DNA of 64,000 bases. Origin: Ischnura elegans. Its lineage: Eukaryota > Arthropoda > Insecta > Odonata > Coenagrionidae. A program made the position numbers and the translations under genes. Where the stretch lies: contig NC_060248.1 in the NCBI RefSeq assembly GCF_921293095.1, positions 74,221,243 through 74,285,242 on the forward strand, in the 5' to 3' direction. Positions 1-64,000 of the stretch are shown one piece after another (within the stretch, counting starts at the first letter, position 1; the number at the start of each line of letters is the position of its first letter). Below the pieces are notes generated by a model. The model ran no database searches and had not been told where the DNA came from. It was given only the letters and a program-made list of their open reading frames with translations.

Positions 1-3000
1 GTCATAATTGCATTCCATTCAAACGCCGTCCCTTAATATTCCCCGCGGCCCCATAAATCCTCACCGCTTCTCTCATCTCGCCAACGAGACTCCCAATTTA
101 TAGCCTCACTCCGCACCCGCCCCGAAACCCAGCGCTGCTTCCTAAAACCCTTTTACCCCGCGTCATTTCCTCTCTTCCTTCGCGCCCTATCCCTTATTCC
201 TTATAAACTACCTGCCGGTCCATCCCCCTCTTTTCCCTCCGCACAAATCCTCCCTTTCGTCCACAGAGCGAAGAAATCTTCTCCTTTGCATCCCTCCTTC
301 CCCGCACATTTTTCCCATCGAAGGGGCTTCTTCCGTTTACTGATGTTTACTGATGATTTTCGCCCTTGTTTTCCGCTGACTACCTCGTTTAATTATTTCA
401 TCAACCTCTTGTTTGCTCTCAGAGTCAATGGATTTGTTGTACGTTATGATACTGGCGATCAACTCAGAGGTTTTTTTTTCAGAGTTTAGCTTGTTCTTTT
501 TGCTAACGAAAGTAATTTTATGTACTTAAGTTATGTAATTAAGTTCTTTATTTTATTTCCGATTACATCTATATCAATATTTTTTATTCTTAATAATTCT
601 TTCAGTATTCTACCATTAAATTCAGCTGCTACTAATTTTTTGCACTCTATCGAAAAATGTATGATTTCCTTTTATTATTTACCTTGAAAATAACTATTTT
701 TAAATATTCCTAAATATAAAAATGATTTCACATTTAGATTTTAAATTTATGATTCAATTGAGGAAATTTCATGACAATTATTTAAGCTTTTCCTTGGTAA
801 TGATTTAAATCGTTGAGGGGATCCAAACAACGAGTTTTGCGTTTGAACCTGGGACTTCATTATAATGTATTCAAAAAGTTGTGACTTTTAATCACTCAAA
901 TATTTTCTCTGCCTTCTCCTTACTATTTATCCTATTGGTTTTTTCACGTTTGTGTATCCTTTCATAGGGGCTAAAATACTTTATCCTCTCACATTCTCAC
1001 GGGATCAATGAAATGAATGAGTGTCGGATGAAAAAGCTTTCAAGGCTTATTTCAGAGGACTTCGGCTGAAACTTATAACCTCTAAGTAAGAATTCTTTCC
1101 CTCAGTGTCTTCCTTCATCGTCTCCGTTAGTTGTGAGATCCCAGTCGCACCGCCTCGGCTTAAGCAATTCCAACCATCCTCCCATTTCACTCCTTCTAAT
1201 TCTCATCCCATTCCTCTACACCCTTCATATTAACCAGGGCGATTCCAACACCCTGTTCAACTCCCCATCCTTATCTTCCTCACTCAACTCCTTTTATATG
1301 ACCATTCTATTACACTAGGAATGCGTAAGGGGACCCAGTAAACAAACCGTCGTTATTTGTCCCTAAGACTTTCTCGATTTCACTGCGCAGTGCCTCCTCA
1401 GTTTAGAGGCGCTCCCTCAGCATACGTCACACGCCACTGCCGACAAAATGTCCGATATTCTGCCCTAAACTCTTCACGCCTTAAGTTATCTCTTCCAGTG
1501 CCATTGGAAAAGGACTTATACCTTTCTTCTGCGAGATAAAGAATTGGCCTGAAGGCGAGTGGCTGCGTGTGGGTATACAGAACTGCATTACGTTCAATCG
1601 CTCTCAAAGCCAATCAAATACACTTCATTAATATGACGTTTCTATTAACTTAAATGGATATATAAATTATTATTTTGTTCAATGGTCAACTCGAAGGTTT
1701 ATAAAGCGATTTTTGGCTTAAATAAGTATATCGTTTTAAAAAGTTGACATTCCTTTGAGCGCTCAGAGAGTTTTACCTTTCTTGTTCTTGTTTGACGGTG
1801 TGTACCTCCGTGTGGCTTGACCTTAATTTTTCGTAAATTATTTTATTAATTTCAATTTGTAGATAGTATTTGTCGTTAGATGGTCTTTTTTTGGTATACT
1901 GTCGATTTATTTACGTTGGGTACGGTAGTTACTATGGCAAATTTGTATCCTCATTAAAAGCAACACTCACGATTTATGTGTAACTAGTGTTGCGTATAAC
2001 TCAGGATGCATTACATCCTTGGTCTATGCGTTGAGAAATGTGATAACTATCTTCCCAAATTGAGAAGTAAGGATTTGATGTAAAAAAAAACAAAAAAATC
2101 ACGAATGTTTGTTTTATTTTTAATTAATTTCATGCTAAATGACTTCTTTCAATTCTGTAGCCCTTGTCAAGCCGCCAGAGTTATTTGAATACAGTACTTT
2201 TGATTGCCTCTTTTTAATTTTCGGGAATTTATCGATGAATGGAAGGTTAATGATAAAATTGTATTATAGGCATGAAATAAGGTTATTATAAAATCATTTG
2301 GCTTTATTTATCCATGTAACGTCTACTTAGAAATATTTCAAAATAAAGCGAGGTCTATTATTATGGGAGGGGATATTAAAACTCTTTGCATCACTTGAAC
2401 TAAAAGCTTTATAAATAAATCATACGTTTGAAACGATTTTAAACGTTATTAAACTGTAACTTCTGCATTTTATTTGGGATTCCTAAAAGTTAGGTTTCTT
2501 TTTTGGAGATAAATCAATGATCACTTTCGTGATATTTAACTCCTATCATCTGGAATTATACAATTTAAGATTAATAGCAATAAATTTGTTGTTTGAGCAG
2601 TTTTTTTTCTCTTCTATGCAAGGGAGATGTGGAATAATCCATAAAATCGTAGCAGACGGTGACACAAACAAGGAGCTTGACCATTAAATCCATATTACTT
2701 GAGCTAAATGCCGAGCCAACCTATGAGCTCTATGGAAGACTTCTGTGTAATTACGCCAATCTTATTGCATCATCTCATCATGATCTCCTGCATTATTTTT
2801 TAGAGCTGATCTTTGCCTCCGTTAATTCTATCCCCAGAAATAACAAGATAGTGGTATCGGTGTATTCTATTTTTGTATAAGTCGGCAGTTGCCCGATAAC
2901 TATTTCCACGGCTGATTCGTAGTGTTTAATGGATATTAGGCTAAGATTTGAGCCTTTTTATCCATACTTGGTCGCTAGGCTCTTAATTTATAACTGATGA

Positions 3001-3270
3001 ACTATTAATATTCAGCTCTTTTATTTTATTTTAATCTCATGCTGCAATTGATCAGGGGCAACTTTTTTCACCAAATAAATAGTAATGTTGATATATCTGT
3101 TAAAAACACGTCAGTGAAATTCTACGGTTAGTGCCGCTCTTATTAGTAAATAAACGAAATAGTGTTACCTTTGTAATTTAAGTGAGACATTTTGATGAAT
3201 GTAAATATCATGTTTTATAAAATTCTTTTTCAAAAAAAGTTTATCCAAAATTTTGCACTGTCAATAATTT

Positions 3271-3383
3271 AAAACACTCAGAGGTACTGAATTTTCGGTG
3301 GCGTGGCCACCTTCCTCAGAGTTAGGACCTAACTCTGAGGAAGGTGGCCACGCCACCGAAAATTCAGTACCTTTGAGTGTTTT
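3271..3383. repeat. Near-perfect 113-bp hairpin (56-bp arms)
   Basis: The two arms of 56 bases are reverse complements with one mismatch that I can see and a single-base loop at about 3327. The centre reads GAGTTAGG-A-CCTAACTC. The arms contain a GC-rich core (GGTGGCGTGGCCACC) unlike the AT-rich surroundings. No open frame of interest lies in it and no target-site duplication is evident. It could be a foldback transposon end, a young inverted duplication or a source of hairpin RNA. Confidence 0.85.
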
Positions 3384-5899
3384 TTATCTTTTTTTAGTGT
3401 TTTCTGTGATTCTGCCCAACCTAGGGTATTTTACGTTATTTACCTCGTCGAGGAACATTTCAAAGTGTATATATATACTTTGAATATCAAACCAACTTTT
3501 TACTCAACCACTTGTTAGGCACTATTATTCACCACTTGCTGGATGAAAATCTAGATAAGCATTTGACTAGATAAGTACTTGACCCAAAAGAAATGCAAAA
3601 TCTCTCCTCAAATATTCTATACGGCATATAACCTCCACTACATATCCTATATATACGTAAAAGTGGCTCACATAGTGTAAAAAAAATAAATAGCAGCATA
3701 TATGCTAAAAGAGGGGACACGAAGTCGGAAATGGATGGATGGGCAGGAAGTAATATTTTCTCATCGCGCTCTAGGACAATCTTTGCGTTATAAATTTTGT
3801 GGTCATCAAGGAGCGGGAAACTTCATGCTCCCCACATGTGCTAATTAAGAATTGGCGGACAGAAAGCAAAATAATTTTGTTCTCTCGGGAGTGGCGTACA
3901 GTTTGATAAGTTGTGTTCATTTCCCTACCACATTAGAGAGACGTCCTGTTACACGCATCCATTTCTACGGGTCCATTGAACTGTGCCGCCTGAATTAATC
4001 GTGACGCTATTCACGCATGAAGCTTTTGGGTCAAGCTAAATTATAAAAGATGTAGCTTCTTAGCTCTTTTTAGAACAGGTGGTGATGGAGAAATTTTTCC
4101 TTGGCTCAGAGTTATTATCATCCTTAGCGAATGGAACGCCACGTGCAGTGGAATATGTTAAGGTCATAAATATACTCCTCCTTAAGGTCTTTTACTCCTG
4201 ATTTTAATACTTGAACTGGAATAATAATTTCAAGATGATTAGAGATAATTTTTTTCGCGTACTAGGAAATTAGTTACAGCCACTTGTTTTTTTGGAGCCC
4301 TACTCCCAATTCAACGTTGAAATGCGTTTCATACATCTACTTTAGTATATTTCTATTATATTTCATATTTATGCTTGCCTTGTTGAGATAAAATAATTTA
4401 GAATAAGTATATATATTTAGTATAATTTAGTATGTAATGTATAAGGAGTATTTGATTTTTCTTTCCTCTTGTTTTTTTTTATTTGGCCTTCCAAGTTTTA
4501 AATTTTTTTTCATTTATGTAGCTTATTTGTCCCATTAAAATAATTGATATTCCCCATGCCACCTAGTGCTGATTTCGATCTATCTCCTTTTATTATAGCC
4601 GGAGAGTTATCTTAGGGACCCCTCTGATTCACATAATTAACGATTTTTAACGTACTTATATAATTTCGTCTCTTCTTATAACTATTTAGAAAAAAACTGG
4701 ATAATTCGTTTTCTGTGGTTTTTCTCCTGCCCACCAGATTTCCCTCTCTCTCTCCCTCTCTATTGAGGAGTTTTCAATACTACTCAAAGTGTTGAACGTA
4801 TACGATCAAAAATTATTTTCCTTATCTTTTTTGCGGTCACTTACGTCTTATATTTGTGGCTAATATACAAAAAAAAACTGTCTGTTTCCTGACTTATCGG
4901 TGAAAGATTGAACGGCATTATATTGTACTTCAGCGTTGTTCAGTTCGTCTTGTGAATTATTGCGTCTTAATGAGTAAAGGTACACCTTTTAATGGAATTA
5001 TGATGCACAAAAGCGAAATGAACTCCTAATTAAGGACAGAAATTCGTCAAAAATGATATATTTTCATGACCTGTGTTTGAAACAGGGTTCCACTCATTTG
5101 CACCAAGCTAATCAGCGAAAAGATTTATCAAGGTCTTATGTCTTTGAAGCTTTATGATTCTAGTTATGGTTTAAAGATTCGGCACTTATTCGGAGGACCA
5201 GTTTCGAGCCCAGCTCAAAGCAGATATTTTCCAATTTGTTATGCTTGCATTTATGTTCTCGTGATAGTATCACTGTAAAGTCTCTCCGCTGACTAGTCAG
5301 TGCATCTTCCCAGGGTCATTACGTATGTAATGTGTTTGATATAATATATGGTTTATTTTTCTTGGTATTAGTGCTTTTCCATCACATCTCGCTTCACCAT
5401 GTATGTCCATTTTCTTATTCTTGTAAAATAATACAATTAGTAATGGCCCACTTTATCATTCCGTGCGACGGACTTTATTAATGGAGCTTTGTCATTAATC
5501 AAATGATAAAGCTAATGGGAAAAATCATGGTAAAACACCTAAAACTAAAATGAAGATGGTAAAGCGCGCAGCACGGAAATGAAAAGTGCGAAATATCGAG
5601 GCCGATTCTAAAAGTGCCGAAGGAGTAATTTTTTCTAGATACTGAGAGTCTCCGTTACGTCAAAATTGCGTCATCAATAGCGATTTCAGTACAAACGCTC
5701 TTATAGGTGACGCGATTTTGATGCAGTGAAGTCTCTCGATATCTGATGAAAATAATAATTACTATGATACTTTCGGAAACGGCTTATATTGCTCACCTTA
5801 GAAATTTCATCATTTACCATTGCATCTAGCCATAAATTCGAATATCGTTCATTTTATTGCATGAATATTTATTGGCGGACACCATCCAACAACAAAACC

Positions 5900-6560
5900 T
5901 TTTGTGTCCAATTTTAGGACACGAGTACCATGAAATTTGCTAGCGGAATGATCTTGAGTTGAGCAGCTCGCCACCCCCGAACTTCTTCAAGATGAAGAAG
6001 GACGGAATCCTCCGCCAAGGGATCTGTTTCCTGGCCATCGGACGCTGAACTTTGCGCCGACAGATGACCATCACCGCCTCGACTGCGGCGACCTGAGAGA
6101 AAGGGAGAAGCGGGAAGGATTCCAGTCACATGACACCCACCGCCATGCGTCCCACTCCGCACAACTGCGCACCCGGCGGACCCCAACGCCCTGCCATGAA
6201 CGGGACCGTGTAATCGTCGCCCTTCAGAACACCCAGCACCCAGGAGTTCTATTATACCATAAACTCCGTGATTCAGTCCTTGGAATTTCCCTCTATCGAG
6301 GCGTTCCCCCATTAGTAACGTCATCTTCGTCCACGTAGCCGACTTACTCGCTTCTTTTCGGAGTGCCCTACCTCCTCGCATACCATCACGGACGCGCCCA
6401 TATCCACAAACAGTCTCTTACACCAACATCTAGACTAAGAGCGCAATCTTCGTCTTCCTTCACCTTCGGATCAATACGAGGCCACACCCAAATTCGAAAG
6501 CAATCAATTCCTCTCCTGCCGAGATAGGTTAAGAGGAAGGAAAAGGGGTGCCAAAGCGTT
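5900..6560 (-). mobile_element. GC-rich block, possible old LTR-retroelement pol fragment
   Basis: This 650-bp block is much richer in GC and CpG than its flanks. On the minus strand a short stretch resembles the active-site signature of retroviral-type aspartyl proteases (VDxGAS type). No other pol domain and no flanking LTR is recognised. If it is a retroelement it is old and broken. A 155-codon open frame (5914-6381, minus) also crosses the block and I do not recognise it. The call rests on one short motif and could be chance. Confidence 0.2.
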
Positions 6561-7589
6561 TTATCCCCCGCCCCAAGGCATATCCCATACTCTCTCAGCT
6601 TTCTCGTGGAAGTTTGAGCGGACGGCTAAGTATTGGAAGCCATTAAGTTTGAAAAAGCGCTCATTTCCTTTTTCGACCGTCAGTTTTTTTATCCATCCGG
6701 AACGCATTAAAGTGACGCCGATACTTAATCCAGACACTTCATTTCCTGCAGCGAGCTGGTCATCAAAAAGTAGGTGACGGAGAAGTAATCTAATGGAAAC
6801 GATTAATAACCCAATATTTTTTCGAGCTAGGGCTTCCATTTTAAATGAATTTTCCTCAGCCGTATAGGGTCGTTCGTAGCCAGGTATTTTAGCTTCAATC
6901 TTTGATTTTATCTGTATATTCGAAGGCCGATCGTTCGAAGCTGATTAAAAATAACTTTCTTAGTTGACCTCATTTAAGTGATAAAAAATTGGTCGCAGAA
7001 TTGCATTCCATTCCTGAACGATAATCAGCTGTCTGCTTTTTGAAAGCAAGCTAATATTACACAGTATTTTGCATTTACATACGTATGCCCAGACTTCTGA
7101 GTTAAAGACGTAATTTTTAAACCAGGCGCTTTCTATCGAGTAGAAAAGAGTTAAAATTAACATTATAATTTTTCTTTGAATCACAAAAAGCAATTTTTCG
7201 GAATCATACATTTCCACTCTGATGTACGTTGGTCTAGACTCACTCGCTCTTGAACAGTCTGTAACTTCTTCGAGCATATCATGTCCTTAGGTCTTCCAAA
7301 AAAATCTCATTGAAAATACAAGTTACATTTCTGGAGCAAAAATAATCGAAATTTTCTTCAGTCGCAGCTGGAAACTCATATTATCTTTCCCGTATCAAAA
7401 CAAGTTCAAATTCATCAAAGCTTTCAAAAATTTTTGACAAAATCGCGTAATATAAACAAGTCTCTGTCTCATAACTTCTTTGCGATCTCGCGGTAAAAGG
7501 AAACTGAATTTACAAACACTGATCTTACATTCCAAAGCCATTAGGTATTCTCATACGGTATCATTCCAGCAGAGTTGGAATCCATAAAA

Positions 7590-8223
7590 AAAATCACCGA
7601 AAACATTCCACCAACGTCTGCCACTCGTCTTTTACTGCCAAAGCCCAACCGTCGCTGCCACGTCTTCGAGAGGGCCGCTGGAATCTGTCCCGGAGGTGAT
7701 ACTGGGTAGGAGAGCGGCTCGCCGTCCCAAACGCCGTCTCCTGGCCACCCCGAGGAACTCGCTGAGCCGCCGGCGGCGCGGCCACCGCCGCCCCCCCGCG
7801 ACCAAATTCTTCCGCTCTCCCCCCAAGCGCCGCACACCCTCCACCATTGGGTCCCTCAACTCCACCCACTCCGCTCCCTCGGGGAGGCACAACCGCTCCC
7901 CCACCTCCCCGCCCTCCACGCGCACGAACCCCCATCCCCCCGCCCGCCTCCACACCACCCCCTCCATCCTAACCCTCCTGCAGACGTCCTCGAGGCTGCA
8001 CTCGCGACCTGGCGATCCCACCGCTTCGGTCACCACGCAATGCCTCCCGGCCGGGGGCACCTACGGGGGTCAACCGCACCACCAACACCACCAGCACCAT
8101 CTGCACTATCACCACCAGCACCACAGGCATCAGCACCTCGCGGGCGGTGCGGGTTCTTCGGCGGGCAGGTCGGCGGGGCCTTCCGGTTCTTCGGAGGGCG
8201 AAGGCGGAGGCGGTCCCTCTAGG
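7590..8223 (+). promoter_or_regulatory. GC-rich CpG block: presumed 5' UTR and promoter of KChIP gene
   Basis: Base composition switches sharply near 7620 from AT-rich to very GC-rich and CpG-dense, and the block runs without break into coding exon 1. In the exon 1 frame the sequence stays open back to a stop at 7585-7587 but has no ATG before 8224. I therefore read it as 5' leader plus promoter rather than coding. His- and Pro-rich translations of this part (around 8060-8130) are CAC/CAT repeat artefacts of that leader. No TATA box is convincing. Confidence 0.45.
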
Positions 8224-8416
8224 ATGGGCGTCCGGGAGCGGCGGGAGGATGGCGGGGGCAGCGAGGGGAGCGGGGGCGATGGGGGCGGGGAGAGCGGGGG
8301 CGAGAGCAACAGCAGCCGGAGCGGGCGTCGCCACTATCGCACCCCCCACCGCTCCATGTACCGGAGACTGTTGGGGTTCGTCAAGCAGGCGTGGACGGGA
8401 GTCAAGTTCGCCCTCG
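8224..8416 (+). CDS. KCNIP: KChIP coding exon 1
   Basis: 193 bases from ATG to the donor G|GTACGG, ending one base into a codon. That base plus AT of exon 2 makes the Asp that opens the family's conserved D-E-L-E-like segment. A second in-frame ATG lies at 8356, just before the hydrophobic/aromatic segment, and would give a protein 44 residues shorter. Read-through past the donor adds about 13 residues and stops at 8455-8457. Confidence 0.7.
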
Positions 8417-11400
8417 GTACGGCTCTCTCAATCCCTGTGGCTCTACTTAAGTCATAAATCATGATGAAATTGTCAATTGCGTACGTATTATTCACTTTAT
8501 TTCGTCTGCGATGAATATAAAAAAGGTACAATCACTTATAATACAATTAAACTTACTCAAAGGCCACCATGTTTAGCGGCTAATTTTCTTCATAACCGTG
8601 CGTGTTTCCTGAACAAGCACTTTAAATTCCACCTCTTCTTAGCGGCCACCTATTTCAACAGCCACCGGTCATTTTTTGGCCAACGACAAATCCTCAGTCC
8701 CTGACGCTAACTTCTACAAAATACTGTTGAATATCAATTTTGAATTGTTCTTTTCAAAGTCAAAATCTCTACGTACTAAGGAGCTCTAATTAAAAATAAC
8801 ACACACAGTCGCTCCTCCGTGTCCTGATAACTGTATTGCTTCATTCTAGCCTATAGCATAGGCATTCGTGCACGGGGTAAAACTTTTTAAAATATCGCCA
8901 GATAATCATGTCAGTTCAAAGATTTAATTAATTCCTCATTTTATTATAGGTCATTCCTGAAATTCTTAAATCTTTCAACTCTAATTAGTGGTCTCCTCCT
9001 GAAAATGCATCCCTATCTGTGGCCGCTTAAGACAGGTTTCACAGTAATTCTGAGATTATTATTCTCTTATGTATTAGGAAAAGAAAGTAACGAGGGCGAG
9101 CAGTCATGAAAACAGAAAAAAACTTCTTAAACGAGAGCAACTCTTGTACGGGAGAAGGAATAGCTTCGCTCAAGGAAAATAGGTTAGGGAGAAAAATAAA
9201 TAAGGGAACTCGACCATAGGAGGAGAGCAAGAACGGAAATCCACGTGTTCAATTCTGATAAATGCTTTTTCGCTCAGAATTAGGTTTCCTCGTGAATGGA
9301 CTCAGTCTGAGTCTGCCCACCGTATTTTTTTGTAGGCGCCGGAACAATAGTCTATTGTTTGCGGGTGAATGGGAACGTAGTGTGGATACTGTCTCTTGGG
9401 GGTATATCTCCTAACGGGACTGCATTTCAAGTTTGTGTTGCCTTATGCAGCCTCAAAAACTATTCTTAAAGGGCGTTGCCAGGTACAATTTCCTTAATTA
9501 TGAAGAGGAAGTTGAAAATGGAATATCATTATGTGTTTTTCATCTAATAAAATTATTTATCACTGAAGAAACTTCAGAATGGCAGTGAATTACCCTGATC
9601 CACATCAATTCACAAAACAAAATTTTGATCGAAATTTTGCATTTGCCTACTTCTTGGACTAATAATGCATTTAAATTGATTTTCCCTTTTGGATCTAACA
9701 TTCCACGCTAATATTTTCTACATTTAATACTATTACTAAACTAACTTCCTCCTCGCAAGTGCGAGAAAAAATTAACGTGCTTACATTCTCTTCGCTTGAC
9801 ATCTAACATTTTGTCAGAGTTAAAATTTTTACGCAAGCATGGTTTTCATGAGCTTTCACTCTAATATTTTTCCTGAAGAGAGAGTGTGAAATGCAAGCCC
9901 AACCAATACTGGCAATTCCAGTTACCATAGCCGTTAAAGCTATATGTACAATACCTTTCTGAAACGGTGTTTTCACTTTTGTTTCCGGAGAAGAAGGAAT
10001 TTTTTGGCAGCTCAGCTAATAATTTCTCTTGTAACGCTCACGGTGTGATTAAGTTTTAACATATTACTCTTTTACTAATTTTTAAATTTTTCATATTTTA
10101 AAATATGCAATCATAATAAAAAGAAAAATTGTGTGAGGCAATCATCAAATGTAAAAGGGAGTTTTCTTTGTTAACTTTAAAGAAAGCCAAAGTTATAAAT
10201 AAAGTAGAATCAAGGAGATGGAAAGCAATGTTCACTTTTCATGCTATTCTTAATGCGTCATTTTGCATTTCAAACTGCAATGCAGATTCCGAGTTGGAAG
10301 AATGTGAGTGCGCTCCCCGCTACCGTCCGGACAGCTTAGAAGCGCTGAGGAGGGCCACGAGGTTTTCCGAGTCGGAGCTGAAGAGGATCTATCGCGGATT
10401 CAAGGCCGAATGTCCCACGGGAGTCGTCAGGGAGGAAACATTCAAAGGAATATACTCCCAGTTCTTCCCTCAAGGAGGTCAGAACAAGAGTGATTTTTTG
10501 TGAATTTCATTCAAACCTTAATCTAGCAAAAAAAAAAGTCGAGAACACCTCCCATCAAAATTAATTGTACGACTCAATTCATTTTTCAGTTTTTTGGCGA
10601 GTATATTGTTACTCAGCGTACAATTTGGATGCATGTTTTTTATAAAAGTGCATGATTTTTTTCTAAAACTGTTTCGCTATGACTTAAAACCATGCCATGG
10701 TGCAGGGAATAATTAGTATGTAAAAAGTGTTAAATTGTAAATGTATTATGTAGCGGGAAAATGACAGCATTGCATCATTTATGAGGTTGTTTCGATTGTG
10801 AGGACATGTGAAACCTGTTCATGCCTTTCTGTGTCCTTATATCATAATATAATTGGAAATATATTTTTACCTATCGAATAGTGAGATAATTAAGTTTCGA
10901 CATGCATTGTTTTTCATTTTACAGCTAACACTAGCCAGTACGCTCATTATGTCTTCAAGACATTGGACCAGGATAATAGCGGACTTCTGAGCTTTGAGGT
11001 GGGTTATGTAGCCGTATTTAATAACTTAAAACATTAGTAATTCCTTTTTCTGTAAATTAATGCAATTTAAGAGGTGATTTTTTTCTAACATCCATGTATG
11101 TTTTCAACAAATGTCAAATATTATAATGCATGTACTCAATGCAATCTCTGTTAACTATCTACCTTCTCCATAATATTAGTGAAGTTGGGGTTTCAATGTT
11201 GGTCTCGGCTTTTGGAATCTACGCAGCCACCTTGAGCGCCCTTGTATAGATTCACTCTAAGGTGTCTCTACATTGTGGATAGAATATAGACTGTATGTGG
11301 TCCAATACCAGGTGCACACAAGGTCACTAGCGCCAGCCTCTAATTACAGCCACTACGTCCTTGTCAAGCGTAGTCACGCCTAGTTGCGAGACCATTGCGA

Positions 11401-14400
11401 TGAAGTTACGGAATTCATTGTAAACACCGGTGGGCTGCCAAGTAAATAATTAAACGGAGCATTTTGTAAATGATGAAATTGTTTTAAAGTCATACCTCCT
11501 AAATAAAATTATATGAAAACACGGGGTAGACGGCATTCGTTTTGAAATTAATAAGTTGATTCCGGGCCGCATTTTTGGTATATGGTGGAGAGAAAATTTT
11601 GTCCGTCAGTTTATTTTTGTAGTGGTCATAATTGTTACTTTCTTATTTCTATTTGATCTGCCTTCCTGGGAGCAGGACTTCGTGCACGCCCTCTCCGTCC
11701 TCTCGCGCGGCTCCGTCGAGGAGAAGCTCCGCTGGGCGTTCGCCCTCTACGACGTGGACGGCGACGGCAAGATCACCAAGGAGGAGATGGCGGGCGTCGT
11801 GTCCGCCGTCTACGACCTCATGGGCGCCTCCACGGCCAAGCCCTCCTCACCCTCGCCCTCCTCCCCCTCTGCACAGCACCGAAAGCGCCACGTGGTTCCC
11901 GCCGCGCACCACCACCGGGGGCGGAGGGCGTCGGAAGTTGAGGGCGGGGGTATTGGGGACGGCGAGGGACACCCGACCATTTGCATCGTGGACGACGCGG
12001 CCGCCGCCGTCAACGAGAGGGTCGAGGCACTCTTCCAGGTGAGAGGCTCAGTAGCGTAACCTTGGGACAGGGGGCGGATTAAAGGTGGATGAGGGATGCC
12101 AGGGTTCAGACCCCCTGATACCCCCCCTAAATTTTATAAATATTTTTTTTATTTTATAGTTTTTGCATCCTTAAATGACTAAACTTGTTCCATTCCACCT
12201 GTTGTTGAGAACAAAAATGAAATTTTAGGCTCCGAAATGCGTTAAAAAAGGGTATTTTAAAGAATTTTACATGGGAGAACTCCCCTCTCTCCTGGGGAGT
12301 ATTCATAAAGAGGTAGGGGCTATTCTCTGCTATTTCAATTGCTGTGTTCTTATTTCATCTACCTATGTTTCACTAATATTCATTACCTGCCTGTCACTAA
12401 TATTCATTATCTGCCTGTGTCCTATATTCCTAATTCTTCCTATTTTTGATTTGCTGGATGCTCTTCTTCAGAAGTCCTCTTCCGTGGTTAATTTTAGGTT
12501 TCCATAGCATTTTTTCCTTCTTTTGGTAATTAAAAAGGCATTTTGTGAGGTGGAGGGGGTTCAAGCAGTCTGCATCCCTGTGCATTTTTTAATGAGTGCT
12601 AGACTCTCTTTCATGAGGGTATTTCGCAACAATATTATGTTTAGGAAAGTACATACCAAAAAATCAAATATTTCTATAGAGATCTAAGGCAAAATAGAAC
12701 TTCAAAACAGATCGAGGGCAAATAATCAGTAAGTCATGGTTACCAGTCATTTCTACAGAGAGATAATTACACCTAATCCCTTCCTTTCCTCCTCCATCTA
12801 TCTGAGGAGGAATGTAATGATGTGCAATATAGCCAATGAGTCATAGTCCTGGCAGTCCAGGCATGCAGCTAGGAAATAAGGCTAGTGGGGGTTTTAGGCA
12901 CAACTGGTAATGGGGAATCTGGGGGATATATAGTTCTCACCAGGGTAAGTCGGGGGTGCAGGTGCCCTCCCCCAGAAATTATTTTAGATAAATGGTTCAA
13001 CATGGGGAATTTTACGGCTTTCTGACTGGTATTTTATCAATCCTTACACTTTTCCATAAGTAATATTTATCCATTTAAGTAAAATGGATTAAAATTTTCT
13101 CTAAGCCCTGGGAGGGGTTATCCCCCAAACCCTCCCCCCCTTACTGTGCCAATGGTCCTGATAAGGCCACTGGCAAAATAGAGAAAAAATTTGGTATTTT
13201 AAATGCGGACCTTCAAAAGAATATCCCCTGATTCACGCTAATCATTATATTTTTTCATCATTGATTTCATAATTGGAAGGGATGTAATCTTAAGTAAAAT
13301 GCATACCTACTAACCCTTACCCCAACCTACTCCCCCTCGAAATGACCTCTCCTACTCCACTAAAAACATATCCTGATGCTTTGCCACTCAAATACCTCGC
13401 TGTTTACAAAAAAAAACTATTAGAGCCATAATAGTTTTTTCCATCAAAGTATTATCAAATTGAACTTAGACCTAGGAAGTAACAAGGATTGTTATTTTTG
13501 TAAAAATAATATTGTAAAAACCTTATAGTTACAATTATTTTTTTTTTAATATTATAGTTTTCATGAACATGCCTCCTTGAGAGTGTATTGCAGCGACTCC
13601 TCACTGCCCTAATGTGTTTCCCAGCATAGAGAACAAAACTGTAAAGGAAAATTGGCTCATACTTGAAGACATGAAACAGAAACTAGATTAAATCAGTGAA
13701 CTATGTCTAAAATAAACTGAACTTTATTACTAGTCGTCATCAAATTTCTTGTAAAATAAGTCAACTCACTCTTACGAAGGTTTGAACTGGGGAATTACCA
13801 GGTGCACCCTAGCAGTGAAGTGGTGCAGGAATACATGTAAGTAGCATTCCCATTGTGGTGTATTCAAATTATAATGAAAAATATATACATTGTAAACCGC
13901 TTTGTCGGGTGGGACTGTGGGAGGGTTTGTTTGGAGAGCTCGTCCAGGGCGAATGGGTAGTGGGTCGGGAGTGAGGGGAGGTGGGGAACAAAGAAGAAAG
14001 TGGGTGTGGGGTGGGTTTCTATTGCTGAATGAGGGCTGGCGTGCACGAAATAACGAAGGCTTACACTGCAAGTTACGAGTTCAACAAAACAATTAATGCA
14101 CAAATAAATCTTGAAACATACAATAAAACACATAAATTTATCGTTTCTCCTAACCTAAAAAAAACACTACTGCTACTGGCCAGTGAAATAATAATGAAAG
14201 CAAAATTAATTGGTTCTTTCCGAAATTAAAAAAATAAACAATTACCAATCAATAAAAGAACAATTAGTCAAAAACTGTGCTTTAATAAATGTCTGGAGTG
14301 AATACAAAAACAAAACAGGTGAACTATAAACAACGCCAATATTACTTTAAACACACTTTCCTAAATACTACAATTATTCACTCACACACGGGGAACATGG

Positions 14401-15551
14401 GAGGGCAAGCAAAAATAAAATAAATGCAAGGGAAATTTTCACGATTCTTCTGGTCTTGAATGGGGGAAAAAGGGACTCTTCGGGGATCTTCTGAATTCAG
14501 GAGGGACGGAATGTAGGGTGACAAGAGTACTTATCGGCTCTATGTGTCGTGGATGGAGATGGCCTCCTTGGCTGGTTCCGGTCAGGGTCGCTGCGTCTAC
14601 TTTCACTGTGGGCTGAGAGAATATTCAGTGGGATGACGTGGGTTGACCACCTTCTTGTTGGCAATGGAAATCAACCGTTCCTTCTCCTGTTTCCAACTTT
14701 CACCAGTCCTCTCCTTTCTGGTCCAAACTCCATGCCTTGTTTATCTTTCTCTCTCTTCCACGGGACTACAGGGATGCACCTCTGCCAGCCAACATAGCCT
14801 CCGGATGCCTCTCCATGCCGAATAATGAATACTCTAGCTGGCTGTCCTCGGGTTTTATAACCCCGCAAGGTTAACTTTCTGGGGTTGGTAGGGAAACTCG
14901 TAGTGGCGGGTTTTCTCCGAATCGTCCATTGGGGGGGGGGGGGGGTTTGCCAAAGTTTGTGGGGGGTGGCGAATTGCATCACCCTCCGATCGCTGCATGC
15001 AGGTGTTGTTTTCTTGGGGGGGGATGAGGTGAACCTGGCACTGGTCACGTCCACAAGGAAAATTCCGTACTCGGGAAGCGGGCGGAAGAATCGTGGGAGG
15101 TGGGGGAAATACACTGCACTTGGGTTCGTTCATGCCTCACTGCATCCTCACACACATTCACACACAAAATTACGTCAGCCTTCTCTACCTCAGGAATGCT
15201 GATTTGAATGCCCATGAACCGCACCAAGCGGCATCGGTTACAATATATATATATTTCGTCAGGAAACTTATGTTGGGTATTGACTTTAGTAGTCGTCCTG
15301 CTTTCTACAGAGAGTGTCCAAAGCTCTGGGCCATTGTGGGAATCATAGAATTATGTTATAAGAAAAGTTATGTAAAATTATCAGTACTTACCTCAGCTAT
15401 GCCTTCAATCTCATTATTCCATCTGTGTCTTTTACTGCAGAAAATGGATAGGAATGGAGATGGAGTGGTCACCCTTGAAGAATTTGTTGAAAGCTGCCTT
15501 CATGATGAGCACATCCCAAGTTCAATGGCTGTATTTGACTCCTCCTTCTGA
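8224..15551 (+). CDS. KCNIP: Kv-channel-interacting protein (KChIP family), 5 coding exons
   Basis: Joined exons 8224-8416, 10286-10477, 10925-10998, 11676-12038 and 15441-15551 give 310 aa with unbroken phase at every junction. The product matches the KChIP/recoverin family: a degenerate EF1 with the CPxGxV signature (in exon 2), then EF loops at about residues 143-154, 179-190 ([12 protein letters not shown]) and 277-288 ([12 protein letters not shown]). Family members are cytosolic calcium sensors that bind the N terminus of Kv4 (Shal) channels and tune trafficking and inactivation; that role is inferred by family. The start at 8224 is chosen for its strong context (A at -3, G at +4) and because no ATG lies upstream in frame. 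The N terminus is Gly/Arg/Ser-rich, then turns amphipathic and aromatic (about residues 45-64). A low-complexity insertion at about 204-264 lengthens the EF3-EF4 linker, whereas vertebrate KChIPs are about 216-256 aa. Other first exons, as in vertebrate KChIPs, may exist unseen. Confidence 0.9.
8417..10285 (+). other. KChIP intron 1
   Basis: The intron runs from GTACGG to TGCAG. It is AT-rich and I see no RNA gene, repeat or coding segment in it apart from a few short unrelated frames. Confidence 0.6.
10286..10477 (+). CDS. KCNIP: KChIP coding exon 2 (EF1 region)
   Basis: 192 bases after acceptor TGCAG. It encodes the conserved stretch with YRPDSLEAL, then [18 protein letters not shown] and [12 protein letters not shown], which aligns closely with vertebrate KChIPs. 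It ends one base into a codon at donor GAG|GTCAGA. Confidence 0.93.
10925..10998 (+). CDS. KCNIP: KChIP coding exon 3 (EF2)
   Basis: 74 bases after acceptor TTACAG. It encodes [20 protein letters not shown], the family's EF2 segment. The loop has Asp, Asp and Ser at positions 1, 3 and 5. The donor is GAG|GTGGGT, phase 0. Confidence 0.93.
11676..12038 (+). CDS. KCNIP: KChIP coding exon 4 (EF3 plus long linker)
   Basis: 363 bases, phase 0 at both ends. The first 50 codons match the family ([20 protein letters not shown], then a canonical EF3 loop and the YDLMG end). Codons 51-111 form a Pro/Ser-, His/Arg- and Gly/Glu-rich linker that stays open. The last ten codons ([10 protein letters not shown]) return to the family pattern before donor CAG|GTGAGA. 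The exon is much more GC-rich than its flanks. Confidence 0.9.
12858..13154. mobile_element. hAT-type MITE (CAGCTAGG family)
   Basis: The ends are CAGGCATGCAGCTAGG and, inverted, CATTGGCACAGTAAGG, with G-rich and C-rich subterminal blocks. The interior is clearly the same family as 25778-26054: both share TTTTAGATAAATGGTTCAA, TTTTACGGCTTTCTGA and TAAGTAAAATGGATTAAA. No 8-bp target duplication can be matched, so the copy is aged. Confidence 0.7.
13704..15242 (-). mobile_element. Candidate solo LTR, boundaries uncertain
   Basis: This 1.5-kb block is richer in GC than the intron around it and contains no coding domain. Read on the minus strand it begins TGTAACCG and ends TTAGACA. It carries a TATAAAA box at about 14853-14859 (minus) and an AATAAA near the far end, the order expected of an LTR. 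The flanking bases do not show a matching target duplication, so ends and class are tentative. If correct it is a fossil of an LTR retrotransposon reduced to one terminal repeat. Confidence 0.3.
15441..15551 (+). CDS. KCNIP: KChIP coding exon 5 (EF4 and C terminus)
   Basis: 111 bases after acceptor TTTTACTGCAG. It encodes [19 protein letters not shown], a canonical EF4 loop, then SMAVFDSSF and TGA at 15549-15551. Both the length and the ending with a Phe-Asp motif fit the family. Confidence 0.93.
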
Positions 15552-17320
15552 CCCCAATCTCCATCAAGTACAGGTCAATTTGATATTTCATATGTTGTCC
15601 TGCCTAACTTCCTTTAACTGTGTGATAGAACTCAAAATTGTACAATGATTGAAATTATTTCGAGTGTTGTAATGAAAGAAGCATTGATCATGATTAATGG
15701 TGGAATTTAAGCCTAAGGATGATGAAGTGATAAGATTTTGCTATGGACAGAAAGATTTACATTGCAGAATACATTCACGTGATGCATATTCTCGTATGAA
15801 AATCTTAAGAAACACTATAATAAACGTTTTGGATGTGCGTGCTCATTGGCACTGTGGTTTGCTATTTTTGAAAGAAATTTGTTTAAAAGCAGCAAGTGAT
15901 AAAATAGTAGATAGTTTAAATGAATGGTCCACATTATAAAATCTTGTATTCTTGTTGAAAGTTAAGTTTTTTGACCAAGTGTGTTGGAATGAACCCAGAG
16001 AATAGTGTAAATAAGCCAGAGAAATATTGAATATAAGTCTTGAGCTCAAATTAATTTTAGAAAAGGTCATCTCTCTAGGAAAAACTAAGTTATTACTAAG
16101 AATATAAGTGTACATATATTTATTTATGATATCATTCGTCACATTTCTGATGAAGTGATAAATCATCAGCAGAGTGTCTGACAGTACATCAGTCAGAGAA
16201 TACACCTGCTGTACCTATATAAGAAGAATTATCTTGGAATGGGAATTTCAAATGAGTTACTGGCACTAATTAATACACCTAACATTCATTTGAAATTTGA
16301 GCGTTCAGTGTGTATATATAATTAATACATATTCCAGGATTTTTACGTGCTAAGATGAATGATTCTATAATATATGATTGAGATGAATGGATGATAGCAA
16401 TTATGGAATCTATGGGTAAAGATAACTATCCCTTCAATATAGAATGGGATTTTCATATCAGCTTTTCTCCATCACATGGACTGGTACATTTTCCAGCATC
16501 AGTTCCTTCAAGTCAATCAACAGCCATTAAATATGGTTATTGGACTTCCTGGAAGCATACGCAGCTGAGTCATGCCTTAGAAAATATCCTTTTCTACAGT
16601 TATTTCTCATTTTATTGAAAATTATTCTCAAATAATTGTGGACAGTTCCATTTCTCCACCAAGCCAAGCTGGTACATATACTGCAAAAAAAAGCATGCAT
16701 CAAACATATCCCTTCCCTGCAAATGAAATCCATTTAAAAGATTATAAATTTTAAGAAATTCAAAGCATACGAACTTCACAAGCCGATCCCCATTATGAGA
16801 AACATTCTTTTACTTGCTCTTACTTTCCTATATGTACTTCCTTCAGGAAAATTGTGACACCAAGCATTGAAGAAGGATTTTTATACAGGTCAAAAGTGTA
16901 TTTTATTTCTGTGTACATATAGTTATATGTAACTACAGATGTTGCCATATATTGATAGGATTATAATGAAATGAAATGGATATTGAGCAAAAGCACTCAT
17001 TTTTGTCCAATACACAAAGCAGGGGGCATTCGTACCAAATAAAATGGATACTGCTTTATTTGATGTAGAGAAAAAAATAATCTAGTTAATATTTTGTCTC
17101 TGTGGCCTGGCACATAAATATATGGTAACAAAGAGAGAGTATTTTGCTACCTATACCCTTTTTATGTGGAAAGAATTTATCACCATGTTAGAAATTACGA
17201 TGTGTATGATAGCATAAGTCCTGCTGCTGTTTGTTTAGATGAAGAGTTTTTTCCAGATGTAATGATTAAATGTTTAAAAACTGAATGTCTTATCTGAATG
17301 TTCCAAATAAATTTACTTCA
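15552..17320 (+). other. Probable KChIP 3' UTR and flank
   Basis: AT-rich sequence without supported genes. AATAAA hexamers occur at 15819-15824 and 17306-17311. Either could end the mRNA; the sequence alone does not decide. Confidence 0.35.
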
Positions 17321-18658
17321 TTTTTCAAGGAACTTTGTGCTAGCCTTGACTTGCTATGGCCAAATATGAATTGGAGTGATCCTACAGTTTTGTATCATTA
17401 AAAGCTGTCAATGCGCTCAGTCCTATTTCAGTAAAATATGCATCTTATATGTACAACTAAATTTAATTGAATATGAGTTATTCTTAAAAGTTACTACGTA
17501 TTGCTAATCAAAGGATGTTCATGCAGTCTTGTCTTGATAATTGGAAGTGCATTGTAAAGTGAAGAAATGTTTGGTTACATAAATTCTGAGTCAAAGAAAA
17601 TAATTTATTGGGTGCAGAATTGGCTATAATTGTCATAATTCATATTTACCTTGGTTGTGTAATAATTTCCATCTAAATAATTTATAGAAGCTCAATGATT
17701 AATTTAACTACATACATTCATACTTATACAATACAAAAAATATGTGTGGGCCATGTCTATGGCCTTTGTTACCTGAGCAGCCCATGGTATGTTGGATCGT
17801 GAGGGAACCAATTGTTGAGGTCTCAGCATAAAAGCCAAAGATTGAGATTTTTATTTCTTTCCAAATTACTAGATATGCACAATGTTACCCACTTGTGACA
17901 TTAATTAACATGAAATTGCTCATTTTGAAGCACTAAGGATTTAAATCCACTAAATTACATGGCAGGAATGGTTTGAGATGCATTCAAGAGGAGGAAAAAG
18001 ATCAGACAGGCTAGAGCAGAGTTGCATTTTGAAACTTCTTACATCTGCCATAAATCTGCCACACTGCATGCCAAGCATTTTTTTTTGTATGCTAAGGTGT
18101 ACATACGTTGGTTGGACTGTTGTCCTAGGCAGAAATAATATATCAACATTTTTTCTACATACTCTAGGAAGGATTCATTGCATAAATTGCCTTATCATTT
18201 TCAATGAAAGCTGGAGCAATCACATCAATGTTTACAGTTGAACAGGCCAAAGTTTTCCCTAACAGAGTAAAAGGGTACGAAGAACCCTTGGTAGCTATGT
18301 TTATTGCTTGGTCATTTGATGTCCCCGTTGACAACTCAAACCCTTGTCGTGCCATAAAATATTCTCATTTGGATGTGGATCACTAGGAAATATAATTTCT
18401 TTTTTCTTTCTCTTGCAGAACTCTTTCTATTCATAATCTTTTTTATTCTCTGACAATGTGTGTTTTCATCTCAGCACTTGGCAACCCTGCCCCCAAACCC
18501 TCTTTCAAATCTTCTATGGGATTACTATGGCCACCTAGGGTCCAAGTGGCATTACAATGTTATCTGTTGCTATACATGACCTAATAAGCAAAAGTAACTT
18601 TGGCTATTGGAAACTCAACATGCCACTGAGGTGTGGTAATCGTCATATGGATGCGGTG

Positions 18659-18940
18659 TGAGGGTGGATCCAGGATTATTTTCTGGGGGGGCATAACGGT
18701 CTGACATGCAAACAATCTTCTCATAGTTGAGATTAAAAACATGATAAAACAATTGCTGCATGAAATATTCTCTTTATTTCAATATGAAAGTTATTAATAT
18801 AAAATCAAATGATTGAGGCTCTGTAATTCACAAAACAATATGGAACATAATGATAACCGTATTAAAAATTTAGTCTATTTTTTAAGCGTTTGGGGGAAGA
18901 AGGCACATGCTCCCATGTCCCCCCTAAATCTGCCTAGGAT
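18659..18940. mobile_element. MITE relic of the GGATCCAGGAT family
   Basis: The ends read GGTGGATCCAGGATT and, inverted, CCTAGGCAGATTTAGGGG, with a run of G after the left end and a run of C before the right end. This is the same terminal pattern as the copies at 40338-40535 and 40808-40967. No clean target duplication is seen. Confidence 0.5.
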
Positions 18941-20573
18941 GTGGTTAGCTCAAAAAACTTCTAGAATTGATGTGCAATGTCATCGCCTGGCATCCAAATT
19001 TTGAGAGTTGCAAAGTTGAGTGATGAGCCATATTTTTCCAAATTTTTTCTGATGATCTTCAACTTAATAAGAATAAAAAACATTTTTCTTTATACTGATG
19101 ATGTGATTTTTCAATTATGAGAAAATTGTGAGACTGATATTTCCCTGGACTGGACTTATATTTTAATCAATGATCAAACTAGCTTTCTTAAATTTTAACA
19201 TCAGAAAGATAAGTCAGCTAGAGCAGCCTCCTTGAACCGATAAAGGCGTCTCTGGTAGTTTGAGTAGAGCATGATGCCAAGGATTTGCTGCTTTGAATGA
19301 AATTTTGTTGATTTTGCATTCTCCCCCCATACTTGGTGTTTTCACTTTCAGCAAAGAAGTTAGGACCTCCAGTCTCGTAAACTGACAAGCAAAAGATTGT
19401 CCAAATGCACAACTACCATGAACTACAAAGTGGGCACTGATGACAACTCTCTCTTGAGATATTTTTGACCAGGATGCTGCAGCTAAATTGAAATAGGAAC
19501 CAACTTTGCATATTTTCCCAATGTCGGCCTTAAATTTTTGATGAAGAAACTTTCTCTTGAAGTTGCACCATCAATTATGCTGCTTTCCTGCAGATAAGCA
19601 GCATTTTCATCAGAACTGTTAAGTCCCTTCATGATGATGGTAAACAAAAGCAAACTTATTGTAATACACTTATTCTAAAACCCCATACTCATTCAAAAAC
19701 TCTAACCCTTTCTTCAAAGCTTTACACTAAAGTCTTGAGCTTCATATTGCATGGAGAGTGGCAAAATATTCAACGCCAAAAAAAAATAAATTGTTATATA
19801 ACAAACTGCAGTCAAAAGTGAGATATGGGTGTCTATTAACATTCTCCCAGGTTGATTAGACCACTGTTTAGCCTTTTTTTATATTCATCATATGCCTTGC
19901 ACAGTAAGTAAAAGTTGTTCCTAGAAGCAAAATTAGTCCCTAGGAAGATTGCTATTTTAAATCACTGAACTGAAAAAAAAATGTTTTTTTGTACTCATTG
20001 AATGAAGATCATCATTGATGAGGTATTTATTGAGGATAATTATGAAAGAAATTTTAAAAAATGTAAGGTGTTCTACTCCACTTCACTATCACCTAACTTC
20101 TAATTGGAAATTTTCACTCTAACTTCTTCTAAGTGCACCGTTCTGATCCATATCTACACCAAATTTTCATAATAAAATAGCCTTACTAGACCTGCTATGT
20201 ACTTTTTAGAGTCATCCATAAGTAAACAGAAGATTCAAAATTCTGCTTTAAGCTCTCCTTCGACTCTTTGAAGGTTTTCCTATGGCTAGTTAAAGTTTAT
20301 TTCCTAAAGTTTGTCAATAGCAAACTCCTTGATGGTCAAAGTTAGGCTTCATACTGTGGTGATACATATGTGCAAGAACATGCTGCCTTCTAGTACATTG
20401 TGTTGTGCAGCAATACACCTCCACCACCACAAAACCAACAAATTTCAAAGAGGCAGAGGATGCCTTGGTAGTTTAATTGGTTTATAAGCACCTCATTGCT
20501 TTGAGTCTAAGTCATGATGAATGATTTTTCTTCGTGCAATTGACACACTTCTAGTGCATATAATCTCTCTAAT

Positions 20574-20790
20574 CCCTATTGAAAATATTCAATTTCGTTC
20601 AATTGAAAAGTGACAAATTTCAATTGAATATGTGCATGAAATTCAATTTCATTTCCATTTAATTGCGTTAAATTTCAATTTCATAAATGGAAATCAAATT
20701 GAATATGAGGAAATACAATTGAATTTCATGCACATATTCAATTGAAATTTGTCACTTTTCAATTGAACGAAATTGAATGTTTCTAATAGG
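20574..20790. repeat. 217-bp foldback (inverted arms of about 75 bp)
   Basis: The arms 20574-20650 and 20715-20790 are near-perfect reverse complements rich in CAATTGAA. The outer ends are CCCTATTGAAAATATTCAA and its inverse TTGAATGTTTCTAATAGGG. The structure fits a non-autonomous TIR transposon. The superfamily is not decided because the target duplication is ambiguous. Confidence 0.75.
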
Positions 20791-21662
20791 GATGTTCATA
20801 AAAATCAGTGGTCCCCAAGCATTGTGAGGGTACACCTTTCTCCATGAAGGATTTAATATTGTTACTGTGAAGAGATACAGACATGTTCACCATTCCATAA
20901 GTACCTAATTTCAAAATATCCAATGAGGAGGAATATATTTATGCATGCCAAGTCAAAAGCATAGGAGTCAAATCAAGTTAAAAGGGCTTATAAGTTTTCC
21001 GTCCTTATCTAAGAGGACCCTTCCCTCCCTGAGACAACTATGTTAATTTCAATGCATATGAGAGTGAACATTAAAAACTCTGGATATGAAACTGTATCCT
21101 GAAGCTAAACTATCACGAATTGAAGACTAAAATATGTAACTGTCCACTCTCAATAGACATATGGTTATTAGTTCTGTAAAGCAAGATCATCTGTGAGCAG
21201 ATAAACGTTCGATCCTGTTGTCTAAATGTTTTTCAGATACCTACCTATGATCTTAGATATCTCTCCAAATGGACTTCCATGAAAATTGTATCTGACAGCA
21301 TCCTTAAAGTTAAGTTTACTTATCAAGCTGATTTTGTGATGAACCATCTTCAATTATGTATGTAGTTCCATTTTTACAATCAGTAGTGCCATCCTTATAG
21401 TAAGAAGTAGTTTCATATAGATATATTTTTGGCATGAACTCATATTTCAAGCCATTGCATAAGAAGTTAGAATTTTTAATCCACAACTCAAAACATTTCT
21501 AACTGTATCTCCCTACCTAATTTTTCTCTTCAGTGCACAGCTAACTACATTATTTGTTCTTATAAATGTTTTGATTGAGTTTTTTTTTTCATCCCTATTG
21601 CCCATATTCCATAAATTTCAAAGCCAGAAATTAAATTTAATCTACTGACCATTAGATAAATA

Positions 21663-21957
21663 CAATGGCATAACTATGATGAGGATGAGAGGGATAGATC
21701 CCCCCCCACCCAAAGCCTAAGAGAATGAGAAACAAATTTTACTAGTAGGTATACTAATATTTTCCCCGTTGTGATGATTTCCCACAGAATTGCAAGTGAA
21801 ACCCAAGTTGTAAGCACCAAAATGATGTAAAATGAATTTCCAGGCATGCAATTTTTCAAAAACTTTCATTTTTCCAAAAAGTTGCCTTTGAGGGGTGGAG
21901 GGTCACCCTCTAGACCCTCCCATTACCACCCAAAGCATATTCCCTGTTACGCCAATG
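21663..21957. mobile_element. hAT-type MITE (GGCRTAACTA family)
   Basis: The terminal inverted repeats are CAATGGCATAACTATG and, inverted, CATTGGCGTAACAGGG. A C-run follows the left end and a G/C-rich block precedes the right end. It is the same family as the well-preserved copy at 25132-25383. Confidence 0.65.
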
Positions 21958-22559
21958 TATTACTGTAAAGACTAAAAAGTTTGCTTAAGCTATTTGTAGC
22001 TTTATTTCACCTGATCTATTTTTTACATTAAATTATCAGCTTTGTAGAAACATCATATCATGTAACCCATTCACTAGAATACGCTGACTTCTAGAATAGA
22101 ATGGATGACTTCTGTTGGCATTTAAAAATGGGTATTCTTCACATTTGATGCATAACTTCTGATTGGCTAGAACATCCTCGGTGCATTTGCAAATAATATA
22201 AATGCCCACAACCATTCTTGGATGTACAAATATTACAATAAAGAATTCTCCAGTCTACTTCTGGATGTGTTTCCACCCCATGTATTTAAATGGATTTACA
22301 AAAGTCTCCATCTTCATCACTGACAGGCCATTTGATCTGAATTTCATAGAAAAATAAATTGAAATTAGGGCTGTTAACCAAAATTCATTTTCTTGGTGAT
22401 CTGACCTACCAAAATTATTACTTTTAAATGCTATTCCTCACGATGATGAATATTTTGTTGTAACTACATATTGAGAATAAATGGATCACTAAACACTCAT
22501 CACCATGCTGCAAATATTTTGGTAAATGAATTAAAATGCACTCAAAGTAGTATTGGATA

Positions 22560-22625
22560 CATATGGGGGGCGCATGCCCACCCCCCTCCCCCCCCCTGGC
22601 GGGTCATTCCCATTGCCGAACCACA
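22560..22625. repeat. Short G/C-run repeat relic
   Basis: A block with runs of G then C (GGGGGGCGCATGCCC, then long C-runs) resembles the subterminal parts of the hAT-type MITEs nearby. It is too short to define an element. Confidence 0.3.
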
Positions 22626-25131
22626 ATTGTGACTTTTTTATATTATAGGATGGAATTGTCTGGTATATGTGTATTGTCAGTTTTATTACAAGTTTCTTAA
22701 ACTTTGCATGTGACTTAATTATTTGTCATTACCACAAAAGTAAATGCTGCTCAAGATACCTTTTTGTCCCCCCCTTAATTTTTTTTTCTGTATCTGCCAC
22801 GGACTCAAAGAGGCAAAAAAATATTAATTCTTAACTGGACAAACAGGTCCCTCCTCCATGTAGTTCCCTTGATTGGATGATGACTTTCATAATAGCAGCT
22901 ATCTGTGCGTCTACATACGTATTTCCATATTGCATCTACTAACAATGAATGATTCGCTAAGTTTGAAGTTGGAAACATGTAATTGCTTCCATTACGATTA
23001 AAACAGCCGGTATGAGCAAATTAAGATGATCTGTTTTCACTTTGGTTCTGTGTAAAATTCATCTTGTATTTGCTTAGTTATGGCTCTGCTATGCAATGTG
23101 TGATGTATTGTTGGTACATAATGAAATTGAGGGGAAGAAAACAATTTTCATACATCTGTGGGGTAAATTGAGATGATTTGTACCACCTCACTAATTTCCT
23201 TTTAGAATTCCCAGGGTGGAAGTGCCACATTACAGCTGATTTGACTTTAATTCAAAGTGAACCAATGTAAAGATAGTTCCTCCAAGGCTTTTTATATCTG
23301 CTGTTCTCTCCTATGGGTCCATTTTATTGGCCTGTTCCCCAACACAATAGGTCATAATACCAAACTTCATTCATTTGGATTATACGTCTCATGACTAATC
23401 ATGTCCGCAAAAAAAATTGGAAAATATTACAAAAATGAGATGAAAAGACTGATGAAAGTTTTTTTGGATCAGTATACATGCATAGTAATCTATCAAAATA
23501 CAACATTTCTTGGCCATGAAAGTTACAAGTATGACGACCAACTACTCCAAGAGTATGTTTGTATTACAGGCAACTCAATTTTTGCATGAGTTCATCTGCA
23601 TTAAATTATGATCTTATAATTACCTTTAAGTTATCACATGAATTAAAAAATACTTTCATGTTAACAATGAGATGAATTTGAGTGATTAATAAAAATACTT
23701 GCTTTTAAGGCCCAAATTTTTCTATAAATATATATGTACTATTCAATTCCAAATACTACGGATAGGTCTTTGCATGAAAACTCTTTTTGCCAATGTTTCC
23801 TAATTTTAAATTTCCATCGTAACGGCACTAACCATGATGCCATCCTAACTTTGTCACTACTTATACAAGCTGATATAAGCCAGACTTCATTTTGACATCA
23901 ATAGACATACATGTATCTTGTGTGGGCTGACTCTTGCATACTCCTGTAGGACTGCACTGAGTGATGCTACATATTACTATTTGACTATAAATGTGTAAGG
24001 CTGTGCATGCCCTGAGTGTAATTTGCACTTGTCATCTGAATGGTGTCACATTATATAATCCTTATTTAATGCCTTAGATATGTTCAATGAAACTCTCTTA
24101 CCAAAAATTACCTTCATATTTCATCTACCTCCCTTTTCTTCATACCTAGCTAGACACCTCTCTTACACATGGGCAAGCAAGCTTTGAGAATACTATGTAT
24201 CTCCAACTTTTGAGGAGAAAAGAGGAAGATGATATAACATGCTCGAATTTCCCTAGACAGAATTCCCCATGACAATAAAAAGCTATCAGAAAAAAACAAT
24301 TTTCTTACACATAAATGCCATAGAAACAATTTTCTCCCCCGTATTATTTAATGCCAATTTTCTCAACCACTGGTCTCTGAAATTTAGCACTCAAGAAGAA
24401 AAATTTTCTTTTTTTCTGCCACATGTCGACTGAATTATTCTTCTCAAAGGCCATTATTAATATGGTGAGTACATGAGTGCACGTTAACTTTCTCATCACC
24501 AGATAATTTAATAACTGTCCTATTCACAAGTTGAGTGTGACCAGAGGGTTGCACTACTACTGGGTCTTTCACTATATACTCACCATAAATTCAATGCCCA
24601 TCTTCAACCAGTAACATGGAAAGGTGGGTGTAGTCAACCCTGGTTGCACTTTTAATGGAGCAGCCCAGGGGGTCTGCTGTGGGTGCCCAAGAGAGGCTGG
24701 AGAATCCGAGCTAAGGGCCATGCAGACCATAACATTGAACCATAGACCAGAGCTTTAAGGTTGTAAAAACCAAAATCATCAATGTTAAAAAGGGAAAAAT
24801 AAGTTTTACTTATTCAAATATGCCAGTTGAGCCTGAAATGGATATAAAAATTAATTTTGGGATTCATAGAAGAAACAAAATTTGAATAGATGCATGTTTT
24901 ACATACCCTATTCCATTGTTCTAAAGACCAGTTAATGACACAAGCATCCTGGCTGCTGAAATACTAATTCATAAAAAGTAATTGAGTACCCCCATGCTAT
25001 AATCATTGAATTCAGACTCACGGTTCAGTAGATGCTGAGGTTCTTTAATTTTCTACTTTCAGCCAACTTCTTCCCATTCCCATTTGCATATTTCTTATCA
25101 TTCACTTTAATCATACACATACACTTCATGC

Positions 25132-25383
25132 CAGTGGAGTAACTAGGAATATGCAGGGGGAATGGGGATGCATGGGGGCAACCCCCCCCCCCCCCCACAC
25201 CAGGCAACAAGAGTTCTGGGAAAATCTTTGAAAAATGACATGCCTTCTTCATTTTGGCACAAAAAATTTGACTTTAAGCAGATGTAGATATCATGTATCA
25301 AAACTAGACCATTGTTTTAAATATTTTTTTTTATTTCTCTGAGGCTTTTAGGGGGATCTATCACCCCCATAGTTACGCCACTG
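25132..25383. mobile_element. hAT-superfamily MITE with intact 8-bp target duplication
   Basis: The 252-bp element has TIRs CAGTGGAGTAACTAGG and, inverted, CAGTGGCGTAACTATG. It is flanked by a perfect 8-bp duplication CTTCATGC (25124-25131 and 25384-25391). The 8-bp duplication plus CAGTGG ends are diagnostic of hAT elements. It holds no transposase frame. The intact duplication makes it one of the younger insertions in the window. Confidence 0.9.
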
Positions 25384-25777
25384 CTTCATGCCAATTTCAC
25401 AATACTCTCGCTTATATTTCTTCAGGTGCAAATGACATTGAGGATAACTATTTCCCTCAATTTTTAATGGAATAATATATTGTTCTGCATCCAATGATAG
25501 AAATTTGGGAGCATCCCAGTGAAACCATTGATTCAAGCCCAGCATCACGGTGAAACGTATCAATTTACTTTGTACCAAAATAAAACTAGCTGAGGATATT
25601 ATTTTCTATATCATATCTAGGTGAAATACGTTATTGGAAGTTTTCCATAATATAACAATCTTTAATGATGCTTAAGCATAATATGGCATTAAAGTGCTTG
25701 TTAGATCTTAAATCAAAGGAGAAATGCACTCGATCAAGCTGTTCTTATAGTGCTGCATGACCAACTGTCTGTTTGAG

Positions 25778-26054
25778 CAGGGGCACAGCTAGGAATTAAG
25801 GCTGGGGTGTGTGGGGGTATGGAATACCCACCAGGATAAGTGGTAGATGCGAGATTAATAAATTGCTGAAATTTTAGATAAATGGTTCAAAATGGTGAGT
25901 TTTACGGCTTTCTGAGGGATAATTTATTAATCATTACACTTTTCTATTACCTAGTAATATCAATCCAATTAAGTAAAATGGATTAAACTTAAAAATTTCT
26001 CTGAGCTCCGGGGCGAGTTTTATCCCCAAAACCCCACCCCTCGCTGCACCAATG
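25778..26054. mobile_element. hAT-type MITE (CAGCTAGG family), second copy
   Basis: The ends are CAGGGGCACAGCTAGG and, inverted, CATTGGTGCAGCGAGG. The interior is homologous to 12858-13154 along its length, with small indels. It has no coding capacity. Confidence 0.75.
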
Positions 26055-29000
26055 AGTCTGGGTTCTGAATTTAATGTGCTCATTCCAGTGAACAGTCACT
26101 CTCCATCATTTTTAACAAATTATGATAGATATTAAAAGGTACGATTGGATTAAAGTTAGATCATGGTCTTAGCAAAACTTCATAACAAAGGACAAAGTTT
26201 TTTCAAGTTCTTTAAGATAAAATGAGAGATGAAATGACCAATTTTGCAAGTGAGTTTTTTTTCGATTGAAGCAAAGGAACATACGTGAGAGTATATGTGG
26301 TAAAAAATGATCAATTCAAACTATATTTACAAGAATAGATGTTACAAGTATTTGCAGGAATTAAAAATGATTATATTTATAGAGTATGAAAATGTTATTA
26401 CAGGGTTGTAAGAATGATAGGAACATAATATCTGGAGATTTTATACCTACAATATAATGTGATGTGAAGAATGACAGGCATGACTGTACTTTGAATTAGG
26501 TAAGTTCTTTAATCAATAGCCTATAATGCCAAATAATATCTTTGATCTTTTGGAAAAAATAATTATATAGTATGATAGAGGGCCGAGTTCTGTGACTAAG
26601 AAAGATGCTGAAAGGAATGGCCCTCAAAATCTAATACAAAGTGAGAAGCTAGCATTATATTCTAGCAGTTTACATTGATATCATTATTTCAAGGCAATGG
26701 TCCTTTCCAGTTTTCATTGTGTACACACAGTGTTGGTAAGAACTGTTTGCTAACAACAAAATAATACATAATTTCTAAAATAACTATATTACAGAAGAGG
26801 TATTCCACTACTATGTGTCACAATTGATGTTTTGATAGTAATCAATATTGGAACTTGTCATGAAATAAAAATACTAACTCTGAATTATTTGTGATTCTGT
26901 ATACAAATAAATCATAGTGATGTCTAATCATCCATGATGTATGCAGGAGATTTTTTTGTTCTGGAAAAATAAATGATGATCTAATAATATTTGGATTGAT
27001 ATCACCACATTTAAAAAAGGATATGTATGCAATGAAATAAATTCCACATGGTTATTAAACATTTGATATTTTAGTAACCATATTGATACATTTTTATCTC
27101 TATGTCTCAGAGGAATTTGCACCTATTATCCTTATGGTATCTCAAGGCAGTGCCACAATTGTACTGAAAAAATAACTAAATGGTGTAGTGAGTGGTATGG
27201 TTTATGTCAATTGAAACCCTCATATGTAGACTATATTAATCTGTTGACCCGAATTGAATGTTTACCTCAATTAATTTTAAACAAATTGCTGCATTGTCTG
27301 ATGATGGAATAACATTGTCTTCAAGCAAAATATAGAAACTACCTTCAGAGAGATGCATGGAATTCGTCAGGTACTGATGGAATAAATGTACCATATCACA
27401 GAAAAATTTTAATAAAAAGAATCTTAAATTAACTTATTACTTTTATATGTCAACCCCTCTTTCATTTCAGACACCAAGAATGGCACATACTACATCTGAA
27501 AACTGTTTCTCTCCCACAAATCTCAAGATTGTGCTCCTCCTTATGCTTGAGCGATCTCGTAAGTTACCTCACTTGGTGAGGTTCATGACACCCTGTGCAG
27601 AGGTGACTGACACTCCAATTCAAGTGCATAGCCAGGGAGAGGGGATCTTCAAGGGGTTCAGTCAAAATGTTACCCTTGTGGCCACTATCCACAATACATT
27701 TGCTGACAAGACTACAAAGCCAGGGACACCTATTCTCTGACTCTCCATTTTTTGTGTAGTTCCATTTCATAATGTTTGCCAGTAGCCAACAAAAAATTTA
27801 ACTTTCAGCAAACAAAATATATATATATGGCTGATTCAATGAAATACAGGGTTTTCTGATAAACAAATTGAAAAAATATCAGTATAGGCAAACCACACAC
27901 CACCCAAGCTTCCCCAAAGCATCTTTCTAGTACTGTACCTGCCCCAAGTGTAGTGAAATTTCACTGAGACAGACCATGTATTGGTCTGGGAGAGGATCTT
28001 CGCAAGTCAGAGGTGTGCACCCCAGGATGTAGTCCCTGGGTGTGTTTTATGGACTGATTATGAGAAAATAAATGTGATTTAAGGTTCCTATGGTGCTTCA
28101 CATAGTTCTAGGCATCCAAGGCGATTATTGCATTAAGAAGGATGCCTCCTGTGCTTATTGCGCCTACCCAAGTTGGACCATGAGAAAGGACAGCACTGCT
28201 CATTGACACTACACTTTATTTCAACCAAATTATGCATAAATACTAAGTCCCTCATGCTAAAATATTCTTGTTTTCTTTACACAGTGTTCATTGTTAAGAA
28301 AATATATTTTTGGAGAGTGAATTTCACCCACTACATTTCAATCTTATAAGATATCTTGTATATACAAGATAACAAAGGAAGTCAAAGTGGTAAAAGATGT
28401 GAGTATTGAGGGCAAGTTCTTGGTATTCCATCTCAGACTTGTATTGCCAAAAGAGGAAGACAAAGAGACATGCTTGCATTTCCCTCGTCATGAACTAGGC
28501 CTCAGAAAAATTACCCACCAAAGAGGAAATCAATAACCTTGCTGACCAACTGTGGTGGCCCAAATTTTCCTCAGATAATTTTTCCACAAAATACAATCCC
28601 ACATGACAGAGGTAAGATTATAATCCTACATGAATGTATGATCTCTTCTTGCCTTCTTCATTTCCAGCCAATCAATTCAGTGTATCTCCCTCCATAACCT
28701 CCTGCTTCTCCATGAGTCTATATTCATTTAATTTCTTCTATCCTCCAATTTCATCATCATTCCCACAGTTACCTTCTCCTTCGATACCCCCAATCAACTT
28801 ATCCATTGCTCATGTTATTTGCTTTAATCTTTTCTGATCCCTCCTCTACAATCTTCATGTTCCTATTTTCCCACATACTCATTCTCTCCACCAGGCCCTG
28901 GTGTTATAACTTATTACTTAATAGTCCTAAGTCCCTTCTGATTTAATTTCAGTACATATTTGTATCCAATTGGCTCTATCTTGTGGTCCTAATCCACATT

Positions 29001-31572
29001 GCTGGGAGAGGCTAATGCACATACTGGGAAGCCAGGTAAGTTTTCTACACTGATCCTAAGCATCTGCAAACCATAATGTAATCTTTTTGGTATCTCTCTT
29101 TATTCGTTAAACTCTTTCATGAGTATCTGTACCAGTTGTGACGTTTAAGGCAAGTTTTTTCTCAAGCGACATTCTCCAGCCTTCTTCCCTTGCTCACATA
29201 TGGTTCCTAATTAATGTCCATACCTCTCTTCCCCACCACATTCCAGTCCTGCATCACCACTAAATTTTAGCAACAAGTTCCCCTAATTATTTCCTCTTGT
29301 TGCTCATAAATTCCACCCTCTTCTAAACGATCGCTAAGAGGCATTTATGCCCCCACCACTATCAAGTTATTGATGAGTGTTTCTGTTTCCGCAGTCTCCC
29401 AGAGTGATTCATATCATAACTAGATATTGAGAGCCTGGCCTCTCATTTCTTAAATAAAAGAATTTACCCCATGAAGCATGCCTGAGAAATTGAAGATAAC
29501 GACAAACTTCTCATTTTGAGATACTGTAACCAAAAAAATTCACTTTATGTATAACCACATACACGCAAAATTAGGCCATGCCTCCCATAGCAGCTTCAGA
29601 ATGAGATGATCCAGACTAGACAAAATCCATGTCAGTCACAGGTGTCTGTGAGTAAGGTTATAGTAACATAGCCATAAAATTAAGTATTGTAACTCAACAG
29701 CCATAAAAGAAGTGGCATCAAGGGAAAATTAAAGCTATGAGGCCAGGCTTTGGGGCATGCTCTGTAGCCAGGTGTTTCACGTGTCATCACCCACATGCAA
29801 CTAAGTTCGGACTCTACTAAATATACCACATAAAAGGAACTGTATACTCGAGGTAGATGAACCTCCTTAGAAACAGAATTTTAATTGGTTCCATCATTAT
29901 ATTTCGAAGATTAGAATTCTACATTCCCATTTATTGACCATGTGACAAAAGAATGTTTCAGGAGCGGGTGGAGAAAATACTTGGAGATATAGATGGGCTA
30001 CAGAGCCTAAAGAAGGGAAATTTATCATAAGAAGGGATGTTAAAATGCAGCAAATTGCTGTAATATAGAGTAGGTAGACGCAGACATGTTAATAATGCTT
30101 GGAGAATATTTGCGAATTAAGTAGTTGAAGGAACACCATAGGGGAGAATGAGTAAACCTAGATGAAAGATTAAAATGATGGGCGAAACACGTAGAAAAAT
30201 ATTCGTAGAAGTAGAGGGTTCAAATGTGGAGAGAATCAGAGGAGGACACACAAGTATGGAAGGAAGTGATGACAATATGCTAACGGGCAATAGAGCCAAA
30301 GATGACGGAGAAGTTAAAAAAAAATTCAATTTTTCTAGTAAGGTCATATTCTGAAACTATACAGATAATGTGACTTAAATTTCAATAAAGCCTTGGGTGG
30401 TACTTATTCGTCCAACAACTGATACAACCGAATGTCAACTAGATCCAAGGGGAAACATCTCCAGCCACAACATCACACAGCATCCTCACAGTTGCTTTAA
30501 TCACATTAAGCCCTGCCCTCCGACTACCTCAATGGATTAACTTTCGCAGTAATCTCTCTCACGAAAAATACTTACATGTATATTCAAAAAACTACTATTA
30601 AAATGGTCTCCTTCAATTGGAAGCCATGCTACGTACCTACATTAATACAACCAAAAAAACATTGCCCAGCATTGCCCAATCGGCAATTTTCCGAGAAGAA
30701 AATGGAGTGAACGGATCACATAATTTAGGTCAAATGAATGGAAATTTCGGAGGCGCCTCTTACCTCCATCATGTTATGTTTACACAGATTGTACATCCGA
30801 ATAATTGACTGACATCGTAAGTGCTAAACCATCCATTTATTTAAATCTTCTCGGGTGCGATGACATGTTTTAATGCGTGATAAAAACCGGATCAATCCGG
30901 AACCGGATTCTTGGATGTTCTCACTCTTCTCCTGTCGTTGTTGCTGTCTTCGGATTGCTTCGTATCGCTGGGTCGTTGGAGCACTCTGATTGGGTCCCAG
31001 CAAATGAAAGGGTTAAATGATGAAAAAATATATATCTTATCCACATTCCTAAAACGTTCCACAACACTAGGAAATCACAATGAATGAAACTGTAGAAGAG
31101 TTGTACACAAGACCACAACCCGCTGGAAAAAAAAGAGTAGCGCTTTTCAACCACAACAAACAAAATAGTGCGTGATCGTGAATCAAGGCGTGTGCTGGAC
31201 AATCAGGCATCGTTCCGGGAAATATTGCGTATATAATATAGATCGTTGGAGAAATAAAGTTGTAGTTTACTATGTTCAAGGTATTTCTTGCTCTGATTGG
31301 TATCCATAAAACTTTTTGGGGGCTAGCTCTTGTTACAGTAAAAGCTATTATTCGGCTTTAACGCTGTTCCGGGCTGTATGTTTTAGCAATTATTTGTGAA
31401 TTAACTTTCAAAATAAATTATTATCTGATCAATCTATGTGTAAGTTGTAATATAGTGCTTGGGGATCATACAAGCTGAATGTCCCTTGTTGAATGTATTC
31501 AAGTGTGAAGATTAATGCCTGGGTTAGCATAAAAATTGGTCATTAACTCCTAATGTGATTTCATCCTTGTAG

Positions 31573-31603
31573 GCGATGCAAGAATGCTTAGAAGTTAGCG
31601 AGA
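31573..31603 (+). other. 5' UTR part of ATP9 first coding exon
   Basis: A TTGTAG acceptor at 31567-31572 precedes the ATG at 31604, so the mRNA probably has an upstream non-coding exon. Its position (likely between 30.9 and 31.5 kb) cannot be fixed from sequence. Confidence 0.4.
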
Positions 31604-31761
31604 ATGGAAGAAGTACCGCTGCGTGTTGCATTGCATGAGGGCGATTTTGATTTGGACGAAAGGGAGTATTTGCTACCCCCTACAGAACAGGATGCTCGAG
31701 ATAGCTATAAACCTCATTACACGAAGAAGCAAAGGGGTTGCTTCGGGCTTGTGTTCTGTCG
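31604..31761 (+). CDS. ATP9: ATP9 coding exon 1a
   Basis: 158 bases ending TGT CG|GTGAGT, two bases into an Arg codon completed by exon 2. It encodes an acidic N terminus with a dileucine-like EREYLLPP and then CFGLVFC, comparable to the CCEWLRCC segment of vertebrate ATP9. Confidence 0.8.
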
Positions 31762-34700
31762 GTGAGTAATTGTTTTCAAAGATTTTAAAGGTTTACCGTT
31801 GTGGCAATAATTATCGAACATTTAAGACCGAGTGAGCCTCATCGTCAAGCATTTTGTGACGTGCGTACGCTACAAAAAGATAAGGAGCGATATCAAGAAG
31901 TTGTTCCGAGTGAGACTAACGGAGGCACTTACTCTTTCACCCATGAGTAATTGCTGGTTCTAATCTTGTATTATATTATAGTACTCGCTTATGTGTGAGA
32001 TTTCAAATAGGAGATCACTTTGAGACGTAAACTCATGAAAAGCCGTGGCAAAAATGGAAAAGGATGACGAAATGCTCGTAATGGATAATGGTGAAGGCAA
32101 TGAGGATGACAAGTAAGAAAGTAACTGGTGTTAGTATGCTTGACAGTGTAGCTATATAAAATGTATATTCAACTCACATCTAAAATATTTGTTCAATGTT
32201 GATATAATTTGATCATCCAATACGAAATATCGTCATGCATCGGCGAATGTAGGTGGTGTGGGTCGAGCCGTGGACGAGTGCAGCTGGTTTTATGTACTAT
32301 CGTTAGTCAGCTGTTTTTGTAAAAACGTCAATAAAGGAAGTCAGCGGGTACAAAAAGAGAGACGAGGGAGAGTGTTTAGAAGGCGATGGTTATAATATAC
32401 TAATTGAGAAAGTGTTCACCGCTGTATTGATTCGGATCTGGTTCCAATTATGACCTCTTTGACTCAAAACAGCCGAACAGAGTCTACCACAGCCTTGACG
32501 AAAGGCACGGAAGACCTTCCGTTGATTCCAAAACATAGCAGCAGTCTTTGTTCGAGGTAATACCGTAATAACAATGCCCTCCGTTTCTCTGGACGTGATT
32601 CCAGCCAATATTATATCATCTTGTATTCTTTGTCTCACGGCTTATTTTCGTTTTTACCTGGTATCGTATTTTTGTGGCAGCTGACGTTAATTGGTAGTCA
32701 CGAAATGGCTTCTTAATACCCTATCATTACTTTCTTGGTTTCAGTGGGGTTATTTTCTTCGAAGTGCTAATATTTTCTATAGTTCACGTGAAAAATATTA
32801 TTTTCGGCTGTATTTCCTGTGTCCTAGTATTTAATTCCAAAATTACCGTTAAATGTCAAGGAGAGAGTTATCTCTCTGAACCATAATTAATTTGACCGTG
32901 TGTTAGTGATTGTTTGGTGATAATAATTCCTAGCTGTGATAAATGTTTTAATGAAGTGAATTCGAGGGTTAGTAAGAATCGAGGATGACGAAAAGTTCGT
33001 TGGACGACAAACTAATGTGAAAAGTGAATGTAAGGGTTAAGAACCCTTACATCCACTTTTCACATTACCTTTCATTTTGAACGGTGTGTTTTCAAGATGC
33101 AATCTGTAAAAATTGCTTGTGTCAAGTTTCTTTTAATAATAGTAATAATTTTTTATTATAATTATTTTTATGGCTCATGGTTTGCATTTTTTAATATATC
33201 ATAATCATTTGAAGTTTTTGGATGTGAAGAATATTTTGTGTATCCACAGGCTTTGCCAGTGGATATGGAGGAAGTGTCGAAGACAACGTGAACTCAAAGC
33301 TAGAAATATTATAATTGGCCAGGTTAGCCCAGAGAAGTTTCCACCAAATGTCATCAGAAACCAAAAGTACAATGTCATCACTTTTCTACCTTTGGTGAGT
33401 GTGTAAACCCTTATGCATTTATTTCCTATCTTGCTACTGACTGGGGAGTTATTATAAACCATTTTATTTTATTGTAGGTACTGTTTCAACAATTTAAATT
33501 TTTTCTCAACCTTTACTTCCTGATTATGGCTACAAGTCAGTTTATTCCAGATATAAGAATTGGATATCTTTATACTTATTGGGGTCCATTGGTAAGTATT
33601 TGATTTAATTGTTATATTTTTTATCTCTGTGCTACACTTATACATAGTAGGGTACTATATTCAATCTGTATTTTCGATTGGTCTTCCAAAGCATTACCTT
33701 AAGTTGACTAAATATTTGATACATTAAAATGATTGTTGCGAGTGTGTGAATTCATTATCTGGAAGTCATACTATTTCAGAGTATTGGCAAACTAGTGTAA
33801 TTTAATGTAAGCATTAAAATAAAATAAGTCATAATGCTAGCAATCAAATCCTCAATGGTCTGTTTTTATTTGTTTCATTAATTTAAGTAATTTTGCAATA
33901 GCTATTGCCATACTCATGCTTTTGTGCTTGTAAACTCTAGTCCAGATCTTCTCTAAGTTAAAACTCTGTTCCCTCTTTCTGCTTTGGGATATTAACATTT
34001 TTGTCATCGCTAGGCACAATATTTACCCTTTTCAACAGTAATAATCAATTTCTGTTCATTTAATGTCTTTTGTGAAATAATCTGAATTAATATAGTCAGT
34101 ATTTTGAATTGTAAGCTTTGTGTTATCAGGCCAATGTACAAATTCAAAAGAGATGAACGCATTATGATTTGTTTTGTCCATCAGAGTTTTGTCCTTGCTG
34201 TTACAATATTCCGAGAGGCTGTTGATGATTATCGAAGATATAGAAGAGATCGAGAAGTCAACTGCCAGTTATATCGTAGACTTGCTCGCGCTGGTTCAGT
34301 TGGTGGGAGCAGTGGAAGTGGAACTGCTGTGGCTTCTCTTGCTGTACCTGCAGCAAGACTTCGGGTGGGGGATCTTGTTGTTGTAGAGAAAGGCCAGCGT
34401 GTGCCTGCTGACCTTGTTCTATTGCGTACCACGGAGAGGTCTGGGGCATGCTTTGTTCGAACTGATCAATTAGATGGAGAGACTGACTGGAAACTTAGAC
34501 TGGCTGTACCAGCCACACAAAAATTGGCATCAGATGCTGATGTCTTCTCCCTTGGTGGCCAAGTGTATGCCGAGCGTCCCCAGAAGGACATCCATGGTTT
34601 TGTTGGGACATTTACAAGGGTAAGAGATACATATCTTTTTAATCAGTTCAATGTGATTATATTTGTATTTTTCATTAATTTTTCTAAATTTGTCGTGTAA

Positions 34701-37700
34701 TCTACCCTAATAAATATTTTTTCTTCATTTCAGTAAATTACTGTGAAACTAGTGATTTTTCATAATATAATGGCTTTATAGAATGAAAATGCGTCTCATT
34801 ATGTTGACAATTTAATTCCACAAAGCTCTTATGAGTCTCCACCATTTAATATTCTGTTGATAAAACATAAAACAAATATCCTCTTATTAGATATCAGATG
34901 CAAAACTGGGGTGTTTAAGTCCTTATAAAAGGTGATACAAAACCAGTGTTTGCATTGATGGCATAACACTCGTGATACATATACAATGTTATCACGGAAA
35001 AATTAATAATATATTCAAGTGATAAATCAGCAATTATGAAGAAGGGTGGAAATTACTTTTTATGATAATTATGACTTATAAATACTTTTTATTCATACAT
35101 TATTTTTTTGGAGATCAAAAAATTAAGGTTTTCTGTACAGCATCAATTTGTGATGATTAGAGCATGTTTCCTAGGGTAGTTTTAAGAGAGGATCAACCTA
35201 ATTTTTGAAATTATATTATGGTTTTACATATAGTTTGTGAAAGAATTTCACAGGAGTAAATGAAACTATTGCTGATTTATGTCAATTTTATGTATGTTTT
35301 TCTGTATATGTACTTAACTGTCGATTTTCATTATACAGAGTGACGGAGGTGGTGGGGAAGAGTCGTTGGATGTTGAAAATACCTTGTGGGCCAATTGTGT
35401 GGTAGCATCTGGATCTGCACTTGGGGTTGTTGTTTACACTGGTTCTGAGACCCGATCAGTCATGAATAATTCACAGCCTCGCAGTAAAGTTGGTCTCCTG
35501 GACATGGAAATTAATCAGTTGACTAAGGTAAGATGTTATAATTTTCCAATCAAGTTATGCCTGGTGATATCCCAGAGTTTAATTTTTTACTGTAGTCCAT
35601 TGGTATCGTTGTTATTTTAATCAGGGGATGTGATCCAGTACAAGACATAACATTGTTTCAAGTTTCATTCCAAATGACTCTTAAGTCATCATTTCCATTT
35701 TGAACTGGGTCATAATTATTTGCTTTAATATTTACAGACCAGGTATGATGCTTTTGATTTTCACAAAGTTTCGTATGGAAGGTGCAAAACTATCCATTAT
35801 ACCATACCATACTTGTGAGTTAATGCAATTTTTATTAAGTTGATTATGTGGCATGACCTGGTATCTTAAGAGGGCAGCTATTCGTAGAGCTCTCAGAATT
35901 TGAATGATATTCCTCTGACCTCTATCAAATTCCTCCCAGCAGAGGTTGCTGATCGTTTACCCTGCATTTAACCAATCCCTGTTGAGCAGAAAAAGGGCAA
36001 TATTTATAGAAATTTTATTTGTTTTATGGGAAAAATTTGGAAATTTGGGCTTTACTTGGAAATTGCTTGTAGCATGGATATTTTTCTACACATCTGATTG
36101 GAATGACATGAGAGTTTGGTAAGCGACTGAAACCTGTTAAAATCAGTAAGTAGAGGATACTCTCACCCAAAATAAAAAACGAGACTGTTAAAGATGTATA
36201 AAATGCCTGAAAAATGTGTCTGGGAATATTGAATAATTTAGTGATGGCAATCTGAGAGCAGATAGCTTCAAAGAGCTCAGTCCTTACCCTTAAGAAAACG
36301 TAGCACTATTTTTCTTCAAATGGAATAAAGGAATCAACTCAAGTACCTTGGGATTATCCAGCCTGGGCGCATTCCCCTCCTACCTCTTTGGTCTTCTATC
36401 CGATGTAGTCATCCTCATACTGCATGGGAGTATGATTTCCCCCACCCCTGGTCCATTGTCAAAACTTCCTGCTTGTGCCCTCCTCTCAAAACTCCTTGAT
36501 CATCTCTCATCATGCAGTAATTATTTACATGAGGAAAGTCAATATTCATGGTGTTCTAGGCATTGGTGGATTCGATTTTGTCCATTGTGATGATTCATGC
36601 CATGTCCAGCTACAATCATGAAGGCCGTTTTACACGGTACACGGAATTGCGCAATCTGACGTACGTGCGAAGGCGCAATCAAAATTGCGTCAAGTAAAGC
36701 GGTATATTGCTAGAACACATGCGATAATGCGTGGATGCGAGACGTCAAAATAGCCCCTATTCTAATTTCGTTCATGCATTCGCGCTATTCCACGCCATTT
36801 TAGAAATCAATGCAGCTCTAACCTGCGCAATTCCGTGCCCCGTGTAAAACGGTCTTGATAGTCATGGCTAAATAGCTGTTGGCCGAATAAATATCCACTT
36901 GTTCTTAGTTAGATCCCTGATGCATATTCTCTCTGAATACAGATGCATTCTTAGTTGTTCTCAGTAAATTTATATTTTAACGCAGTGAGCATCAGGCACA
37001 ATTGCAACAACAGAGCAAAAATATTGTCTAGCAGCTCTGTTACGGCAACTGCAACTGATAGAGATGGCAAAGTCACAGACTAAATCTTGGAAGGGTTAAC
37101 TGTTATTGTGGTTAGAATGATTAAATGCACTTGGCAGTGAGTGGGGAATGACAACCAGTCCCTGTGACTCCCCCTTATTGCTAGTCTCAGTTGTAGCTAC
37201 ACTTCACGAGGACACACAAGCTGTCACATTAAAGGCTGTTTTACATGGGGTATGTCATTGCACTTGTCAGCACTAAAAAAATTTGTTGAAATTGTGAGAA
37301 TGCGAGCTTTGAATGAGGACAGGGACTATTCAGCCATCTCACATCCAGGTATTCTTGCGTGTGTTCTAGCAATTCACCGCTTTACATGAAGCAATTATGA
37401 TTGTGCCTTTCTACATACTTCAGATTGTGCAATGACGTGCCCTGTGTAAAACGGTCTTCTGGAATTAAGTATTAGCCCACACCATTACCCTTTCAAGAAC
37501 TGGCAGCCTGTAAAGGTTATATTGGAAACCCCTCACCATCAAGAAATATTTGTTCCATTATTTCCTGAACAGGAATTGCCTTATCTGCTGATATTTTTGT
37601 GGAAATAAATGAATGTAACGCATAAAGTCTCCTTTAAATTATTATCCTAGCGCAGCTTCGCATCATTTCTAATATACAAAAAAAAGTAAGAGTTCCATCT

Positions 37701-40700
37701 TTATTTCTTTGAATTATTTGCCTCTCTTGAACCTCGGATAGTTTCAATGCCCTTCAAGATTCACTAATCCATTAGGAAAGCTCTATCCTTACCTAGCTTA
37801 CTTGCTTATGCGAAACATCCATTGTTTTCTTTGAAAGTACTAAAATTGAAGGGTGTGGGGTGCCCAGAAAAAATTCATAATTTGTACAGCAGCCAGCATT
37901 TTAGATTCTGCTGTGCTTGCTTCAAACCTTGTAGCGATGTTTCATTAGGACCATGATATCATAGTGACAATAACTTTGTAATAATGTTATTCATAAAAAC
38001 CAGAGTTTTCAGTGTATAATTATTTTGTGCTTCAAACTGTGCTAATCCAATTTTCTCTTAATTGCAGGTCTTGTTTTGTGCAGTAATTGGATTAACTCTG
38101 GTTATGATGTGTCTCAAAGGTTTCAGTGGTCCTTGGTATAGATATATGTTCAGATTTATTCTGCTATTTTCATACATCATTCCTATTAGGTAAGTCATTC
38201 GCTTCTAATTGCTTTAATTTCATGTTTGATTGCATTAATACAGCAGACTCCCGATTATCCGGTTGCGTTTTATCCAGGTTGCAGATTATCCGTGCATGAG
38301 TTCACGGTCCAGGTTTTCTGCAATCTTTATAAAAAAATAAAATCAGACAAAAAAGCACCAAGATATTTGAATTTTTTAAATACAGTGCTACACCGGGCTA
38401 ATTGTTTCCATTAGAATCCCCTTCTTTAAGTGGAATTGTTTTATCTATTTGCTGACACGGAATGTTTCAAGTATGCTTGGATGTCTGCTCTAGCATTGTA
38501 GACAACGATAGAAAAAAACTCTAGATTAATTTTAGAAGATTCTTCAATGGTTAATCATGCATAAACTCAGACAAATGTTACTTACGATCTCAGATTGTAT
38601 GCCTATTTCATATCGCTAATGCGCAATTGTTGCTGTGGCGTCGCATGCAGTTGATTACGGCCCAAGGGGACCGGAGATTTTGTCGCACTCGGGCATGTTT
38701 ACCCCGTTACCAGTCAAGGTCAAATTGGATAGGAATGGAACAGTAGAAGTGAAAGCAGTGGGGGGAGTGGAAGTAGAGATAGCATGAGTCATAGCCAAGC
38801 ACTCCCCTGTGTAGACAATTTGCCAAAAGTCCTGGTTTCCTATAACCGCAAATACGCAGTGGCGTAATTGCGCTCCCGTTGCCTTCTCGGGAGTTCCATG
38901 CTCCTCTTTTTCAAGCATCACGGTGCGGAATGGGGCTCAGTGATTAGGGATCCGGGTCCCGCAGCCGTTGCATCCTGGGCAACTTGTGCGAGATGCGACT
39001 ACTAGGCATGGTGCCTGTTAGTGTAGTTTCCGACGTCGTGCAGTGGTTTCAGTGGCGCCGACTCCATGGGGCTTGAGGGGGAGTGTCCAGATATCGAGAT
39101 TCGAGTTATCAGGGTTCTAATGTTGATCGTATGACTCTTCTAAATTGCTTAAAAACTTTAAACTCATTACTTATAAAATTTCTCGAGGCAAGATCCCCGG
39201 TTTGGGCCCCCCCAATATTTTTTGTAAGTCGGCATCACTGAGTGGTTTCGAAGTGGATTTGTGCAAACCACTTTTCTGAATCCATGACCTCGCAGCCAGA
39301 GGTGCGTGGTTTTCGGAAACCAGGTATTACATGTAGCAGTAGGAATACGGGTACAATGACATTATCACCGCAAAAAAGATCGCAGTCGGGAAGAGAAAGC
39401 TGTTAACGATTCCGGAAAGCAATCTATTATCATAGGCAATGTGCGTAAGCAATTATAGATTGTTTGATTTACGTAAATTATGGAAATTACAGAAATAAAA
39501 TTAAATTTTGGATTATCCATGTTTTTCGAATATTTGTGCCACCTCTCCCCTTCATTAGCCCGGATAATCGGGAGTATACTGTAGTTGTTTAAGCTTATCA
39601 TTATTAAAATCAATCATACAATCTAAAAATTTTCTATACAGTCTAAAATGTTTGTGGCATACTGGTATACATTTTGGTTATTGAACTGGATTTAATTTTC
39701 AACGTTACCGCTGTCTGCAAATTGAGATTTGTTGATGATTATTGGTCTGTTGATGTCTTTTGTTTAATCCAGTGTAAAGTCTTGCAAATTACTCTAATTC
39801 TCTCATAGTATTAAAAAATGATGCATTTTGATAGTGTTGATGTTGATATTGCCTCTAAGGTATTGTTGTGCTTTTGAAAAAAATGTAGAAGTTGATTTTT
39901 GTCTCCCCTTAAATCACAAATGTGATTATGCCCTAAAATGAAATCAATGACATTGAGCAATATTCTCTGCTGGTAGGTCTTTCAAAATATCAAATAAATA
40001 TGGAGCCTGTGAGCTGAAGTAGAAAGGAACGTATGTATTTCAAGTGCATAAATGGCAAGCTGAGTATTTAAAAAATGAGTTTAATAACATTTATTTTTAT
40101 GAAAATATTAATACTATACCTTTACATGCAGTAGACCCACATTATTACGAAGTTTGCGACACCAAAAAACTGGAGGTTTGTAATAATGAACTTTGTATGA
40201 GTGTTACTTTTAGGAATCATCGCAAAAATACCATGCCAAAATTTATTGTATTTTCATTGAAAAAACACTAAAATACAATATAAAAATACTTAAAGTTGCT
40301 CAGCAAAACAGTATTAGAGTCATGTGTATGATGTACCCTGTGGCGGATCCAGGATAGTAATAAGGGGGAGCAAAGTGGGGGTAATCTCCCAGCAGTAGTG
40401 GGGGTCTGAAAAAAATTACCATTCTATCTAGTGTAAATTGGATACCCAAGGGGGGGACTATAGTCCTATGATGTAGTGATAGTTATAGTGACCTATGATG
40501 GGGGGCCCTTACCCCCCATCATAGATCTGCCACTTGATGTACCCAATGGAATTATGAGCAAAAATACGCAAAACAAAACACATTTGTTTGATTTTATGAA
40601 TAGAAGAATGTGGATGATGGTTGTCTTTTATAAATGATGAATATGGTGAAGTACAATTAGGAAGACAACAATTGGGGGAAAACAGGGGATGCGTAAGTAA

Positions 40701-43700
40701 GTAACATCTGAATGGAAGTTGACGTGAGGAAATTAAACAGCAAATGGTGTGAACATCCTTGAGAAATCGATATATGTACAACTCAATCAACCTACGATGC
40801 GTGCATGCAGTGGCAGATCTAGGATAGGGACAAGTGGGGGGGACTAAGTGGAGGGTAAAATCCCAGCAGTAGTGGGGATCTGAACAAAATTTTCATTCTA
40901 TATGGTGTAAATTGAGTACCCAAGGGAAATATCCCCCCTCACCCCTCTCCGGATCTGGCACTCGATTGTAACATTCCAAAAGCGTGTTAAATAGGCCCTA
41001 ATTTTTGAGCTAATTTGTATTGCAATCCTTTCAAGTAGGTAAATATATCGGAAAATGTAACTAAATACTTTTGCACTAAGTGGCAACCTTCAAAAATTTT
41101 GATATTATCTAGTGTGTGTTTCGACCCAGCGGGGTAGAGAAGGGCTATAGCCCCCTTAACTCCCCCCTTAGTTCTGCCACTGAATGTGTGCATGCATCGT
41201 AGGTTGCATGATGTAATAATGAAAATTTGGTAATAACGATTCTTTTACTATAAGTTCGATTAGACTTTTTGTCGGGACCAAGAAGTCGCTTCGTAAAAAC
41301 AAGATCTTCATAATAAGGTTGGTCATATTGATGAGAGTCTACTGTATATAGAATCATGAAATAATAAGAGCTACACAACTAAAAAAACTGGAGGAACAGG
41401 GTTTAATCAGGGGAAGGAAAGAATTTTTCATTTGAAAAAAAATTTTGGCAAAGTATGTTACCAATGGGCATCTATGGTTTTAATCTCCTTGGTGATCCAT
41501 TGTAAAATTCTTTATTAAATTTTAGTTTTCAAATAACTTCTTCCTCCTCCAAGGGAATAATATTTTGTATGCATAAAATCATCATTCTATGTTTTGTGAT
41601 ACTCTGCTGTTTTTCATGCTACAAATAAATTACCCTGTCATAATTCTACACATGTATATTTATATGTATTCCTTAATTTCGCTGCCTTTGGAAATTAGGC
41701 TTCCAAATTGGTGTGAGTTATTTGATATTTGATGATGCTTTCGAAACATTTTTTTCATAATCATTGTACTACATTTCACTTTACAGTTTACGGGTGAATT
41801 TGGACATGGGAAAGGCTTTCTATTCCTGGAGTATACAGAGGGATCCTGAAATAGCTGGTACAGTTGTACGATCAACAACAATTCCTGAAGAATTAGGTCG
41901 AATATCTTATTTATTAACTGATAAGACAGGCACACTTACTCAGAATCAAATGATCTTGAAGAAGCTCCACCTAGGAACCGTTTCATATGGTGCTGAAACT
42001 TTCGATGAGGTAGGTTCTAATTACATATTTTTATCTCTTTTTTGTGAGTATCATATATTTATATTTGAATGATTCATAACAGACTAAAATACTACAGCCA
42101 AATAAAAATTAAGAAATATTTTGAATGATGGCTCGTATAAGTGCTAAAATAATTACAGTTGAACCCCAATCTATCGTTCCCGCATTCATCGTTTTCCCGC
42201 ATTCATCATTGGCCGTTCCTGGTCCCAAATAAAGTTCCATGTAGACAATGTAATTTTTTCCCGCATCTATCGTTCCCCAAAGTATCGTTTTCCTGCATTG
42301 ATCGTTCGAAGATCGCGGTCCCGAGGTATAATTTTCCTGCATCCATCGATTGATGAAAATGAGACAAAATGTATACATGTCATTCATGGCTAATTACAAC
42401 AGGCACATAGTTTGAATCTTCACCAGGAGATAGAACTACCATAGGGAGAAGCTGCATGGATCACCTATTAGCCCAAAAGTTGTCTAACAATTAATTTCTG
42501 CATTTGCTATTCTACTTTAATTAGAGTGAAATAATAGTAATGTGAATGTAATTTAAAAAAGAACAGGACCTAAGACGACGCATTTCTAACGTTATTTAAG
42601 CATTTTAAGCAAGGAAATATTAGGAAAAATAGGATGGTGATTTCTGGTGAAACTTGATGTCCTCGTAGCTGAGCTTCTCGGCATTTTTTCCGAAAACAGG
42701 ATATCAGGTTATCATCAGTTATCAATTTACAAGTTATACTATAAAGTCTCACGTTCTTGTCAGAGTTACTAATGAGTGGGTAAGTTGCCTTCTTATTAGG
42801 ACAACAAATTTCGTGGCGCAGTCATATGGCCATGCTTCACCCTCTGCCGTATGCTCTGCGTACACCTTTCCCGATAGCATCAGTTCCGAACTTCACCTCA
42901 CACGAGTGGTTCCGTACTTCCAGGGTGGGTTGACTTCAAACTAGCGAGTGTTTTCCGTGTGGGTGTAATAAAGTCAGGTTTATTTTTTATTAATTTTATT
43001 TTTATTCATCTTCAGAACATGGCCCTTCCGAAGAAACAAGTGAGAACTTTAAAAGATGGACTGGATATAATTGAAGATGAAGAAAAGAATCTGGGCTAGA
43101 AGCGTGTGAATATTACGGAATGCCTCGCTTTGTCCGCTAGCACATGACGGTATGGGTGGGGGTAGAGCGAGCTACCTGGTGAAAATAATAAGTGGGATGA
43201 AGCTGAGGATCAGGTGGGCATGCCGCTGACGATTAATGCAACATTGTTCACACTTTACTCATTGCCTCAATCATATGAAAAATATATTTATTAGAAAGGA
43301 ACATTTAAAAAAAAAAGACTATTTTTGGCCTTTGTGATCCATCTAACTAGCAATCACTGCACCAGTGAAAGCGGTTGTTTTAGGCAGAACGTGCACATCT
43401 CTCTCGTGAATACATTTACTGAAAATGGCTTTTGATGGATAAGAATTTTTACATCAGATAGAAATCCATAATAGCAGTGTAAATGCCGAGTGGAGTGCAA
43501 ACATTTTTTAGCGAGATGGCGTGTTCCTTTAGGATATTTGAAAGATAGTCGAATCTGCAATATGACCTAAGTGTTTTGATAAAGTACTAGTATTCTTGTA
43601 ATTAGCCAAAATCTTGTTTCGATCCTTTAGCGAATATCATAATTACACGCCAAAATCCCTCATTTCCTGGGACATAGGCAACCTAGCCTAACATTCCTGT

Positions 43701-46700
43701 ATTGATCGTTTTCCCACATTCATCGTGTTTTTCGTCCATCCCCCTGAAAAAGATAGATCGAGGTTCCACTGTTGTCATTTTCTTGACATCAAAGTAAACT
43801 ATGTATACTTTCTTAGTAGATCACTTTTACAGTATGTCATCTTATTGCATCTGATTGGTGGACAAATATGCTACTTCTGAATGAAGAGTCATCTAATTAG
43901 ATAAATGACGCCTTAGGGTGTTTTCTAACTTCATCTTTTGACGTTACTGAAGTCAGAGCTAGCTGTTTAGAAAACGTCTTTTGACTGTGGAGGAAAGGCA
44001 TCAAAGATTGAAGTTAAGTGCCTCCCATGCTAAACTTCATCATTCCGTTTTACTGTGTCGTTTATTTTTTCTTGGACTTAGCAGTGTGGGATACTGAACT
44101 TGTTTACCTTAAGTGAGGGATATCTTCTCTTAGATTTATAAAGCAGGGCCAAGCAAATACAATGGGGTAAGTCATTGAGAAAAATTTTATGTACATGTTC
44201 ATACATTTTTGTAAATTGCATCCATCAAACATATGGAGGAAGTATCTGCAAAGGGTATCAGACTTTGGAAAATCATGATTAATGGAGAGTGAAAATCAGT
44301 GGTCACTAGTGAGCCTAGGTTGATTGTTTCCTGGATATTTTTCCCTCTCCTGTTACAATCTAACTTGTTGATTTTTTCTTGATTCTATGTAAGTTGTGAT
44401 TGTTCAGAGACTGTGACGAATGAAGAACAGCGAGTATGCCAAATGTTACTGATATTAAGATGGGAGGTTTTATAATCATTTCAAATGCCCTTTAAATGTA
44501 GCACATTTTTAGGTTTTCTTTTGTAATGTCATTCTCAGGCTTATATTATGTATGTTTTATAAACTTTTGCACTCACTTTTTAGAACAACATAGCACTTTC
44601 CTGGAAAATCAATTGCCTTAATATTTCTCAGGTCTACCTCAGGGTAGCTCTATCTCTGTCGACATTTTAATATTACCAACCAATGAATCGACCCACCTAC
44701 CAATGAGGAGGTACATACTTGATTCCAAACAGAGACTATGCAAGATTGAGAAGTCAGCTCAATCATATCTTCTATATCAATCACTGATCTCTGCCATCAA
44801 AGGATTAAAACAGATTTAAAATTTATTTACAATATTCTAGACTCACACATTGATTGTCTTGATTTGCTGTCCTCTATTAATTTCAGAGTGCCTAGACGAG
44901 CCGTATGTACACATTCATTACTTCTTACACCTACCCCAAGTCTATCCCTCATTAAGTGCTCACTCCAACACCACCTTTACTGCCTGCTCAATTCATTGCC
45001 AGATAATATTGATCCGTTTTTTTCTGTCCTTAAACTCATTTGTCAATCTCGCCTTGTCCCATTCACCGGCGGATAAATAAACCTCCTCGTACACCTCCCT
45101 TTCCACTTGTCTTTTATTTTTGTTCTTTACCATCTTTTGCCTGTTCTTTTTTTTCATTGTTTGCGTTTAAATTTCATGTTTGTTACTGCACCACTGTAAA
45201 TTGGCAGAAATGCTGTATGTGTGCAACCGCTTGAATAAATAAATAGCAAATAAATCTTGAGGATAATTACCAAGTCAGTAATTGAAACATCAACGGAAAT
45301 GAAATTACCCACCCCATGGGAGGCCTGGGAAAAGTTCACACAGCAAAATATTTGTTTTTGTAAATCATACTGTTTTGGGCATTCATTAATGTCCATTAGC
45401 TTTTTGTTTTTGTAATATATTTTTTAATTCTTCTAGGTGGCTGCCCATCTCAAAACAGCTCATTCCCAAACCCAAACCCTACAGACACCTGAAGGTGGTG
45501 GGGCAACCACACCATCCCCTCTTCGACTGACAACTGGAAGTACAACACCAGCGTCTATATCCATCAGCTCAGCAGCCACATCTGCCAAGTTGCGGCGATC
45601 TGAAGTTACTCGTGTCCAGGTTAGTTCCTTTTGGGAAATATAGTGTAATGTCATTTCTGTAACATTTTTGAAATTCAGGAGAATAAAGAACAAATGGTAA
45701 ACTTCCGCGCTATTTTATTTAAATGAACATCTACCTGGTTTCGACACGTAGTGTCATGATTAAGGTACAAATTGGCCTTCCTCAGTTCTATAATGTTTTT
45801 TTTGGCAGAAATGCTGTATGTGTGCAACTGTACTCTCTTAATATAATTGTTTTTTTTTATCCTCATGTCTGAAAGATTTCCTTGTAAGAGAGGAAAAATA
45901 TGTATAAAGTCTTTTTGGCAGTAAGAACCTAAATTTTCTCCTGAATGTTTTATATGGTAATAAGGGTTTGTTTGTGTGTATTCTTACAGGAAGCTGTTAA
46001 AGCAGTGGCATTATGTCATGATGTGACCCCAGTGTATGCACCTTGCACCTAATTTGTACCTTGATAATGACACTATGTGTTAATTAAATAAAATAGTGTG
46101 AAAGTTTACCATTCTTTCTTTATTCTCATGGAGATGAAACATATCTACCAAGTATCGCCGGACACTTACTTAAATTTTTGAAATTGTTTTTTTATACAGT
46201 GAAAATTCATTGTATATATTATTAAATATTTCAGGATCTTGTTTCTGGCATAGTTGATGCTCAGATGTTCTCTTATTGATACGTTCATTTCTAAGACTTT
46301 ATTTTTCAAATCATTAAGAGTCTACCATATTGGTGTTACTTATGGTTTCAGAGACTTAAGTCTTACTTATAATTTCAGAAAAAAATGTACTGAGCGTAGA
46401 AATTGAGGAGTATTATTATTATGAAATTCTGTAATCTCTTAGTATAATTGATTTTTTATCCTCATGTCTGAAAGATTTCTTTGTAATAGAGGAAAAATAT
46501 GTATCAAGTCTTTTTGGGAGTAAGAACCTAAATTTTCTCCTGAATGTTTTATATGGTAATAAGAGTTTGTTTGTGTGTATTCTTATAGGAAGCTGTTAAA
46601 GCAGTGGCATTATGTCATAATGTGACCCCAGTGTATGAAGGTCACAGTGGAAGTATGGGAGATGGGGAATCCACGGAAGAAAGTCATGAAACTGAGGCTG

Positions 46701-49700
46701 ATCAACATTCAAGGCAGAACGTGGTGTACCAGGCATCAAGTCCAGATGAGGTATATTTTGTGAACGTTATGGAACTTGGGAAAATCTTGTGGACTTTCAA
46801 ACATATGCTTGATAATGCATACTGTGTACGTTATGTACGTTATTATGTACGTTAAACATGCTAATACATGAGTGTTTTATGCACGTCAGATCTTTTAAGC
46901 AAGGGGTTTGTGTGCTCTATTATAATTTTGGGGAATTATTTTTTTATGGTAATCTTAATCAAATTCATGTTATTTGTTTCCTATATTTATAATCACTTAG
47001 CTAGATAATGCTTCAAAATCTGAAATGCTTGAAAGCGATTAGTATACTTGGCAAAATGGGAAAAATTAGCATTCCCTGACTCAGGGCATATTCATGATAC
47101 ATAAAATTACACAAATGGTAATTTCCACACTTTTAACACGTTGCCTACGGATGGCAAGAATTCTCGTCATTTTTTTTCCGAACGTTCCGGACGGATGACG
47201 AAGATTCTCGTCATTTAGGCGCGTCAACCTAAACAATTTTAAAGCGTACAATACGTATTCGTTAGTGCGTTTTCAGTTGTTGTTCGCTGTTCATGATGAT
47301 TTGATACATTATAACGTTTGATTGGGTAAAGTTATATTCTAAACATTAGCTTTTTAACCATGTTTAAACCAAAGGCATTACGCCCTAATAGGCACATATG
47401 TCAAGGATCGGCGTTCCTAGGAATTTAAATATCCCGGTACGCAACGTGTTAATAGAAAACTCAAAAACCGGCCATGGTTTTAACACATTGTGTCATTTCT
47501 TGACAGTGACAAGAAATGACACAGTGTGTTGAAACCATGGTCGGTTGTTGAGTTTTGTATTAAAAGTGTGGAAATTACCATTTGTGTTATTTAATCATGG
47601 ATAAATCAAACTTCCACAAAATCGAACCTGAAACGATTTTATATGTCAGGGTGCATTGTTTGTTGCTTCCTTATGTGATTCATTATGATATGCATCTGAA
47701 AGTAATGATTATTTAATTTTGAAGGTTGCATTGGTTAAGTGGACAGAAGAGGTTGGTCTAGCCTTGGTTCGACGGGATTTGGTGAGCATGCATCTTAGGA
47801 CTCCAACAGGGGCTGTGTTGTCCTATACTATTTTACAAATTTTTCCATTTACTTCAGAGACAAAGCGAATGGGAGTTATTGTCAAGGTTGGTATATTCCT
47901 CTTTGTAAATGTGGTTACTGATATTTTTGTTGTTAAACAATGGTTGAATCCCAAATATTTATGATTTGAATGAGTGATACTTGAAAATTTTCAATTTTAA
48001 TATAGAGGAGCTGTTTTTTGATCAGTTCTATGTTGTTACAAACTTGATCCCAATCTTTTATTTTTATTCCATTATTTCTAATGCAGTCGATTCAAACAAC
48101 CAATTTTCTCCCAAGCCTGCTAGTAAGCTACAAACCAGAAAATCATTCAACTAGTAACTCTCTTCCACCCTCAACTAATCACATACTTTATTTTTGTTTC
48201 TCATTGCTACTGGAATCACACTGACAAACATTAACCTTACCTTGAATGATATATTCTTATGCATTTCCTGAAAGTGAAAATTCTCATAAATTACAGGAGG
48301 AGCAAAGTGGAGAAATAGTTTTTTACCTTAAGGGTGCTGATGTTGTCATGTCAGGAATTGTGCAGTATAATGACTGGCTTGAAGAAGAATGTGATAATAT
48401 GGCACGAGAAGGATTCAGAACCCTTGTTGTTGCCAAGAAGTCCCTTACAGAAGAGCAGTATTTGGACTTTGAAGTAAGTTATGTGTTTCTTTTTAAATTA
48501 CAAGCTTTTAAAGTGAAATTATAATCTTTTATGGTCTATTAAAATTAAAATACTGCTTGCAGACTCGCTACAATGCTGCAAGAATGAGCGTTTCAGATAG
48601 GGGTGTTAGAGTTGCAGCTGTTGTTGAAAGCTTGGAGCGAGAGATGGAACTTCTTTGTGTTACTGGTGTTGAAGATCGACTACAGGAAGGAGTGCGTCCT
48701 ACACTTGAGGTTCTAAGGAATGCTGGGATAAAGGTAATTATTGAGATCCATTTGCTTTTAATGAGACATCTTTTGCAAAGTGCAAAAACCAGGTTTGAAA
48801 CCTTAGTTTAAACTGAGTCCAGTTGGGTAGAGGTTAGTCTCTACTCTCAGAGGGACAAGAAGCAGTTGTAGCAGTGGGCTAATCAGGCTTGGTGAAATGA
48901 GGTACAAGGATTATATGTGATAATGTTCAGAAATAGCTGAATTTCGTGTTTCAAAACAAATGGGACAAGGTATGGCATTGGAAGACTAGGTAAAAATTCA
49001 CTTTTTTATTGTGTGGTTTATTGGTAAAGTTGAAATATACATGAATTATTTTATAGAACATGGTGATTTACTGGCCTTACCCAAAGTCGAGACAACTAAG
49101 GTTAATGTGTTGTATCTTAGTAACAACTTGATCATTTGTAATGGAATAAACTGAAAATGTTAGAAAAAATATTTTTACATTTCCTCAATATTTTTTTAGC
49201 AACTCATCATAGCGTGAACAAATTTTTACTCGGCCTTGTATGAAAAATTTATTGTTTTTAATGCTCTAAAACCAGTATTTACCTCAGAATTGAATCCGTT
49301 TTTTTTGTCTAGGACCTTTCATGCCCATGAGAGCCCATGTGATGGAATGACAGAATCTTTTAATTATGAATGCCAGACGAGAACCTTTTAATAATTTTTC
49401 TATCACCAAAGGTTGTTGTTAAAGAAAACTCTGCTATTCTTTTTACACATTATAAAACCGACAGGAAATTTAAAATTGCTGACTTTTTAATGCTGAATCT
49501 ACTTTTAATCATCTACCCCATGAAGCTTAAATAAATTGGGCAATGGATCAGATGTGTACATTGGCTAAGCGCTTAACTGCATTCTTGTGGTCCATTTCAT
49601 TAATTCTTCCAATTTTCAGCCATAAATTATGTCAAAATTTGATTCTTGCAACTGGCTCCGAAAGGTGAATGGTTATTTAGCTGCCTCATTTATACACATT

Positions 49701-52700
49701 GATTTTCCTATTGAAAATCCTATTGTGCATCCCAAAAATCAAATTCTTGAATAGTAATCAGTTACCTGAGTTGCATATTGTTTGAATTCAGTTTTTAGCT
49801 AGATTCATGCGTATTGGTCTCTCCTTGATTTTTCCTCTTCATTATTTTTCAAGATTTGGATGCTGACAGGTGATAAATTGGAAACTGCCACTTGCATTGC
49901 AAAAAGCTCTCGCTTGGTCTCCAGAACACAGGGGATGCATATATTCCGGCCTGTTACAACTCGCACAGATGCCCATTTGGAGCTGAACGCTTTTCGTAAA
50001 AAGCAAGACTGTGCTCTGGTTATCACTGGTGATTCTCTGGAGGTAAAGTATACTAATTATTATAAAGTGATGTGAGCTTAATTATTATGTCAAAAATATT
50101 CATTCACTCTGTTGGTATTCCACTGAATTACTTCACCCTCCATCATGTTTATGTGTATACAATATATTTATGTACAGTTTGAACTAGAGGAAGATCAGTC
50201 TATCAGTGATGGAGTGGCCGTGATTAGCTCAAAAACTTCTTTCAGTCTTCATAAATTTTTAGAGAATTTAGGAACCTTGGAGAGAAAAATTGAAGAAAAA
50301 GTCCTTCAAAGAGCACCTAGAGATAAACTTGGAGCATATAAATCTGTACACAGGGACGAAGAATACCAGGGAACCAAAGGAACTTGCTTGGGAAGGAAAA
50401 ACATGGGAGCATGCAGTATACCAATCTTTTCATTACAGTTCTAAGCAATTAATGTAGGAACCTTGAGATTACAGCAGTTCAGCGGCATCATATGATATTC
50501 ATGACAAAGGTCATTGGAAGATTGTCCTCCTTTTATTGTACTATGGTGCATGTTTACCATCCACAATCGTAAGGCTTGGGAAAAATGATGTCACAACGAA
50601 GATTCTTTCCATTAGGGAGGTAATCCACGGACAAAAAATGTCCATTTAATCAAATTTGCATAAAATTAAATTAATTGTAATAGCAATGGATTATGAAAAT
50701 ATGTGTTAAGTGAATGTTATTTTTACTGTGAGAATGGGGCTGTAGAAATTGCGGAAGTTTGGGCCCCCCAGCCACGTGTATTTTTTTAGAGATGTATTGT
50801 ATAGTGTTAACTCACCAACCATTGATGTAAAATCATCCATTGTATCTGGTTGTTTTAATAGGTTTGCTTGAGGTACTACGAACAGGAGCTGATGGAGCTG
50901 GCATGTGCAAGCCCAGGTGTTGTCTGCTGCCGTTGCTCACCCACTCAGAAGGCCCAGGTGGCTAGGCTAGTGAGGGCACGTGCCCATGGTGGTGGCTGGT
51001 CTCCCGGAGGGGGTGGCGTAAGTGTATCTGGGGCAAATGGCGAAGGCGGAGTGAGCAGCGGCGGTGGCAGTCGAAGTGGTGGCGGTCGATGGAGAGGAGC
51101 CGTGGCTGCTGTTGGGGATGGAGGCAATGATGTCAGCATGATTCAAGCGGCAGATGCTGGCATTGGAATAGCTGGGTCTGAGGGACGCCAAGCATCCCTG
51201 GCTGCAGATTTTTCTGTGACCCAGTTTCGCTACTTGGCCCGTCTTATGTTGGTTCATGGTCGTCGTAGTTACAAACGTTCGGCATCCCTTGGCCAGTTTG
51301 TAATCCATAGGGGTCTAGTCATTTCCACCATGCAAGCAGTTTTTTCATCAGTCTTCTATTTTTCATCAGTTGCCCTGTATCAAGGTTTCCTTATGGTTGG
51401 GTATGTTTCCCTTGATTGTGTCTATTTGCATTGTTGTTAATTTGTTTTTCTGAATGTGTAGAAATATTAACTTGTAAAAGCAATACAAATACATTCATAA
51501 GGTAAGGAGGAAAGGGATAGATACTTATGGTTGAAATAGGATGTGGACAACAGTGCTGTAGTTAAATGCGATGGTGGTTGGCGTAACATGGTGAAACTCC
51601 TTCATGATGCACAAAGGTTAAGAAAAGACTTAGCTGTTTCACAAAATAAAATATATTTGCGACCGGTTTCGATACAGCGTATCATCATCTGGCAATTACA
51701 AGTATCAGTACATAGAATTTATACCCTTGAAGGCGTTAGAGGGGTGGTAGAGTGGAGGTGGAGAAAGGGGGGAACTTTGGAGTACCCATTATTGGATGCA
51801 ATTAGTTTGATTGTGTTTAGCTTCTTCATCCTGTATAATTCAACAATGGAATCAATCATAATCTGTGAAGCATACAATGTATTGCTGATAGTTTGTGAGA
51901 GAAGTGGTGTCGTGAATTGCGGTGTATTATTTGGTGGAGGGGTAAGGGAAGGGAAGGTAGGTTTGGGAAGTACGTCGCTGATGGGTCACTGCACGGGGTA
52001 GACGAGGGTTGGTGTATGATGACGAAATACGGGGAGGGGTGTTATGGAGTGGTGAGTGTCATCCGTAATGGTTTCTCAGAAAAAAACATTGAAAAGGGGT
52101 GAATGGTGAGAATACAACTGCTCATTAACTAATGTTATGTTGGGTGAGGTTTGGCCCACTAAAATTTCCAACTGCTCGAGTGCGTCAAGCCTTGGGCCGT
52201 TGTTTTCTTTATGTAGGATTATCGGTTCGAAATCGCTTGTGTGGTCGGAATCCAAGAGGTGTTTGGCAAAGTGTGAGGTTTCTTTGTTGTTAATAAAACA
52301 TGAACGATGTTCCTTGGCCCGGATGTTGAAATTCCGTCCAGTTTTTCCTATGTAACAGGAATTGCAGTCATTGCAACGGAGATTATATACTCCGCTGTGT
52401 TCTCCGGCACTAATTTTGTCCTCGCACTCAACCTTATTTACACAGATAGAGGGAAAGATGATGACACGAAATGGCGTAGAATCCCCTATCTCGTTCGTAT
52501 ATCCAACAAAACTGGAAAATTACTACCTAAAGATCAAGTGAAGGCTGCCTTCTACAGTAGAAATACACTTGGCAAACTGTTGGGCAGTGCCAAGGACAAA
52601 ATTAGTAGAAGCTAAACACAATCAAACTAATTGCATCCAATAATGGGTACTCCAAAGTTCCCCCCTTTCTCCACCTCCACTCTACCACCCCTCTAACGCC

Positions 52701-55700
52701 TTCAAGGGTATAAATTCTATGTACTGATACTTGTAATTGCCAGATGATGATACGCTGTATCGAAACCGGTCGCAAAGATATTTTATTTTGTGAAACAGCT
52801 AAGTCTTTTCTTAACCTTTGTGCATCAGTGCTGTAGTTGATGGAAAAAGCCAGAAATCAGAGGGTAAAAATGCAGCCTTAGTGGGACACAAACCCAGAAC
52901 CTCCCGGTTGCTGGTCTGGTGCTTTACCAGTTGGACTACAAGGACGCTTAGATTTGTTATGATTTCAGCAGGGGTATTTTAAAAACGATGATATACTAAA
53001 TGACTTTAATGTTATTTTCCCCTTCTTTTCTGGAATTTCTTTTGTAATCCTGGATTAAATGCTTTACTAACTCTGGCTATCAGTGTGTCAACTTCTTAAT
53101 GTTTGTTTATTGGAAAAGAGTGTAGTTATTGGCTTTGCTACCGTTAATTTCACGCATTCAGGGCAATTCTTCAGTGAATAAATATTAATTTCTGATAATC
53201 ATGGAGATGCTGGAGTCAGTTGGGTATCTCCAAAGGCCTCTCCAGATTAGACACAAGATACATACATAGTTCATCACTTACCCAAGTACCTACTTTGGCC
53301 ATCCTCCCCTCCTCAATTTTGGAGAACTGCAGTAACTTTGAAATGACTGTCCTTGAAAGTTATGATAACAATTTTTATTTTGAAATTATTCAATTTATTC
53401 TGTAATTTGAATGTCATACCATTTGCATTTAATTTTTATTTTTTAACTAGTTACTTGTAATTGTGGAATTTATCATAAATTACCGTATTTCTCGGAATAT
53501 AGTCCCCCCCCCTAATTTTGAGGCCTCAGTTTTGAGAAAAAATTTGTAAAATATGCTTAAGTACAGTCTCCCCTTTACTTTCACCAGTGTTTTTTTTTTA
53601 AAAGGGGGGACTATATTAAGATGAATACGGTATTTATAAACTCTTAAGTAAGACATTTAGATATGATACTTGCTTTCACTCATATGAAGCTTGAAAATGA
53701 GGTATTATCTTATTTCAGTGCTACATACTAATTGTACGAAGTAAGCCATTCACCTGTAATTTTCCAATTAATAGTAGCATAAAAGTTTCATCATGAAATT
53801 TTTAAATGTCTGAAATAAAATATAGATATATTTTTCTGTTGGAAGATGATGACAACAAAATTATAATATAAACGTGTGGTGATAAAAAGGAAACATGTTT
53901 GAATATTTTATCGATATGAAAGAATTTGCACGGGATTGCTTTCACAATGAAGTTTCCAATGAGCTTATTTTCTTCTTTTTTATGTGCTGGGTGAAGTTAC
54001 GCCACTCTATACACCATGTTTCCAGTTTTTTCGTTGGTCCTGGATAAGGATGTATCAGGGAAAATTGCACTCACTTACCCTGAACTCTATAAGGAATTAA
54101 GTAAAGGAAGATCTTTGTCTTTCAAAACATTCTTCATGTGGGTTCTAATTAGTATTTACCAAGGTAAATAATTGCTTATAATAATTTTTACTCTGCTTAA
54201 GCCTATAGTCATGTTTGAATTCTATCAATACTTTTTTTGCAGGTGGTGTAATTATGTATGGTGCTTTAGTATTGTTTGAGGATGAGTTCATACATATTGT
54301 GGCAATAAGTTTTTCATCTCTTGTGCTAACTGAACTTATCATGGTTGCACTCAATGTGCGAACCTGGCATCATCTTATGGTTTTGGCTGAGCTTCTCAGT
54401 CTTGGATTATACGTCCTATCGCTAGTTCTTCTGAAAGACTATTTTGGTAAGTAACTTGTTTCAGAGAGTTGAGTTTGCACTATCCTACTTTTGAAGATTG
54501 AATTCTCTTCCATAATATTTTTAAAGATGGCTTTTCTAAGAATGGTTTATGTTTTTAATATTCATGAATAAAGATGTGTTATAATTTCAAATAAATTGGT
54601 TGAGTCACAGCTGTAAATATCTGGAACAATAAGTTTCTTGACTAAACTAGCCTCTAAATGTTGCGGCTTGACTGGTATGTTATGGTGGTAATTTATAAGC
54701 TAGTACTGGTAGGCTATGTGAGGAAAAGCTATTGAATCTAATCGTAAAAATGAGAATCTCACATATGAAATCTTTTTGGGATGAGAGTTGGATTAGTATA
54801 TCTTACGTTAATGTTTTGATGGCAGAGCAGGGAGTCACATCTTGTTGTAACTAACATATATCCAGGTATAGGTCCTTTGTAACTACTTGGATGGTGGGAA
54901 TGCATCATAACATGGTTTTAAAAACTTTTGTATTCCCATCCTAAGACTAACTAGTGCCAAGTTCATCCTATAGTAGATTGATTGCTGGAAAAATCAGTGC
55001 CATGTATTTTTAGAAGTTTCTATAGTATTTCTCAATGAAAATCTATGTATATGATAGAAAGTTGAAAATCGTATTAGTTACACCATTTATACCTCGAGAA
55101 CGACAGCACCGATTTTAATGATATTTGGTTTTTTAGATTCGTCTCAGTCCTGGATAACAGAATAAACATTAAAAAATAGTGAAAGTTTACAAAAAAATTC
55201 ATCTTGATCTAAGGGGTATGTTTTTAGGAGTTGGTAACGCTGCAACAGCTGTTGAATCTACAAATTAAATTATTTTTTTTGTTTTTACCAATTCAATGAC
55301 TGAGTTTGGTAACAGTATAGCACGTTTATTATATAACATTTAATTGTTACATATATTAAAAATATTGGCATTATATTTTTAGAATCTAATTCAAGCTAAT
55401 TGTAACTCCGACTTGAGTTGACACTTCACTTCCGTGTTTGTAAACAAATCACCAAGCAATTGTTGACTATCGATAATATCCGTGTTCCTGTCGACGAATC
55501 GAGCCGTTTGATTTCACTTCCTCGGATTGTATGCAAATTCGTTTCATCAGAAGGTAAGGTCATCAACAAAGGGTTCCAGAATATGATTTACCACCGCAAA
55601 AATCACAAATGGTTGATTGAGCGAGCAAGGCCTAGAAGGAAGATGTGGTTTACTCAAACTAGGTAAATCAGGATCAAATAGTTGGTAGGTACTCTGCATT

Positions 55701-57019
55701 AATTCAAATCTGTTGATTGTATAACAAACGAAGACGAAGTCACCAACTATATATCTTAATTTTTGAAGTACTTGGATGTATGTATCTGGCTTACCACAGC
55801 ACAATTTGCAGCTAAAGGTAGGCTTCGTGTTTGTGAACTTTCGAAACATAAACCAACCAAAATTATGCTACAGAATGCATTTGGTGATTAAAAGAGCTAA
55901 TAATGAATGTGATTCATGCAACCATACTCAAAGGAAAATTCAAATATTGTGAAGTTCTCATTCCGAGGATTCCATGATCCCAACTTATATACCCTTTTGA
56001 GCTTAAACAAATTCAACTTCCAATTCGTGTTGCAATTGTCATGATGATTATCAAATCACAAGATCAATATTTCAGCGTTTGTAATATTTATGATTTTATA
56101 TTTAGTTTTTCAATTAATTCGCTTTATCTTGCGCCTTATAAAAATTTAAAAAACTTTTATATCAGAAGGTGCTTGACTCAAGAGATTACACCCGAATGTG
56201 TAGGATAGACTGGGGCACATTTAGGGAGTGCACTTTTCCGAACAGAGTTATAACTAGCGTGCCACGAGTCATGACATATTAATGCTGCTCCCTTGGGGCT
56301 ATTTTCGCGAGATTTTGAGCGTCAGTCAAGTAGCGGTCTAACATGACATAAACTTGCCCCAAGAATGGGTTTTACTTCATTAACTGCTTTATAAGACCAC
56401 AATGTTTTAAATTTCCTAAGTGAAAAACATAAAAATAAAAAATTTCATTGACAAAATCCACCTATACATGCCTTGTTCTATGTCCCTGGTGTAGTTTGAA
56501 TAAAGAAAATATCTTTCTGAGAAGCCATTGTAGTTCTTATTTTTGTATTTTTATTGAATTTTATATTTTATTGCAATAAGTTAAAAATTATTAAAATCAG
56601 TACAGCCGCTCTTGATTGATAAATGGTGTAACTAAACTGTTTGGTGATTATTAGGCCGTACAAAGTTCGTCAGGTCAGCTAGTAAGGCAATAAAAATTAA
56701 ATTAAATATTTCTATTAGTGATTGAGAGTTTTCAGGAGTATGCAAACTTTTCAATTATTATTCCATTTTTGTCCCAAAAGTATCAGTTAAATGTGCTAAT
56801 GCATTGAATTACTTGAATTATTGAGTCATTATTATTTATTTAAAAATATATTACTTTTTCTTAATTGGCCTTTTATCCATTTCAGATGCGGAGTTTATTC
56901 AAACAACTGATTTCTTGTGGAAGGTCTTGGTCATAACTCTGGTTAGCTGCCTACCTCTGTACATTTTAAAATTCCTGAGGAAAAAGTTCTCCCCTCCCAG
57001 TTATTCCAAACTTTCATGA
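31604..57019 (+). CDS. ATP9: P4-type ATPase, ATP9A/ATP9B (Neo1) lineage, 17 coding exons
   Basis: Seventeen exons join in continuous phase to about 1157 aa; vertebrate ATP9 proteins are about 1047-1147 aa. The lineage is clear from IENTLWA-like, [12 protein letters not shown]-like, [20 protein letters not shown] and C-terminal SPPSYSKL segments. P-type hallmarks are all present: DGET (about 236-239) in the actuator domain, the phosphorylated Asp of DKTGT (about 433, codon 41920-41922), KGAD in the nucleotide-binding domain, LTGD and GDGGND (about 895-900), with the PISL motif in TM4 and ten membrane spans expected. Known relatives sit in Golgi/endosomal membranes and act in phospholipid asymmetry and vesicle traffic, without the CDC50 subunit most P4-ATPases need; this is family knowledge. 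Oddities are a Gly-rich insertion of about 35 residues just before GDGGND, a small Gly/Ser/Ala-rich insertion in the actuator domain, two candidate first exons and a decoy exon in intron 8. Start 31604 has A at -3 and G at +4. Confidence 0.95.
32054..32112 (+). CDS. ATP9: ATP9 alternative first exon 1b (candidate)
   Basis: An ATG at 32054 opens 19 codons of an acidic peptide ([19 protein letters not shown]) and ends AA|GTAAGA. It leaves the same phase as exon 1a, so splicing to exon 2 restores frame with Lys. The strong donor and matched phase support an alternative promoter or first exon giving about 1124 aa. No transcript evidence is available. Confidence 0.5.
33014..33064. repeat. Short hairpin (25-bp arms)
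   Basis: AATGTGAAAAGTGAATGTAA followed by GGGTT is mirrored by its reverse complement after a loop of one to three bases, with one mismatch. It lies in ATP9 intron 1 about 190 bases before exon 2. Confidence 0.8.
33250..33394 (+). CDS. ATP9: ATP9 coding exon 2
   Basis: 145 bases between ATCCACAG and TTG|GTGAGT. It encodes the basic segment before the membrane domain and the family motif [16 protein letters not shown]. Confidence 0.95.
33478..33591 (+). CDS. ATP9: ATP9 coding exon 3 (TM1)
   Basis: 114 bases, phase 0. It encodes [20 protein letters not shown] and [11 protein letters not shown], the first membrane span and lumenal loop of ATP9 proteins. Confidence 0.95.
34185..34619 (+). CDS. 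ATP9: ATP9 coding exon 4 (TM2 and actuator domain)
   Basis: 435 bases, phase 0. It encodes the second span, the conserved [33 protein letters not shown] and the catalytic [12 protein letters not shown]. About 20 residues (34287-34355) of Gly/Ser/Ala-rich sequence replace a shorter segment of vertebrate proteins. Confidence 0.95.
35339..35527 (+). CDS. ATP9: ATP9 coding exon 5
   Basis: 189 bases, phase 0, from TTATACAG to AAG|GTAAGA. It encodes [17 protein letters not shown] and [10 protein letters not shown], which are family hallmarks. A short Gly run opens the exon where relatives have an EDSDPPI-like segment. Confidence 0.95.
36621..36856. mobile_element. MITE with GGCCGTTTTACACGG inverted ends, copy 1
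   Basis: The left end AAGGCCGTTTTACACGG is mirrored at the right as CCGTGTAAAACGGTCTT. Further in, ACGGAATTGCGCAA and TGCGCAATTCCGTG also pair. The interior is CpG-rich relative to the intron. No transposase. The superfamily is not assigned. Confidence 0.8.
37232..37458. mobile_element. MITE with GGCCGTTTTACACGG inverted ends, copy 2
   Basis: The ends AAGGCTGTTTTACATGGGG and CCCTGTGTAAAACGGTCTT show the same family as 36621-36856. The interior is more diverged and has lost many CpG, so this looks like an older copy. Confidence 0.75.
38068..38189 (+). CDS. ATP9: ATP9 coding exon 6 (TM3-TM4)
   Basis: 122 bases from ATTGCAG to ATTAG|GTAAGT, ending two bases into Ser. It encodes the third and fourth spans, with [20 protein letters not shown] and PIS of the TM4 PISL motif completed in exon 7. 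Confidence 0.95.
38241..39581. mobile_element. pogo/Tigger-like transposon, non-autonomous (copy 1)
   Basis: The inverted ends are CAGCAGACTCCCGATTATCC and, read inverted from the right, CAGTATACTCCCGATTATCC, flanked by TA on both sides (38239-38240 and 39582-39583). The CAG-start and TA target fit the pogo/Tigger branch of Tc1/mariner. No transposase frame is visible. The middle (about 38640-39240) is CpG-rich and may be a further insertion. Confidence 0.8.
40338..40535. mobile_element. Nested MITE with 8-bp target duplication
   Basis: The 198-bp element has ends TGTGGCGGATCCAGGAT and, inverted, AAGTGGCAGATCTATGAT. It is flanked by a perfect GATGTACC duplication (40330-40337 and 40536-40543). 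The 8-bp duplication suggests hAT. Its interior is homologous to 40808-40967. Confidence 0.85.
40808..41186. mobile_element. Second nested MITE, composite
   Basis: It begins CAGTGGCAGATCTAGGAT and reaches an inverted CAGTGGCAGAACTAAGG near 41182. The flanks are CGTGCATG (40800-40807) and TGTGCATG (41187-41194), a near-perfect 8-bp duplication. An internal right-end-like sequence (GGATCTGGCACTC, about 40960-40972) marks the end of a 160-bp unit matching 40338-40535, so the insertion may be two elements fused. Confidence 0.65.
41787..42009 (+). CDS. ATP9: ATP9 coding exon 7 (phosphorylation site)
   Basis: 223 bases from TTTACAG to GAG|GTAGGT. It encodes [34 protein letters not shown] and [20 protein letters not shown]. 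The catalytic Asp codon is GAT at 41920-41922. Confidence 0.97.
42156..43771. mobile_element. pogo/Tigger-like transposon (copy 3) with transposase relic
   Basis: The ends are CAGTTGAACCCCAATCTATC and, inverted, CAGTGGAACCTCGATCTATC, the consensus look of Tigger termini. TA precedes the left end (42154-42155). A frame at 43019-43099 (+) encodes 26 residues with [20 protein letters not shown], which resembles the CENP-B-type DNA-binding N terminus of pogo transposases, and then stops. The element is inactive. Confidence 0.85.
43019..43099 (+). pseudogene. Relic N terminus of a pogo/Tigger transposase
   Basis: An ATG opens 26 codons whose middle ([17 protein letters not shown]) fits helix 1 of the CENPB/pogo helix-turn-helix, normally a K-x-LSLKEKLEIIE-like stretch. 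The frame ends in TAG and nothing recognisable of the DDE domain follows. It lies centrally in the transposon 42156-43771. Confidence 0.5.
44600..45260 (+). mobile_element. 3' end of a LINE (Jockey/CR1-like) retrotransposon
   Basis: A + strand frame around 44864-45076 reads [12 protein letters not shown], then [15 protein letters not shown], the usual C-terminal tail of arthropod non-LTR reverse transcriptases (L-l-s-k-i-n-F-r-v-P-x-R and N-x-l-x-x-x-x-D-i-F). A pyrimidine-rich tail and TTGAATAAATAAATAG follow, typical of the LINE 3' terminus. It is 5'-truncated, and the surrounding frame is broken. Confidence 0.65.
45437..45619 (+). CDS. ATP9: ATP9 coding exon 8
   Basis: 183 bases, phase 0, from TTCTAG to CAG|GTTAGT. 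It encodes a Thr/Ser/Pro-rich low-conservation linker after the phosphorylation site, closing with [11 protein letters not shown] where relatives have a basic KVRRTMSSRVH-like segment. Confidence 0.9.
45829..46038 (+). repeat. Duplicated segment of ATP9 intron 8/exon 9
   Basis: This segment matches 46430-46637 with roughly a dozen differences, including one indel in a T-run. It covers about 160 bases of intron plus the first 49 bases of exon 9. The copy ends abruptly within a Tyr-Glu codon pair and joins foldback arm sequence. Confidence 0.93.
45990..46052 (+). pseudogene. Decoy copy of ATP9 exon 9 start, with stop and nearby AATAAA
   Basis: An acceptor TTCTTACAG precedes [20 protein letters not shown] and then TAA at 46050-46052. 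AATAAA lies at 46087-46092. Phase 0 splicing from exon 8 would give a protein of about 543 aa holding TM1-4, the actuator domain and DKTGT but no complete nucleotide-binding domain. The decoy acceptor (CAG) fits consensus better than that of true exon 9 (TAG). Use is inferred from signals only. Confidence 0.6.
46589..46750 (+). CDS. ATP9: ATP9 coding exon 9
   Basis: 162 bases, phase 0, from TTCTTATAG to GAG|GTATAT. It encodes [18 protein letters not shown], a variable acidic stretch and [10 protein letters not shown], all matching ATP9 proteins. Confidence 0.95.
47110..47586. mobile_element. Foldback element split by a piggyBac-like MITE
   Basis: The right arm (about 47508-47586) is the reverse complement of a left arm made of 47110-47136 plus 47453-47500. 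Shared words are CACAAATGGTAATTTCCAC, AACTCAA and CCATGGT with TGTGTCATTTCTTG. A GTGTTGAAACCATGGTC segment in each arm resembles the core of the other foldbacks in this gene. It lies in ATP9 intron 9. Confidence 0.85.
47137..47448. mobile_element. piggyBac-like MITE at a TTAA site
   Basis: The 312-bp element is flanked by TTAA on both sides (47133-47136 and 47449-47452) and has inverted ends CACGTTGCCTACGG and, from the right, CACGTTGCGTACCGGG. The TTAA duplication and CACGTTGC-type ends fit piggyBac relatives. The mirror arm of the host foldback shows the unoccupied site (TTTTAATA near 47559-47562). Confidence 0.85.
47725..47886 (+). CDS. ATP9: ATP9 coding exon 10
   Basis: 162 bases, phase 0, between TTTTGAAG and AAG|GTTGGT. 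It encodes [19 protein letters not shown] and [19 protein letters not shown] of the nucleotide-binding domain. The family sequence continues directly in exon 11 (EEQSGEI), which supports this donor over GTATAT four bases on. Confidence 0.93.
48297..48473 (+). CDS. ATP9: ATP9 coding exon 11 (KGAD motif)
   Basis: 177 bases, phase 0. It encodes [20 protein letters not shown] and [20 protein letters not shown], strongly conserved in ATP9 proteins. The donor is GAA|GTAAGT. Confidence 0.97.
48563..48733 (+). CDS. ATP9: ATP9 coding exon 12
   Basis: 171 bases, phase 0, from TTGCAG to AAG|GTAATT. It encodes [20 protein letters not shown] and [10 protein letters not shown] at the junction into the phosphorylation domain. 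Confidence 0.97.
49854..50042 (+). CDS. ATP9: ATP9 coding exon 13 (TGD motif)
   Basis: 189 bases, phase 0, from TTTTCAAG to GAG|GTAAAG. It encodes [39 protein letters not shown] and DSLE, matching the family without gaps. Confidence 0.97.
50043..50861 (+). other. ATP9 intron 13 with an unexplained open frame
   Basis: An open frame from 50178 (just after TGTACAG) to TAA at 50442-50444 has mixed, protein-like composition ([28 protein letters not shown]), but I do not recognise it. It could be a cassette exon or a decayed insertion. The rest is AT-rich intron. Confidence 0.4.
50862..51400 (+). CDS. ATP9: ATP9 coding exon 14 (P-domain GDGGND, TM5-TM6)
   Basis: 539 bases from TTTTAATAG to GTTGG|GTATGT, ending two bases into Gly. 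It encodes [58 protein letters not shown] and [20 protein letters not shown], all family signatures. A Gly/Ser-rich insertion (about 50985-51092) sits between the helix after PTQKA and the GDGGND strand. Confidence 0.96.
51661..51695 (-). ncRNA. Hammerhead-ribozyme-like motif, left arm
   Basis: Read on the minus strand: TTGC, CAGATGA, then a perfect 5-bp stem GATAC-GCT-GTATC, GAAACC, GGTC and GCAA. This is the hammerhead order: conserved CUGAUGA box (here with A for U at the second place), stem II, GAAA, a minimal stem III (ACC/GGT) and a GUC cleavage triplet, with TTGC/GCAA as stem I. Penelope-like elements are known to carry such ribozymes in their terminal repeats. Activity is doubtful because of the box substitution. 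Confidence 0.5.
52140..52420 (-). pseudogene. Penelope-type GIY-YIG endonuclease fragment
   Basis: The minus-strand translation gives [31 protein letters not shown], then a Cys/His region with [10 protein letters not shown] and a C-terminal helix [10 protein letters not shown], the usual layout of Penelope EN domains: VY, YIG and the R-x-x-EH block. It lacks its reverse transcriptase partner in cis, so it is a fossil fragment. Confidence 0.75.
52737..52775 (+). ncRNA. Hammerhead-ribozyme-like motif, right arm
   Basis: The same motif as in the left arm, on the + strand: CAGATGA at 52741-52747, stem GATAC (52749-52753) with GTATC (52757-52761), GAAACC (52762-52767), GGTC (52768-52771), then GCAA. 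The two arms agree base for base across this core, which suggests constraint or recent common origin. Confidence 0.5.
52881..52948 (-). repeat. tRNA-derived SINE relic
   Basis: Read on the minus strand: an A-box-like TAGTCCAACTGGTAAAGCAC, an anticodon-arm-like stretch and a B-box-like GGTTCTGGGTTTGTGTCCC in tRNA spacing. No intact acceptor stem or CCA is seen, so it is a SINE head or tRNA pseudogene rather than a tRNA gene. Confidence 0.5.
53483..53630. mobile_element. Short palindromic MITE (CCGTATT...ATAGTCCCCC), copy 1
   Basis: The 148-bp element has ends CCGTATTTCTCGGAATATAG and, inverted, CCGTATTCATCTTAATATAG, then C-runs, and is flanked by TA (53481-53482 and 53631-53632). The TA target and ends fit a pogo/mariner-derived MITE. 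Confidence 0.8.
53997..54163 (+). CDS. ATP9: ATP9 coding exon 15
   Basis: 167 bases from GGTGAAG to CAAG|GTAAAT. It encodes [40 protein letters not shown] and WVLISIYQ, matching TM7 and its flanks. The AAG acceptor is weaker than CAG, but frame and homology fix it. Confidence 0.93.
54243..54446 (+). CDS. ATP9: ATP9 coding exon 16
   Basis: 204 bases from TTTTTTTGCAG to TTTTG|GTAAGT. It encodes [40 protein letters not shown] and the next membrane span. Confidence 0.96.
54447..56885 (+). other. ATP9 intron 16
   Basis: The intron is 2.4 kb, of which about 1.6 kb is a Helitron (55042-56682). The flanking parts are AT-rich without features. Confidence 0.7.
55042..56682 (+). mobile_element. Helitron, internally decayed
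   Basis: The left end starts TCTATGTATATGATAGAAAG and soon has TTACACCATTTATACCTCGA, typical of insect Helitron 5' ends. The right end has CCGTACAAAGTTCGTCAGGT then CAGCTAGT, the usual subterminal hairpin and CTAG terminus, at an A|T target. Near 55980-56080 a + strand frame reads [20 protein letters not shown], the conserved motif near the end of the Helitron helicase (normally ...FPVRLAFAMTINKSQGQ). The Rep domain is not recognised and the coding region has stops, so it is non-autonomous. Confidence 0.85.
56886..57019 (+). CDS. ATP9: ATP9 coding exon 17 (C terminus)
   Basis: 134 bases after CATTTCAG. It encodes the last span ([20 protein letters not shown]) and the family ending [13 protein letters not shown] with TGA at 57017-57019. 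The last span and tail agree closely with vertebrate ATP9. Confidence 0.97.
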
Positions 57020-58441
57020 ATCTCATCCTTTTACCATATTCATTTTACAAAATTACTTCATGCTTGAAGTCTTCTTTGACCAAAGTCATTTTTGTTGAGC
57101 ATTCTCTGTGGAACTTTTCTAGGTTCTTTCAAGTATTATTTTCTAATTAACACTTTTGGGGCTTTTGAGCGTAATATCCTAAGAGGCATGCATCATTATT
57201 TGTTTTTCTTGGCAGACGAGGTATGTGTATCTATTTAGCATGCATGAAGAAGGAAGGATTTCTATCAAAATGTGAAGTATTCAGAGAAGATGTTGATAAA
57301 GAGATGGGGAAAATTAGTAACTTAACTGTTGGTTTGTGATAATAGGACATTTACAAAATTACCATGTTGTCCTAATTATGGTAACCTAACTTCACAGACT
57401 ATCTCCGAGCCATTTGACACTTCCATATTTTGAAAGGAAAGAGATTACTTGATTTCATCCTCCATATATTATGGAGCATCATTATTTCCTTATGGTGCTT
57501 TTTGTTCTAATTTTAAAGAAAATACATCTTAAATCTTTCATAATTGGTAACTTTGTTTGTATATGGAGACTAATATATTCTGTTATTGAGTACCTAATTT
57601 CTGTTACATGAAGATTGGTAACCAATTAATCAACCTTGATTCAGGATACATGTATGCCGGGGGAAGTGTACTTGGTTGTGATAAACTCATCATGTTCATT
57701 CATAAGGAGTCTTTGTTGACAGTGCATTAGGGTAGAGAAATTGGATGAAATGCTGCCAGAACTTTGTGATATGTGTCAGCTCCTTTGCATAACTGCATTG
57801 CTTTTACCCTTTGTCGTGTGCTTTTTTATAGAATTGGTAATTTACTCATTAGCTCCTGTTTAAGTCACCATTTTATTTTTAAGTAAGTACATAATAGTTT
57901 TTTTTACTCAATAGTAGATAAAATTACTGAATATGAATGTAACATGTTGAAATGCCCCTGTGACAGGGCAGAAATGGAAATTCTGTCAGTTTTAATTGTT
58001 CTATATTCAATGCCATTTATATTACAGTCATGACATTATCTGCAAATCCCCTCACCCCTTGTATTTATTTTAGTATATTAAACTAATATCATGTTCATTC
58101 CTTTTCATTTCTATCAAGTTCCCTGTATATTTTTGTTATGTATTTATAAGGATTGTTATGTCTTCATAAAGAGGTATTGCAAACAGATAGAGATTAAGTA
58201 CCAATGGACAGTGAAACTGATTGGTTATGAAATTTAATCCTACCCTCGAATTACCGACTCCAACTTAAGGCATAACTTGTCCTCTTTTACCACTCAACAA
58301 AAACCCAGTGATTTCTTCTTTGATCCTGCTTCATAACCACACTCTCCGTGTAGCTAATCAACAACTATGCTGCTTGTAATACACATCCCTGTTTTAACCC
58401 TCTCTAACTTGTCCTTAACAGTAGTGTTTTCTTTCACATAT

Positions 58442-58594
58442 CATATTTCTCCGAATATAGTCCCCCCCCCCCCCCTAATTTTGAGGCTTGAGTTTCCGGA
58501 AAAATTTTAAAAGTGCATTTGAATATAGTCCCCCCTTTACTTTTATCATGGGCATTTTTGGAAAGAAAGGGGGACTATATTCAGACAAATACGG
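58442..58594. mobile_element. Short palindromic MITE (CCGTATT...ATAGTCCCCC), copy 2
   Basis: The ends TCATATTTCTCCGAATATAG and, inverted, CCGTATTTGTCTGAATATAG with adjacent C-runs and G-runs match 53483-53630. TA follows the right end. The left terminus is mutated. Confidence 0.75.
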
Positions 58595-59334
58595 TATTCT
58601 AATCTCCATTAATTCTTGCTATACCATTCTTCATTTGGTCCCAGTCATAGCTTACACACTGCACTTTCTGGTCCATATTTGATTTCCCTGTCGCAACACG
58701 GCGCATGTTTAACATACACATGTACTTGGATTCTTTTCATATTGAATTACGGGCTTGTGGACTCTTGCAATTCAAGCCTATTTTTCAAATCATTGGAAAA
58801 GAACTGTTGAAAACCAGATAGAGCGAGCCAGGGAGGTAATGGGTTCTTCCTCCGGAGTCAGGGACAGACGGGATATTTTCACTCAGCAAGCTGTATCTCA
58901 TCTAACAAGAGGCTCCAGAGAAGCATCTTGTTGGTAAATTTTGCTTTTTCTATCAAGAGAATTATCAATTTTAATCATCTAAGAATATAGCCTTTCCAGT
59001 TATGTTTTTTTCCTACTCGGCAGGGTGTTAAAAGTTCTAATAATAACGAAATCAGATTCGAAAACTAGGCATTAATGGTAGAATGAGTTAATATCATTTT
59101 GCAACATAAAAGGAAACCAAATCAATGTGTATATTAATAATGCGTCGTGTTGCGACACGAAAATGCTACAATTCAAAGGAAGCTTCCGTGTGAAAAAATG
59201 GGAGATCATCAGACATAGCAAGTGTAAACAAACATTTCCTCGCACAGAATTAAAATTATCAGTGAAAATCATGAATATAATTGTTAATAGCAGGTTTCAG
59301 AAAAAGTAGAAGGAAATTATGAAAAAAATTGCCA

Positions 59335-59400
59335 CAGGTGGGAATCTAACATGGAACTTGAGAGTGGTGTTCCATTACCTTAAGCACTAGACCATATTTA
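59335..59400 (-). repeat. tRNA-like SINE relic
   Basis: The minus strand reads TAGTGCTTAAGGTAATGGAA and, in tRNA spacing, TTCCATGTTAGATTCCCACC, resembling A and B boxes. No full cloverleaf can be drawn by eye. Confidence 0.3.
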
Positions 59401-60603
59401 CAAGTACGTAATACGGGCTAATACGTATCTTTTAAAGGAACTACATTGCACTCTTAAATGTTCACCTGCGTTTTTTTAAGTGTTAGATGTGAAAATAAGC
59501 TTAATATTGATTAACTGAGCTTGATTTTGAGCAATAAACGATTACATTCAACGCGTAGTGCATCTCTTGTGGGCTAACACGTATGTTTACCTGTGTCCTA
59601 GCGACTGGAACGCCTCTATTTATTGCGACTGGTGGGAATCAATGGAACTATGGGAGTGGTGAATCCTGTGTAGAGTATTTATGGCAATAACTCAGGTTGA
59701 GGTTTTCAGCAGTCTGTTGTCTACATCTTTGTCTTAAAAATACACTGGAACATATTTCATTCTAATTAGTTAGGTGTCACCCCTCACATTTTCCTGTACC
59801 TTCATGAAATTGTTTTCTTGTGTATGAATGGTGCAAGGACCTTTTTTGCCATCACTTTAAACTAAGCAGTTTTATTTTTGTTGAATGCCTTTAATTTCAT
59901 GCGGAATAACCCCTTGCTCTGTTCTCTAAAAAATTTTCAGTGAAAGTCTATCAATTTCTTGATGTTTACTTTTATGCTGGCAATCTAACTCATTAGTGAA
60001 ACTCAAGTGTCGGACAACATGTCACTGTTTTTGCATACAGCAGTGTGTAGTTTTCTTTGCATAAAGTAAGAATATGGTTCAGTCACGCAAATATTTACTA
60101 CATATATGAGTAAATGAGAGGAATCTATCAGGAATGTGTTGACAGGATTTGGAATGAATTACGAAAGAGACCGCTGACAGTTAATGTGGTGATTGAATTA
60201 TTTGGAAAAATGTGGTACTAAGGAATGAAAACCTGAATGGGGGTGTTGATAGAGATTTTGAGGTGCATGGGAATAAGATTTCAATTAGGAATTCCCGTGG
60301 TATTTGGGGTACTTTAAGTGGTGCTGAAGAAGTATTTCATGGCTGTGTTGAAATTCAAGGGAAGGAGCTGGTAAATTTTCTATTTGGTCACGAAAATGAA
60401 AGTACATAATTAAATATTTTTTTATAATTACTGGTCAAGGTGGAGGAAGATGGAACTTATCACAATCGTGGCCTAGTAAAGTAGTTACCAGGGAGAAGCA
60501 AAATAATTCAGCCTCGTTAGAACAATATAGCTCTTAGGTGGATCAGAATGCTGCTGCCTCAGGTAGTCAAATTGATAGAGGCGTAACTTGGTGAAAGCGA
60601 TTC

Positions 60604-60788
60604 ATTATTAAAATAAAATAAAAGAACTTTGTGCTTTCACATTAATATTTATTCACAAATTTATGACCATGGCTTCAATGTTAGACGTCATCATCGCCTG
60701 ATGATGTCTAACATTGAAGCCATGGTCGTAAATTTGTGAATAAATATTAATGTGAAAGCACTAAGTTCTTCTTTTTAATTTTAATAAT
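60604..60788. repeat. 185-bp hairpin with hammerhead-like centre
   Basis: The arms of about 90 bp are near-perfect reverse complements, sharing GTGCTTTCACATTAATATTT, ATTCACAAATTTA and CCATGGCTTCAATGTTAGAC. On the + strand CTGATGA (60698-60704) is followed by TGT-CTA-ACA, then GAAGCC and ATGGTC, echoing the order seen in the Penelope-like arms, though the stem is short and two extra bases precede GAAG. I read it as a foldback of the same broad class. Confidence 0.85.
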
Positions 60789-62939
60789 GAATAGTATTTG
60801 GTTTATTTGAAAAAATATGTAATGTATGAAAATTGATTACTGTGACAGCTGCTCAGACCAAGAAATGACAGCATGAAAAGATGAGGTCAACATAAAAATT
60901 TCTTATCAAGGATGCTTTTCCATTAAAATATTTGTGAGGGTGAGTTCCTTTTTAAGGGTTACACCAAATACTTTTACCTCTGAAGCTTTTAATGTCTCCC
61001 CCTGCTGGCTACATATTTAAGGTTTTTAATGGGCACCAAAATTTAATGAATGGCTGGCTTTATTGAATCCATTTTGAGAGGAAAATAAAATCCACAAAAT
61101 TTAATCAGATAAAGTGACAAAAATTACATTAAAAATGTAGTCTTTAACCATTTAACTTAATTCAAATGACCTCTGTAACATTACAATTCACAAACATTTA
61201 GTTTGGAGGAGGTAATATTGAGGATCTGCAATACTATTTCAATAGAGATAAGAAAACAGGACAATTGCGAAGTATCTCATTGTATTGCATTGCAGGCTAA
61301 GTAATGGTTTGCTACAGTTTTAGAGTAACTATAGTATTAACACCAGTTACCTCATACTCGAAAACACCACACAAACACACCAAAGCTCGGATACTCAGTG
61401 CGAAATAGGAAATGAGTAGTGGAATTTAAAAAATGAGTATTGAATGCTAACGGCATATCTAGAGGTAATATGTGAATTAAATTACCCAGTGGGTTGTGGA
61501 GTTTCAATTAGTAACTGGAGAGAGATTTGCAGAGTAAAATTTTTTATTGCTTGATACTGAAAAACCTTACGTGAATGGAAAAGGGATATAGTTAATTATC
61601 TGTGTACAGGTGCAAAAGATTGGGTAAATAAGAATAAGCTGTGGCAGGTTTCTTGCTAATAATCATATTGATTGACAAGCGATTGCCAATTGTGATGTAA
61701 AATTAAGTCTGAGAGAGCAGATGGCTTTACATAACTCCATTGGTATGCAAGGGAATAAAACATGAGGGCCCTAATGTCATAACCTATGTTATTTAATTGC
61801 AGCTTGCCAGTTCATAGGGTGGAAGCATAAGTAGTCTGGAATCGTGACACATACTATGTCATTTTCAGGAAACCTGAAAAGAAATTTCCAGCGAAAAATA
61901 CAGCTTGCGCCTAAGATTGAATACAGAGATACCATAAACATTACTTTATTGACCTTAATTTGGGGGCGGTCGAAATTACGTACGACACTTTACCGCGTAG
62001 GCCTCCGAAATCTATCCGTATTGTAGGCCTCTGAAACGTCAATATGTGAATGATTGGGTCATAAACAACCAAATCTCAGATAACCTCAGGTAATATTCAA
62101 TAATTTTGGATAGGCCTTGTCTAGCCCTCTTCCTAAGTCATCTAAAAAATAAGATCATATAGGCAACTACACCACCGAGGATAGCTTTTTATTTGAGTGC
62201 AATTGACTGAGTCATCGTGCTTAACAAGGACACACCAGTGGAATAGAGCAACTGAGTTTTAAAAATTCAGCTGTGTTTCACGGCCTTCGACGGATTTCTC
62301 CAAAACAGAAGATCAGAAAATCACCTCGGATCATATTTCTAATAACACCTTTCGGCTACATGAAATTAAACCACTTGCATTTTAAGGACAGATACGTTTA
62401 ACTGAACAGAAAAGCCTATCCACATCATAAGAGGAAAATTCCGCATTCGGCTAAGAACTCTTTAATATTAAGAACAACAACATCCTGTTTACAACATCGA
62501 CGTCGCTACTCCGTTAAACTAGCAACGTTATACACCCTGACACACATTATTTAAAAAAATCACCTCCCTTCTGAACTCGGAAAGAAAATAAATTCCAGTT
62601 CGTGCACATTTGGACAAAACACGACACCAACAACAAGCCACACCAAAATATGACAGCATTAACTTTCAGGTTTCGGATTACACATCAACTCATAACACAG
62701 AAGGGGAATAATCCGTGTAAAGCACTCTCTCCTTGAAAAAAACTCTTACATATTTTTCACAACGGAACTACCCACTGCAATAAATAAGATTCCACCAATG
62801 CCAACACAACATCAATAAAAACCAGTGATAGCAACGCCCCGACGCCGTTTGGTTTGTATTGCGAATTCCGATTCTCAATTTCGAATACTATCAAGTGGTG
62901 TCGCTGTTTCCTCTTCTCCTTGCACTTTCGTTTATTCGT

Positions 62940-62990
62940 TCAGACGGCCAGCATTGGGAGCTGTAAAGGGACGAGAACTCTTTAAACAAG
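62940..62990 (+). other. Cyclope 5' non-coding exon (candidate)
   Basis: A TTCAGAC initiator-like sequence near 62940 follows a pyrimidine-rich run (TTTCCTCTTCTCCTTGC). The exon would end AAACAAG|GTACTC. Distances and composition suit the first exon of a small housekeeping gene whose next exon begins exactly at the ATG. Confidence 0.4.
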
Positions 62991-63096
62991 GTACTCTTGA
63001 TTGTATATGTCCTTTTAAATTATTCACGTCTCATATTTTGCCGGAGTAATGATTTTGAGCCTTGGTTTGATTGTATTATTTCTGTATATTTGATAG

Positions 63097-63447
63097 ATGG
63101 CCACTGCAGGAGTAACACGGCTCGCCAAACCTCAAATGCGAGGACTTCTTAATTCTCAGATTACAAGAAATATCTCTGTTGCTTTTGTATTAAGTATTGC
63201 TGCTGGTCTGGGCTACAAATTCGCCATAAGTGATCCACGCAAGCGCAGGATTGCGGAGTATTACAAGTATGTCCCTATCGTTTCATGTGGATACTACCTA
63301 TCAATTTATATGTGAATTTCGTTGGTAAGATGAGAGTTATATTAACCTCTGAAACATATTTCTTTTTGCAGGACTTATGATGCCGATGCCGACTTCGATA
63401 GAATGAGGAAGGCAGGCGTTTTCCAATCAGCCAGTTCTAAGGGCTAA
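63097..63447 (+). CDS. cype: Cytochrome c oxidase subunit 6C (cyclope)
   Basis: Exons 63097-63266 and 63372-63447 encode 81 aa; the junction AA|G restores a Lys codon (GT at 63267, CAG acceptor at 63369-63371). The product has a short basic N terminus, a single membrane span (about residues 25-44, SVAFVLSIAAGLGYKF), then DPRKRRIAEYYK, TYDADADFDRMRKAG and FQS, matching the COX6C family and the 77-aa Drosophila cyclope in size and layout. It is a nuclear-encoded small subunit of respiratory complex IV in the mitochondrial inner membrane. The acceptor GATAG abuts the ATG at 63097, so the whole 5' leader lies in an upstream exon. AATAAA follows the stop by about 60 bases. Confidence 0.95.
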
Positions 63448-63510
63448 AAGTTATCCTTGTAATGTAAATTGTATATGAAAAACCAATTATTTCTTGTAGT
63501 ATAATGTGAT

Positions 63511-63516
63511 AATAAA
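63511..63516 (+). terminator. Cyclope polyadenylation signal
   Basis: AATAAA lies 63 bases after the TAA, with T-rich sequence following at about 63536-63546. This gives a compact 3' UTR, usual for this gene. Confidence 0.8.
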
Positions 63517-63839
63517 ATTATTTAGTCGCAACTGATTTTATTTTTAAGATGTAATATTACCATAAATTTGGGTCCTTGATACCGATATTAATAATGTTGA
63601 GCTCCAATAGATGAATATGGGCTAACTATTGAGTGGTGAGTGCACGAAAGGATGTAAATCGATTGCTACTGCCAAGTGCCAACGCATCAATTACAATTAA
63701 GGTGTTCGCGCTTCTCAGTGTAGTTATAATTACAGTACAACAGGTTACGAATAGAAAAGTTGCAAGAACAATAAATAAATAGAACAGTAACACTATACAG
63801 AACAAGTTTAGTAACTACGGTAAATTGTGTAGCCTCTGC

Positions 63840-64000
63840 TCCAATAGGAGTTCACGAAAACTCGATTTCAACATGGCTGGTGGCGGGAAGGTTTCCCATA
63901 ATGCAACTGATTGATTTGCGCATGTCAGTTTGGAGCATTGCAAATGGCGGCACTTGTTATTGTTCCATGGCGTTTATGACTTCGTCCAAATTATGCCTGA
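63840..64000 (+). promoter_or_regulatory. Possible promoter of a gene beyond the window
   Basis: The last 160 bases contain AACATGGCTGG and CAAATGGCGGC, which resemble the AANATGGCGGC motif bound by YY1/Pho-type factors near start sites, with raised CpG content. Short ATG frames here (from 63873 and 63945) stop after about a dozen codons. No product can be named. Confidence 0.25.

Follow-up and report, generated by a model that had tools for sequence, protein, structure and literature searches.

A Penelope-like insertion enclosing a copy of a neighbouring exon in an ATP9-type gene of Ischnura elegans

The insertion and its host gene

The window, by which we mean the whole stretch of DNA analysed, covers 64,000 nucleotides of the 1.72-Gb genome of Ischnura elegans (NC_060248.1:74221243-74285242) and contains an ATP9-type P4-ATPase gene. 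Exons 9-12 of this gene match the ATPase IIA (ATP9A-type) structure 9vdk (E 2.8e-91) as well as yeast NEO1 (E 3.7e-55). Intron 8 hosts an element that spans positions 45676-46173. A preliminary description had placed this element at 45681-46127, which gives its location correctly, but the element is wider than that and is flanked by a 12-base repeat. The features of the region are as follows, with PLE for Penelope-like element and all positions numbered within the window.

45437-45619, + strand: exon 8 of the ATP9-type gene, from reading frame and splice sites (start set by eye from the acceptor ttctag)
45664-45675, + strand: left target-site duplication, ATTTTTGAAATT, a 12-nt exact match to 46174-46185
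45676-45792, - strand: left arm, a tail-less PLE pLTR/3' end in antisense, from matches to PLE copies
45793-45801, + strand: filler of 9 nt, outside the PLE matches
45802-45828, + strand: copy of 27 nt of intron 7 (45201-45227), an exact 27-mer
45828-46038, + strand: copy of the intron 8/exon 9 junction, from alignment, with its acceptor at 45981-45989 and the decoy coding start at 45990
45990-46052, + strand: decoy reading frame of 20 codons and TAA, in frame with exon 8
46039-46049, + strand: filler of 11 nt from the exon copy to the right arm, read from the sequence
46050-46129, + strand: right arm, a PLE pLTR/3' end in sense orientation, shortened by a deletion of about 18-20 nt and containing AATAAA at 46087-46092
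46130-46173, + strand: PLE 'tail' extension, confined to the right side and common to the tail-bearing arms of other copies (inner edge approximate)
46174-46185, + strand: right target-site duplication, ATTTTTGAAATT, an exact match to 45664-45675
46589-46750, + strand: true exon 9, the first 49 bases of which lie inside the donor of the copy

Read from left to right, the insertion consists of the left arm, the 9-nt filler, the intron 7 patch, the exon copy, the 11-nt filler and the right arm. The two patches overlap by one base and both lie in the orientation of the gene. The inverted match between the arms comprises 45664-45722/46084-46142 and 45744-45773/46051-46080. In a comparison of 36 loci, the left arm was found to begin at GAATAAAG or a few bases earlier, while the right arm runs past 46127 to an end, CGCCGGACACTTACTTA, that is shared with one side of other copies. 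As a control for the target-site duplication, we compared random pairs of 35-mers drawn from positions 41001-52000, and these shared a 12-mer in 8 of 20,000 trials.

Penelope-like identity of the arms

The element is an inverted-pLTR insertion of a GIY-YIG Penelope-like retrotransposon, an assignment made at the level of the family, and the window copy has no coding region. The assignment rests on three features: the arm homologues follow RT/GIY-YIG coding sequences, the tail is one-sided and the target-site duplication is 12 bases long. A whole-genome DNA search with the element yielded at least 90 matches and located the arms at dozens of places, both counts being lower bounds since scoring covered the best 40 of 777 candidates. 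The left arm is about 88% identical to the best genomic copies and 85-86% identical to the 3' ends of the PLE copies L050 and L053.

In 7 of the 16 larger loci (L045, L050, L053, L068, L069, L070 and L074), an arm follows an RT/GIY-YIG coding match and is in line with it; four of these (L068, L069, L070 and L074) had been picked for their coding match. For the loci picked for their arms alone, the coding was in line with the arm in 3 of 12 cases (L045, L050 and L053). One further locus, L049, contains a different PLE-like frame that is out of line with its arm, and the coding match is absent from the other 8 of the 16 larger arm loci. With the L053 frame as the only query, no endonuclease was matched in Pfam; a related frame at L062, 60% identical to that of L053, matched RVT_1 (7.7e-11) and GIY-YIG (5.9e-5), both past the Pfam cut-offs. 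In the longer copy L074, the coding region is situated between inverted arms, with the tail on one arm and a shared flank of 13 bases.

We also examined inverted pairs of arms elsewhere in the genome. For this analysis, we selected 19 pairs of simple structure (L022, L026, L028, L031, L033, L035-L039, L074 and L076-L083), set aside the complex locus L075 and included the window copy to give 20 pairs. By reading, 19 of the 20 pairs carried the tail on exactly one arm, the exception being L031, which has no complete tail. With the edges of L022, L031, L036 and L077 adjusted by hand for the flank and filling comparisons, the two flanks shared at least 8 bases in 11 of the 20 pairs, the window included, as compared to 5 of 380 control pairs of mismatched flanks; the other 9 of the 20 pairs remained below 8 shared bases. 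Words of at least 10 bases were shared by the flanks of 8 of the 20 pairs and by none of the 380 mismatched ones.

These characteristics are those of known PLEs, in which the pLTRs are often inverted, one of them carries a tail of about 31 bp and the target-site duplications are 8-10 bases long (PMC3846280). In canonical PLEs in general, the tail is optional and measures 30-40 bp at one end, and the length of the target-site duplication varies. A purified PLE enzyme cleaves and extends both strands in vitro and begins reverse transcription at two nearby sites on the RNA, the spacing of which corresponds to the tail (PMC11167929). Like Pen2a of Adineta vaga (PMC3846280) and Poseidon of Anolis (PMC11167929), the window copy has RT/GIY-YIG relatives, inverted pLTRs, a one-sided tail and a short target-site duplication, the latter being 12 bases as compared to the 8-10 bases of the A. 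vaga cases. Unlike these elements, it has no coding region, and no hammerhead was found here. An Rfam scan of 10 loci gave 22 matches with E values no higher than 10, all below the gathering scores and none of them a hammerhead ribozyme, although the Rfam models may miss reduced forms of the motif. The hammerhead has been reported in PLEs and is not treated here as defining them.

The preliminary description had instead taken the insertion for a foldback DNA element. A foldback transposon of the FB/Galileo type, or a Pack-TIR, that had captured the exon would account for a captured segment between long inverted arms. The long terminal inverted repeats of FB/Galileo DNA transposons are symmetric. 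In the window copy the arms are asymmetric, with the tail on a single side, and across the copies the flank repeats are 8 to 13 bases long. The arm homologues, moreover, are the 3' ends of RT/GIY-YIG elements, and with these observations combined an origin from a DNA transposon is highly improbable.

A filling that matches the same gene

The segment between the arms contains a copy of the intron 8/exon 9 junction, as had been claimed, and the copy is about 95% identical to its source. The two sequences form a direct repeat (45853-46038/46452-46637) with 96% identity over 186 nt, and in a local gapped alignment of the whole copy (45828-46038) with the donor (46429-46637), 10 of the 209 aligned positions were mismatched and one 2-nt insertion was present. 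A-to-G differences made up only 2 of the 10 changes, no excess by eye, and RNA editing was rejected as the cause of the differences. Among the best 40 of 777 candidates from a genome-wide DNA search (1.72 Gb), the only places that matched the exon copy were its own position and the donor. This supports the earlier suggestion that a mobile element carries an exon copied nearby from the gene that hosts it.

The 27-mer of intron 7 occurs exactly at five places in the genome: the donor, the insert and three others. Its source belongs to the 3' end of a repeat that is dispersed in the genome (616 candidates, of which 40 were scored), and a non-local donor is therefore possible, although the copy in intron 7, which starts 601 bases upstream of the insert patch, would be the simplest source. 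Relative to the point of insertion, the putative donors are located about 250 bases downstream (exon copy) and 450-475 bases upstream (27-mer).

No host filling was detected in any of the 19 other inverted pairs, where the longest run outside the PLE matches is at most 17 bases, as compared to 255 bases in the window copy. Near-identical local repeats could also arise as artefacts or haplotype duplications, and the assembly is a diploid, incompletely phased long-read assembly (PMC9975421). We consider this explanation barely credible here since the two copies lie between unrelated flanks and the insert has arms and a target-site duplication at its edges.

Timing of the copying

Our preferred reading, which we hold to be probable though well short of certain, is that a PLE inserted into intron 8 as an inverted pLTR pair, that local patches were added subsequently, most likely by the repair of a break, and that the decoy exon is a by-product or a silent scar. 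Judging from the anatomy, a non-autonomous GIY-YIG PLE copy would have entered the intron as an inverted pair, an event to which the 12-base target-site duplication and the tail on the right side only can be attributed. The match to the donors suggests that the centre of the pair was copied from the same gene, with 209 bases from the intron 8/exon 9 region and 27 bases from intron 7. The copying was probably due to synthesis-dependent strand annealing during the repair of a break at the palindrome, after the insertion. Some observations fit less well with this reading: the window copy has no coding region, a hammerhead was not found and the flanks of 9 of the 20 pairs have fewer than 8 bases in common.

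Alternatively, the host sequences were captured during the insertion itself. According to this scenario, the PLE enzyme cut both strands and primed a cDNA on each, after which the right-hand cDNA jumped from the PLE RNA to nascent, unspliced ATP9 pre-mRNA, copied exon 9 and intron 8 and then intron 7, and was joined to the left-hand cDNA. Both patches are in sense and are ordered as expected from a single cDNA reading a pre-mRNA towards its 5' end; their shared orientation, which suits the copying of nascent pre-mRNA, thus also counts against later repair. The scenario gains further support from the ability of the purified PLE enzyme to cleave and extend both strands and to start at two nearby sites on the RNA (PMC11167929), and from the intron-containing host genes that PLEs have carried between pLTRs (PMC3846280). 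Against it, host filling was seen in 0 of 19 other inverted pairs, the arms look older than the patch, if only weakly so, and a DNA template accounts for the patches equally well. We regard capture at insertion as possible but doubtful.

To compare ages, we counted the differences between the two arms, which amounted to 11 of 70 aligned positions, or 9 of 68 when two columns beside the deletion were left out; no variant relative to the majority was common to both arms. These proportions are higher than the 10 of 209 between the copy and its donor (Fisher p 0.007 and 0.025, respectively), while a test against only the intron part of the copy (9 of 160) gave p 0.06. The excess of arm differences mildly favours later repair. 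The age argument is void if the arms were derived from different RNAs. Furthermore, gene conversion could have kept the copy and the donor alike and produced the same picture. In other pairs, the arms differed by 5.8-8.0% in the five that were nearly fully aligned (L028, L038, L074, L080 and L083); such values are valid only for arms aligned over their whole length, as the alignment goes wrong in the middle of pairs whose arms are short. Taken together, break repair is slightly preferred over template jumping by the reverse transcriptase.

The putative decoy terminal exon

All of the signals named in the preliminary description, i.e. the acceptor, the 20 in-frame codons, the TAA at 46050-46052 and the AATAAA at 46087-46092, were recovered at the positions given there. 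Joining the end of exon 8 at 45619 to 45990 yields an open frame in the correct phase, and the stop codon lies at the junction with the right arm. According to the anatomy, the decoy acceptor, the upstream intron sequence and the frame would have arrived with the patch, and the AATAAA with the arm.

The decoy acceptor is TTCTTACAG (45981-45989) and the true acceptor is TTCTTATAG (46580-46588); the two differ by a C/T change at position -3 and by one base further upstream. C is preferred to T at position -3 of acceptors, and acceptors elsewhere in the ATP9-type gene end in TAG, AAG and CAG. The proposal that the decoy acceptor is the stronger of the two therefore holds in so far as it has CAG in place of TAG, but the gain consists of that single change at -3.

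Use of these signals would mean that exon 8 is spliced to 45990 and that the message is cleaved near 46100-46130, giving a putative terminal exon and either a truncated ATPase or a dead-end message. The catalytic DKTGTLT motif is located at 41920, upstream of the decoy, so a truncated product would retain the motif and lose later parts of the enzyme. The components required are all there, namely the frame, a complete acceptor with CAG for TAG, the stop, the AATAAA and a U-rich stretch at 46112-46127, and the decoy acceptor is closer to exon 8 than the true one. This reading concerns use rather than origin and is compatible with either of the two origins considered above. We nevertheless judge it unlikely, for the following reasons.

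First, the polyadenylation signal is neither rare nor particular to this copy. It is a generic feature of the family, as 47 of the 70 distinct arm copies have it in sense, and this, along with the position of the stop at the arm junction, speaks against the proposal that a stop and a polyadenylation signal were added by the element for gene control. By chance alone AATAAA is frequent, with 87 occurrences on the + strand of the 64-kb window, so that one near a stop codon is weak evidence on its own.

Second, the AATAAA is situated inside the predicted stem between the arms. In silico, the RNA of 45660-46171 folds with a minimum free energy of -154 kcal/mol (z -7.9), and none of 100 shuffled sequences was as stable. 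In the intron context the predicted probability of the AATAAA being unpaired was 0.00, as compared to 0.29 when the left arm was omitted. The accessibility of the decoy acceptor was similarly predicted at 0.33 with the left arm and 0.29 without it, and that of the true acceptor at 0.40. These values take no account of proteins or of co-transcriptional kinetics. The arms are thus predicted to pair in the pre-mRNA, hiding the AATAAA and looping out the acceptor, and because of this pairing exon 8 would be expected to be spliced mainly to the true exon 9. A hairpin around AAUAAA represses polyadenylation in HIV-1 (PMC2645353), and opposed repeats within an intron alter the splicing of a downstream exon (PMC2533698).

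Third, judging from the divergence of about 5% between copy and donor, the insertion has probably long been present and tolerated, which makes strong harm less likely.

Use of the copy as a cassette rather than a terminal exon was rejected, as no usable 5' splice site follows the decoy. Of the GT dinucleotides in 45993-46600, the one at 46556, 33 bases before the true acceptor, is alone in matching at least 4 of 7 donor positions; by the same rule, three true donors of the ATP9-type gene score 4 to 6 of 7 (counted by hand). Overall, the buried AATAAA as predicted by folding, the lack of a good 5' splice site and the one-base gain at the acceptor weaken the case for a regulatory use of the decoy. 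A combined scenario, in which a PLE reverse-transcribed nascent pre-mRNA while landing and thereby created in one step a decoy terminal exon with a pLTR poly(A) signal, the use of which is gated by pairing and unpairing of the arms, is more unlikely still.

Relation to known cases of gene capture

Both the capture of host genes by Penelope elements and the capture of neighbouring exons by repair are known already, and at this locus the two are joined. A close precedent is the mobilisation of an NRPS gene of Adineta vaga by Penelope (PMC3846280). It likewise consists of intron-containing host sequence framed by pLTRs and a target-site duplication; there an entire gene was copied to a new place, whereas here a fragment came from the same gene that received the insertion.

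In vertebrates, repair is known to produce duplications of similar size and proximity, exons and splice sites among them (PMC2671141). As in those cases, the locus has a short and closely linked copy within a repeat, with a splice site and an exon, and the inserts match sequences nearby on the same chromosome. Those cases are from vertebrates, while ours is from an insect and involves a PLE palindrome and two patches. The Pack-TIRs of animals (PMC8277862) also show gap-filling capture of host sequence between inverted arms, in DNA transposons rather than in a retroelement. In LINE-1 chimeric insertions, retroelement insertions are joined to pieces of host transcripts; these belong to another element class, and the abstract of PMC13174262 does not describe the donors as the gene that was hit. 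We found no report of the locus in the literature on capture by PLEs, foldbacks or retroelements, a survey that did not extend to the name of the gene.

In this insect locus, the palindrome of a retroelement encloses a copy of a neighbouring exon together with its splice site. If the decoy is used, PLE insertions would provide a route to premature terminal exons; if it is not, the locus shows how inverted arms could mask such accidents.

Related elements nearby and elsewhere in the genome

Several other repeats were observed in the course of the analysis. In intron 7, positions 45160-45262 correspond to the 3' end of a dispersed repeat with a terminus of the AATAAATAAATA type, for which a first look gave 616 candidates. 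Intron 9 contains a second inverted-arm element at 47101-47640, which belongs to a related and abundant family with 3007 candidates at first look. For this family, 23 inverted pairs were identified among 40 scored places, with gaps between the arms of at most about 110 bases by our own count. None of the partner matches extends past position 100 of the 134-base query, as though the tail were missing. Within the left arm of the intron 9 element, the stretch at 47133-47452 has inverted ends, TTAACACGTTGC...GCAACGTGTTAA, and resembles a TTAA-bounded MITE; it also contains an imperfect direct repeat of 35 bases (47138-47172/47182-47216).

Outside the window, L075 (G000:C7:86113900-86115400) is a complex locus with an inverted pair of arms followed by short inverted and repeated copies of the flank and a third arm. 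At G000:C9:114210997-114219828, four PLE endonuclease matches share one orientation and follow each other at intervals of exactly 2,777 bases, a pattern like that of a tandem PLE array. On chromosome 13, where L045 is located (G000:C13:12920500-12929500), same-strand pairs of PLE arms about 5.4 kb apart were seen at 10.84, 11.68 and 12.92 Mb, which suggests an amplified larger unit.
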